Assembly (NCBI GenBank): GCA_018061325.1
Contig: JAGOUJ010000006.1
Coordinates: forward strand, 1-44,342
Direction of reading: 5' to 3'
Origin: Gammaproteobacteria bacterium
GTDB lineage: Bacteria; Pseudomonadota; Gammaproteobacteria; UBA6186; Azoamicaceae
Length of the DNA: 44,342 bases
This document shows, piece by piece, positions 1 through 44,342 of the stretch. Under the pieces are notes generated by a model, which saw nothing but the letters and a program-made list of their open reading frames with translations, made no database searches and had not been told where the DNA came from. Numbering within the stretch: the stretch's first letter is position 1; every line of letters begins with the position of its first letter. The position numbers and the translations under genes are program-made.

Positions 1-70
1 GCTTATCTCGCTCTTTTTTATGGCGTATTTTTAGGTCTAAGCGTTCCTGGGTCGTGAGTCGTCTTTCCAT
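1..70 (-). CDS. IS630-like transposase, N-terminal fragment at window edge
   Basis: Only the first 23 codons are in the window. Read on the minus strand from an ATG at 70, they give a basic, hydrophilic start that includes RLDLKIRHKKERDK. From memory this resembles the N-terminus of IS630-family transposases, which open with a charged HKKERD-type segment before the helix-turn-helix. The frame is open to the window edge. The catalytic DDE domain is not visible, so the family call is tentative and I cannot say whether the gene is intact. No clear terminal inverted repeat was found between it and the mazG-like gene. Confidence 0.4.
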   Translation of the reverse strand, partial: MERRLTTQERLDLKIRHKKERDK

Positions 71-187
71 AAACCTATTAGATCAGATTCTTACTAAATC
101 CGCAACTTCGTTGGCGATCGGTATATAGGGCAATCGTTGTGAGATCGGTCAGCTGAAACATCATCCTCTCCTGGGTTTTTGAACCCT
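71..187. other. Gap between transposase start and mazG-like gene
   Basis: Short stretch with no convincing gene. It would contain the upstream end of the putative insertion sequence, but I could not identify a defined terminal repeat or terminator. Confidence 0.3.
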
Positions 188-553
188 TTATTTTTTAATC
201 TCATCCCATAAACCAAGCTTAAATTCTAAAGATTGTCCTTCTAAAGAATCTAAGCCTCGTTGAGCTGCCAGTTTTTTTAGATTGGTAAATCTTTTGTCAA
301 ACTTTGTATTAACTTTTTCCAAGGTTTCTTCTATATCAAAACCCATAAAATCACATAAACTAATAGCAGTATGCAAGAGATCGCCGATCTCTTCTTGAAC
401 CCTGTGTGCAGGTTCATGGTTTTCGATAGCTTCTCTTATTTCTGCACATTCACTGATGGCCTGATCGATGAGTTGGTCAGTATTAGACCATTCAAAGCCA
501 AAAACCTTGGCTTCTTGTCGTGCAGCCAGTAATTTTTCGAGTGTTTTTCTCAT
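188..553 (-). CDS. MazG-type nucleotide pyrophosphohydrolase, single-domain
   Basis: The 121-residue protein carries the MazG signature. Acidic residues E35, E38 and E41 (ECAEIREA) are followed by EEIGD at 54-58, the EExxE...ExxD arrangement that binds magnesium, and then KFDKRF near residue 84. MazG-like enzymes hydrolyse (d)NTPs to NMPs and pyrophosphate and are thought to clean up abnormal nucleotides or lower stress alarmones. The length is about half that of E. coli MazG, typical of the short single-domain branch, so the substrate cannot be inferred. It is transcribed away from nhaA. Start chosen at the first ATG, just ahead of the conserved N-terminal helix. Confidence 0.85.
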   Translation of the reverse strand: MRKTLEKLLAARQEAKVFGFEWSNTDQLIDQAISECAEIREAIENHEPAHRVQEEIGDLLHTAISLCDFMGFDIEETLEKVNTKFDKRFTNLKKLAAQRGLDSLEGQSLEFKLGLWDEIKK

Positions 554-685
554 GATACGCTCGCTTAATCTATTTTTATTTTAAGAAACATGTTCCGTAT
601 AAAGCCCAATTTCTAAGCATGCTAACATAGTTTTTCTAAACGGTCTAGACATGTATCCTAAGATCATGGTAATAGGGGATTATAC

Positions 686-1900
686 ATGCAAATTATACCC
701 AATCATGCTCAAACAACAAACACGCTCAGTGGGGTGTGGATGCTCTTTGCTTTGCTTATGGCACTTATCTTCAGCAATACCACCGAGTGGTATGCCGATT
801 GGCTCCATATGCCTTTCCTATGGCACACCGCTTTTTTCGATCTAAAACTTTCTCTAGCCTCTTTTGTAAAAGATTGCCTGATGGTTTTTTTCTTTGCGCA
901 GATAGGCATGGAATTACGATTGCAATATGAAGAAGGATTTTTAGCGGATAGACGACAGATCTTATTGCCATTGATGGCCGCTCTCGGTGGCATGGTGGTT
1001 CCGGCAATGATTTATGCTCTGATCAATCTTCATCATCCTGAAAATACCGTAGGTTTTGCGATTCCCTGTGCCACCGATATTGCCTTTGCGCTGTGTGTAT
1101 GGAATATCATCAGGCACAGTCTGCCCCCTTCACTCAGAGTCTTTTTATTATCCATCGCTATTTTTGATGATTTGGGCGCGATGCTGATGATTGCCATTTT
1201 CTATAACAATCATTTTAATGGGTTATGGTTACTGTTGGGTCTGCTTATAGTAGGTATAATCACTTTTTTAAGTGCCCGAAAAGTCACATACACCTGGTTC
1301 TATGTCTTGATGGGCGCTTTTCTGTGTGTCTGTTTTCATAAGGCGGGTCTGCATACAACCTTGGCAGGTTTTATGGTGGGTGCCTTACTGCCGTTAAGGG
1401 GTTCATTTGGGGAATCTTATCTGAAAACCTTGATGCATCAGCTAGAACCCTGGGTGCAATGGCTGGTATTGCCGCTCTTTGCTTTTGTGTCGAGTGGTGT
1501 ATCCCTGGGTGCCTTGCAGCTGAGCGATTGGCATCATCCGATTTTCTTAGGCGTTTTCCTGGGTCTCTTTTTAGGGAAACAACTGGGTATTACGGGTGTG
1601 TCTTATGCTATGTTGCGTTTGAAGTGGGCTGTCTTACCACCCAAAAGTTCTATGACACAAGTCTATACCGTCTCTATTTTTGCAGGTATTGGCTTTACTA
1701 TGAGTTTATTCATAGGACTGCTGGCTTTCGAGAATCATTATCAACAAAATCTGGTTAAAATGGGCGTGATAGCCGGTTCCCTGGCGTGTGTATTATTACT
1801 CACACGCTTGCTAAAACCTGAAAAAACCCTCACCCGGCGCTTAGGCGCCACCCTCTCCCGCCTAGCGGGAGAAGGTAAAAACTTCATCAGGCGTTCTTAA
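686..1900 (+). CDS. nhaA: Na+/H+ antiporter NhaA
   Basis: The 404-residue inner-membrane protein exchanges sodium for protons and supports pH and salt homeostasis. The diagnostic acidic residues are present: D131 in ATDIAFAL, and the D161-D162 pair in AIFDDLGA, matching D133 and D163/D164 of E. coli NhaA. About twelve hydrophobic segments follow in order. An AGGGGA ribosome-binding site lies 6 nt before the ATG. The last ~23 residues (LTRRLGATLSRLAGEG...) are encoded by a GC-rich palindromic repeat and are probably a repeat-derived tail added beyond the normal terminus. The gene ends 1 nt before anmK, so the two are likely co-transcribed. Confidence 0.95.
   Translation: MQIIPNHAQTTNTLSGVWMLFALLMALIFSNTTEWYADWLHMPFLWHTAFFDLKLSLASFVKDCLMVFFFAQIGMELRLQYEEGFLADRRQILLPLMAALGGMVVPAMIYALINLHHPENTVGFAIPCATDIAFALCVWNIIRHSLPPSLRVFLLSIAIFDDLGAMLMIAIFYNNHFNGLWLLLGLLIVGIITFLSARKVTYTWFYVLMGAFLCVCFHKAGLHTTLAGFMVGALLPLRGSFGESYLKTLMHQLEPWVQWLVLPLFAFVSSGVSLGALQLSDWHHPIFLGVFLGLFLGKQLGITGVSYAMLRLKWAVLPPKSSMTQVYTVSIFAGIGFTMSLFIGLLAFENHYQQNLVKMGVIAGSLACVLLLTRLLKPEKTLTRRLGATLSRLAGEGKNFIRRS
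1828..1876. repeat. GC-rich palindromic repeat inside the 3' end of nhaA
   Basis: CTCACCC is followed by a GGCGC-type palindrome and a TCTCCCGC/GCGGGAGA stem-loop with a CTA loop. It resembles the widespread CCCTC...CCGC-GCGG...GAGGG dispersed repeats, and the pepN-3' repeat at 23504-23540 looks related. Here it is translated as the NhaA C-terminus instead of lying between genes. Confidence 0.7.
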
Positions 1901-1901
1901 T

Positions 1902-3197
1902 ATGCTAAGCATAGGACTCATGAGTGGTACCTCTATGGATGGCATTGATGCGGCACTCCTAGAAACCGATGGTGCCGCCAAGATTAAGCTGCTTGGCCAT
2001 GGTCATCTCGCCTACGAACTGCCCTTTATAAGGCTGTTGAAAACCGCTGAATGGGCGATTCGACAAGCAAAAGGCGATTTAGTGCAGGCTGCGTCTATTT
2101 ATACACAGATCATACCAGACTATTTGAAAAATGCGCTGATGATGAGCGATTCAGAAATACTGGCTTGTATACAATCGATGAAAGATTATTTATCTGCTGA
2201 AGGCAGCATGGATTTTTGTTTAGAAGCTGTGATACAGCATTCTACCAACTTGCATGCTAGGGCTGTACAGCAGTTGTTAGCGCAGACAGGCTATCGTGCT
2301 AACGATATCGATGTGGTGGGTTACCATGGTCAGGCGATGTATCATCAGCCTTTGCATAGCGTATCTATCATCGTGGGTGATGGTCAGGTGCTAGCGAATC
2401 ACTTAAAAATAAAAGTCGTCAATGATTTTCGTAGTGCCGATATTGCATTGGGTGGGCAGGGTGCACCTTTTGCACCCCTGTATCATCAAGCTTTAGTATT
2501 GCATGATCAACCGAGTCCTGCAGTGGTTGTCAATTGTGGGGGTATTGCCAATATTACGGTGATTAGCAGCGCCGATCCAAATGATTTAATCGCCTTTGAT
2601 ACGGGTCCTGGCAATGTTTTAATGGATCAATTAGTGCGACAACGCACAAAAGGCGCAGAAAATATGGATCGGGATGGGCACTATGGTGCCAAGGGTAAGG
2701 TTCATCCAGCCGTTTTAAAGTTATTGTATGAAAAAGCGGTGTTGCAAGCGGGGCGCTCTTATTTGCTAAAGCCCGCCCCAAAATCCTTGGATAGTGGCGA
2801 TCTGCAGTTGATACCCGAATTAGCTACTTTAAGTTTAATGGATGCTTGTGCAACCTTAGCACAGTTTACAGCAGAGACCATTGTGCAGGGTGTAGAAGCA
2901 TTAGATGTGAGCATGCCCTCTCATTGGATTTTGGCAGGGGGCGGTTGGAATAATCCTGTGATTTATAATGCCCTGGCTGCTTGCTTAGCCAGAAAATTAG
3001 GTCGTGCTGCAATAATACTGCATGCCGATGTGATCAACTGGCATAGCCAATCCCTAGAAGCGCAAATGTTTGCTTATTATGCGGTGTGTTGTTTGCAGCA
3101 GAAGCCTATCAGTTTCCCGGGTACTACCGGTGTAGCAAAACCCACCTGTGGGGGTGTCTGCCACGCGCCCCAACAAACAGTGCACACCCTTTTCTAG
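1902..3197 (+). CDS. anmK: Anhydro-N-acetylmuramic acid kinase AnmK
   Basis: AnmK cleaves and phosphorylates 1,6-anhydro-MurNAc to MurNAc-6-phosphate in cytosolic peptidoglycan recycling. The N-terminus MLSIGLMSGTSMDGIDAAL is the family's ATP-binding start. Further family motifs are GYHGQ, NDFRSADIALGGQGAPFAP, NCGGIANIT, FDTGPGN and the terminal PISFPGTTGV. At 431 residues it is about 60 longer than E. coli AnmK; the extra length lies mainly in the region of residues 55-115. Its TAG stop is the first triplet inside a palindromic element copy (3194-3259). With AmpD next door and AmpG at 19236-20477 it forms a coherent recycling set. Confidence 0.95.
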   Translation: MLSIGLMSGTSMDGIDAALLETDGAAKIKLLGHGHLAYELPFIRLLKTAEWAIRQAKGDLVQAASIYTQIIPDYLKNALMMSDSEILACIQSMKDYLSAEGSMDFCLEAVIQHSTNLHARAVQQLLAQTGYRANDIDVVGYHGQAMYHQPLHSVSIIVGDGQVLANHLKIKVVNDFRSADIALGGQGAPFAPLYHQALVLHDQPSPAVVVNCGGIANITVISSADPNDLIAFDTGPGNVLMDQLVRQRTKGAENMDRDGHYGAKGKVHPAVLKLLYEKAVLQAGRSYLLKPAPKSLDSGDLQLIPELATLSLMDACATLAQFTAETIVQGVEALDVSMPSHWILAGGGWNNPVIYNALAACLARKLGRAAIILHADVINWHSQSLEAQMFAYYAVCCLQQKPISFPGTTGVAKPTCGGVCHAPQQTVHTLF

Positions 3198-3259
3198 TAC
3201 ATTGGCCACTAAGTTTTTCCGAATGCCGAAGAGGGGCATCGATTCCAGGGATGTTTAAC
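3194..3259 (+). repeat. Half copy of the ~130-bp palindromic element
   Basis: Starts CTAGTAC, then AAGTTTTTCCGAATG, then GGGGCATCGATTCCAGGGA, matching the left half of the copy at 24016-24145 on the same strand. The similarity stops near the element's centre of symmetry, so this is a half unit. It overlaps the stop codon of anmK. Confidence 0.8.
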
Positions 3260-3501
3260 GGAGTGTTAGCATGCATAGTGCGCTTAACAAGACATCCTGT
3301 TCCTGCTAAGCGCAAGGGATTTTGTCCCCCTGTGCTTCCCTGCTGTTGTACAATCCTTGTGCAAACCCTTCAGTCCATAGTGACCAGCATACTTTGTTTA
3401 AAGCCAATGGTATAATAGCCAAAGGTTGGTTTTTGTGTAGGCCAAACGCCTATATATGTTTGTTGGATGGCTTCTTAAAGCGCACAGGGGATTGGTAGGG
3501 G
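3260..3501 (+). promoter_or_regulatory. anmK-ampD intergenic region with extended -10 promoter
   Basis: Gene-free. A TGGTATAAT sequence at 3408-3416 is an extended -10 hexamer and would start transcription near 3423, giving a leader of about 79 nt before ampD. No good -35 hexamer is placed for it, as is usual for extended -10 promoters. This is the only visible promoter for the ampD-aceE-aceF-lpdA run. Confidence 0.45.
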
Positions 3502-4107
3502 ATGCAGCTATCTGCTTTTAAACAAAATATCGCCATCGATTTACAAACAGGCTTAATAAAAAACGCCCGTTATGTACCCTCACCCAATTGTGATGATCGG
3601 CCTCTAGAGAGCGTGATCGATTTGTTAGTAATACACAATATTAGCTTGCCGCCTGGAGAATTTGGCGGGCCGCATATCGATGCCTTATTTACCAACACCC
3701 TGGATCCGGCCCACCATCCTTATTTTGAAGGTATTGTGAGGGCGAGAGTCTCCAGTCACTGTTTGATTCGCCGCGATGGGCAATTGGTACAATATGTACC
3801 CTTTCATAAGCGTGCTTGGCATGCGGGGGAATCACGTTTTATGGGACGCGAAAATTGTAACGATTATTCGATTGGGATTGAATTAGAAGGAACCGATACG
3901 GTGCCTTATACAGCAGAGCAGTATTGCGTGTTGTCTGCCTGCATTCTTGCTTTGCATACGGTGTACACCGACTTGTCACCAGAGCGTATTGTAGGGCATA
4001 GTACCATTGCGCCTTTACGTAAGACCGATCCAGGGCCTGCTTTTGAATGGGCGACCTTGCAGGGTTTGATGAAAAATTATTCTGAAAATGATAGGGTAAA
4101 AGAATGA
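3502..4107 (+). CDS. ampD: 1,6-anhydro-N-acetylmuramyl-L-alanine amidase AmpD
   Basis: A cytosolic zinc amidase that releases the stem peptide from anhydro-muropeptides imported by AmpG. The family (amidase_2 fold) zinc ligands can be placed at H45 (VIHNIS), H166 (VGHSTIAP) and D176 (RKTDPGPAFEW); WHAGES at 106-111 and IGIELEG are also conserved. At 201 residues it is slightly longer than E. coli AmpD. No signal peptide is present, consistent with a cytosolic enzyme. Its stop overlaps the aceE start by 4 nt (ATGA), which predicts translational coupling of a wall-recycling gene to central metabolism. Confidence 0.95.
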   Translation: MQLSAFKQNIAIDLQTGLIKNARYVPSPNCDDRPLESVIDLLVIHNISLPPGEFGGPHIDALFTNTLDPAHHPYFEGIVRARVSSHCLIRRDGQLVQYVPFHKRAWHAGESRFMGRENCNDYSIGIELEGTDTVPYTAEQYCVLSACILALHTVYTDLSPERIVGHSTIAPLRKTDPGPAFEWATLQGLMKNYSENDRVKE

Positions 4108-6782
4108 ATTATGATGTAGAAAAGGCTAATGATAGCGATCCCAATGAGACCCAGGAGTGGTTGGACGCTTTAGAATCGTTGGTTGAATGTGAAGGGAAAA
4201 CGCGCGCTACTTTTTTGTTGGAAAAACTCAAACAAAAAGCGCAAACTTTAGGCTGTAGCACCGATCTCTCCTGGCAGACACCTTACTGTAATACGCTTAG
4301 ACCTGAACAAGAACCCATTTTTCCAGGTGATCTAAAAATCGAACAACGTATTCGTGCTTTTGTGCGTTGGAATGCCGCTGCGATGGTGGTGCGTGCAGGC
4401 AAACAGGATCCCGATCTGGGCGGCCATATTGGCACTTTTGCTTCGGCGGCTACACTCTATGAAGTGGGCTTTAACCATTTTTGGCGTGCAGCAAATCTTA
4501 AGCAGAATGCCGATTTACTCTACATACAGGGACATTCTTCGCCCGGTATTTATGCACGATCCTTTTTAGAGGGTGTGTTATCCGAAGCACAACTCAATCA
4601 TTTTAGACAAGAAGTAGAGGGCCAAGGGCTTTCCTCTTATCCACATCCTTGGTTAATGCCAAACTATTGGCAGTTTCCAACAGTATCTATGGGGCTTGGG
4701 CCCATACAGGCTATTTATCAAGCCCGGTTTATGCGTTATTTAGAGGCGCGTGGCTTAATCCCTGTGAGCGATAGAAAAGTCTGGTGTTTCTGTGGCGATG
4801 GTGAAATGGATGAACCCGAATCTGTAGGTGCTTTATCGATTGCAGCCCGAGAAGGATTGGATAATCTTATTTTTGTGGTCAATTGCAATCTACAACGCTT
4901 AGATGGTCCGGTACGCGGCAATGGTAAAATTATCCAAGAATTGGAATCCATTTTTAAGGGCGCTGCTTGGAATGTCATTAAAGTCATTTGGGGCGATCGC
5001 TGGGATCAGTTATTCCAAGCAGACAAGACAGGCTTACTGCTTAAACGGATGGAAGAAGCCGTAGATGGCGAATATCAAAATTATAAAGCCCATGGTGGCG
5101 CTTATACCCGAGAACATTTTTTTGGAAAATATCCCGAACTACAAGCGCTGGTAAAAGATTGGTCCGATGAAGACATTGCACACCTTAATCGCGGTGGGCA
5201 CGATCCCAAAAAAGTGTATGCAGCCTATAAAATAGCCATAGAACACAAAGGCAAACCCACCGTTATTTTAGCAAAAACTGTGAAAGGGTATGGTTTAGGC
5301 GATGCAGGTGAGGCTTTAAATATCGCTCATAATGCAAAAAAAATGAATATCGAGCAGCTGCAGCAATTTAGGGATCGTTTTAATATTCCCATTGATGATG
5401 CTTCGATTGCAGAGGTGCCTTTTTATAAACCTGCCTCCAATAGTGTGGAAACAAAATATCTGTTGGCCAGACGTAAAGCCTTGGGTGGATCCTTGCCTGC
5501 CAGGCGCCTAAACGCCGATGAAAGCTTGAATGTGCCACCATTGGCTATTTTCGATGCTTTGTTAACCAGTACTGCCGATCGAAAAATTTCTACGACCATG
5601 GTGTTAGTGCGTATTTTAGGTGCACTTTGTAAAGATAAGGCTTTGAGTCCACGTATTGTGCCCATTATTCCCGATGAGGCCAGAACCTTTGGGATGGAAG
5701 GTTTATTTCGACAGCTTGGTATTTATGCCGCCCAAGGACAGGCCTATAAGCCTGTCGATGCTGCGCAAGTCATGTATTACAAAGAGGCCAAAGATGGACA
5801 GATTTTAGAAGAAGGTCTGAATGAGGCCGGGGCTTTTTGTTCGTGGTTATCGGCGGCTACCTCTTATAGTACCCATAATATTATGATGATCCCTTTTTAT
5901 ACTTTCTATTCAATGTTTGGTTTCCAACGCATCGGGGATCTGGCGTGGGCTGCGGCCGATGCACGCGCGCGCGGCTTTTTGATTGGTGCCACGGCGGGTC
6001 GTACCACCTTAAATGGTGAAGGTTTACAGCATGAAGATGGTCATAGTCATATTATGGCCAGCACCATTCCTAATTGCGTCTCCTATGATCCGACTTTTTC
6101 TTATGAATTAGCCGTGATTATTCATCATGGTTTACAGCGCATGGTGGGCAATAAAGAAGATATCTATTATTACATTACCGTCATGAACGAAAATTATGCG
6201 CATCCCGAAATGCAGAAGGGTACAGAGGCTGGCATTATCAAAGGACTGTATCGTTTAAGTGCAAAACCAAAAACAAAGGTTTTAAAATATAAAGTACAAT
6301 TGCTGGGTTCGGGTACCATTCTTTTAGAAGTGATGGCAGCCGCCGAATTATTAGCCCAAGATTTTGGTATAGCAGCAGATGTATGGAGTGTGACCAGTTT
6401 TAATGAATGTGGACGTGAAGGTGCAGCGGTTGAGCGTTGGAATCGTTTGCATCCGCTTGAGAAACCAAAAACCTCTTATGTGCATGATTGTTTGGCCTCG
6501 ACAGAGGGACCCGTGATTGCAGCGACCGATTATATGCGTGCCTATGCCGAGCAGCTTAGAGTGTTGATGCCGCGCAGCTATCACACATTGGGGACGGATG
6601 GCTTTGGTCGTAGTGATACACGTAAGCAATTAAGACGCTTTTTTGAAGTTGATCGTTTTTATGTGGTATTAACGGCTTTACAAGCCTTGGCGGACGAGGG
6701 CACTATTGATAAAGCCGTCGTTGCGCAAGCGATGAAGCAGTATGATATTCATCCAGACAAGCCGAATCCAACAACGATTTAA
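4104..6782 (+). CDS. aceE: Pyruvate dehydrogenase E1 component, homodimeric type
   Basis: An 892-residue thiamine-diphosphate enzyme that decarboxylates pyruvate and passes the acetyl group to the lipoyl arm of AceF. The thiamine diphosphate motif runs from GDGEMDEPES (from about residue 231) to NCN (about 260). Family blocks GHSSPGIYARSFLEG, ARTFGMEGLFRQ, GRTTLNGEGLQHEDGHS and the C-terminal TDGFGRSDTR are all present, so the protein looks intact and full length (E. coli about 887). It is the second gene of the ampD-aceE-aceF-lpdA operon. Confidence 0.97.
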   Translation: MNYDVEKANDSDPNETQEWLDALESLVECEGKTRATFLLEKLKQKAQTLGCSTDLSWQTPYCNTLRPEQEPIFPGDLKIEQRIRAFVRWNAAAMVVRAGKQDPDLGGHIGTFASAATLYEVGFNHFWRAANLKQNADLLYIQGHSSPGIYARSFLEGVLSEAQLNHFRQEVEGQGLSSYPHPWLMPNYWQFPTVSMGLGPIQAIYQARFMRYLEARGLIPVSDRKVWCFCGDGEMDEPESVGALSIAAREGLDNLIFVVNCNLQRLDGPVRGNGKIIQELESIFKGAAWNVIKVIWGDRWDQLFQADKTGLLLKRMEEAVDGEYQNYKAHGGAYTREHFFGKYPELQALVKDWSDEDIAHLNRGGHDPKKVYAAYKIAIEHKGKPTVILAKTVKGYGLGDAGEALNIAHNAKKMNIEQLQQFRDRFNIPIDDASIAEVPFYKPASNSVETKYLLARRKALGGSLPARRLNADESLNVPPLAIFDALLTSTADRKISTTMVLVRILGALCKDKALSPRIVPIIPDEARTFGMEGLFRQLGIYAAQGQAYKPVDAAQVMYYKEAKDGQILEEGLNEAGAFCSWLSAATSYSTHNIMMIPFYTFYSMFGFQRIGDLAWAAADARARGFLIGATAGRTTLNGEGLQHEDGHSHIMASTIPNCVSYDPTFSYELAVIIHHGLQRMVGNKEDIYYYITVMNENYAHPEMQKGTEAGIIKGLYRLSAKPKTKVLKYKVQLLGSGTILLEVMAAAELLAQDFGIAADVWSVTSFNECGREGAAVERWNRLHPLEKPKTSYVHDCLASTEGPVIAATDYMRAYAEQLRVLMPRSYHTLGTDGFGRSDTRKQLRRFFEVDRFYVVLTALQALADEGTIDKAVVAQAMKQYDIHPDKPNPTTI

Positions 6783-6815
6783 TAAATTATCGAAATAAAC
6801 GAGGGAATGCAAGGT

Positions 6816-8099
6816 ATGTTAAAAGAGATCTTAGTACCAGATATTGGCGCCTATACCAATGTGAGCGTGATTGAAGTCTTTGTGAAAAATGGCGATACCA
6901 TTGCGATAGATGAAGGACTCATTACCCTAGAAACCGATAAGGCCACTTTAGAAATTCCAGCTCCGATGGCGGGCGTGATAAAGAAATTACACCTCAAGGT
7001 GGGTGATAAAGTTTCGCAAGGTAGTTTGATTTTAAGTTTGGAGTCTATAGGGGCAGAGAACACGCCATCGATAGAGAAAACAGAACCTGTCAAGAAAAAT
7101 CCTGAAAAATCGCCTGCAGCCGCAGCCCCTGTAGGTGCCGGTTTCAGTGCCGGCCCTGTTCCGGTTCCAGTGGCATCTGCCCATTCTCATGCTGTACATG
7201 CAGGTCCTGGTGTTCGACAATTAGCCAGAGAATTGGGTATTGATCTGACGCAGATCCAGGGTACAGGACCCAAAGGTCGTATTGCCAAAGAAGACATAAA
7301 AGCGCTTTTAGGTGCTGGTTCAGCTTCAGCAGGCATGAATAGTAGTGGTTCATTGGGTGGATTATCGATAGCACCTTGGCCTACGGTAGATTATGCGGCT
7401 TTCGGGCCGATTGTGGCGGAACCCTTATCGAGAATCCAACAATTATCGGGTTCCTATTTGCAGCGTAATGCGCTGATGGTGCCACATGTTACACAATTTG
7501 ATGAAGCCGATATTACAGAGCTAGAAGCTTTTCGCAAAGCACAGCAGCCTGCGGCAGAACAGCAGGGTGTAAAACTGACCTTGATTGTCTTGGTGATGAA
7601 AGCCTTGGTCAGTGCCCTAAAAGCGTTTCCCCGTTTTAATGCTTCCTTAGATATGCAGCGTTCAACGCTGATCTTAAAGCAGTATTACCATATGGGTGTG
7701 GCAGTCGATACCCCTGCAGGTTTAGTGGTGCCTGTCTTGCGTGATGTGGATCGCAAAGGCCTATTTGAATTAGCCAAGGAATTGGCCGTATTAAGTCAAA
7801 AAGCGCGTGAAGGGCAGTTAAAAGGCCAAGACTTAACAGGCAGTAGTTTTACGATTTCGAGTTTAGGGGGTGTGGGTGGCACGGCCTTTACACCTATTAT
7901 TAACGTACCTGATGTTGCTATTTTGGGTTTATCCAAAGCACAGATTAAACCCGTCTATAAAGAGGGATCCTTCGAGCCACGATTGTGTCTTCCTTTATCG
8001 TTATCTTACGATCATCGAGTGATTGATGGTGCAATGGCTGCCCGTTTTACAACGTTCTTAAGCGCGCACTTAGCCGATCTGAAACGTTGTTTATTATAA
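6816..8099 (+). CDS. aceF: Dihydrolipoamide acetyltransferase (E2 of pyruvate dehydrogenase)
   Basis: E2 core that transfers acetyl groups from lipoyl-lysine to CoA. Domains in order: one lipoyl domain (ETDKATLEIPAP, lysine in DKA), an Ala/Pro/Val-rich linker, a peripheral subunit-binding domain (VRQLARELGIDL...GRIAKEDIKALL), a second linker, and the catalytic domain ending in DHRVIDG, with the active-site His and Asp near residues 400 and 404. E. coli AceF has three lipoyl domains; a single one is common elsewhere. Two in-frame ATGs exist, 6807 and 6816. I chose 6816 because GAGGG at 6801 is then better spaced and the protein begins MLKEILVPDIG, like its relatives. Confidence 0.95.
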   Translation: MLKEILVPDIGAYTNVSVIEVFVKNGDTIAIDEGLITLETDKATLEIPAPMAGVIKKLHLKVGDKVSQGSLILSLESIGAENTPSIEKTEPVKKNPEKSPAAAAPVGAGFSAGPVPVPVASAHSHAVHAGPGVRQLARELGIDLTQIQGTGPKGRIAKEDIKALLGAGSASAGMNSSGSLGGLSIAPWPTVDYAAFGPIVAEPLSRIQQLSGSYLQRNALMVPHVTQFDEADITELEAFRKAQQPAAEQQGVKLTLIVLVMKALVSALKAFPRFNASLDMQRSTLILKQYYHMGVAVDTPAGLVVPVLRDVDRKGLFELAKELAVLSQKAREGQLKGQDLTGSSFTISSLGGVGGTAFTPIINVPDVAILGLSKAQIKPVYKEGSFEPRLCLPLSLSYDHRVIDGAMAARFTTFLSAHLADLKRCLL

Positions 8100-8117
8100 A
8101 GTTTTAGGAGTCATACC

Positions 8118-9527
8118 ATGTCAGATAATCAAAAAACACTACAAACCGATGTTGTCATATTGGGTGCAGGTCCGGGTGGTTATACCGCGGCTTTTCGTGC
8201 AGCCGATCTGGGACAGTCCTGTATTTTAGTGGAACGTTATGCTTCCTTAGGGGGTGTTTGTTTGAATGTGGGTTGTATTCCTTCTAAAGCCTTGTTACAT
8301 GCTGCCAAGGTGATAGACGAAGCGGCGGGTTTTAAGGATTCAGGTATTACTTTTTCAAAACCAAAAATTGATCTGCCGAAGCTGCTGGCTTGGAAGGAAA
8401 GCATTGTCACGCGTTTAAAGACGGGCATTAAAGGGTTGGCAAAAAAGCGAAAAGTGACCGTGATACAAGGAGAGGCTTCCTTTGAAGGGCCCGATCGTTT
8501 GTCTGTAAAAACAGCTGAAGGTCAAACAGTGATTGTGTTTAAGCATGCGGTGATTGCCGTGGGATCAGAGCCTGTTCAATTGCCCTTCTTACCCAAGGAT
8601 CCGCGCGTGATGGATTCTACCGGTGCTTTGGCTTTAGCCGATATTCCTGCGCGTTTATTGATCATCGGTGGTGGTATTATTGGCTTAGAAATGGCGACGA
8701 TCTATCATGCTTTGGGATCAAAAATAACCATTGTCGAATTAACAGAAGCTTTAATGATGGGTGCTGATCCCGATATTGTGGCGCCCCTGCATAAGCGTCT
8801 ACAAAAACAGTATGAAGCTATTTTTCTCAAAACAGGGGTGAAAGAAGTCGTCGCAAAGGCGGATGGTTTATGGGTACATTTTGAAGGTGCACAAGCGCCT
8901 AAAGATCCCCAATGTTTTGATCGAATCTTATGCGCCGTGGGGCGCAAGTCCAATGGTGCTTTGATCCAGGCGCAAAAGGCAGGTGTTCAAGTGGATGAAC
9001 GTGGTTTTATTGCTGTCGATAAGCAACAACGTACCAATGTACCGCATATTTTCGCAGTGGGAGACGTAGTAGGGAATCCTATGTTAGCCCATAAGTCGGT
9101 AGCCCAGGCTAAAGTTGCAGCCGAAGTGATAGCAGGACAGAAGCATTATTTTGAACCCAAAGGTATTCCTTCGGTAGCCTATACCGATCCTGAAGTCGCT
9201 TGGTTTGGTTTAAGCGAGGCGGAAGCAAAGGCACAGGGTATTCAGTATGCCAAGAGCGTATTCCCTTGGGCAGCCAGTGGTCGTTCTTTAAGTTTGGGTC
9301 GGGACGAAGGTCTCACAAAACTCATTAGCGATAAGCCGAGTGGTCGGATCTTAGGTGCAGCCCTTGTGGGACCCCAAGCGGGGGATCTTATTGCTGAAAT
9401 TGCCTTAGCCATCGAGATGGGTTGTGAAGTACAAGATTTGGCTTTAACGATTCACCCACATCCAACCTTATCGGAGACTTTGGCATTGGCTGCGGAGATG
9501 ATAGAAGGGACCATTACCGATCTATAA
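8118..9527 (+). CDS. lpdA: Dihydrolipoamide dehydrogenase (E3)
   Basis: FAD-dependent flavoprotein that reoxidises the dihydrolipoyl groups of AceF with NAD+. The N-terminal FAD motif is GAGPGGYTAAFRAA, the redox-active disulfide is C48/C53 in GGVCLNVGCIPSK, the NAD-binding motif is IIGGGIIGLEMA, and the catalytic His-Glu pair is in HPHPTLSE. At 469 residues it is full length. An AGGAG ribosome-binding site lies 9 nt before the ATG. It is the last gene of the operon, and a palindromic repeat follows. It may also serve 2-oxoglutarate dehydrogenase, as in other bacteria. Confidence 0.97.
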   Translation: MSDNQKTLQTDVVILGAGPGGYTAAFRAADLGQSCILVERYASLGGVCLNVGCIPSKALLHAAKVIDEAAGFKDSGITFSKPKIDLPKLLAWKESIVTRLKTGIKGLAKKRKVTVIQGEASFEGPDRLSVKTAEGQTVIVFKHAVIAVGSEPVQLPFLPKDPRVMDSTGALALADIPARLLIIGGGIIGLEMATIYHALGSKITIVELTEALMMGADPDIVAPLHKRLQKQYEAIFLKTGVKEVVAKADGLWVHFEGAQAPKDPQCFDRILCAVGRKSNGALIQAQKAGVQVDERGFIAVDKQQRTNVPHIFAVGDVVGNPMLAHKSVAQAKVAAEVIAGQKHYFEPKGIPSVAYTDPEVAWFGLSEAEAKAQGIQYAKSVFPWAASGRSLSLGRDEGLTKLISDKPSGRILGAALVGPQAGDLIAEIALAIEMGCEVQDLALTIHPHPTLSETLALAAEMIEGTITDL

Positions 9528-9563
9528 GCACGATGCTTGTCTATGAGCGCTGTTCTGTTCATC

Positions 9564-9583
9564 ATCCCCGCGAAAGCGGGGAT
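9564..9583. repeat. ATCCCCGC-type palindromic repeat after lpdA
   Basis: ATCCCCGC and GCGGGGAT form an 8-bp stem around a GAAA loop. The minus-strand translation contains WIPAFAGM, a signature of a dispersed repeat seen in many proteobacterial genomes. It lies 37 nt after lpdA and could act as a weak terminator or mRNA-end stabiliser, although no U-run follows. Confidence 0.7.
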
Positions 9584-9660
9584 CCAGTTTGAAAAAAGCA
9601 TCCGCCTAGTGGTACGATAAACCATCTGTTTAAATTTTAGTTGTTGTAAAATTTGGCTGT

Positions 9661-10665
9661 ATGGAAACACAGGATAAGTTAAAAATCTACGCGTTTTCTA
9701 AACTTTCCAAGCGCAGGCTTGTAGAGGTGAAGCGTTTTTTATCTCGGTGCGAGAAGTTTGATCATCATGCTGCGCGTTTTTATTGGGATAACATTCAAGA
9801 TCGTAAAAATCGTGGGGTGAATGAGGTTCTTTGTTATGTGGGCGATAAGACTTTGGTGGCTTATATGGCTTTATACCATTTCGAGGAAAACGAAGCAGAA
9901 GTCACCTTAATGGTCGATCCCAATTATCGTAGTCCGCTCTTTTACAGTTTACTGTGGGAACAACTCAAGCAGTCTATAGCGCATTTTTCCATTAACCTTA
10001 GCCACTATGTCTTTACCTGCAATCAACAATTTCATTCCCTAAAAGATTATGTGCGGCGTTTGGGTGCAGAGTGTTCTGAGTGGACCTATCAGTTATCTAT
10101 TACGCCTGCGCTTTATGCGAAGCGCAAGGCCCATGCGAATCCACGGGTACAAGATGTTCTATGGCGTCAAGCAACCTTGTCGGATATTGCCCTGATTGCA
10201 GCCATTGAGAAAGACAATTTTAATCTGCAAGCCTTGGCTTATGAGACGCATGTTCAAAATACTTTAGAACATCCTCATAAGACTATTTGGATGGCCTCTA
10301 TCAATGATAGGGTGGTTGCTAAAATACATGTTGATACAGAGGATCCAAAAAAGACGGTATTATACGATTTCTGTATACCCTTAGAAGCACATGATAAAGG
10401 TTATGAGGGTATCCTGGTGCAATCTATCGCAGGTCTTCTATTCGAGCAATCTTCCAAAAAGATCCTGGTGGATGTGACCGATGAATATGATTTGCATTGG
10501 TACAAGCGCTTAGGTTTTAAGTGTGTAGGGGTGTATGAACATTGGCGTTTACGTGCTTATGTTAATCCCATGAAGGAACGTGTCAAACAATTAGACTCTA
10601 TGCTTTTAAACTTCAATTGCTATAAGATGCAAGATCAAGCATCCATGATCCTACAAAAACATTAA
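9661..10665 (+). CDS. Putative tandem GNAT-fold N-acetyltransferase
   Basis: A 334-residue soluble protein. The C-terminal half (from about residue 168) has the order expected of a GNAT domain: an ATLSDIALIAAIEKDNF start, a central WMASINDRVVAKIHV strand pair, and an end (about 280-300) with LHWYKRLGFKCVGVYEHWRLRAY, the YxxxGF-type terminus. The N-terminal half has a weaker similar layout (VAYMALYHFEENEAEVTLMVDPNYR), suggesting a degenerate first GNAT domain. No substrate can be proposed. It sits alone between lpdA and putP, 18 nt ahead of putP, so the two may be co-transcribed. Confidence 0.6.
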   Translation: METQDKLKIYAFSKLSKRRLVEVKRFLSRCEKFDHHAARFYWDNIQDRKNRGVNEVLCYVGDKTLVAYMALYHFEENEAEVTLMVDPNYRSPLFYSLLWEQLKQSIAHFSINLSHYVFTCNQQFHSLKDYVRRLGAECSEWTYQLSITPALYAKRKAHANPRVQDVLWRQATLSDIALIAAIEKDNFNLQALAYETHVQNTLEHPHKTIWMASINDRVVAKIHVDTEDPKKTVLYDFCIPLEAHDKGYEGILVQSIAGLLFEQSSKKILVDVTDEYDLHWYKRLGFKCVGVYEHWRLRAYVNPMKERVKQLDSMLLNFNCYKMQDQASMILQKH

Positions 10666-10683
10666 AATAATAAGGAGAACGGC

Positions 10684-12171
10684 ATGCAGCACGTAGGTGA
10701 GTATGTGCCACAGGATGCACAAACCATTATAGCCTTTATTACTTATTTAACGGCCGTTATGTTGGTGGGTGTTATTGCTTTTATCGCCACACGCAATCTA
10801 TCTGATTATGTATTAGGGGGTCGCCGTTTAGGGGGTGCTGTGGCGGCCCTGAGTGCAGGTGCTTCCGACATGAGCGCATGGTTACTCATGGCCTTACCGG
10901 GCTTGGTCTATACCGCGGGCTTGAGTCAGATCTGGTTATCCTTGGGTTTAATGGTGGGCGCTTATGGCAGTTGGCGTTTGGTGGCCAAACGTTTGCGGAT
11001 CTATTCCGAGATGGCCAATGATTCCCTCACGCTACCGGCTTATTTAGATAATCGTTTTAATGATCAATCGGGTATTATCCGTATGGTTGCCGCCTTTGCA
11101 ACCGTTCTGTTTTTTATATTTTATATTGCTTCAGGTTTATACGCAGGCGCTGTGCTTTTAGGTTTAACCTTTGGTTTAGACTATACCCAAGCGCTATGGT
11201 TGGGTGCGGCCATTATCCTGCTTTATACCTGTGTGGGTGGTTTTTTAGCGGTAAGCTGGACAGACTTTTTCCAAGGTAATTTAATGCTCTGCTGTTTGTT
11301 GTGGGTACCTTTTATCGTGGTGGAACAAGCAGGTGGATGGACTGCAGGCTTTCATCATTTACTAATCGCAAAGCCTGATTATTTAAACTATAGCCAGAAC
11401 TTATCGATAGGCAGTCTTTTAAACCAATTGTCTTGGGGGCTGGGTTATTTTGGCATGCCACACATTTTGGTACGCTTTATGGCAGTAAAGCATGTGCGTG
11501 AAATTAAACTAGCACGTCGAGTGTGTATTAGTTGGATGGCATTATCATTAATAGGTGCTGTATTAGTGGGTATGGCAGGGGCTATACACTTTAGTACAAC
11601 GCTTTCTGATCCTGAAACCGTGTTTATGGCTTTGTCTAGACAGGCTTTTTCTCCCTGGGTCATGGGGGTTATTCTGGCGGCGATTCTTTCTTCGAGTATG
11701 TGTTCGATTGATTCGCAAATGTTAGCAGCCTCGAGTGCTTTAACCGAAGATATTTATAGAGCCTTATTTAGAAAGCGTGCCACACAAAAGGAATTGGTAT
11801 GGATGGGGCGCATAACAGTCTTTTTTATTGCGGGGGCGGCTCTTTATATTGCCAGAGTGCCCACACAAGGCATTATGGGTTTGGTAGCGTTTGCTTGGGC
11901 CGGTTTAGGTTCAACCTTTAGTGCGCCGGTCGTTATGTCTTTGTATTGGCCTCGCACCACGCGCAATGGTGTGGTTATCGGTATGGTGCTTGGTTTTGGA
12001 ACAGCCATTGTATGGCGCTGGTGTGGTTTAAGCGAAGTACTGTACGAGATCCTACCCGCAACCTTTGTGTCTTTTGTGGGTGTCATTACAGGTAGTCTTT
12101 TAGACAAACCACCTGCACAAGCCATTTTGGATGCACATCAGCGTTATCGAGAAGCATTAAAGACAACTTAG
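10684..12171 (+). CDS. putP: Sodium/proline-type symporter (SSS family)
   Basis: A 495-residue membrane protein of the solute:sodium symporter family with about 13 hydrophobic segments. The sodium-site motif SAGASDMSAWLLMALPG (residues 57-73) matches PutP, with D62 and S64 equivalent to D55 and S57 of E. coli; the following Gly58 of E. coli is Ala65 here. Strong similarity through LGYFGMPHILVRFMAVK and ILAAILSSSMCSIDSQML supports the proline-type subgroup. A ribosome-binding site AAGGAGAA precedes the ATG. Likely imports proline with sodium as an amino-acid source; the Gly-to-Ala change leaves substrate specificity slightly open. Confidence 0.88.
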   Translation: MQHVGEYVPQDAQTIIAFITYLTAVMLVGVIAFIATRNLSDYVLGGRRLGGAVAALSAGASDMSAWLLMALPGLVYTAGLSQIWLSLGLMVGAYGSWRLVAKRLRIYSEMANDSLTLPAYLDNRFNDQSGIIRMVAAFATVLFFIFYIASGLYAGAVLLGLTFGLDYTQALWLGAAIILLYTCVGGFLAVSWTDFFQGNLMLCCLLWVPFIVVEQAGGWTAGFHHLLIAKPDYLNYSQNLSIGSLLNQLSWGLGYFGMPHILVRFMAVKHVREIKLARRVCISWMALSLIGAVLVGMAGAIHFSTTLSDPETVFMALSRQAFSPWVMGVILAAILSSSMCSIDSQMLAASSALTEDIYRALFRKRATQKELVWMGRITVFFIAGAALYIARVPTQGIMGLVAFAWAGLGSTFSAPVVMSLYWPRTTRNGVVIGMVLGFGTAIVWRWCGLSEVLYEILPATFVSFVGVITGSLLDKPPAQAILDAHQRYREALKTT

Positions 12172-12292
12172 GCTGAGGGTGATCTTGCCCGAGGCGTATC
12201 TTCAGTTTGTGTTTGTTTAGGGCTAGCAGGCCGTTGCCCAAAGATTAAGAAGGCAGCAGGTTTTGCTGCTTCCAATGTTTCATATGCTTTGC

Positions 12293-12318
12293 AAAAAGCC
12301 CCCTTTCTAAAAGGGGGC
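12293..12318 (-). terminator. Rho-independent terminator of bamD
   Basis: On the minus strand GCCCCCTT pairs with AAGGGGGC across a 5-nt loop, followed immediately by TTTTT. It lies 26-51 nt past the bamD stop and is well placed to separate it from convergent putP. Confidence 0.75.
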
Positions 12319-12343
12319 CGGCTGAAAGCCGTGGGGATTTCAG

Positions 12344-13102
12344 TTATTTAGCGTGTGCTGGAAAATTGCTTTCCAGCGTCTTACGCGCTTCTTCTGCCAG
12401 CTTGGGCATCCCTAATTTTTCATAGCACTGCACCATCGTTTTAAGCGCTAGGGGTACCGCAGGGGTTTTCTCAAAATGTTGGATAATATAAATGGCACGA
12501 TTGATGGCCGATAAATACGCACCACGCTTTACGTAATAATCCATAACCTGTCGTTCGTGATTAGCAAGCATGTTTCTAAGGAAAACCATGCGTTTTTTGG
12601 CATCTGGCGCATATTCGCTTTTGGGAAAACGTTCCAGCAATTGTTTAAAGGTATCGAAGGATTCTTGTAAGGCTGAAGGATCGCGTGCACTACGATCTAA
12701 AGGCAAATAACGAAAGGTAAAACTATAGTTTTGCTCGAAACGGGTAAGGCCTTTTAGATAATAAGCATAATCCACCCGTGGATGATGGGGGTTCATGCGG
12801 ATAAAGCGATTGGCTGCCGATAAAGCCAAGGCGGGCTCATTGTTTTTATGGTAAGCATAAATCAGATCAAGCTGCGCTTTATCGGAATACTCGCTGTAGG
12901 GGTAGCGTGCTTCCAGCGCTTCTAAAGCTTTGCTGCTTTTTTGGTAATTTTCTTTGGCAAGGTTCTTTTGCGCATCGGCATAAATTTGTTCAGCCGATAA
13001 ACCCTTATGAAGATCTTTGTTGCTATTGCAGCCCCAGAGCATGCAGAGCATCAGGGGAAGGATCACAACACGGAGCATAGCCGACAGACGTAGCATCATC
13101 AA
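12344..13102 (-). CDS. bamD: Outer-membrane assembly lipoprotein BamD
   Basis: A 252-residue lipoprotein that with BamA folds beta-barrel proteins into the outer membrane. The signal sequence ends in the lipobox LWGC, with lipidated C25. The mature part is built of TPR-like helices: AEQIYADAQKNLAKENY, ALEALEARYPYSEYSDKAQ, YAYYLKGLTRF and LLERFPKSEYAPDAKKRM are typical BamD blocks. It diverges from the putative glycosyltransferase and rluD; bamD and rluD are divergent neighbours in many gammaproteobacteria, so the gene between them is a later insertion into a conserved pair. Confidence 0.93.
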   Translation of the reverse strand: MMMLRLSAMLRVVILPLMLCMLWGCNSNKDLHKGLSAEQIYADAQKNLAKENYQKSSKALEALEARYPYSEYSDKAQLDLIYAYHKNNEPALALSAANRFIRMNPHHPRVDYAYYLKGLTRFEQNYSFTFRYLPLDRSARDPSALQESFDTFKQLLERFPKSEYAPDAKKRMVFLRNMLANHERQVMDYYVKRGAYLSAINRAIYIIQHFEKTPAVPLALKTMVQCYEKLGMPKLAEEARKTLESNFPAHAK

Positions 13103-13280
13103 TAGAACCTGTTTTTGTACAAATTGAAAGGATGAGTTTAACCCAGGCCCAGGTTCCCTGCAATCAGCAATGCCATTATTTTGAATTCAAACTAAATAGA
13201 AGCCTGCAGCTTGTGGGGAGAAACAGGCTCATAGTAGAATTAAACCCCTTTTTCGAGAATATCATAGGGTGCTATTAAAA
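13103..13280. promoter_or_regulatory. Divergent intergenic region bamD / glycosyltransferase
   Basis: This 178-nt gap must contain the promoters of two divergent units. It is AT-rich, with no strong consensus hexamer pair or operator that I can defend. Confidence 0.35.
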
Positions 13281-14252
13281 ATGTTGCTAAAAGTCCTTAA
13301 AGGGTTTTTTTTTATAGTGCCCGCTGCATTAGTGTTGCTCTTGTTGCATACCCTCTATTTTCTGGATGTCTCCATTCAACCTGCGCCTGAACTGAGCGAA
13401 GCACAGAAATCCGTTAATATACATTTAATATCCTATGCAGATGGGCCAGAGGTTTATCGACAAAATCAAAATATTTTGGCGATGTCGGCCATTCATCGTG
13501 GTGTAGATTTTATCTACAACTACCGGCGTGATCATATTGATCCAGCTTTTATTCGTGCAAACCCTATTATGAGTAACCCAACAGGCGCGGGCTATTGGCT
13601 TTGGAAATCTTATCTGATCTTGGAAGCCCTTAAAAAGATCCCCGAGGGTGATATCCTCATTTATGCCGATACAGGTTTGTTAATTCGCCAAGATATTAGG
13701 GACTATTTTACAAAAGGACTGGGGGATAAAGATATTCTATTGTTTGCCTATAATCCTCAAGAGTATAAATTAGCTGCTACAATCGCGAGTGGGGATGTGT
13801 TTGACGCGCTTCATTGTCGTGATGACCACTGTCGTTATGGGCATCATGTGTGGGCCGGGATCTTAGTATTGCGCAATTCAAAGCAGAGTCGCAGTTTTAT
13901 TGAGCAATGGCTTCGTTTAGGCAAAAATACCGATTTGCTCACAGGTCATAAACAACACTCACTGCCTTTCCCTGAATTTGAATTTCATCAACATGATGAA
14001 GGGTTATTAAGTGTATTGGCTGCAAAACAGGCAGTGCTTGTGAATTTTATTCCCATGGATCGTACGTTTTTCATCCATATTAATATGCATCGTCGCAAGA
14101 GTAATCGTCGTTCTTTACTAGGATGTTTTTCGATTCAGTACGGTGGTATTGAACGCAGAATATTAAATGCCCCTATGACGCAGACAATACAGCGTTATTT
14201 GGCAAAGATTTTGGATAAAAGTAAAAATATTAAAGTGAACCCAGGGTATTAG
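13281..14252 (+). CDS. Membrane-anchored putative glycosyltransferase
   Basis: The 323-residue protein has an N-terminal transmembrane anchor (about residues 4-27) and then a soluble domain with GAGYWLWKSYLILEALKKIP and ILIYADTG. This is the WxWK-plus-DxG arrangement of a family of nucleotide-sugar glycosyltransferases of the GT-A fold. Other landmarks are HHVWAGILVLRNS and HQHDEGLLSVL. Likely job: adding a sugar to a surface glycan. A GTG at 13269 is an alternative start; ATG 13281 is preferred because AGGG then has workable spacing. The stop TAG lies in the first triplets of a palindromic element (14249-14384), so the native C-terminus may have been trimmed. Confidence 0.6.
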   Translation: MLLKVLKGFFFIVPAALVLLLLHTLYFLDVSIQPAPELSEAQKSVNIHLISYADGPEVYRQNQNILAMSAIHRGVDFIYNYRRDHIDPAFIRANPIMSNPTGAGYWLWKSYLILEALKKIPEGDILIYADTGLLIRQDIRDYFTKGLGDKDILLFAYNPQEYKLAATIASGDVFDALHCRDDHCRYGHHVWAGILVLRNSKQSRSFIEQWLRLGKNTDLLTGHKQHSLPFPEFEFHQHDEGLLSVLAAKQAVLVNFIPMDRTFFIHINMHRRKSNRRSLLGCFSIQYGGIERRILNAPMTQTIQRYLAKILDKSKNIKVNPGY

Positions 14253-14384
14253 TACCTCGTTGAATAAGTTTTTCCGAATGGCATTCGGGGACATACATCC
14301 CTGTATTCGACGATTTACCATCCCTGGAATCGACGCCCCTTATGCCTATTCGGGAAAACTTGTTTATGTTTAACAGACTACTAG
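14249..14384 (+). repeat. Full copy of the ~130-bp palindromic element
   Basis: Bounded by TTAGTAC and CTACTAG. Inside are AAGTTTTTCCGAATG and, inverted near the other end, CGGGAAAACTT, with a centre of CATCCCTGTATTCGACGATT and CATCCCTGGAATCGACGCC. The core of about 100 bp matches the reverse complement of the copy at 24016-24145 with only scattered differences. It fills the gap between the glycosyltransferase gene and rluD and supplies the former's stop codon. Confidence 0.85.
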
Positions 14385-14461
14385 GGGCTGCTATTATTTA
14401 AGCTTCTTGTCTTAGTCAAGAAAAATCTGGCATGATACGGGAGCTTTGGACGAATAACATC

Positions 14462-15382
14462 ATGCATAATACACCTCTTCATCTAGACGTTAGCGACTCG
14501 CTTCATGGTTTGCGCTTGGATCAAGCCATCTCTCTGGCTTTTCCAGAGCATTCCCGTAGCAGGCTTAAGATCTGGATCCTGCATGGGCGTGTTTGGGTGA
14601 ATGATCAGCCGGTTACACGTCCCCGAGAGATGGTTTCAGAAGGCGATAAGATCCGAATAGATCCTGAAACGGTGATAGCCGTCCATTGGGGTGCTGAGGA
14701 CATGCCGCTTTCGATTGTCTATGAGGACGAACACCTTCTCGTTATCAATAAACCCGCAGATTTAGTGGTGCATCCAGGTGCGGGTAATCCATCCGGTACT
14801 TTGGTGAATGCCTTGTTACACCATTGCCCAAGCTTAGCGCAGGTTCCAAGAGCAGGGATAGTGCATCGTTTAGACAAAGATACGACCGGATTGATGGTCG
14901 TGGCTAAAACGATTGTGGCTCAAACAGGTTTGGTGGCAGCCATGCAAGCCAGAGCTGTGAAGCGCGTGTATGAGGCCATTGTATATGGTGTGATGGTCTC
15001 GGGTGGCACGGTCGATCTGCCCATAGGGCGTCACCCTCGTGATAGAACCCGCATGGCAGTGATCCAATCCGGTCGAGAAGCAATTACCCACTATCGGGTG
15101 ATCAAGCGTTTTAAGGCCCATACCCATGTGCGCTTACAGTTAGAAACGGGTCGTACGCATCAAATCCGTGTACACATGGCCCATAAGCGTCATCCCATTG
15201 TGGGGGACTCAGCCTATGGTAAACGTTTTAGTGTGGAATCGCTTAAAAGCTTTAAGCGTCAGGCTTTGCATGCACGGCAATTGGCCCTAACGCATCCGCT
15301 AAGCGCCGAACCGCTATCGTGGGAGGCGCCATTACCTCTTGATATGCAAACACTCTTGGCCATGCTTGCCGCGAACATTTAA
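14462..15382 (+). CDS. rluD: 23S rRNA pseudouridine synthase RluD
   Basis: Converts uridines of helix 69 in 23S rRNA (1911/1915/1917 in E. coli) to pseudouridine during 50S maturation. An N-terminal S4 RNA-binding domain (LRLDQAISLAFPEHSRSRLKIWI...GRVWVN) precedes the catalytic domain with HRLDKDTTGLMV; the aspartate is residue 138 from the chosen start, agreeing with D139 of E. coli. LVVHPGAGN, ETGRTHQIRVHMAH and GDSAYGK are family blocks. An in-frame ATG at 14432 exists, but the 14462 start fits the family length better. The ribosome-binding site is weak for both. Confidence 0.93.
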   Translation: MHNTPLHLDVSDSLHGLRLDQAISLAFPEHSRSRLKIWILHGRVWVNDQPVTRPREMVSEGDKIRIDPETVIAVHWGAEDMPLSIVYEDEHLLVINKPADLVVHPGAGNPSGTLVNALLHHCPSLAQVPRAGIVHRLDKDTTGLMVVAKTIVAQTGLVAAMQARAVKRVYEAIVYGVMVSGGTVDLPIGRHPRDRTRMAVIQSGREAITHYRVIKRFKAHTHVRLQLETGRTHQIRVHMAHKRHPIVGDSAYGKRFSVESLKSFKRQALHARQLALTHPLSAEPLSWEAPLPLDMQTLLAMLAANI

Positions 15383-15436
15383 GCTTTGCCTTCGCATCAC
15401 AATTCTATAAACTGGGTGTAGCGCTTAGGAAAAAAA

Positions 15437-17506
15437 ATGAAAGTTAATGAACATTGGTTAAAAAGCTTTGTCAATTACCCCCTGGCTTTGGCTGAATTAG
15501 CCGATGCCCTTAGCTATGCGGGTATCGAGGTAGAACAGTTAGAGTCTGTGGAGTCTACGACAGGCGCGGTGTTAACCCTCAAAATTCCACCCAACCGGGG
15601 TGATTGTTTAAGCGTAGAAGGCCTTGCGCGTGAGGTATCGGCCATCACCCATACACCTTTGAGCGCAGTACCTTCTCAGACGTATGCCACCTTGTTACCG
15701 GAGACCGATCAATACGCTGTGCAGGTTCAAGCTTCCGAATGTCTAAATTATTATAGCTGTGTGATACGTGATCTCGATAACACCCTTGCAACACCGCCTG
15801 AGATCGTAGAAAAATTAAGTATTGCAGGGATTACGCCCTTGTCTATCGTGATGGATATCCTTGCCTATGTGATGTTAGAACTAGGACAACCCCTGCAGGC
15901 TTTTGATTTACAGGCACTTGAAGGCCCTCTGGTGATTCGAAAAGCTAAGGCTTTAGAGTCTATGAAGCTCGGCGATGATCGGAGCATCAAGCTTGATACC
16001 GAAGCCTTAGTGATCGCGGATCAAAAAAACGTACAGGCCCTCGCGGGCATTGTAGGTGCTGCACGATCGGTCGCCAGTCAAACCACCACAGACCTGCTTT
16101 TAACCAGTGCCTCCTTTGATCCGATTGCCATACGTCAAGCGGTACAGCGTTATGGTGTACATAGCGAAGCTTCTTATCGCTTTGAGCGAGGGATCGATCC
16201 CACATTGGCGCTGCGTGCCTTAAAACGTGCTTTATTATTGATAACTCAAAACACAGCGGCCAAAGTCGGCCCTATTCATACCGTACAGCCACACGATTTT
16301 AGTGCCCATCCCTCAACGCCTATTTTTTTAGCACGCAAGCAGATCCAACAGTTACTGGGTGTGATGCTGGATGATAAGCAGGTGATCGCTTTTCTCGAAC
16401 GCTTGAATATGCAGGTTGTGCCACAAGCCGAAGGTTTTCATGTGCAGCCACCGGCCTACCGTTTGGATCTCAAGCGTTCGGTTGATCTGATAGAAGAATT
16501 AGGCAGACTTTATGGCTTTGATCGTATACCCGCGGTCGATTTTTGTGGTACGGTAAAAGCACCTGTGTTGTCCGATCAAAACATTTTGGATCGATCCCTC
16601 AAAGAAGTTTTGATCAATCGCGGTTATTCAGAAATCATCAGTTATAGCTTTATCGATCCACTCTGGACCGATCATCTGAGTATGACCGAGAAACCTTTGC
16701 TTTTAAAGAATCCTATTTCTAGTGAAATGGCCATGATGCGCAGCAGCTTATGGCCAGGATTGTTAACAGCTTTGAAGCATAATCAAAATCGTCAAGTCAA
16801 GCGTGCACGTCTCTTTGAAATGGGGACGTGTTTTATCCATCAGCAGGATAGTCTGTGTGAAAGTCCACTGCTAGCCGGGTTATGTGTCGGATCTGTAGCA
16901 CCTGAACAGTGGGATTTGAAAGGACGGGCACACGATTTTTATGATATCAAAGGCGATGTAGAAGCATTAGTCAGCCTGCTTGGAACCGATCGCAATCGCA
17001 AGCCTTTGAATTTCGAACCCTTGCATTTTGAAGCCCTTGAACATCCAGCACTACAAGCGGGACAAAGTGCAGCTATTTATCGCAGGCATCAAAAGATTGG
17101 CACGGTGGGTGCTTTGCATCCACGTATTGTGAAAAACCTAGATTTACAAGGGCCTATATGGTTATTTGAAGTGGATCAATCTGCTTTTGTAGCAACCATA
17201 CCTTCTTTTGTGCCGCTTTCAAAATTTCCGAGTGTTCGACGGGATATCGCTTTATTAGTGTCTAAGACCGTTCTTGCCGCCGATCTCAAGCAAAGTGTTG
17301 TAGCGAGCGCAGGCGAATGGTTACAAAATGTGATCATCTTTGATGTGTATGAAGGCAAAGCGCTGGATGTAGCACAAAAAAGTGTTGCTTTAGGTTTGAT
17401 ATTTCAACATCCTACGCGCACTTTGGAGGAAACCGAGATTAAGAAGCTGGTAGACACGATTGTACAAAATCTAAAACAACACTTTCAAGCAAGCTTAAGG
17501 GAGTAG
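15437..17506 (+). CDS. pheT: Phenylalanyl-tRNA synthetase beta subunit lacking the EMAP domain
   Basis: Beta subunit of the alpha2-beta2 synthetase that charges tRNA-Phe and edits mischarged tyrosine. The N-terminal helix (MKVNEHWLKSFVNYPLAL) runs directly into AVLTLKIPPNRGDCLS, so the about 105-residue EMAP-type tRNA-binding OB fold present in most PheT proteins is absent. B3/4 editing (VMLELGQPLQAFD, EASYRFERGIDP), B5 and the C-terminal anticodon-binding FDX-ACB domain (FPSVRRDIALLV) are retained. Length 689 versus 795 in E. coli. The alpha gene pheS, usually immediately upstream, is not in the window; rluD is there instead. ihfA follows after 3 nt. Confidence 0.92.
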   Translation: MKVNEHWLKSFVNYPLALAELADALSYAGIEVEQLESVESTTGAVLTLKIPPNRGDCLSVEGLAREVSAITHTPLSAVPSQTYATLLPETDQYAVQVQASECLNYYSCVIRDLDNTLATPPEIVEKLSIAGITPLSIVMDILAYVMLELGQPLQAFDLQALEGPLVIRKAKALESMKLGDDRSIKLDTEALVIADQKNVQALAGIVGAARSVASQTTTDLLLTSASFDPIAIRQAVQRYGVHSEASYRFERGIDPTLALRALKRALLLITQNTAAKVGPIHTVQPHDFSAHPSTPIFLARKQIQQLLGVMLDDKQVIAFLERLNMQVVPQAEGFHVQPPAYRLDLKRSVDLIEELGRLYGFDRIPAVDFCGTVKAPVLSDQNILDRSLKEVLINRGYSEIISYSFIDPLWTDHLSMTEKPLLLKNPISSEMAMMRSSLWPGLLTALKHNQNRQVKRARLFEMGTCFIHQQDSLCESPLLAGLCVGSVAPEQWDLKGRAHDFYDIKGDVEALVSLLGTDRNRKPLNFEPLHFEALEHPALQAGQSAAIYRRHQKIGTVGALHPRIVKNLDLQGPIWLFEVDQSAFVATIPSFVPLSKFPSVRRDIALLVSKTVLAADLKQSVVASAGEWLQNVIIFDVYEGKALDVAQKSVALGLIFQHPTRTLEETEIKKLVDTIVQNLKQHFQASLRE

Positions 17507-17509
17507 TCT

Positions 17510-17824
17510 ATGGATGGCACGCTAACAAAGGCTAAGCTTGGGCACAGCCTTCAGCAAGGATTGGGCTTAGATGCTTTAGGTGCTGTCGATTTTACCGATC
17601 AGATTTTTGAGTTAATCCGCAGCTCTTTAGCATCGGGGGAGCCTGTTAAGCTTTCAGGCTTTGTCAATTTTGAACTACGTCATAAACCGGCGCGTCCAGG
17701 ACGTAATCCTAAAACGCTCAAACCCACCTTAATTAAAGCCAGACGGGTTGTAACCTGTAAGGCGGGTCAAAAGCTCAAGGCCCGCTTACGGGCTGCCGAT
17801 TTACCTTTGATATTCCCAGACTAG
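17510..17824 (+). CDS. ihfA: Integration host factor alpha subunit
   Basis: A 104-residue HU/IHF-fold DNA-bending protein, partner of IhfB, binding sequence-specific sites that assist recombination, replication and transcription. Landmarks are [10 protein letters not shown] at the N-terminus, [12 protein letters not shown], and the DNA-intercalating arm RPGRNPKT followed by [14 protein letters not shown]. It is more divergent than usual (SGFVNF in place of SGFGNF). The pheT-ihfA-tRNA-Pro order is conserved in gammaproteobacteria and supports alpha rather than beta or HU. It could assist the integrases of the element at 32-35 kb. Confidence 0.88.
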
Positions 17825-17850
17825 GCTCTTCAATGCTATGATTCGGGCTT

Positions 17851-17928
<78 letters not shown>

Positions 17929-17951
17929 TTTTGTTCCGGGAGACTGGCTCC

Positions 17952-19211
17952 ATGAAATCCACTCAAAATAATCCAAAACGTACCTATACCCTTGCCTTTT
18001 TTATGTGCTTTTTAGGGGTTTCCTTTTACTTTTATGAGTATTATTTACGGGTAGCGCCCAGTGTCATGCACGATCCCTTAAAACAGGATTTTGGTTTAGG
18101 CGAGGCAGCATTTGGACATTTAGCTGCCTTTTATTATTATGCCTATACGCCTATGCAGGTTCCCGTGGGGGTTTTGTTCGATCGCTATGGTGTGCGAAAG
18201 ATCTTGACGATGGCTTGTTTAATCTGTGCAGGTGCCGCTTATTTATTTTCAGAAACCAGCCACCTCTGGGTAGCACAAGCGGCTCGTTTCTTGATGGGTT
18301 TTGGATCGGCCTTTGCCTATGTGGGTATTTTAAAAATCTCTCATGTGTGGTTGCCCAAAAAGTATTTTGCGTTTATGGCAGGGTTATCGAGCACCTTAGG
18401 TATGTTAGGGGCCAGTAGTGGTCAGGTTGTGATGACAGCGCTGGTACGGCAGATAGGATGGCGTGAAACCTTATGCTTTTTGGCATTAATAGGTCTTGTT
18501 CTTACAGAACTGTTGTGGTTATTTTTACGCGATAAAGTAGCAGAGGATGTTCAGCCTATTGTAGGATCATCGCAAAAAGATTATGTCGCTGTGCCTCTCA
18601 AATCACTGAAGAAAATTCTTTTCAGTAAGCAAATCTGGATCAATGGTGTTATTGGTTGTTTAACCTTTTTGCCGATTGCAGGTTTTGCAGAAACCTGGGC
18701 GCCGGATTTTTTAAAGGCAGCGGGTATGTCCGAGTCAAAAGCAGCCTGGGGATCTTCGATGTTATTTCTAGGTTTTGCCGTAGGGGGGCCTTGGTGGGGC
18801 TTTTTATCCGATAAAATGCATAGTCGTCGTATACCCCTAATCATGGGTTCCTCTGTGGCGGTGATTTTTATGAGCTTGGCTATTTTTATGCCCAGTGCAT
18901 CGGTTGCTTGGATGTATCCTTTGTTATTTTTCACGTCGTTTTTTGCCAGTGCCCAAATACTGATTTTTGCTGTGAGTAATGATATTGCACATGGTTCAGT
19001 GAGTGCGACAGCGATCGCTTTTACCAATATGCTGACCATGATAGGGGGTATGTTTTTACCCACCATGATAGGGGCATTACTGGATGATAGCGCCCTACTC
19101 GAACAAGCTTGTGTGGCAGGGGATTATACGGCTGCTTTAGTGGTATTACCCGTGGCATTGCTTATAGCAGCGGGTTTAAGTGTGATGCTGAAAGAATCTT
19201 ATAGGCATTAA
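17952..19211 (+). CDS. Major facilitator superfamily transporter
   Basis: A 419-residue inner-membrane protein with 12 predicted membrane segments and the MFS motif A loop [11 protein letters not shown] between segments 2 and 3; a related [13 protein letters not shown] loop appears in the second half. The substrate is unknown. The N-terminal sequence ([15 protein letters not shown]) resembles the MFS proteins common in Legionella and Coxiella relatives. Start chosen at ATG 17952 with GGGAG about 9 nt upstream; the longer open frame would overlap the tRNA. The gene faces the convergent ampG. Confidence 0.85.
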
Positions 19212-19235
19212 TACAGGCAATTTAATAACCTATAA

Positions 19236-20477
19236 CTATTTATGTGTGGCAGTCATTTTTTCAATGGTGTTTTTAAACAAACAGAGCAATAACAAACCCG
19301 GTACTGCGAACACCAAGGAAGCCATAAAATACTCAAACCAGCCATATTGGGCAATAATGCCGGCTATGGGCCCAATAAAGACGCGGCCTACCGCACTAAG
19401 CGATGAAAACAGTGCATATTGGAAGGCCGTGAAACGGGCGTTACAGAGGCCCATGAGCAAACCGGTAAAAGCAGCCGATCCCATGCCACCACAAAGATTT
19501 TCAAAGAAAATAGAAGAACCTGCAATCACATAATCAGGACCTGTATAAAGCAGTACCAAATAACTGAGATTGGATAGCGCCTGTAAAATGCCGAAGATCA
19601 ATAAAGCCTTGAACCAGCCGAGTTTAGGGACATACCAGGCACCCATGGTAGTCCCTATAATGGTGCCTAAAAAACCAAGTAGTTTTACCAGCGATCCTAC
19701 CTCTGAGAGCGACATTTTAATGGCGCGCAGCAAAAAGGTTTGGGTAAGTGCCCCTGCAAAGGCATCCCCTAGTTTATAGAAAACAATAAATAGTAAAATC
19801 CATACTGCGTGAGGTCTTTTTAAGAAATCAACAATAGGTAAGATAGTGCAGTCCCAAAGCGTACGGGGGGCAGCTATAACCGTTTGTTCTTCAGGATTGG
19901 GGCCCAGTAATGTGGCTAAAAGGCCGATCCCCATAAGAAAAATCATCACAAAGTACATGTTTTGCCAACCCACATGATCGGCAATGACTAAGGCCAAGCC
20001 CCCAGACACCAGCATAGCGATCCGATAACCATTAATCGCCATCGCAGCGCCCATAGGGCGCTCATCAGTCTGTAAAATATCGGTCCGATAGGCATCTATG
20101 GCAATATCTTGAGAAGCGGATAGAAAGGCAATCGCCGCAGCAATCCAAAATAAAACAGGCGGATGGGTTTTGGGATCTAAAAAGGCCATCCATAGCATGC
20201 AGAGGCATAACAAGACTTGGCAGATCGCAATCCAGCCTCTTCGGCGGCCTAGGAAAGGGGGGCTCCACCGGTCCATCAAGGGCGCCCACAGAAACTTGAG
20301 CGTATAGGGTGTCGCAGCCAGTCCTACAAAGCCAATGGCTTGAAGCGATAAACCTGAAACCGTTAACCATGCTTGTAAGGTAGAGCCAGAAAGCGCCAGC
20401 GGTAATCCAGAGGAGAAACCGAGTATCAGGGTAATGATGAGACGATGATTTTTTAAATTTAAAACATTTCGTACCAT
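19236..20477 (-). CDS. ampG: Muropeptide permease AmpG
   Basis: An MFS-fold inner-membrane permease importing GlcNAc-anhydroMurNAc peptides into the cytosol, where AmpD and AnmK act. The signature N-terminus GFSSGLPLALSGSTLQAWL, then PYTLKFLWAPLMDRWSPP and FLGRRRGW, then SASQDIAIDAYRTDIL are AmpG hallmarks. At 413 residues with about 12 segments it is shorter than E. coli AmpG (491), which has two extra C-terminal helices. It is about 15 kb from anmK-ampD, so the pathway is dispersed. The 24-nt gap to the convergent MFS gene holds no visible terminator. Confidence 0.92.
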   Translation of the reverse strand: MVRNVLNLKNHRLIITLILGFSSGLPLALSGSTLQAWLTVSGLSLQAIGFVGLAATPYTLKFLWAPLMDRWSPPFLGRRRGWIAICQVLLCLCMLWMAFLDPKTHPPVLFWIAAAIAFLSASQDIAIDAYRTDILQTDERPMGAAMAINGYRIAMLVSGGLALVIADHVGWQNMYFVMIFLMGIGLLATLLGPNPEEQTVIAAPRTLWDCTILPIVDFLKRPHAVWILLFIVFYKLGDAFAGALTQTFLLRAIKMSLSEVGSLVKLLGFLGTIIGTTMGAWYVPKLGWFKALLIFGILQALSNLSYLVLLYTGPDYVIAGSSIFFENLCGGMGSAAFTGLLMGLCNARFTAFQYALFSSLSAVGRVFIGPIAGIIAQYGWFEYFMASLVFAVPGLLLLCLFKNTIEKMTATHK

Positions 20478-20614
20478 AGCTTAGCATCCTACCTTATAAA
20501 ATCATGTCATTTTAATTATACGCACTATCGTTTTGTGCTAGCAATGCAACCTTATCTTGACGAGGGCTTGTATTTGTTTGTAGGATACCTAAAGTAAAAA
20601 AAGGGAATATACGT

Positions 20615-20872
20615 ATGCGAAGTCTGCTACCCCATTTACGTGAGTTGTTTTTTTATTTTCAATGTTTGCCTTGTTGTAAGCCGAGCGCCCGATCGGATAC
20701 AAGCCCCCTCTTGGATAATGAAGGCAATCCTCGGGAAGAGCAAGAGACGATCCTCCCCTTTGGTGATCAAGTATGTGCGAATGTAGCCCAGGATAGTAGT
20801 CCCCGCAATGTTTATGCACTGAGTCCCGATAACCCCTCCAACGAACGTACAAAGACTTGTACGATGTCGTAG
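20615..20872 (+). CDS. Small cysteine-containing protein of unknown function
   Basis: An 85-residue open frame preceded by AGGGA at 9-nt spacing and placed 24 nt before pepN on the same strand. The N-terminus LFFYFQCLPCCKPSA has a short hydrophobic stretch next to three close cysteines; the rest is polar, acidic and proline/serine-containing with three more cysteines scattered along it. No family is recognised. A Cys cluster beside a hydrophobic patch could be a lipidation or metal site, but that is speculation. The reading frame is supported by the ribosome-binding site and the position; coding status is not certain. Confidence 0.5.
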   Translation: MRSLLPHLRELFFYFQCLPCCKPSARSDTSPLLDNEGNPREEQETILPFGDQVCANVAQDSSPRNVYALSPDNPSNERTKTCTMS

Positions 20873-20896
20873 CCCTTTATCCTTAAGGAAAAAATA

Positions 20897-23503
20897 TTGA
20901 TGATACAGCTTAAAGATTATAAGCCTTCGGATTATTTGATCGATCAGGTGGATTTGATCATTGATCTTCAAGATAATCACGCCACAACGGTTCATTCAAC
21001 CTTACAATGCAGGCGTCATCCGACGCTTTCCAATACGATTGAGGCACCTTTAGTCCTACAGGGTGAAAAGCTTTCTTTGCAATCCATCCATATCGATGGA
21101 CGTGCTTTAGCTGCTTCGGAGTATGCGGTAGATGATAAAACCCTAACCCTTTTTAAAGTACCTCAAAGCTTTAGTCTGAAAACCATCGTACATATTCATC
21201 CAGAAACGAATACAGAGCTCTCGGGCCTTTATCGATCCAAAAATATGTTTTGTACCCAGTGCGAAGCCGAGGGTTTTAGACGTATTACCTATTATCTGGA
21301 TAGGCCCGATGTAATGGCCCGTTTTACAACCATCATTCACGCCGATAAGCGTGCTTTTCCTGTGTTGTTATCGAATGGCAATTTAATGGAAAAATTCGAT
21401 TTGAGTGCCGATCGACACGGGGTGTGTTGGCAGGATCCTTTTCCAAAACCTTGTTATTTGTTCGCTTTGGTTGCAGGTGATCTGGTGTCTATGACCGATC
21501 ATTTTGTGACGATGAACAACCGCATAGTCAGTTTAGAAATCTATACCGCCTTTCACGATCAGGACCAATGCCAACATGCCATGCTCGCCCTTAAAAAAGC
21601 CATGCGTTGGGATGAAGAAACCTATGGTCGGGAATATGATTTAGATCGTTATATGATTGTTGCTGTCAGCGATTTTAATATGGGCGCTATGGAAAACAAA
21701 GGGCTCAATGTTTTTAATGCTAAATATATATTAGCCAATGCACAAACCGCCACGGATGCCGATTATGACAATATTGATGCAGTGGTGGGGCATGAGTATT
21801 TTCATAATTGGTCGGGCAATCGGGTTACGTGCCGCGATTGGTTTCAACTGAGCTTAAAGGAAGGGCTTACGGTTTTTCGTGAGCATCATTTTTGTGGGGA
21901 TCTTAGGCAATCAGCCGTTCAGCTGATTGATCAAGTCTGTTGTTTAAGAGACGATCAGTTTTCAGAAGATGCGGGCCCTATGGCGCATCCCGTACGTCCA
22001 GAAGCCTATGCTGAAATTAACAATTTTTATACTGCGACGATTTATGAAAAGGGTTCAGAGATCATTCGGATGTTGAAGCATTTTATGGGTTGGGAAACCT
22101 TTAGACAAGGTATGGATCAGTATTTCTCACAGTATGATGGCCAGGCTGTCACGATTGAAGATTTTATTGCCACCATGGAACAGGTATCCAAGCAGGATTT
22201 AAGCCAATTTCGCTTATGGTACAGTCAAGCCGGCACCCCAGAATTACGGGCTCAGGAAACATATGATGTGCAAAATCATCGTTATACGCTCACACTCACG
22301 CAGCACTGTGCGCCCACACCGGGACAGGATCTCAAAAAACCTTTGCTTATACCTGTTGCGATAGGATTATTAGACACAGAGGGTCGTGATCTATTGCCGA
22401 TCGAGACCCGGGTGACACTGACAGAAGAAGCACAGACTTTTGTTTTTGAGGCTATTCCTTGCAAGCCTGTATTATCCCTTTTACGATCCTTTTCTGCACC
22501 GGTCAAACGTGGTACGAAGCAATCTAAGGAGGCTTTGGCTTTTCTGTTAGCACATGATAGCGATGCCTTTAACCGTTGGGATGCGGGCCAGCAGCTCAGT
22601 GAAGGATTGATCTTTCGATTGCTGGAGGACTTTGAAGCCAAGCGTGCTTTGATCATCGATCCTAGCTGGATAGCCGCACATGAAGCAGTCTTAAGGGACA
22701 AGACTTTAGACCCAGCCCTTCGCGCTAAAATCTTAAGTTTACCGACCTTAAATACCTTGGTAGAGGCCCAATTGCCGGTGAATATCACAGCTTTAAGTGC
22801 TGTGCGACAGTTTCTTAAGGTGCAACTAGCCAGCGCTTTAAAAAGCGATTTTTTTGAGAGTTATGCGGACAATCATTGCAAAGGATCCTACGTGTTTAGT
22901 CCAGAAGCCTGTGCGACGCGCCGTTTAAGGGATCTGTCTTTAAGCTATTTAGTACAAACAAATGATACAGAAGCTTTGGCGCTTTGCAAGCAACAATTTC
23001 AGCATACACGCAGTATGACCGATACCATGGGCGTTTTAAACGCCGTGTGTGATAGTACGGCCCCTCTGCGTGCTATGGTTTTATCTGAATTTTATGAAAA
23101 GTGGCGTAATCATCCCTTAGTTTTAGACAAATGGTTTAGGATCCAAGCGGTTTCTGTATTGCCTGATACCGTACAAACGGTGAAGCGTTTAATGCAGGAT
23201 GTGGCCTTTGATCTGAAAAACCCCAACAAGGTTTATGCTTTGATAGGTGCTTTTGCCAATGCTAATCTCATGCATTTTCATGATCAGAGTGGTGCGGGGT
23301 ATGATCTAGTGTTGGAGGTTGTTTTAAAACTGAATGCTTTAAATCCACAGGTGGCCGCGCGGATTGTGGATGCTTTTGCACCTTGGCGACGTTTTGATGC
23401 TGCGCGTCAGCAAAAAATGATCAAAGCTTTGCAGACGATTCAAGCAGCACCAAACTTGTCTACGAATGTACAAGAGATAGTTGAGAAATGTCTAGCGACC
23501 TAA
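20897..23503 (+). CDS. pepN: Aminopeptidase N (M1 family)
   Basis: A cytosolic zinc metallopeptidase that removes N-terminal residues from peptides. The exopeptidase motif GAMENKG is near residue 263, the zinc motif HEYFHNWSG near 299 (HExxH) with the third ligand Glu in LKEGLTVFREHHF. The C-terminal half is the helical domain typical of the E. coli type (WDAGQQL, TDTMGVL, PNKVYALIGAF, RFDAARQ). At 868 residues it matches E. coli PepN (870). There are two adjacent ATGs (20897, 20900); AAGGA lies upstream. A GC-rich stem-loop follows the stop. Confidence 0.96.
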   Translation: MMIQLKDYKPSDYLIDQVDLIIDLQDNHATTVHSTLQCRRHPTLSNTIEAPLVLQGEKLSLQSIHIDGRALAASEYAVDDKTLTLFKVPQSFSLKTIVHIHPETNTELSGLYRSKNMFCTQCEAEGFRRITYYLDRPDVMARFTTIIHADKRAFPVLLSNGNLMEKFDLSADRHGVCWQDPFPKPCYLFALVAGDLVSMTDHFVTMNNRIVSLEIYTAFHDQDQCQHAMLALKKAMRWDEETYGREYDLDRYMIVAVSDFNMGAMENKGLNVFNAKYILANAQTATDADYDNIDAVVGHEYFHNWSGNRVTCRDWFQLSLKEGLTVFREHHFCGDLRQSAVQLIDQVCCLRDDQFSEDAGPMAHPVRPEAYAEINNFYTATIYEKGSEIIRMLKHFMGWETFRQGMDQYFSQYDGQAVTIEDFIATMEQVSKQDLSQFRLWYSQAGTPELRAQETYDVQNHRYTLTLTQHCAPTPGQDLKKPLLIPVAIGLLDTEGRDLLPIETRVTLTEEAQTFVFEAIPCKPVLSLLRSFSAPVKRGTKQSKEALAFLLAHDSDAFNRWDAGQQLSEGLIFRLLEDFEAKRALIIDPSWIAAHEAVLRDKTLDPALRAKILSLPTLNTLVEAQLPVNITALSAVRQFLKVQLASALKSDFFESYADNHCKGSYVFSPEACATRRLRDLSLSYLVQTNDTEALALCKQQFQHTRSMTDTMGVLNAVCDSTAPLRAMVLSEFYEKWRNHPLVLDKWFRIQAVSVLPDTVQTVKRLMQDVAFDLKNPNKVYALIGAFANANLMHFHDQSGAGYDLVLEVVLKLNALNPQVAARIVDAFAPWRRFDAARQQKMIKALQTIQAAPNLSTNVQEIVEKCLAT

Positions 23504-23540
23504 CCCCCACCCTAGCCCTCCCCCGCTAAGCGGGGGAGGG
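23504..23540. repeat. GC-rich palindromic repeat between convergent pepN and PAP2 genes
   Basis: CCCTCCCCCGC and GCGGGGGAGGG form a perfect 11-bp stem with a TAA loop at 23516-23540, preceded by CCCCCACCCTAG. Related to the repeat in the nhaA 3' end. It probably limits read-through between the convergent genes, though there is no long U-run. Confidence 0.75.
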
Positions 23541-23570
23541 TATTTGAAACAAACGCTTGATCCCTGTTTT

Positions 23571-24416
23571 TTAAGAAATTCTCTTAGATTCAGTTGGGGT
23601 GGGAAGCTTCCAATAATACAGCAGCATGAGCGTCCACACAAAGCAAACAAGCGCTAAAAGTGCGGAGAATACGGTATCACTCATCCAGTGGGCACCACTG
23701 AATAACCGTGGTAGACACAGAAAAAGCGCAAAGATAATACCCAAAATACCGATGCGTTTAGGTGAAAGATAGAGGCTAAATAAAGCCCAATAGAGTAAGG
23801 CAAAGGCATGTCCACTCGGAAAGCAATTTTGGGAGGCATCTTTGATATTGGGATCTTGCAACAGGGTGGATAATCGAAAACTGGGTTCTAAAACCAAAGA
23901 AGGTGAATAGCGTCTGAGGTTTAGAAACCCATGAAAAAAATATTCTTGCAAACAAAAAACCAACTCAAAACAAATCCAAAAATAAATAAAGCCTTTGATA
24001 CATTGCATGCGTAGTCTAGTAGTGTGTCCAAAAAGTTTTTCCGAGTGTGCATGAGGGGCGTCGATTCCAGGGAGGGTTAATCGTCGAATACAGGGATGTA
24101 TGTTCCCGAGTGCCATTCGGAAAAACTTCGTTGATGAGCTACTAGGGTTTTTAGTTTGGTAGATCGCCCACAGATTAAAACAGCAAGCGAGTAGCAAGTT
24201 GTAGCTGGTTTCTCGACGATGGTTCAGCATACCCCACACGCTTTGCCAAGCGGGATTGTGCGATAAACTACCATTGAGTAGATAAAAAATAGCCTTATCA
24301 CTTTTGATACACAGTACGTGGGTGAGTGGATTAAACCACAGGAACAGTGCGAAAAAAAATAATAGATGGCTTATCAGCCACAAACGGAGGGGCCATGAAG
24401 GGCGCACTGCGCTCAT
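23571..24416 (-). CDS. PAP2-family membrane phosphatase carrying an in-frame palindromic element
   Basis: A 281-residue integral membrane phosphatase of the type-2 phosphatidic acid phosphatase superfamily. Active-site blocks are FPSGHAFALLYW and RLFSGAHWMSDTVFS, with the catalytic histidines in SGH and AHW. Such enzymes dephosphorylate undecaprenyl diphosphate, lipid A or phosphatidylglycerophosphate; the substrate is not decidable here. Co-operonic lpxH hints at lipid A. Residues 91-134 (from PSSSSTKFF through EKLFGHTTR) are encoded by a ~130-bp palindromic element in an open frame, between hydrophobic segments. Removing it would leave a compact protein of about 237 residues. The start overlaps the lpxH stop by 4 nt. 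Confidence 0.82.
   Translation of the reverse strand: MSAVRPSWPLRLWLISHLLFFFALFLWFNPLTHVLCIKSDKAIFYLLNGSLSHNPAWQSVWGMLNHRRETSYNLLLACCFNLWAIYQTKNPSSSSTKFFRMALGNIHPCIRRLTLPGIDAPHAHSEKLFGHTTRLRMQCIKGFIYFWICFELVFCLQEYFFHGFLNLRRYSPSLVLEPSFRLSTLLQDPNIKDASQNCFPSGHAFALLYWALFSLYLSPKRIGILGIIFALFLCLPRLFSGAHWMSDTVFSALLALVCFVWTLMLLYYWKLPTPTESKRIS
24016..24145 (-). repeat. Full palindromic element inserted in frame in the PAP2 gene
   Basis: Terminal CTAGTAG and CTACTAG are perfect inverted 7-mers, and AAGTTTTTCCGA recurs inverted about 15 nt inside each end. The minus strand matches 14249-14384 closely through the core. The gene's frame crosses all 130 bp without a stop. Confidence 0.88.
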
Positions 24417-25135
24417 ACCAAGGTTTTAAGGGTGATCGTATCCAGATCGTAGATCAACACTGATCCGGTGGTCGTACTCCAATCACCCAAGACAATGCGT
24501 TTGGCGGGTTGTTCATCCAGAATAAAATCATGAATATTGGGTTGATGCGTATGTCCGTGGATCAAGGTATGGCAATCATGGTGACGCAAAGCACCGTAAA
24601 CAGTTTCTAAGGCTACATCCCATGTTGGATGATAGGTGGTCGTTTGTGATCGCTTGGATTGCTTGCGAATCCAACCTGCGATCAGGGCGCGTAGTCGCAT
24701 TGGTAGTTTCAAAAAGAAGCTTTCAAGCATAGGGGTGCGTACAAACCGTCTAAAGGATTGATATTTTTTATCGAGTGTACAGAGTTGATCGCCATGGGTG
24801 AGTAAAATATTTTTGCCATATAGCATAATACGCGTTGGATCGGGCAGCAATACACAGCCACTGTTGTGTGCAAAATCGTCACCGATAAGAAAATCCCGAT
24901 TACCACGCATAAAATACAAGGGAATACCCTGTTCATGTAGATGATAGAGTCCTTCGATAATAGTTTGTGTAGAGGGATCGACCTGATCATCGCCCATCCA
25001 TACATCAAACAGATCTCCTAAGATATATAAGGCATCGGCCTTGATGGCATCTTCACGCAAAAACTTCAAAAAACGCTCGGTAATCTCAGGCTTTTTGGCA
25101 CTCAGATGTAAATCGGAGATAAAATAAGTTGGCAT
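24413..25135 (-). CDS. lpxH: UDP-2,3-diacylglucosamine hydrolase LpxH
   Basis: A peripheral-membrane metallophosphoesterase that releases UMP from UDP-diacylglucosamine to make lipid X, the fourth step of lipid A synthesis. Calcineurin-like motifs appear in order: SDLHLS (D8, H10), GDLFDVW, RGNRD, LTHGDQLCT and HGHTHQP. The length of 240 matches E. coli LpxH. It starts on the ppiB stop (TAATG, 1-nt overlap) and overlaps the PAP2 gene by 4 nt. Its presence implies that the organism makes lipid A. Confidence 0.96.
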   Translation of the reverse strand: MPTYFISDLHLSAKKPEITERFLKFLREDAIKADALYILGDLFDVWMGDDQVDPSTQTIIEGLYHLHEQGIPLYFMRGNRDFLIGDDFAHNSGCVLLPDPTRIMLYGKNILLTHGDQLCTLDKKYQSFRRFVRTPMLESFFLKLPMRLRALIAGWIRKQSKRSQTTTYHPTWDVALETVYGALRHHDCHTLIHGHTHQPNIHDFILDEQPAKRIVLGDWSTTTGSVLIYDLDTITLKTLV

Positions 25136-25632
25136 TAAATACGCTCGATACGCACAATAAGTAAATCTTTCACCGGTACATCACTATGTCCGGCACGGGT
25201 GGTTGTTGGAACGGTAGCCATACGCTGCAATACATCTAGGCCTTCGATGACCGTACCAAAGGCACAGTATCCAAACTTGTCGGCGGTTGGCGCCTTAAAA
25301 TCCAGAAAGCTATTATGCGCCACATTAATAAAAAATTGTGAAGAAGCAGAGTGCGGATCGGGTAGGCGGGCCATACTAAGGGTACCGAGCGTGTTTTTTA
25401 AGCCCAGCGCTGCTTCGTTTTCAATGGGTGCCTTAGCCGTTTGAGCGGCCATACCCGTCTTAAAACCACCGCCTTGGACCATAAAATCTTTGATCACACG
25501 GTGGAATAGGGTATTGGTATAAAACCCCTCATCGACGTATTGCAGAAAATTGTGTACGGTTTTAGGGGTTAGCTCATCTTCTAGCTTTACAAGAAGATCG
25601 CCCTCAGAGGTTGTGATTTTCACATTTGTCAT
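25135..25632 (-). CDS. ppiB: Cyclophilin-type peptidyl-prolyl isomerase
   Basis: A 165-residue cytosolic prolyl isomerase that speeds protein folding. Cyclophilin blocks are TVHNFLQYVDEGFY, FHRVIKDFMVQGGGF (catalytic Arg in FHRV), SMARLPDPHSASSQFFIN and FGYCAFGTVIEG. Start chosen at MTNVKITT because AAGGA lies 8 nt upstream and the family begins there; the open frame extends 11 codons further. It is the first gene of ppiB-lpxH-PAP2; the ppiB-lpxH pair diverging from cysS is also found in enterobacteria. Confidence 0.94.
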   Translation of the reverse strand: MTNVKITTSEGDLLVKLEDELTPKTVHNFLQYVDEGFYTNTLFHRVIKDFMVQGGGFKTGMAAQTAKAPIENEAALGLKNTLGTLSMARLPDPHSASSQFFINVAHNSFLDFKAPTADKFGYCAFGTVIEGLDVLQRMATVPTTTRAGHSDVPVKDLLIVRIERI

Positions 25633-25725
25633 GCATGCATCCTTCAACAGTGCGGGCTTATACACGCCCCAAAACGCCAGTCTATCATACGTGTATTATG
25701 GCTGCCAATTGTGTACAATCGCCCT
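25633..25725. promoter_or_regulatory. Divergent ppiB / gltX promoter region
   Basis: Short gap with a TACAAT hexamer at 25714-25719, six nt before the gltX ATG, and a TATTAT at 25695-25700. No Shine-Dalgarno sequence precedes gltX. Confidence 0.3.
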
Positions 25726-27183
25726 ATGAATCTTACTGTTAAAACACGTTTTGCGCCCAGTCCTACTGGACTTATGCATTTTGGGAATGTTCGCACAGCC
25801 CTTTTTAATTATTTGTATGCTAAACGCTTTCAAGGACAGCTATTGCTGCGGGTAGAAGATACCGATGGAAAGCGTTCAACCACGGACTATGCAGCGTCGC
25901 TATTAAAGGATCTGCGGTGGCTTGGATTAGTCTGGGATGAAGGGCCTTATTATCAATCAGAGCGTCAGACTGTGTATGAACAGTATTATCTGCAATTACA
26001 GGCGGAACATCGACTCTATCCTTGTTTTTGCACGGAAGAACAGTTAGCCCTTAGTCGCAAGGTACAAATGGCTGCTCACCAAGCGCCTCGTTATACGGGC
26101 AAGTGTCGGGGATTGAGTGCTGAGGCTGTACGGGCCAAGCAGGCTTTGGGTGAACCCTTTGTATTGCGTTTCGAGGTACCCAAAGGTGTAGCACTCAATT
26201 TTAACGATTTAATCAAGGGCGAGCAGCATTTTGATTCCGATGCAATTGGCGATTTTATTGTGCGCCGTGCAGATAGTAGTGCTTCTTTTATTTTTTGTAA
26301 TGCGGTGGATGATGCGTTGATGGGGGTTACCCATGCCTTGCGTGGGGATGATCACCTGAGCAATACGCCCCGTCAGCTACTTATTTTAGAAGCATTGGGT
26401 TTAGCAAAGCCAGCCTATGGGCATTTTCCCACTATTTTAGGACCTGATCATAGCCCGCTTTCTAAGCGCAATGGCAGTCGAGATATCCAGACCTTAATCG
26501 CAGAAGGTTATTGGCCTTCTGCGATTGTGAATTATCTAGCACGTTTGGGGCACTATGATCCCGATATGACACTTTTATCCTTGGAAACGTTGAGCGCGCA
26601 TTTTGATTTAGCCCATATTAGTCATTCACCCGCGCATTATAATGAGGCGCAGTTGCTCTATTGGCAGAAATTGAGTATGCAGCACGCGAGTGTCGAGGAT
26701 TGTTGGCGTGTTTTAGAACCGTGGGTGGGTTCTGTGGTGCCTGAAGCACAGCGAGACGCTTTTGTGGCTTTAGTGCAGCCTAATCTGGTGTTACCCAAGG
26801 ACGCAGTGCCTTTAGCAGAAGCACTTTTTCTACCAGCGTCGCTGGTTCCTCACTATTCAGCCAGCGATCAAGCCTTGCTGAGCACGATAGGTGGGGAGGC
26901 GCTTGTACAGGGATTGGCGTTATTGAAGCAGAATCCAGAACAAACCTTGTCTGATTGGGTGAATGTTTGGCATCAGCACAGTGGACTGCAAAAAAAATCG
27001 TTGTATGCGGCATTACGGGTGGCTTTGATGGGAATGACCAGCGGTCCTGCTTTGCAGCCTTTGCTCGATCTGCTAGGTCCTGAAAAAATTGTACAGCGTT
27101 TATCAGAAGCCATAGATTATGCATCGCAAAGACCCAATGCTCCCTTACTCCCCGCTGCGCGGGACCCTAAAAACCAAGGATGA
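25726..27183 (+). CDS. gltX: Glutamyl-tRNA synthetase, second-type (GltX2-like)
   Basis: A class I synthetase that attaches glutamate to tRNA. The HIGH signature is HFGN (residues 18-21 in GLMHFGNVRTALF) and the KMSKS loop is SPLSKRNG. DGKRSTTDYAASLLKDLRWLGL, ALRGDDHLSNTPRQ and LGHYDPD support the family. The sequence style resembles the GltX2 branch found alongside a second copy in several proteobacteria, some of which prefer tRNA-Gln. Start at ATG 25726 (MNLTVKTRFAPSPTG); a GTG at 25711 is in frame. The last about 12 residues (PLLPAARDPKNQG) come from a palindromic repeat. cysS follows after 6 nt. Confidence 0.92.
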   Translation: MNLTVKTRFAPSPTGLMHFGNVRTALFNYLYAKRFQGQLLLRVEDTDGKRSTTDYAASLLKDLRWLGLVWDEGPYYQSERQTVYEQYYLQLQAEHRLYPCFCTEEQLALSRKVQMAAHQAPRYTGKCRGLSAEAVRAKQALGEPFVLRFEVPKGVALNFNDLIKGEQHFDSDAIGDFIVRRADSSASFIFCNAVDDALMGVTHALRGDDHLSNTPRQLLILEALGLAKPAYGHFPTILGPDHSPLSKRNGSRDIQTLIAEGYWPSAIVNYLARLGHYDPDMTLLSLETLSAHFDLAHISHSPAHYNEAQLLYWQKLSMQHASVEDCWRVLEPWVGSVVPEAQRDAFVALVQPNLVLPKDAVPLAEALFLPASLVPHYSASDQALLSTIGGEALVQGLALLKQNPEQTLSDWVNVWHQHSGLQKKSLYAALRVALMGMTSGPALQPLLDLLGPEKIVQRLSEAIDYASQRPNAPLLPAARDPKNQG

Positions 27184-27189
27184 CAGCGC
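27142..27189. repeat. Degenerate palindromic repeat forming the gltX 3' end
   Basis: CCCGC and GCGGG form a short stem at 27151-27163, followed by ACCCTAAAAACCAAGGATGACAG. It resembles the ATCCCCGC repeat after lpdA in a degraded form and encodes the GltX tail. Confidence 0.45.
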
Positions 27190-28620
27190 ATGTATATTTA
27201 TAATACTTTCACGCAAAAAAAAGAACTTTTCGAACCCTTGGTCCCCGGAAAAATAGGGATCTATGTCTGTGGCGTGACGGTGTATGACTATTGCCATATT
27301 GGACATGCCAGAACCTATTTAGCCTTTGATATCGTATTGCGCTATTTGCGTTATGCAGGTTTTGAGGTGAATTATGTGCGTAATATTACGGATATCGATG
27401 ACAAAATCATTCAGCGTGCGGCAGACAATAAAGAAAGCATTGAGTCTTTAAGCCAACGTTTTACAGAAGCGATGCATCAGGACTTTGAGGCCTTAGGTCT
27501 AGAGAGACCCACACGAGAGCCCAAAGCCACCGAGACGGTAACAGGGATGATCCAGATGATCCAGACGCTGATTGCCAAAAAACATGCTTATGTCGCGCAG
27601 AATGGTGATGTTTATTATGCCATTCAAGCCTTTTCAAGCTATGGTGCCTTGGCACATCGTGATAGGGATCAACTGAAGGTGGGTGCGCGTATTGAAGCAA
27701 ACGAGGCTAAACAATATCCCCTCGATTTTGTATTATGGAAAAGTGCAAAGCCTGGCGAGCCTGCGTGGGAATCGCCTTGGGGTTTAGGTAGACCCGGTTG
27801 GCATACAGAATGTTCGGCCATGTCTTTAGAGCATTTAGGCCAGACGGTAGATATTCATGGCGGGGGTGCCGATTTAATTTTTCCTCATCATGAGAATGAG
27901 CGGGCACAATCGACTGTGGCCAACGAAAAGACCTTTGTGAATTATTGGATGCACGTGGGTTATTTGCAAGAACATAAGCAAAAGATGTCGAAGTCCTTAG
28001 GCAATTTTGTAACGATTCGTGATTTTCTAGCGCGTTATGATGCCGAAGTTTTACGCCTGTTTGTGATCTCAAGCCATTATAGAAGTCCTATCGAGTACAG
28101 CCTGGCACAGATAGATCTGAGCATTAAAGCATTAGAGCGGCTATACCATGCACTGCGTGGTTTTGTGGGGGTAGAGGCTGGCAGCAACGAGAAACAAACA
28201 GCAAGCATTACAGCCTATGAAAAGCGGTTTCAGAATGCAATGGAAGATGATTTTAATACGCCCGAGGCGCTGGCGGTGTTATTTGATCTTGTACGTGAGA
28301 TTAATCGATTGCGTATCGAACAGCCTGAACAAGCCGCACAGGGGGCTGTTTTGTTGAAGAAACTGGGGAATGTGCTGGGTTTATTAGCGAAAGATCCTGA
28401 TCTTTTTCTACAAAAACAAAATGTAGAAGGCAGCAATCTGGATAAAGAGGCTATTGAAGGCTTGATTCTGGAACGTAATCAAGCACGTGCTGCTAAAAAC
28501 TGGATAGAGGCCGATAGGATCCGATCGCTTTTGTTGGCAGAGAAGATTGTTCTTGAAGATACCCCTGAGGGGACAGTATGGCAGTTATTGAACTCGGAAT
28601 TCCCATCTTCGCAGGCATAA
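27190..28620 (+). CDS. cysS: Cysteinyl-tRNA synthetase
   Basis: A class I synthetase charging tRNA-Cys. Zinc ligand C27 in IYVCGVTVYD precedes HIGH (residues 36-39, CHIGHART). The other zinc-site blocks WHTECSAMS and HGGGADLIFPHHENE and the KMSKS loop (KMSKSLGNFVTIRD) are all present. At 476 residues it is close to E. coli CysS (461). It probably shares a transcript with gltX and ends at a strong palindromic terminator. Confidence 0.97.
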   Translation: MYIYNTFTQKKELFEPLVPGKIGIYVCGVTVYDYCHIGHARTYLAFDIVLRYLRYAGFEVNYVRNITDIDDKIIQRAADNKESIESLSQRFTEAMHQDFEALGLERPTREPKATETVTGMIQMIQTLIAKKHAYVAQNGDVYYAIQAFSSYGALAHRDRDQLKVGARIEANEAKQYPLDFVLWKSAKPGEPAWESPWGLGRPGWHTECSAMSLEHLGQTVDIHGGGADLIFPHHENERAQSTVANEKTFVNYWMHVGYLQEHKQKMSKSLGNFVTIRDFLARYDAEVLRLFVISSHYRSPIEYSLAQIDLSIKALERLYHALRGFVGVEAGSNEKQTASITAYEKRFQNAMEDDFNTPEALAVLFDLVREINRLRIEQPEQAAQGAVLLKKLGNVLGLLAKDPDLFLQKQNVEGSNLDKEAIEGLILERNQARAAKNWIEADRIRSLLLAEKIVLEDTPEGTVWQLLNSEFPSSQA

Positions 28621-28637
28621 AGAATGAATGAGGAAAC

Positions 28638-28667
28638 AAAAAAGGGTAGCCATGGCTACCCTTTTTT
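28638..28667. terminator. Bidirectional rho-independent terminator
   Basis: A perfect 30-bp palindrome: six A, GGGTAGCC centred on CCATGG, GGCTACCC, six T. It therefore has a hairpin and U-run on both strands, serving convergent cysS and the small secreted-protein gene. Confidence 0.92.
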
Positions 28668-28687
28668 GCGTTAGACGAAGCTTAAAA

Positions 28688-28906
28688 TTACTTTGCGGCT
28701 TCGGGTGCTTTGCAACCTTTGGTTTCAAGGTCTTTTTCGCAGGCAGCTTTATCAGCAGCTTCTGCGCACTTTGCCAATGCGGCGGCACAGTCTTCTGCAC
28801 TCATCATCACGGTGGGTTCGGTGCTAACCGTTGTTTCGGCAGCCATAACAGGGGCAGCGAAGGCAACAGCAAGCGCGAGCGCAGCAGTAGAAACGAATAA
28901 TTTCAT
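28688..28906 (-). CDS. Small secreted protein with four cysteines
   Basis: A 72-residue protein with a clear Sec signal peptide (MKLFVSTAALALAVAFA, cleavage likely after VMA at about residue 22). The mature region of about 50 residues is alanine-rich and has four cysteines spaced C-x6-C-x8-C-x8-C, compatible with two disulfides in the periplasm. GGAGAG lies just before the ATG and a strong terminator follows, so it is a complete monocistronic gene. No family is recognised. Plausible roles are a metal- or redox-related periplasmic peptide or an exported factor; none is demonstrated. Confidence 0.75.
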   Translation of the reverse strand: MKLFVSTAALALAVAFAAPVMAAETTVSTEPTVMMSAEDCAAALAKCAEAADKAACEKDLETKGCKAPEAAK

Positions 28907-29076
28907 GAGTAACTCTCCAAAAATAATGACGTCATCACGATTGCGAAAAAATTTAAGCCTACCAGGCTAAAACCCCCCGCGGTTATGGGTCAGAAGCGAC
29001 ACTGGCCCAGAATGTTCCAGCAGATCTTCCAACACTTCACAAGCTTATCACGGATTTTTTACGTGTCAATGGGCTT
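28907..29076. other. Intergenic region upstream of small secreted protein
   Basis: 170 nt. It contains a GCCTGGTAGGC inverted repeat (minus strand) and a TGACGTCA palindrome at 28927-28934, about 20 nt upstream of the small gene's start, a possible operator or promoter. No open frame worth calling. Confidence 0.35.
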
Positions 29077-29913
29077 TCACACAGACTCAAGCACCACCGT
29101 TGGCACGCTGGGTAGTTGGATATTGTGTTGCTTAAAGGCACTTTGAATATCTATTTGAATGTTAGTTTCTAAACTAGAGAATGTGCTCTGCGTGCCCCAA
29201 ACCGCAAACTGCAAGCTAACCGCGGTATCATTGAGACGAAGAACGGAAAGTTCAGGCGCTGGGGAGACCAAGCAGAGGGCATTTTGTGCGGCAACCCCTA
29301 AGAGAATTTTCTTCACTTTTGCTAGATCTTCATTGAAAGCGACTTTAAACTGCACATCGCAACGACGAATAGGAAAGCGCGATACATTATCAAATTGGGA
29401 TTTTAATAATAATTCATTCGGGATCCGCACTAAAATATTACTCTTCGTGCGCATTTTAACCGAGAGTAAATCGATGGCAAGAATCTCACCCAAGCGTCCA
29501 TTGAGTTCAATATAATCACCTACTTGAAAAGGTTTTTCAGCAAGCAAGAAGACACCACTTAAAAAATTAGAAATCGAGGTTTGCGCTGCGAAAGCAAAGG
29601 CTGCAGTAATAATCGTTGCTGCAATCCCTGCAACGTCCATCAAACCTTTGATATTGATCCCAAAAACATTCAGAGGAACAATAATAGCCAGTGCAATACC
29701 CGCATAGAAAACGGTGCGCCGTACTAGTTGTGAATGGTGTGCAGACAAGTGTTTTTCAGAAGCATTTCCAATTTTACGGCGCAGATGGAGTGTAAACATC
29801 ACACCCAAAAACATAGAGCTAGCGACTTTGAATACCAATAAGATATCCAAACCTTTTAAAAAGGCAAACACATGACTCAACATCGTGTTCAACTCGGGCA
29901 TTGATAGATCCAT
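29077..29913 (-). CDS. mscS: Small-conductance mechanosensitive channel (MscS family)
   Basis: A 278-residue inner-membrane channel that opens on membrane tension and releases solutes during hypo-osmotic shock. Three N-terminal membrane segments end in the pore-lining helix AAFAFAAQTSISNFLSGVFLL, followed by the MscS beta domain FQVGDYIELNGRLGEI and NELLLKSQFDNVSR. The C-terminal alpha/beta cage region is present, and the length is near E. coli MscS (286). It is the last gene of folD-DUF432-mscS, 4 nt after the preceding gene. Confidence 0.93.
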   Translation of the reverse strand: MDLSMPELNTMLSHVFAFLKGLDILLVFKVASSMFLGVMFTLHLRRKIGNASEKHLSAHHSQLVRRTVFYAGIALAIIVPLNVFGINIKGLMDVAGIAATIITAAFAFAAQTSISNFLSGVFLLAEKPFQVGDYIELNGRLGEILAIDLLSVKMRTKSNILVRIPNELLLKSQFDNVSRFPIRRCDVQFKVAFNEDLAKVKKILLGVAAQNALCLVSPAPELSVLRLNDTAVSLQFAVWGTQSTFSSLETNIQIDIQSAFKQHNIQLPSVPTVVLESV

Positions 29914-29917
29914 CGTT

Positions 29918-30763
29918 TTAGTTCCGTATAAAAGGGATTAATAGTTTTCTTAAGGTTGGCTTGAGAACCGATCGGGGTCCGTTCAAAAGGCGTGGTTCTT
30001 TTAAGGTTTTAGGAGGCCCTTGAAGGCTAGGCTGCACCAGAGGGCGATCCGTTTCATCCTGATAAAAATAAAGCTGCTCTGTCCATAGGCTATTGGTAGC
30101 ATCGGTATAAATGGATAAGAGTGGCAATGGAATTTTGAGTGCATCGATCAACAAAGTGTTTTTGGAACGGTTAACAATCGAGATCGGGATAATCACCTGG
30201 GTTGTGCCAGCCTCTTCTTGTGCTAACTGCGCATCCATTTGTGCAAAGGCCTGTGTACGATTGGCATAACAGAGTTCTCCCTCTAGGGTATTACGACCCG
30301 ACCAGGTTTCGGCTAGATTGTTTGTCTTAATCTCATCCAGTAAAATAGACGGCTGACCCACCTCGATACTGATCCATAACGGTACGCTAAGGTAAAGCAT
30401 CAGCCTATCGTCGGCAGCAATATAAAAAGGTTGATCTAAAGTAGAGAGTAGAGGGCGATCGGGCAAAACAGGTTTTAAGGTAATATGATTGGATGTCTTA
30501 GCCGCAAATGATCGAAAAGGTGTTTTACTACCTTCCAAACGTATGGTAATACGCCATTCATGGTTGTAACGATCCAAACAGACGACGATGGGTCCTATTT
30601 TAAAAAAACGGGATTGTTCTTCACCGACCAAAAAAGTACCCCACCATGCATTGGGTTCAGCATGGGGGTCCTTGCTCAGATCAATCGGCAACTCTTGTAG
30701 CTGCTTGGGTCCGAGCTTGAGCAAAAGTTTAAGGGTTGATCCCCAAGATTTCATCCATTTCAT
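29918..30763 (-). CDS. DUF432-like protein linked to mscS
   Basis: A 281-residue predicted soluble protein without signal peptide or membrane helices. The central block WWGTFLVGEEQSRFFKIGPIVVCLDRYNHEW and the later LMLYLSVPLWISIEVG resemble the DUF432 family, whose members are often encoded beside mechanosensitive channel genes; this assignment is from memory and moderate. The function is unknown. A role in modulating or accompanying the channel is suggested by the 4-nt spacing to mscS and 4-nt overlap (ATGA) with folD. Confidence 0.6.
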   Translation of the reverse strand: MKWMKSWGSTLKLLLKLGPKQLQELPIDLSKDPHAEPNAWWGTFLVGEEQSRFFKIGPIVVCLDRYNHEWRITIRLEGSKTPFRSFAAKTSNHITLKPVLPDRPLLSTLDQPFYIAADDRLMLYLSVPLWISIEVGQPSILLDEIKTNNLAETWSGRNTLEGELCYANRTQAFAQMDAQLAQEEAGTTQVIIPISIVNRSKNTLLIDALKIPLPLLSIYTDATNSLWTEQLYFYQDETDRPLVQPSLQGPPKTLKEPRLLNGPRSVLKPTLRKLLIPFIRN

Positions 30764-31641
30764 ACTATTTCTCGATTTAATAATAGGTTTTCATAGGCGT
30801 ACAAAGTATTCTTTAAAAGACTGGCGACTGTCATAGGGCCTACACCACCTGGCACAGGGGTAATCCAACGGGCCTGTTTTTTAGCTTCTATAAAATCGAC
30901 ATCGCCCACCAGCGTACCATTATCCATGCGATTCATCCCAACATCAATCACCACAGCCCCAGGTTTAATCCAAGTGCCAGGGATAAGGGCTGGACAACCG
31001 GCTGCCACGATCAACAATTCAGCTTGACGTACCGTGGCTTCAAGGTCTTTTGTTTTTTGATGACAGGCTGTCACGGTACAACCTGCCATCAATAATTCCA
31101 AGATCATGGGTCGCCCTACAATATCAGAGACGCCTACAACAGTGGCTTGAAGTCCTTCTAAGGCGATCCCTGTGTGTGTGAGTAAGGTCATAATACCCAA
31201 GGGTGTACAGGGTCTCATGAGCGGGCGTTGTTGCGCGAGGCGACCAAGATTATAAGGATGAAAACCATCCACATCTTTGTAGGGCTGTATGCGTTCTACG
31301 AAGCTTGCCTTATCCAAATGGGGGGGTAAAGGCAGCTGTACCAGAATACCATCCACCTGTGGATTGTTATTCAGGCTATCAATCCGTTCTAACAAGTCAT
31401 CGAGGCGGATAGACTTTGATTCCCTCAAGATTTGGCAATCAATACCCACCGTTTGGCAAGCCAAGCTTTTGTTATGGACATAAACCTCTGAGGCTGGATC
31501 ATGGCCGACCAAGATAACGGCTAACTGGGGTGGACGGTATCCTTGTTGTTGCAGCACTTGGATCCGCGCAGCAACTTGGCGGTGGATTTGCAAAGCAAGT
31601 ATTTTACCTTCTAGGATCTTTGCTGGCACAATGAAAGTCAT
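30760..31641 (-). CDS. folD: Bifunctional methylene-THF dehydrogenase / methenyl-THF cyclohydrolase
   Basis: Interconverts 5,10-methylene-, 5,10-methenyl- and 10-formyl-tetrahydrofolate, supplying one-carbon units. The catalytic YxxxK is Y54-K58 (YVHNKSLAC). Other blocks are DGILVQLPLP, DVDGFHPYNLG, CTPLGIM, the NADP-binding GVSDIVGRPM (usually GRSNIVGRP) and TPVPGGVGPMTVASLL. The 293-residue length is typical. It heads an operon with the DUF432-like gene and mscS, a functional mix with no obvious pathway link. Confidence 0.95.
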   Translation of the reverse strand: MTFIVPAKILEGKILALQIHRQVAARIQVLQQQGYRPPQLAVILVGHDPASEVYVHNKSLACQTVGIDCQILRESKSIRLDDLLERIDSLNNNPQVDGILVQLPLPPHLDKASFVERIQPYKDVDGFHPYNLGRLAQQRPLMRPCTPLGIMTLLTHTGIALEGLQATVVGVSDIVGRPMILELLMAGCTVTACHQKTKDLEATVRQAELLIVAAGCPALIPGTWIKPGAVVIDVGMNRMDNGTLVGDVDFIEAKKQARWITPVPGGVGPMTVASLLKNTLYAYENLLLNREIV

Positions 31642-31690
31642 CTCTCTTAATTGTGTTTTGGCCCTTTGCGAGGCCTCCAGTGTACGTGAT

Positions 31691-31720
31691 TTGTACGCTG
31701 CGTGACAAATGTGTTATAAC
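31691..31720 (+). promoter_or_regulatory. Promoter of the tRNA cluster
   Basis: TTGTAC at 31691-31696 and TTATAA/TATAAC at 31714-31720 are spaced 17-18 nt, predicting a start near 31727, six nt before tRNA-Pro. Confidence 0.55.
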
Positions 31721-31732
31721 TTTTCGCTTTTA

Positions 31733-31809
31733 CGGGGTATAGCGCAGCCTGGTAGCGCACCTGCTTTGGGAGCAGGGGGTCGTGGGTTCGAATCCCTCTG
31801 CCCCGACCA
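31733..31809 (+). tRNA. tRNA-Pro (UGG)
   Basis: 77 nt including CCA. Acceptor CGGGGTA pairs with TGCCCCG; anticodon stem CCTGC/GCAGG encloses TTTGGGA, giving anticodon UGG. T-arm GTGGG-TTCGAAT-CCCTC. First of a three-tRNA cluster. Confidence 0.95.
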
Positions 31810-31816
31810 AGATTTG

Positions 31817-31893
<77 letters not shown>

Positions 31894-31956
31894 ATCGTTA
31901 TTATTGTGCTAGGATAGCGCTTGTTTGTAGCCTGTCCTCAAATGTAGCCTGTTTAT

Positions 31957-32033
31957 GGCGGACGTAGCTCAGTTGGTAGAGTCCCGGATTGTGATTCCGG
32001 TCGTCGTGGGTTCGAGTCCCATCGTTCGCCCCA
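31957..32033 (+). tRNA. tRNA-His (GUG), probable integration site
   Basis: 77 nt including the extra G at position -1 facing C73, and CCA. Anticodon stem CCGGA/TCCGG with loop TTGTGAT gives GUG. The D-stem ends GAGT rather than GAGC, leaving a G-U pair. An integrase gene ends 59 nt downstream pointing at it, so the tRNA 3' end (about 32005-32033) is the likely attL core. Confidence 0.93.
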
Positions 32034-32092
32034 TCATTTAACCCTATAAAAAGAATTAAAATTAACAATTTATGCTTCCCAATCAAACACCC

Positions 32093-33241
32093 TCAAAATA
32101 CCCGTGTGGGGATTTTGTGGGGATTACCTTCATCATTGGCCCCATTGTTTGACAGCAGGGGTTTGTGGTTTGGGCGTAGTAGAGTTAATACAACGCCTTG
32201 GCGACCTTCTGTACACACTTTGTTAGCAGAATCGTAAAGGTTATGTAGTTCGGCAGCAGAGTAATGAGTGGTGATCCGTGAGGATTTATGACCCAATAGA
32301 TCTTGTCGATCTTCAAAACCTACACCAGCAGCACGTAAGCGTCGACCAAAGGTATGCTTTAAGTCATGGACTCGAACATGAGGAAGGCCTGCTCTATCAC
32401 GAGCCTTGATCCAAGCGCTATTTAGCATATCCTGAAGGGGTTTATTTTTGTAAATAAACACGTACTCAGGATGTTGTCCTCGTTGTGCTTCAATGACTGA
32501 ACTTGCAATGGGATTACAAACCACTAAACGATCTTGACCATTTTTAACAAAACTACCCGGTACAATAAAGACCAGCAGTTCTGGCATTTCTGCCACATTC
32601 ACTTCCCATGCCCATCGAAGCTCACAGATTTCCCGAACCCTGCATCCAGTATTTACAGCAAACAACGCCATATTTTTAAGATGTAAGGGTAGCTCAGCAA
32701 AAAGCCGATGTTGTTCTTCCCAGGTTAAGGGATAGGGCTTTTGCCTATCGTGTTCTGGTAAGAGTTCAATGGCAGGCGCATGTTCTAACCAGGTTTTTCC
32801 ATGGTCATCTCTCCATTTATAAGCAGCCAGCCTTAAAATATGGCGTACAATTTGCAAACCATGATTAATGGTTCTTGTTTTAACGCCTTCTTTTTTTCTG
32901 GCTTCAATAAACGGTTCCAATGTTCCCATATGAATGGCCTCTAAAGTCAAATTTCCAATGAAAGGTGTCAGCTTTTTAATCAGTAATGCATCATCACTGA
33001 TACTGCGCTTATGCTGATTTTTCATCAAAAAGTGAATAGCAGCCTCCTTAAATAATCTTTTGACACGTACCCCGTGGATCTTAGACTGTCTTAGTTCTTC
33101 GATTTTTCGCACCAGGAAGCTTTCCGCTTCTTGGAGAGAACTTGTTCCAGTACTTCCTCTAAGGCGTTGTCCAAAGATTTGTTTTTCAACGTGCCAGATG
33201 CCACCGCGTTTGCGTAACCCTGGCGTGATTTTGCGTCCCAT
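32093..33241 (-). CDS. Tyrosine recombinase (integrase 1, tRNA-proximal)
   Basis: A 382-residue phage-type integrase. An N-terminal arm-binding region (GLRKRGGIWHVEKQIFGQRLR) is followed by a SAM-like core-binding domain and a catalytic domain. Catalytic landmarks: Arg in NTGCRVREICELRW, beta-hairpin Lys in SFVKNGQDR, the box HDLKHTFGRR (Lys replacing the usual second Arg), LLGHKSSR and the nucleophile Tyr in ITTHYSA. It lies 59 nt from tRNA-His and probably integrates the element there. Its first 151 nt overlap the excisionase gene upstream in another frame. Clearly paralogous to the integrase at 33465-34583. Confidence 0.9.
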   Translation of the reverse strand: MGRKITPGLRKRGGIWHVEKQIFGQRLRGSTGTSSLQEAESFLVRKIEELRQSKIHGVRVKRLFKEAAIHFLMKNQHKRSISDDALLIKKLTPFIGNLTLEAIHMGTLEPFIEARKKEGVKTRTINHGLQIVRHILRLAAYKWRDDHGKTWLEHAPAIELLPEHDRQKPYPLTWEEQHRLFAELPLHLKNMALFAVNTGCRVREICELRWAWEVNVAEMPELLVFIVPGSFVKNGQDRLVVCNPIASSVIEAQRGQHPEYVFIYKNKPLQDMLNSAWIKARDRAGLPHVRVHDLKHTFGRRLRAAGVGFEDRQDLLGHKSSRITTHYSAAELHNLYDSANKVCTEGRQGVVLTLLRPNHKPLLSNNGANDEGNPHKIPTRVF

Positions 33242-33468
33242 AGTGCTTTACTCCTTGAGTAATTGACTGCTGGACGCCCGCTACGTTGCTTATAATCCTC
33301 CATCCAGGCGTCCAAATCAAGTCGTTCAAATCCAATGCCCTGTATTCCGATAGGAATGACTGCGAGGGTGGGTCTAACCTCTCGGTTAAAGCGGTTTTTA
33401 TCCATGCCTAAATAGGCTGGCGCATCTCGTAAGCGAATCACTTTAGGTAGAATTTTAGAGTCACTCAT
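33091..33468 (-). CDS. Excisionase-like winged-helix protein (module 1)
   Basis: A 125-residue protein. The N-terminal 65 residues have a helix-turn-helix of AlpA/excisionase type: VIRLRDAPAYLGMDKNRFNREVRP, then a wing with IPIGIQGIGFERLDLDAWMEDY. The C-terminal third is encoded over the start of integrase 1 and is the less conserved part. The start overlaps the stop of integrase 2 by 4 nt (ATGA). Likely a recombination directionality factor, or a regulator of its integrase. Confidence 0.7.
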   Translation of the reverse strand: MSDSKILPKVIRLRDAPAYLGMDKNRFNREVRPTLAVIPIGIQGIGFERLDLDAWMEDYKQRSGRPAVNYSRSKALWDAKSRQGYANAVASGTLKNKSLDNALEEVLEQVLSKKRKASWCEKSKN

Positions 33469-34583
33469 TTGATAGGTTCCGAATGCGAATTTTGAGTAGA
33501 GATTTGAGTTTTTAAACCTAAAATCGTTAGAGAAACACCTTGACTTTCTATCCCACAGACTTTATTCGCGGATTGATAAAGGTTCTGTAATTCTGGGGCG
33601 GAGTAGTGTGTGGTAATTCGGGAGGATTTATGACCGAGTAAATCTTGCCTGTCTTCAAAAGAAACCCCTGCTGCGCGCATACGCCGGCCAAAGGTATGTT
33701 TTAAGTCATGCACACGCACAGGGAGCCCCACCTTTTTGCGTGCAGCACACCACCCATGATTGAGCATATGGTGCAAGGGTTTGCCTCGATACGCAAAAAC
33801 GTAGTGGGGATGTTTGCGGCGTTGTTCTTCAATTACCGCTTTGGCCGTTTGGTTGCAAATGATCAGGCGATCTTGTCCATTTTTAACCAAGACACCCGGT
33901 ACTACAAAGATCATTAGTTCTTCTGGAATATCCCCATGCTTTAGTTCCCATGCCCAGCGCAAACGACACACTTCTTGGTCGCGGCATCCGGTGTTAACGG
34001 TAAATAAGGCCATGTTTTTGAGATGCGGTGGAAGCTCTGCAAAAAGTCGATGTTGTTCCTCCCAACTGAGGGGGTAGGGTTTTCGTACATCAAATTCTGG
34101 TAAACGTTTGATTTTAGGGGCTTGCTTTAACCAGCTTAGCCCCTGTTCATCACACCATTCGGAAGCTGCTAGGTTTAAAATATGGCCTACAAGTTGAAGA
34201 CTATGATTAATGCTTTGGTTTTTAAGGCCGTCTTTTTTTCGGGCTACAATAAAGGCTTCTAAAGAACCTCGATGAATAGCCTCCAGGTTTAAATGCCCTA
34301 TAAAAGGCATCAGTTTTTTGAGCAAGCCCGCATCATGTCCAATGGTTCTTTTGTGTTGGTTTTCCATCAAAAATTTAGTCGCGGCCTCTTTGAACACCCT
34401 CTGAGGTCGTGTGCCATAAAGGATGGATTCTCTTAACATTTCGATTCGCCGCGCGAGATAACGTTGGGCCTCCGCCGCGTGCTCAGTATAAGTGCTTTGT
34501 CGAAGGCGTACTCCAAAGATCTGTTTTTCGATATGCCAAATCTTTCCTCTTTTGCGTAAGCCGGAGCTGATAGTGCGTCCCAT
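33465..34583 (-). CDS. Tyrosine recombinase (integrase 2)
   Basis: A 372-residue paralogue of integrase 1, alike along its whole length: same start (MGR.I..GLRKRG), same catalytic set (NTGCRDQEVCRLRW, LVKNGQDRL, HDLKHTFGRRM, LLGHKSSRITTHYSA). All catalytic positions are kept, so both copies look functional. The 151-nt overlap with its excisionase gene is identical in length to that in module 1. The stop overlaps the next excisionase start, making one four-gene operon on the minus strand. Confidence 0.9.
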   Translation of the reverse strand: MGRTISSGLRKRGKIWHIEKQIFGVRLRQSTYTEHAAEAQRYLARRIEMLRESILYGTRPQRVFKEAATKFLMENQHKRTIGHDAGLLKKLMPFIGHLNLEAIHRGSLEAFIVARKKDGLKNQSINHSLQLVGHILNLAASEWCDEQGLSWLKQAPKIKRLPEFDVRKPYPLSWEEQHRLFAELPPHLKNMALFTVNTGCRDQEVCRLRWAWELKHGDIPEELMIFVVPGVLVKNGQDRLIICNQTAKAVIEEQRRKHPHYVFAYRGKPLHHMLNHGWCAARKKVGLPVRVHDLKHTFGRRMRAAGVSFEDRQDLLGHKSSRITTHYSAPELQNLYQSANKVCGIESQGVSLTILGLKTQISTQNSHSEPIK

Positions 34584-34810
34584 GGTTTAACACGCCTCCC
34601 ATTGATTGTTGCTGGTATCCCATGACAATTTTTATAATCTTTCAACCAATCATCCAGCTCCCCTCGATCAAAGCCGATCCCTTGTTTGCCAATTGGAATC
34701 ACCGTCACCATGGGTCTCACCTCCGTATTAAACCGATTTTTGTTCATGCCCAAATAAGCAGGGGCATTTTTTAAACGAATGACTCTATTTGGCAGCTTTT
34801 CGTGACTCAT
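34433..34810 (-). CDS. Excisionase-like winged-helix protein (module 2)
   Basis: A 125-residue paralogue of the protein at 33091-33468: VIRLKNAPAYLGMNKNRFNTEVRP and IPIGKQGIGFDRGELDDWLKDY are nearly the same, while the C-terminal portion read through the integrase 2 start differs more. Preceded by a perfect AAAGGAGG ribosome-binding site, so this is the first and best-translated gene of the operon. Confidence 0.72.
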   Translation of the reverse strand: MSHEKLPNRVIRLKNAPAYLGMNKNRFNTEVRPMVTVIPIGKQGIGFDRGELDDWLKDYKNCHGIPATINGRRVKPWDALSAPAYAKEERFGISKNRSLEYAFDKALILSTRRRPNVISRGESKC

Positions 34811-34933
34811 TTCAAAAGCCTCCTTTTTTTCCGATCTGTGTTGATTCGCTACTTCAGATAGAAGCAGGTGATTTTATAATGACTATTCCATTTTTTGATG
34901 TCTCCTCACAGTTCTATAGCTATCCTTATTTAC

Positions 34934-34969
34934 CAAATAACAATGGCAATTTTTTGCCATTGTTATTTG
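34934..34969. repeat. Perfect 16-bp inverted repeat
   Basis: CAAATAACAATGGCAA and its exact complement flank a TTTT loop. It is AT-rich without a trailing U-run, so it is more like a protein-binding or nicking-site hairpin than a terminator. Confidence 0.8.
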
Positions 34970-34978
34970 ATGGTTTAT

Positions 34979-35020
34979 CCAAAGGTTCAAACTTTTTAGG
35001 GTTTGATAATGCCCTTTTTA
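34979..35020 (+). repeat. Direct repeat, unit 1
   Basis: CCAAAGGTTCAAACTTTTT then AGGGTTTGATAATGCCCTTTTTA; matches unit 2 at 35080-35122 with a few substitutions and one inserted T. Confidence 0.75.
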
Positions 35021-35079
35021 GGATTTCAGCATAACGCAAGCCATTGATACGCGGGTGTCAATTTAAAAGGGTAGCTTAG

Positions 35080-35122
35080 CCAAAGCTCCAAACGTTTTTT
35101 AGGGTTTGCTAAGGCCCTTTTT
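35080..35122 (+). repeat. Direct repeat, unit 2
   Basis: CCAAAGCTCCAAACGTTTTTT then AGGGTTTGCTAAGGCCCTTTTTA; copy of unit 1 about 100 bp away. Each unit contains AGGG...CCCTTTTT, which could itself fold. Confidence 0.75.
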
Positions 35123-35256
35123 ATAACCCAAGCCCATCCAAAAGATTGACACCCGAGTAGCAAAAGTAATCGGTAACCTATGGATATATGAAAGGGATTT
35201 ATGTGTGCGATTTGAATAGCCTCAAGAGGTGATTCAGAAAGTAGGAGGGTGACAGG

Positions 35257-36375
35257 ATGTCCTGTAAACAAGACGATATAGAGTGGTTTAGGGAGCAACA
35301 CAAAACCTTGCTGGGAATAAGATTGTTTTTTGGAAGTGATAAGGCTGTATGTCAAGCAGTTAATCTAAAAATAGAACAAGAAAAACGTCGAGGAAAATAT
35401 ATGCCAAAACGCTTAAAAAGATCATGTTTCAATGCATGGATTATCAAAAATCGGCTGATTCCATATGAGTATGCCTGGCTTCTTTCAAAGGTAGCCAATA
35501 TCAATTTAGAATTGCTATACCGTTTTCAGTTATCAGAAGAAAAGGATTTACACTTAGAAAAAAAGACTGTGATCTTATGGTCAATCCAAAGGGTTATTGT
35601 CCCAGCTGATTTTTATGATCCCATTACAACCATGGTACATGCCTGCATTCTTGTGGATGTTAAGGGTGTCTTGATCTATGGTCTATCAATGCTTCGATGG
35701 TATCAAGAGCAGGGCAAAGAACAGATCCCAGTCATCGTTGTAGATTTGGATGCCATTAAACCAGAGACTCCTTTTTTAGAAAACTTTGATTTTACTTTTT
35801 CGATTAGCCAACGTGCAGTGATGAGTGCTGTCTTTAAAAAGATTGCACCCAAGCGCCAAGGTTTGCGCTTCGATCTTCTAGAGAAGAAGGCCTCAGAGCT
35901 AAAAAATATTGAACAGGGATCTGAACTTGATAGCCCAGGCTATGAAGTGAAGGCTAAGGCGGATGCCTTCCGGGTAGCCCAAACGACCCTCTGTAGGGGT
36001 CAAGACAAGCAGGGAACAGGGCCAAAAACTATTAAAAAAAGGTTTGGACTTGATACCCCAGGCTATGAAGTGAAGGGTACAACGGATGCTTGGATGGCCA
36101 AAACCTTTGGTTTCACAAGCAAGGAGCTCTTGGTTCGGGCCCAAAAACTTTATGAGCATGCCCCTGAATGGCTGATTCTGGCGGTTGATAAGGGAAAAGT
36201 GCCTATTACCAAGGCCTTTCGCATGCTCAATAATCCGCAGGCTCTTGAAGCCTGTAAGCGGGCACTATTACCTGTTATTTCTACGTCTCCCGCCCTTTCT
36301 AAAAACATTCTAAGTCTTAAAAAATCCCAAAAAAAAACCCAAAAAAAGGAGTGTTCTGATGAAGTACTATGTTGA
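35257..36375 (+). CDS. Putative DNA-binding regulator of the element
   Basis: A 372-residue protein with no confident family. Residues about 25-92 (GSDKAVCQAVNLKIEQEKRR...FNAWIIKNRLIPYEYAWLLSKVANI) resemble a Cro/YdaS-like helix-turn-helix. Residues about 297-330 (FTSKELLVRAQKLYEHAPEWLILAVDKGKVPITKAFRML) resemble the helix-turn-helix of ParB-type proteins. Between them is an internal repeat: LDSPGYEVKAKADAF and LDTPGYEVKGTTDAW, 41 codons apart. The C-terminus is lysine-rich, encoded by A9 and A7 tracts. It is the first gene after the control region, suggesting a regulator or partition-like protein of the element. Confidence 0.55.
   Translation: MSCKQDDIEWFREQHKTLLGIRLFFGSDKAVCQAVNLKIEQEKRRGKYMPKRLKRSCFNAWIIKNRLIPYEYAWLLSKVANINLELLYRFQLSEEKDLHLEKKTVILWSIQRVIVPADFYDPITTMVHACILVDVKGVLIYGLSMLRWYQEQGKEQIPVIVVDLDAIKPETPFLENFDFTFSISQRAVMSAVFKKIAPKRQGLRFDLLEKKASELKNIEQGSELDSPGYEVKAKADAFRVAQTTLCRGQDKQGTGPKTIKKRFGLDTPGYEVKGTTDAWMAKTFGFTSKELLVRAQKLYEHAPEWLILAVDKGKVPITKAFRMLNNPQALEACKRALLPVISTSPALSKNILSLKKSQKKTQKKECSDEVLC
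35924..36076 (+). repeat. Internal in-frame duplication in the regulator-like gene
   Basis: About 30 nt (CTTGATA then CCCAGGCTATGAAGTGAAGG) occur twice, 123 bp apart, with similarity spreading a few codons either side. Confidence 0.75.
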
Positions 36376-36826
36376 AAAGCCCCTTATACACAGGCTAAAA
36401 CCCCGATTCTTTAAACAGGCGCTTTACTTTATCGCACAGGCGCAGCCCTTGTCGGTCTGGGATGCCACCCAACACCTCTTCGAGTATTGGAAGCGGGTGA
36501 TAAACCACCCTGAGTCCCAGCTGGATGCCAGACGTCGCCAGTTGATTGCCAGAACCCTGAAGCTCGGCTACAGCGTGGAGGCGCTCTACCAAGGCATCCT
36601 GGGTTGTAGCCTTACCCCGCACAACCAGGGACAAAACGAGCGAGGCCAAGGCTTTGATGGCTTGCGCATCATCCTGCGAGACTCCGACCCAATCGATTGC
36701 TTCATTCACAACGCCAAGTTCCCACCCAAAAGCCTCAATGGTTCTGAACGCCGTTTGAGTGGGCATGTGCAGCGCCTAGAAGCCTGGGTCCACGCACATG
36801 AGGAAAGCGCTGATGCAAGACACTGA
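36359..36826 (+). CDS. Replication-helper-like protein of the element
   Basis: A 155-residue protein. The region QPLSVWDATQHLFEYWKRV, LDARRRQLIARTLKLGYSVEAL, and GILGCSLTPHNQGQNERG with LRIILRD resembles a conserved domain found near the C-terminus of phage and plasmid replication initiators or primosome helpers, which bind DNA. That link is by recollection of pattern. A good AAAGGAG ribosome-binding site precedes it, and it overlaps the preceding gene by 17 nt and the next by 14 nt. An opposite-strand open frame covers the same bases and is treated as a shadow. Confidence 0.6.
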   Translation: MKYYVEKPLIHRLKPRFFKQALYFIAQAQPLSVWDATQHLFEYWKRVINHPESQLDARRRQLIARTLKLGYSVEALYQGILGCSLTPHNQGQNERGQGFDGLRIILRDSDPIDCFIHNAKFPPKSLNGSERRLSGHVQRLEAWVHAHEESADARH

Positions 36827-37478
36827 GCGCAAAATTTTTAATAGATTCATGACCTCGATGGGCGAGGCGTATGCTAAAAAACGCTCTGAAATTTTGCTTG
36901 AAATTTATTGGCAATGCTTGAAGGCATTTGAGTTCAATGAGGTCCGTCACGCCTTTAAGACCCATCTTAACAATCCCGATAGAGGTCAAATTTTTCCTAA
37001 GCCTGCAGATCTGATTCATTTACTGGACGGTTCTCCTGAGAGTCGTGCACTCTGTGCTTGGACCCATGTGCAATGCACCATGGGGCGTGTAGGACGTTAC
37101 CACAGTGTGGCCTTTGACGATTGGCTTATCCATGCGGTGATTGAAGACATGGGAGGTTGGATCACACTCTGTGAAACAAGCCTCAAAGAACTGTCCTTTG
37201 TTGCCCTTGAGTTTCAAAAACGCTATCGGGCTTTGGTGCATCAAAGGCCTAAACGTCATCCGCGGTATTTGGTGGGGATTATCGAACGAGAAAATGCCAA
37301 GGAGGGTTATGATTTTGGCCCTCCTGTGTTGGTAGGCGATCCCCAAAAAGCACAGGCGGTTATGGCTTTGGGAACGAAAAAAGCCTTGAAGCTGCATCGT
37401 CCTTCTCTGGAATCCATCAAGCATCTGATCCAAGGGGTGTCTGTGGCACAACAAAAACAGGAGAAATCGGATGAGTAG
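36813..37478 (+). CDS. DUF6475-like protein
   Basis: A 221-residue soluble protein. IFNRFMTSMGEAYAKKRSE, EIYWQCLKAFEFNEVRHAF, FPKPADLIHLLDG, AWTHVQ and the FDDWLIHAVIEDMGGW block match what I recall of the DUF6475 family in prophages and integrative elements; the function is unknown, and such genes usually sit among replication genes. Start at ATG 36813 because GAGGA lies just upstream and the family begins there; an ATG at 36798 is in frame. It overlaps the preceding replication-like gene. Confidence 0.65.
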   Translation: MQDTERKIFNRFMTSMGEAYAKKRSEILLEIYWQCLKAFEFNEVRHAFKTHLNNPDRGQIFPKPADLIHLLDGSPESRALCAWTHVQCTMGRVGRYHSVAFDDWLIHAVIEDMGGWITLCETSLKELSFVALEFQKRYRALVHQRPKRHPRYLVGIIERENAKEGYDFGPPVLVGDPQKAQAVMALGTKKALKLHRPSLESIKHLIQGVSVAQQKQEKSDE

Positions 37479-37539
37479 TAAAAACAGAATAAAACAAGCC
37501 TTTTCAGGCAAACCTTTTTTAATCAACAGGAGAACAGGT

Positions 37540-37872
37540 ATGAACGCTAAAGCCATGAATCCAAACACTCTGGATGAGCGAGAAAAAATAAAACTGCTTT
37601 GTTTGATAGGACTTTTTCTAGGGTGCTCTTTGATGATCGAACCGAGTTTTGGGGTGACGGTGGAGGCCTTAAAAGCGCCTATGACAGGACTTAAAGAACA
37701 AATCTTTGGGGGTTGGATGGTGGCAGTTCAGATTGGAGCTGTTTTCGCAGGCATTGTCATGTCGGCCTTTCGAAGCAGTCTAGCCCCTATTTTTATGGGG
37801 GGTGGATTAACTCTGGGGATCCAGTTGTATGACACCTATTTGGGGGATGTCGCTCAAGGAGCCTTGATTTAG
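37540..37872 (+). CDS. Conjugative pilin-like protein (TraA/TrbC type)
   Basis: A 110-residue prepilin-like protein. A long leader with a hydrophobic core (LLCLIGLFLGCSLMIEPSFG) precedes a mature region with two hydrophobic segments (GGWMVAVQIGAVFAGIVMSA, PIFMGGGLTLGIQLY), the layout of F-type and VirB2-type pilins. AGGAG lies 8 nt before ATG 37540. An in-frame ATG at 37471 overlaps the previous stop and would add 23 basic residues. Position directly before traL, as in F plasmid traA, supports the call. The TraF-type peptidase at 43951 may help process it. Confidence 0.72.
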   Translation: MNAKAMNPNTLDEREKIKLLCLIGLFLGCSLMIEPSFGVTVEALKAPMTGLKEQIFGGWMVAVQIGAVFAGIVMSAFRSSLAPIFMGGGLTLGIQLYDTYLGDVAQGALI

Positions 37873-37882
37873 GAGCAAAGCC

Positions 37883-38170
37883 ATGTCGATGGAAAAGCAT
37901 GTGATTTTAAACACGGTGGACACGCCTTTGAAAATACTGTTTTGGACGATGCCAGAGCTTTTGATGGGAGTGTTTCCACCCATAGTGGGTTTGCTTTGTC
38001 ATCATTTGACTTTGGGGATTTTGGGTAGTGTGTTGTGTGGGGTGGTTGCCAAGCAATACCGCGTCCATTTTGGGAAGGGGCAATGGGAGGCCGTGCGCTA
38101 TTGGTTCTTGCCCGACAATCCCCGATTTAAGGCGCTGCCTCTATCTTATGTGCGGGAGTATTTAGGATGA
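37883..38170 (+). CDS. traL: Type IV conjugative transfer protein TraL
   Basis: A 95-residue membrane protein with two hydrophobic segments after a short charged N-terminus (HVILNTVDTPLKILFWTMPELLMG) and a terminal domain YWFLPDNPRFKALPLSYVREYLG, the TraL layout (VirB3-like). It is a component of the F-type secretion channel in the inner membrane. The stop overlaps the traE start by 4 nt. Confidence 0.88.
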   Translation: MSMEKHVILNTVDTPLKILFWTMPELLMGVFPPIVGLLCHHLTLGILGSVLCGVVAKQYRVHFGKGQWEAVRYWFLPDNPRFKALPLSYVREYLG

Positions 38171-38736
38171 GAGAAAGTCTTTACCAAGAAAAATTATCTT
38201 ATGTTTCTGCACAAAGGCGACTCTTTGCAGCTTTGATTGGGATTTTATTGTGTGTTTTGGTCTTGCAAAGCATTCTCCTGTTTTTTAAGCACGAAAAAAC
38301 CATTTTGGTGCCTCCCGATTTTAAGCAAAGTTTTTGGGTAGAAGGAGAACGTTTTTCGAGCCCTTATTTAGAAGCCATGTCTGTGTTGTTTTGTCATCTG
38401 ATTTTAGATGTGACCGAGGCAAGTGTTTTAGCTCAGGGTGAAATCGTGTTGCGTTATGTGTGGCCCGCTTCTTATGGAAACTTTAAACAAAAGCTTTTGG
38501 AGGATGAAAAGCGTTTAAAAAAGCAACAACTCAGCCTTCATTTTAGTCCGCGTACCCTCACCCAAGTAAGCCCGCTCGTGATGGAGGTTCAGGGTTTGCT
38601 GCACACCTATGTGGGTGCCAAAAGGATTTCACAAGTCCAAGAAAGCTATCGCCTTCATTTTAAGCACGCTCAAGGGCAGCTTTTCTTGGAAGGTTTTGAA
38701 CTGGTTCAAACACAGAGAGGGAAGGAAGATGAATAA
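38167..38736 (+). CDS. traE: Type IV conjugative transfer protein TraE
   Basis: A 189-residue inner-membrane protein equivalent to VirB8. One N-terminal membrane segment (LFAALIGILLCVLVLQSILLFF) precedes a periplasmic domain with KTILVPPDFKQSFWVEGERFSSPYLE, the TraE hallmark (VPP...FWV.G...S..YLE). Overlaps traL by 4 nt and traK by 8 nt, indicating strict co-translation. Confidence 0.92.
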   Translation: MRESLYQEKLSYVSAQRRLFAALIGILLCVLVLQSILLFFKHEKTILVPPDFKQSFWVEGERFSSPYLEAMSVLFCHLILDVTEASVLAQGEIVLRYVWPASYGNFKQKLLEDEKRLKKQQLSLHFSPRTLTQVSPLVMEVQGLLHTYVGAKRISQVQESYRLHFKHAQGQLFLEGFELVQTQRGKEDE

Positions 38737-39430
38737 TACCAGCCAAAAAGTCCAGCTGCTGCTAGGGGGCTTGGTGCTAGCCTTTGAAGTCGGGGCCGCC
38801 AATCATCGTTTAATGCTCAATGAAGAGCACCGTTTGAGTGCGCCGATTGCAAGCCATAGTCTGAATCGCCTGGTGGTCGTGGGAGACAGGATCCAACACC
38901 TCTTTGGGGAAGATGAGGCTTTTAGTCTGCAAAGCGATGAGCAATCAGGTCAGGTTTTTATTAAACCCACGCTGGGCAATGGGAACAAGCCCTTAGTCCT
39001 TACTTTGATTACCGAAAATGGGCTCACCCAAGATTTGGATTTGATCCCTGGTGCTTCTGAGTCAAGCACCATTATTTTAAAACCAAAGTCGCATCAAGCC
39101 TCTGAGGCTTCAGTACCGCTTGCTCAAAGCCCGATGCAACAGGGGATTGAAACTCTGCGTCAAGCCGTTTTAGGAAGGCTACCGCTTCAAGATACACCTA
39201 AGGCCTCCCCTCGTTCTCATAAGTCTTTTGAGCTTAAGCATCAGAAGACCTATGTCGCGAAGGATCTAAAGGTTGAAGTGTGGGGCCTCAAGAATAAAAC
39301 CAAGGTTTTGCAAGAAGGCTTTGAAGAAGCCTTTTACCAAAAAGGCGACTTAGCCCTAAGCCTTGAAAAAAAGATCTTGGCACCTTCTGAACAGACAACC
39401 CTTTATATTTTAGGAAAACATCATGTTTAG
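38729..39430 (+). CDS. traK: Type-F conjugative transfer protein TraK
   Basis: A 233-residue secreted protein (signal LLLGGLVLAFEVGAA) equivalent to VirB9; with TraB and TraV it builds the outer-membrane core complex. SLNRLVVVGDRIQHLFGEDEAF and GQVFIKPTLGN...LVLTLITENG are typical of the TraK N-terminal domain. Start at ATG 38729 after GGAAGGA; the longer open frame upstream lies over traE and is not used. Overlaps traB by 8 nt. Confidence 0.88.
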   Translation: MNNTSQKVQLLLGGLVLAFEVGAANHRLMLNEEHRLSAPIASHSLNRLVVVGDRIQHLFGEDEAFSLQSDEQSGQVFIKPTLGNGNKPLVLTLITENGLTQDLDLIPGASESSTIILKPKSHQASEASVPLAQSPMQQGIETLRQAVLGRLPLQDTPKASPRSHKSFELKHQKTYVAKDLKVEVWGLKNKTKVLQEGFEEAFYQKGDLALSLEKKILAPSEQTTLYILGKHHV

Positions 39431-40661
39431 TCGGGTGCGCACAAGACAATACGGCATCGCAGTGGTGATTGCAGGTTTTTTAACGCTGGGGGTTGGGATC
39501 GGCTACTTTGGTCTTGCACAACATCCAAACTTTGCAAGGGCTGTGCCCAAAGCCGTTCCCAAAGCCTTGATCAGTGGGGCGAGTCGTGCGAATCCCCAAG
39601 AGGTATGGGTGCATACCCTCAGTAATCAATTAGCACTGAGTTCGAAGAGGCTGGATGAATTAGAAAAAACCTTTCAAGATCTTTTGAAACTCAATGCCAA
39701 ACGCCAAGAGGAGGCACATTCTGAAACGACAGCTGGTGCTTTAAAAGAAGAACTACGTAGGCACGAGACTATGACCGCCCCTGCTTCTACTTTGGCACCT
39801 CCCCCTCAAAACCTGGGTGCTCCCCCTTTATCCCAAATCGCTAACGCAACCAACCTTAAAAAAATAAGCTTACCCCTTCAGGGTCAACGCAAGCTTCTCT
39901 TAAAAACAACGGATAACACCGTTCCAGCAGGGGCTTTTGCACAAGCCGTTTTACTAGGCGGCGTGGATGCCAGTACCTCTGTTCAAGCCGCCTCTGATCC
40001 ACGGCCTATTTTATTACGTTTAACCCATCCGGGCACCCTACCGCGTCAATTTAAATCGGATTTGGCAGGCTGTCATGTCTTGGCCGCTTCCTATGGGGAT
40101 TTATCGAGCGAACGGGTGTTTATGCGTCTTGAGAAAATGACTTGTGTGGAGCGCAAAACGGGAGAAGTGCTGGAGATGTCCATCCAAGGCTATGTAGCCG
40201 GTGAAGATGGTCGGGCAGGTATTCGAGGGATCGTGGTGGATAAGGCCGGTGCCCACATGCGAAACGCTATGGTAGGCGGTTTTTTTAGCAGCATCGGTAA
40301 ATTTTTAGGCCAAAACCGAAGTCCTTTGTTGTTTTCGCCTAAAACAGGCATGGTTCAGCAAAATGCTCCTGATGCTGCGGACATTTTTAAACAAAGTGCG
40401 GGCCAAGGCTTGGGGGGCGCTTTGGATAAATACTCAGATTTTTTTATCAAAAGAGCTGAGCAAATGCAACCAGTGATTCAAGTCGCGGCGGGTCGTAAAG
40501 TCGATATTGTCTTTAGTCAAGGCTTTGATTTTTCAGACTCTCAACTACGCAAGGCTCTGAGCCAGCATCGGGATAAAAGCCGTTTGCAACAGATCCAAAA
40601 TCTTGGAGGCTCTCAAGCCCTTTCACCGTCATTGTCCAATCAAGAAGGAGAACACGAATGA
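39423..40661 (+). CDS. traB: Type IV conjugative transfer protein TraB
   Basis: A 412-residue protein of the VirB10/TraB family that spans the envelope. An N-terminal inner-membrane segment (AVVIAGFLTLGVGIGYFGL) is followed by a coiled-coil-prone region (about 60-115), a proline-rich stretch (APPPQNLGAPPLS) and the C-terminal domain VPAGAFAQAVLLGGVDAST with CHVLAASYGDLSSERVFMRLEKM and EDGRAGIRG. It overlaps traV by 4 nt. Confidence 0.92.
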   Translation: MFSRVRTRQYGIAVVIAGFLTLGVGIGYFGLAQHPNFARAVPKAVPKALISGASRANPQEVWVHTLSNQLALSSKRLDELEKTFQDLLKLNAKRQEEAHSETTAGALKEELRRHETMTAPASTLAPPPQNLGAPPLSQIANATNLKKISLPLQGQRKLLLKTTDNTVPAGAFAQAVLLGGVDASTSVQAASDPRPILLRLTHPGTLPRQFKSDLAGCHVLAASYGDLSSERVFMRLEKMTCVERKTGEVLEMSIQGYVAGEDGRAGIRGIVVDKAGAHMRNAMVGGFFSSIGKFLGQNRSPLLFSPKTGMVQQNAPDAADIFKQSAGQGLGGALDKYSDFFIKRAEQMQPVIQVAAGRKVDIVFSQGFDFSDSQLRKALSQHRDKSRLQQIQNLGGSQALSPSLSNQEGEHE

Positions 40662-41083
40662 ACCCTGTATCGAAAAACAAAAGTGCTAAAAGCCTAGGCT
40701 TGCTTTTAAGTTTTGTACTCTTAAGCGCTTGTGCGGTGTCCAAAGAAAGCTTTGATTGTAAGCCTGGGAAAGGGGTTGGTTGTAAGTCCATTCACGAGGT
40801 CAATCAGATGCTGAATGAACAAAACTTGGGTGCAAAAGACTTAAGTATGATAAGCGCCACGGACGCACAAAGCCTTGCCTCGGCTCTGGAAACCTCAGCC
40901 CTTTCGATGCCCATTCCAGAGCATTTAAAAGACAAAGACATTTTGCTTTTGCAACGGGTGCCTGAGCGCGCTTTAAGCATTTGGTTTGCACCTTTTTCGG
41001 ATACAGAAGGGCATTTGCATGAGGCCTCCACTGTGCATGTGATTTTAAACCCCAGTACTTGGCAGATAGAGGAGTCCTTTTAA
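40658..41083 (+). CDS. traV: Type IV conjugative transfer lipoprotein TraV
   Basis: A 141-residue outer-membrane lipoprotein. Lipobox LSAC with the lipidated Cys near residue 25, then the TraV block FDCKPGKGVGCKSIHEVNQM. It is equivalent to VirB7 and anchors the TraK/TraB core. It ends directly against the traC ATG with no spacing. Confidence 0.9.
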   Translation: MNPVSKNKSAKSLGLLLSFVLLSACAVSKESFDCKPGKGVGCKSIHEVNQMLNEQNLGAKDLSMISATDAQSLASALETSALSMPIPEHLKDKDILLLQRVPERALSIWFAPFSDTEGHLHEASTVHVILNPSTWQIEESF

Positions 41084-43582
41084 ATGCTACAAGCGCTGGG
41101 TGCCAAAATCTTGGCTTGGATGGGGGATGAGGCGGGTCAAAACCCTTCCTATACCGAGGACTTCTATAAGAAGCTCGCTCAATTTTATAGCCTTGGGTCT
41201 TTGTTTCCTTATGAACGCTTTGATGAAAAGACCGGTCTTTTTTTTAATCAAGATAGTATCGGTTTTGTGCTGGAAACCCCACCTTTGGTGGGTAATTCTG
41301 AGGAAATGCAAAAAGAAATCGCGGGTATTTTTCAACATCTTTTGCCTGAGGAAAGTAGTTTGCAAGTCTTGTTTTGGGCCGATCCACATATAGGCCCTTT
41401 TTTAGAGGCCTGGCGTGATTTAAGGCAAGAGCCTTCCATTCAGGGGCTTTCCCAAAAAAGAGTGGATCATTTAAAAGGCTTTGCCTTTGATTCCCCAACC
41501 CCGCCTTATGCCTTGAGACACTTTCGGGTTTTGTGGAGTTTTTCTCAAAGTGTGCCTTCTCCTAATCCTGTGATTTTAGAGGCAATCACCCAAGTGAAAA
41601 CCCAAGTTCAAACTAGTTTAGAGATGTTGGGTCTCTCGGTCTTGCCTTGGAAGGCGGAACAACTGCTGAATACCCTCAGCGCGATGCTCAACCTGGATCC
41701 GAGTACCTGTGAGAGTGAGTCCAAAACTTGGAATCCTTTAGAGCCCTTATGCGAGCAATTAGGCCATCCAGATAATCATCTCAGCATCGAGCCCAATCAA
41801 TTGGCCACGCACAGAGGTCGCCTTAAAATCAGAACCTATCAGGTCACAAACTATCCCAGGCTCTGGTCTTTATCTTCCATGTCAGCCTTGATTGGGGATG
41901 AATCCCGGGATATGGCCCAAATTCCTTGTCCCTTTATGATCCACTATGGAATTTATATCCCCAAACAAAGTGGGCCTCGGGCCAGAATCTTAGCCAAAGC
42001 TACCTATGTGGACCGTCAGGTACACTCGCCAATTGGACGCTACTTGCCCTCTCTTCAAGAAGAAGCGGAAGAGTTAGCCTTTGTGCGCGGGCAATTAGCT
42101 AAAAATGAAAGGGTGGTACAAACGACTTTGCAGGTGATTTTACTGGCCAAGGAAGAACAGTTAAGTACTGCCGAGCAGATCCTTTTAAACCTTTATCGCA
42201 GCCAAGAATGGCAGCTTCGGGCCAATACCTTTTTTCATTTACCGATGTTCTTAAGCAGTCTACCCATGATGTGGGGTAAAGGAAAAATACTGGCTTTGTT
42301 AGCGCATAAAAAACTCAAAACCACTTTATCCTCGGAGTCCGCCAATTTATTGCCCCTGCAAGGGGAATGGCAGGGGACGGCAACTCTGGGCTTATTGCTC
42401 GCGGGTCGTCGGGGACAGCTCTTGTCCTGGTATCCCTTTGATAATCGAGCAGGCAATTACAACGTCTGTGTGGTGGGTCGTTCAGGTTCTGGTAAATCGG
42501 TTTTTATGCAAGAACTGATGACCACGACCTTAGGTTTAGGCGGGCGTGTCTTTGTCTTAGATGTGGGTCGCAGCTTTGAGAAAACCTGCTTTTTACTTAA
42601 GGGCCAATTTATTGAATTCAAAGCCAAAACGCCTTTGTGTCTCAACCCCTTTAGCACCATTCCCCTACAGCATGAGGAAATTTCTCAAGATGCCTTGGCC
42701 ATGCTCAAACCCATTCTCATCCTGATGGCAGCCCCTACCCAAGGGGTGGATGATATGGAAGCAGCCCTCCTTGAAAAAGCCATCCTCGAGGTCTGGCAAA
42801 CCTTCAAGCAAGGAGCCACCATCAGCCATATTGCCGATTATTTACTCCAGCATTCAGAGCCCAAAGCCCGAGATTTAGGGACCATGCTTTTTCCCTATAC
42901 CACCCAGGGCATTTATGGACGCTTTTTTAATGGGCCTTCCAATGTTTGTTTAGAGAATCCCTTGATTGTGATTGAACTTGAAGAATTGAAAGAGCGCAAA
43001 GACTTACAAGCGGTGGTGGTGCAGATGATGATTATCAATATTACCAACCGCATGTTTTTAGGGGATAGAAAAATTCCCTTTCAAATCTTTTTTGATGAGG
43101 CCTGGGATTTGTTAAGGGGTGCCCAAAGTGGTCTTTTTATTGAAACCTTAGCTCGAAGGTTACGTAAATATTATGGCTCGCTCGTGGTAGGGACCCAATC
43201 CGTCAATGATTTATTTGCAAGTCCTGCAGCCCAAGCCGCCTTTGATAACTCGGATTGGATGTGCTTGCTCTCTCAAAAAACAGAGTCTATTGAAGCCCTT
43301 AAACAATCAGGACGTCTGGCCTTAACCCCTGCCATGAGCGCACAACTCAAATCCGTGAAGACCAAGCAAGGTCACTATGCCGAGGTGATGATTTATGGTC
43401 CCCATGGTTATGCCGTGGGACGTTTGCTTTTAGATCCTTATTCCAATCTTTTGTATTCGACCAAGGCCCAAGATTATGCACAAGTCAAAGCTTTAACCGA
43501 GCAAGGCCTCTCCTTAGGAGAGGCCATTGCTTCTTTATTAACACAACAGAAGGAGTCCCGTGATGCAAACACCGTTCTTTAA
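41084..43582 (+). CDS. traC: Type IV secretion ATPase TraC
   Basis: An 832-residue VirB4-class ATPase powering pilus assembly and transfer. The Walker A motif is VVGRSGSGKSVFM (about residues 462-474) and Walker B FQIFFDEAWDLL (about 665-677); the N-terminal TraC domain and the GTQSVNDLF motif are present. Full length and intact. It overlaps the trbI start. Confidence 0.95.
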   Translation: MLQALGAKILAWMGDEAGQNPSYTEDFYKKLAQFYSLGSLFPYERFDEKTGLFFNQDSIGFVLETPPLVGNSEEMQKEIAGIFQHLLPEESSLQVLFWADPHIGPFLEAWRDLRQEPSIQGLSQKRVDHLKGFAFDSPTPPYALRHFRVLWSFSQSVPSPNPVILEAITQVKTQVQTSLEMLGLSVLPWKAEQLLNTLSAMLNLDPSTCESESKTWNPLEPLCEQLGHPDNHLSIEPNQLATHRGRLKIRTYQVTNYPRLWSLSSMSALIGDESRDMAQIPCPFMIHYGIYIPKQSGPRARILAKATYVDRQVHSPIGRYLPSLQEEAEELAFVRGQLAKNERVVQTTLQVILLAKEEQLSTAEQILLNLYRSQEWQLRANTFFHLPMFLSSLPMMWGKGKILALLAHKKLKTTLSSESANLLPLQGEWQGTATLGLLLAGRRGQLLSWYPFDNRAGNYNVCVVGRSGSGKSVFMQELMTTTLGLGGRVFVLDVGRSFEKTCFLLKGQFIEFKAKTPLCLNPFSTIPLQHEEISQDALAMLKPILILMAAPTQGVDDMEAALLEKAILEVWQTFKQGATISHIADYLLQHSEPKARDLGTMLFPYTTQGIYGRFFNGPSNVCLENPLIVIELEELKERKDLQAVVVQMMIINITNRMFLGDRKIPFQIFFDEAWDLLRGAQSGLFIETLARRLRKYYGSLVVGTQSVNDLFASPAAQAAFDNSDWMCLLSQKTESIEALKQSGRLALTPAMSAQLKSVKTKQGHYAEVMIYGPHGYAVGRLLLDPYSNLLYSTKAQDYAQVKALTEQGLSLGEAIASLLTQQKESRDANTVL

Positions 43583-43964
43583 AGACCAAACCATTCCTTT
43601 TTTATTAACCCTGATTGGATCCATGATCCTCTTTTTTGGGGTGCTCTTCACAGCCTCTCGCCTTTACGATCAAAGACGGCATTGGGTGGTGATAGACACG
43701 CAACCCTTGGTCAGAGCTAGTGCCGAGGACTTGGCTTCGCTTTACAAAAATGGAAAAGTGCCGCCTGCAAAGCTGCAAGCGATTGTAGATGAGCTTCGAG
43801 CGAAGGCTCAGGCCTTTGCCAAAAAGAACCATCTTATTCTCTTAGACAAAAACGTGGTATGGGGCGGGGATCTTCCGAATGAGACGCGGCGCTTTCTTTT
43901 GTACCTTGCCCATGATGCAAGAAACGATGATACACAAAAGGAGACTTCTGATGCGCCTGAATAA
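43563..43964 (+). CDS. trbI: Type-F conjugative transfer protein TrbI
   Basis: A 133-residue protein with one N-terminal membrane segment (IPFLLTLIGSMILFFGVLFTA) and a small periplasmic domain ending PNETRRFLLYLAH. The motif WVVIDTQPLVR together with KNHLILLDKNVVWGG matches TrbI of F-type systems, implicated in pilus retraction. It is named after the F gene and is distinct from the P-type TrbI (VirB10). AGGAG is 7 nt before ATG 43563. Position after traC as in F. Confidence 0.85.
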   Translation: MQTPFFKDQTIPFLLTLIGSMILFFGVLFTASRLYDQRRHWVVIDTQPLVRASAEDLASLYKNGKVPPAKLQAIVDELRAKAQAFAKKNHLILLDKNVVWGGDLPNETRRFLLYLAHDARNDDTQKETSDAPE

Positions 43965-44342
43965 ATGGATGCATGCTTTGCGGGATAGAAAAGAGTGGTT
44001 AAAGGGTGTTTTTACTTTTAGTGCCAGCATCCTTTTTGTTGGGGCCTTAAGCACCCAGTGTCATTTCCTAATCAGCGAAACTGAGTCTTTACCTGAGCAT
44101 TATTTTTTGGTTTTCCCTCATCTAAAACCCAAGCTCCATGATTATACCGTGGTGCATAGTTCTTGGTATGGGAAAAAGATCATTAAAAAAATCATAGGAC
44201 AGCCAGGGGATTTCTTACAGTGGGATGAGCAAGGGGAGTTGTGGATCAATGATTTTAAGATTGGGGCAGCACACAAAAAATCTTCAGATCATCGGGCACT
44301 CAGGCCGATCATTACACAAGTCATCCCAAACCATTATGTTTT
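43951..44342 (+). CDS. traF: TraF-type conjugative signal peptidase, truncated by window edge
   Basis: The first 130 codons are present. One membrane segment (GVFTFSASILFVGALST) is followed by a peptidase S26 domain with the catalytic Ser in ETESLPEHYF and the region TVVHSSWYGKKIIKKIIGQPGDFL that normally carries the catalytic Lys. Members process pilin or other transfer proteins in the periplasm. It overlaps trbI by 14 nt. AAAAGGAG lies just before the ATG. Confidence 0.82.
   Translation, partial: MRLNKWMHALRDRKEWLKGVFTFSASILFVGALSTQCHFLISETESLPEHYFLVFPHLKPKLHDYTVVHSSWYGKKIIKKIIGQPGDFLQWDEQGELWINDFKIGAAHKKSSDHRALRPIITQVIPNHYV

Follow-up and report, generated by a model that had tools for sequence, protein, structure and literature searches.

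The best-known in-frame palindromic elements are those of Rickettsia. The locus described here raises the question of how an element of this kind came to lie within the open reading frame of a membrane phosphatase gene in a gammaproteobacterium, and what accounts for its persistence there. The window (the whole stretch of DNA analysed, 44,342 nucleotides) was compared with other genomes, in particular with that of a sister species (termed G002; the genome to which the window belongs is termed G000). The explanation that we regard as very probable is that this feature belongs to a family of dispersed palindromes and forms an in-frame insert of 42 residues; it is inferred to be a MITE-like passenger with a core that acts as an RNA structure bound by CsrA.

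Insertion of a palindromic element in the PAP2 gene

The host gene (positions 23571–24416, minus strand) encodes a PAP2-superfamily membrane phosphatase of 281 aa, in which the Pfam domain PF01569 was identified at residues 186–267 (E=2e-12, 47.4 bits against a cut-off of 27.2) and in which the catalytic blocks FPSGH and SGAHW were both intact in the protein alignment. The element occupies positions 24016–24145, including a 4 bp target at both ends, and is given on the plus strand, on which its conserved core reads; its limits were set from the BLAST-defined family, from the empty site in G002 and from an alignment of element copies (A1). Comparison of the empty and filled sites placed the left and right copies of the target (YTAR) at positions 24016–24019 and 24142–24145, both being CTAG here and the empty orthologue having TTAG. 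The empty site in the G002 PAP2 orthologue reads GCATACGTAATTTAGGATTTTT and the filled site GCATGCGTAGTCTAG...CTAGGGTTTTT, a net gain of 126 nt or 42 codons. The added residues (SSSSTKFFRMALGNIHPCIRRLTLPGIDAPHAHSEKLFGHTT) were assigned by protein alignment (A2) and translation to codons 92–133 (positions 24018–24143, minus strand), and five aligned PAP2 relatives (43–86 % identical) lacked all 42 of them, being contiguous at the site. The palindrome is a strong one, the RNA fold of positions 24016–24145 (plus strand) having a free energy of −57.2 kcal/mol (z=−6.5), with none of 200 shuffled sequences as stable.

The initial annotation had proposed an in-frame insertion of a dispersed palindromic element in this gene, and both the empty site and the repeat family described below support it. 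The frame was found to run without a stop across positions 24016–24145, as had been stated, and the insert does lie between two hydrophobic segments, far from the SGH and AHW blocks. The original estimate of about 44 residues (91–134) was right to within one residue, the real insert being 42 residues (92–133), and their description as mostly polar holds only mildly (mean Kyte–Doolittle value −0.25). It had also been supposed that duplicated or trimmed bases restored the frame; no trimming was needed, as the length of 130 bp counts the 4 bp target twice and the net insert relative to the G002 site, 126 nt, keeps the frame without trimming. Of the checks that had been suggested, alignment with insert-free orthologues gave the contiguous relatives noted above, and structure modelling of residues 91–134 with AlphaFold2 returned pLDDT values below 50 at residues 92–131, flanked by helices at residues 68–87 and 130–164. 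The insert is thus predicted to be a disordered or unstructured loop away from the active site, in a model which rests on a shallow alignment of six sequences and has a mean pLDDT of 64.

The PAP2 sequence flanking the insert is under purifying selection (dN/dS 0.14, dS 0.51, in comparison with the G002 orthologue). Values were also obtained for the neighbouring genes (0.10 for the LpxH-like gene, 0.06 for PpiB and 0.12 for PepN) and for the other genes that host the element (0.13–0.29). These ratios span all the time since the two species separated and not only the time since insertion.

A dispersed repeat family in two sister species

BLAST searches with the element gave 33 matches in the 1.28 Mb genome of G000, about 20 of them long, with the closest other copies 89–93 % identical (E down to 4.5e-43), and 33 matches in G002. 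No match was obtained by BLAST in nine other genomes of the bacterial family, whilst the G002 copies were also present in a deposited metagenome-assembled genome (CAMCTX01, Legionella sp.). An exact 20-mer of the core, sought in about 85,000 species genomes, was absent beyond the sister species except for one match in a Deltaproteobacteria metagenome-assembled genome (L081), which was rejected as a chance match since no element was present there. The window itself contains a second long copy, which is intergenic (positions 14249–14378, minus strand; BLAST and A1), and a truncated copy comprising the left half (positions 3194–3258, plus strand), the G002 orthologue of which (L056) is full length as judged by comparison of the orthologous sites. 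Alignment A1 comprised 39 near-full copies.

Orthologous sites in G000 and G002 were located through their flanking sequences and then compared, which yielded six clean pairs of empty and filled sites: PAP2, GltX (L053/L156), L118/L153, L038/L094, L116/L152 and L048/L091, the filled copy of the last pair being internally deleted. All six empty sites contained YTAR (TTAG, CTAG, CTAG, CTAA, CTAA and TTAG), and in having clean empty sites and a short duplicated target the element behaves as expected of a MITE. In the left target copy, the first base (the outer Y) differed from the empty orthologue by a C/T transition in five of the six pairs, which is above the expectation from flank divergence, and the outer target bases were not always equal among the left copy, the right copy and the empty site. 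The family, consisting of 126 bp plus a duplicated YTAR target, is present in both sister species, the PAP2 insertion being found in this species only. At many further loci both species carry the insertion, half of the element having since been lost from one of them; such losses fit the instability of palindromes.

The orientation of the intergenic copies relative to genes showed no clear bias, so that orientation provides no clear sign of RNA function. At two further loci (L101 and L102; contigs C18 and C7 of G002), sites that carry the element in G000 carry other short repeat-like sequences in G002 (CGTCATTGCGAGC...GCGAAGCAATCC and CCCTCATCCGGGGC..., respectively), and this replacement by different repeats suggests insertion hot spots.

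Element architecture and the conserved double-hairpin core

The palindrome consists of a left stem arm (the AAGTTTTTCCGAGTGTGCAT region, positions 24034–24053, plus strand) pairing with a right arm (the GTGCCATTCGGAAAAACTT region, positions 24112–24133, plus strand), with a conserved core at its tip (positions 24055–24110, plus strand). This core, which the initial annotation had missed although its reading of the element was otherwise supported, comprises two hairpins on the plus strand. The apex of hairpin 1, CC[AGGGAG]GG (positions 24067–24076), carries an ANGGAN hexaloop closed by a C-G pair, and hairpin 2, ATAC[AGGGAT]GTAT (positions 24088–24101), carries the second; its sequence AUACAGGGAUGU matches the CsrA SELEX consensus RUACARGGAUGU at 12 of 12 positions. 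The loop and closing pair were intact in 37 of the 39 copies for hairpin 1, in 36 for hairpin 2 and in 35 for both together, and the variation noted in loop 1 among copies lay at N2 and N6.

Conservation was unevenly distributed along the element: mean column identity reached 94 % in the core, fell to 89 % for the inner stem and 78 % for the right spacer, and was 60–65 % in the outer arms and left spacer. The stems covaried: changes on both sides were present in 17 of 29 pairs over the 39 copies, compared with 7.1 in shuffled alignments, none of 500 of which reached as high a value. One-sided departures from pairing on the core strand were G-U rather than A-C in 58 versus 14 cells and, counted by column, in 15 versus 3 (P=0.0075); with each wobble type counted once per column as a distinct event, the figures were 17 versus 8 (P=0.11). 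These data suggest that the core strand acts single-stranded. When the whole element was folded, the minimum-energy structure was a single long hairpin in which both loops are partly paired; the fold with two loops was 3.7 kcal/mol less favourable.

Related cores in other Gammaproteobacteria and a possible link to CsrA

Among the 368 genomes examined, five further gammaproteobacterial ones contained the pattern CCAGGGANGG-N(8–24)-TACAGGGATGTA, a reversed control giving no match; in those five genomes the pattern was mostly flanked by long inverted arms whose sequences were unrelated. A covariance model (R1) was also built from the core; it matched the element at positions 24054–24110 (E=1.1e-21) and identified matches in 31 of the 368 Gammaproteobacteria genomes, G000 included, at E≤1e-3 per genome. 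The R1 E-values come from a short calibration and, as the seeds were chosen by a pattern containing AGGGA, loop conservation among the R1 matches is partly by construction. All 25 loci compared, from 25 genomes, possessed two ANGGAN hexaloops on differing paired stems, and 20 of them had inverted arms that matched at 14 or more bases.

One of the related loci (L172, genome G064) scored 38.3 bits against the Rfam family RF01731 (TwoAYGGAY), under its cut-off of 43 (E=7e-5 in a 281-base search); this family belongs to clan CL00106, as does CsrB. The element copy in the window had no Rfam match up to E=10, and the window as a whole yielded only tRNAs. The link to TwoAYGGAY consequently runs through R1 and an intermediate sequence and, being below the Rfam threshold, membership is not claimed for the window copy. 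The resemblance lies in the long outer helix and the two tip hairpins with A-N-GGA-N loops; unlike the RNA family, the element recurs as dispersed copies, some with empty orthologous sites and some inserted in frame in proteins. The consensus of a second family, Ysr224 (RF02770), represents this type of tip in antisense. Weak matches to it were found on the opposite strand at seven of 10 core loci, all under the curated cut-off of 70 bits, and none was found in the window element. The element, the core and the related tip were also sought in plasmids, phages and viral contigs; the element had no match there, and nine Pantoea plasmids matched 38 nt of the related tip. A literature search with the letters of the core found nothing relevant.

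The CsrA SELEX consensus is RUACARGGAUGU, and ANGGAN hexaloops are contacted by RsmE/CsrA (PMC7652899); CsrA binding has also been proposed for TwoAYGGAY (PMC4333381). G000 and G002 each contain one csrA gene, both of which look intact. From these comparisons it is inferred that the core works as a single-stranded nucleic acid, most likely an RNA bound by CsrA in the manner proposed for TwoAYGGAY, there being no binding or expression data. The PAP2 copy is a separate matter: its motif strand runs antisense to the PAP2 transcript, and the sense strand of the gene contains no A-N-GGA. The message is therefore not expected to gain a CsrA site from this copy, which is best read as a passive passenger.

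A possible explanation, although in our judgement a rather doubtful one, is that the element is purely a DNA-level MITE whose core is kept by a transposase or by a host DNA-binding protein acting on the duplex or on single-stranded hairpins, with no role for RNA or CsrA. The dispersed copies, TSD-like YTAR ends and clean empty sites would all be expected of such an element, the absence of orientation bias relative to genes agrees with it, and so does the preference for the long-hairpin fold. A DDE transposase would, however, predict conserved ends, yet the ends and arms are the most variable parts, and the covarying stems with constant ANGGAN loops in distant genomes are not readily accommodated. 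The G-U versus A-C asymmetry of the core strand also argues against it, though a single-strand-acting HUH enzyme could give the same pattern; Y1 transposases were not found in G002. We retain the interpretation of the element as a MITE-like passenger with an inferred RNA core.

Mobility and comparison with known repeat families

The element would be a non-autonomous, MITE-like passenger, and its mobility is inferred to depend on an unidentified enzyme. Candidate mobilisers were sought among the IS630-type, IS4/IS5-type and Y1 families, and no autonomous transposon with element-like ends was identified in these. An IS630-like fragment in G000 had ends different from those of the element, DDE_Tnp_1 was absent, and Y1 transposases were represented only by two fragments in G000 and by none in G002, leaving all three types unsupported as the mobiliser.

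Rickettsia palindromic elements are palindromes of 105–146 bp that form long stem–loops and are dispersed, both in frame in many conserved genes and in intergenic regions (Ogata et al. 2000, 2002; reviewed in PMC2229807). The element shares with them the dispersed long-stem–loop palindrome and the in-frame position in several conserved protein genes, but differs in being gammaproteobacterial and in its conserved double-ANGGAN core; membership of the RPE/WPE families by sequence was not established (only exact core letters were compared, and there was no plasmid match). The enterobacterial MITEs ERIC/IRU/RU-1 (127 bp) and YPAL/RU-2 (168 bp) also have reading frames fused to conserved genes (PMC2759123, PMC2229807). 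Compared from the literature and for architecture only, the ERIC/RU elements are similar in size, palindromic, flanked by 5′TA3′ termini (ERIC), gammaproteobacterial and fused in frame; here a high fraction of copies lies in housekeeping proteins, and a sequence relation was not established. The REP elements of the GTAG and CGTC superfamilies are 20–40 bp long and carry the GTAG or CGTC tag at one of their ends (PMC3733652). They too are palindromic and in part intragenic, but the present element differs from REP/RAYT systems in its length of 126 bp, its YTAG/CTAR ends, the lack of a REP tag and the lack of a Y1 match in G002. The element acts like the Rickettsia or ERIC/RU elements, no sequence relation to them having been established within the limits of the searches run. 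The suggestion that persistence of the Rickettsia type occurs here in a gammaproteobacterium holds for both mode and lineage, the sister genome being deposited as one of Legionella, but it is not without precedent, in-frame ERIC/RU copies having been described in Gammaproteobacteria (PMC2759123).

Copies within other proteins

In-frame copies were found in G000 in PAP2, an acyl-CoA-dehydrogenase-like (FadE-like) gene, ComF, MnmE and TsaE, and in G002 in a fused CcmA–CcmB ORF, Pgk, GltX, ZnuA (N-terminus), MvaD (C-terminus), MnmE and a HAD-like ORF. Beyond PAP2 this represents about ten host proteins over the two species (eleven further copies, MnmE being a host in both). Host gene names were read from the translations, with a Pfam check only for PAP2 and its neighbours. 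Empty orthologous sites among the protein hosts were demonstrated for PAP2 and GltX, and the core lies in sense orientation in ComF, GltX, ZnuA, the FadE-like gene and the G000 MnmE gene.

Several observations were made at individual host loci. The element at the ccmA/ccmB junction (L049, contig C19 of G002) gives a single open frame of 471 codons through both genes, and the insert-bearing pgk frame (L052, contig C41 of G002) runs on without a stop into pyruvate kinase, an apparent pgk–pyk fusion. Comparison of positions 25711–27183 of the window with L053 revealed two distinct gltX-like genes, the palindrome-bearing G002 copy being the other paralogue.

All 12 in-gene copies were 130 nt long, compared with 12 of the 27 others (P=0.0007, MnmE counted in both species). 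The peptide frames used were +0, +2, −0 and −2, which are those most often open among the copies, frame −2 being used by PAP2 alone. The consensus element has three open frames in comparison with 0.63 expected (P=0.027), which is weak evidence for open frames as an adapted trait. The element persists in PAP2 for three reasons: full-length copies lengthen a gene by a multiple of three bases, four of its six frames tend to be open, and the peptide gained is predicted to be an unstructured loop remote from the active site. An insertion that falls in frame within a surface loop would be nearly neutral and could survive, whilst out-of-frame landings in genes would be purged.

These results bear on whether PAP2 has simply been inactivated, the open frame then being no more than a remnant kept by chance in a young pseudogene. 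With four frames open, chance alone would hit one of them fairly often, and the insertion is recent, being absent from G002, but we consider inactivation improbable given that the SGH and AHW motifs are intact with a dN/dS of 0.14, that all in-gene copies are of frame-keeping length, and that eleven further copies lie in frame, several in usually essential genes (the single-copy status of Pgk, GltX and MnmE being unchecked).

The mnmE insertion is common to both species (L043, positions 764–893; L067, positions 1484–1613) and both frames are open. The arms have the same orientation in the G000 and G002 copies (32 of 35 and 32 of 32 positions), but the 63 nt core is inverted (62 of 63 identical in the inverted register), the dS of MnmE between the species being 0.52. 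The MnmE orthologues therefore carry different peptides, so that protein selection cannot explain the conservation, whereas a recent core exchange or a nucleic-acid constraint can. Recruitment of the inserted peptide to a protein function, as a domesticated loop, might be read from the frames kept open in PAP2 and several other proteins; it is nevertheless very unlikely, as the use of four frames in both orientations gives unrelated peptides, the MnmE inversion gives different peptides at the same place, and the PAP2 insert is predicted to be disordered.

The PAP2 junctions rest on the assembly, the genome being in 67 contigs, and multi-copy repeats can mislead the assembly of a metagenome-derived contig. 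An artefact of this kind is scarcely credible, however, as the PAP2 copy is unique (next best 89–93 % identical) and has unique orthologous flanks on both sides with the frame kept, and similar copies are present independently in G002. The remaining idea, that the 42 residues are ancestral in PAP2 and were lost in its relatives, which the initial annotation had named as the outcome that would overturn its reading, found no supporting point and can be set aside with near certainty: it is refuted by the empty sites and by the dispersal of the same sequence family at unrelated loci of the same genome, and it fails on the absence of the residues from all five aligned relatives.

With the PAP2 feature thus taken as a MITE-like, in-frame passenger, a wider hypothesis can be offered tentatively, and with somewhat less than even confidence: that a large gammaproteobacterial superfamily of mobile palindromes carries CsrA-binding double hairpins of the TwoAYGGAY type as its payload, with arms that turn over freely and a tip that is kept by RNA function, with copies spreading CsrA sites or decoys, including into the coding frames of housekeeping genes, and with a core that can invert within an open frame, as in MnmE. 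If this is true, the sites of a global RNA regulator have been spread by selfish DNA, an idea that is now testable. These gammaproteobacterial in-frame palindromes are hosted by about eleven proteins in the two sister species, Pgk, GltX, MnmE and TsaE among them; as orthologous empty sites are available for several copies, the tolerance of in-frame inserts can be tested directly, and the conserved tip connects a mobile repeat with CsrA and with TwoAYGGAY, an RNA family that is still unexplained.

Other repeats in the window

A perfect palindrome of a different sequence (CCCTCCCCCGCTAAGCGGGGGAGGG) is present at positions 23516–23540, directly past pepN and convergent with PAP2, and was not repeated among the loci examined. 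The window also contains two pairs of diverged direct repeats, at positions 32192–32378/33534–33720 and 35877–35966/36000–36089 (73 and 77 % identical, respectively).
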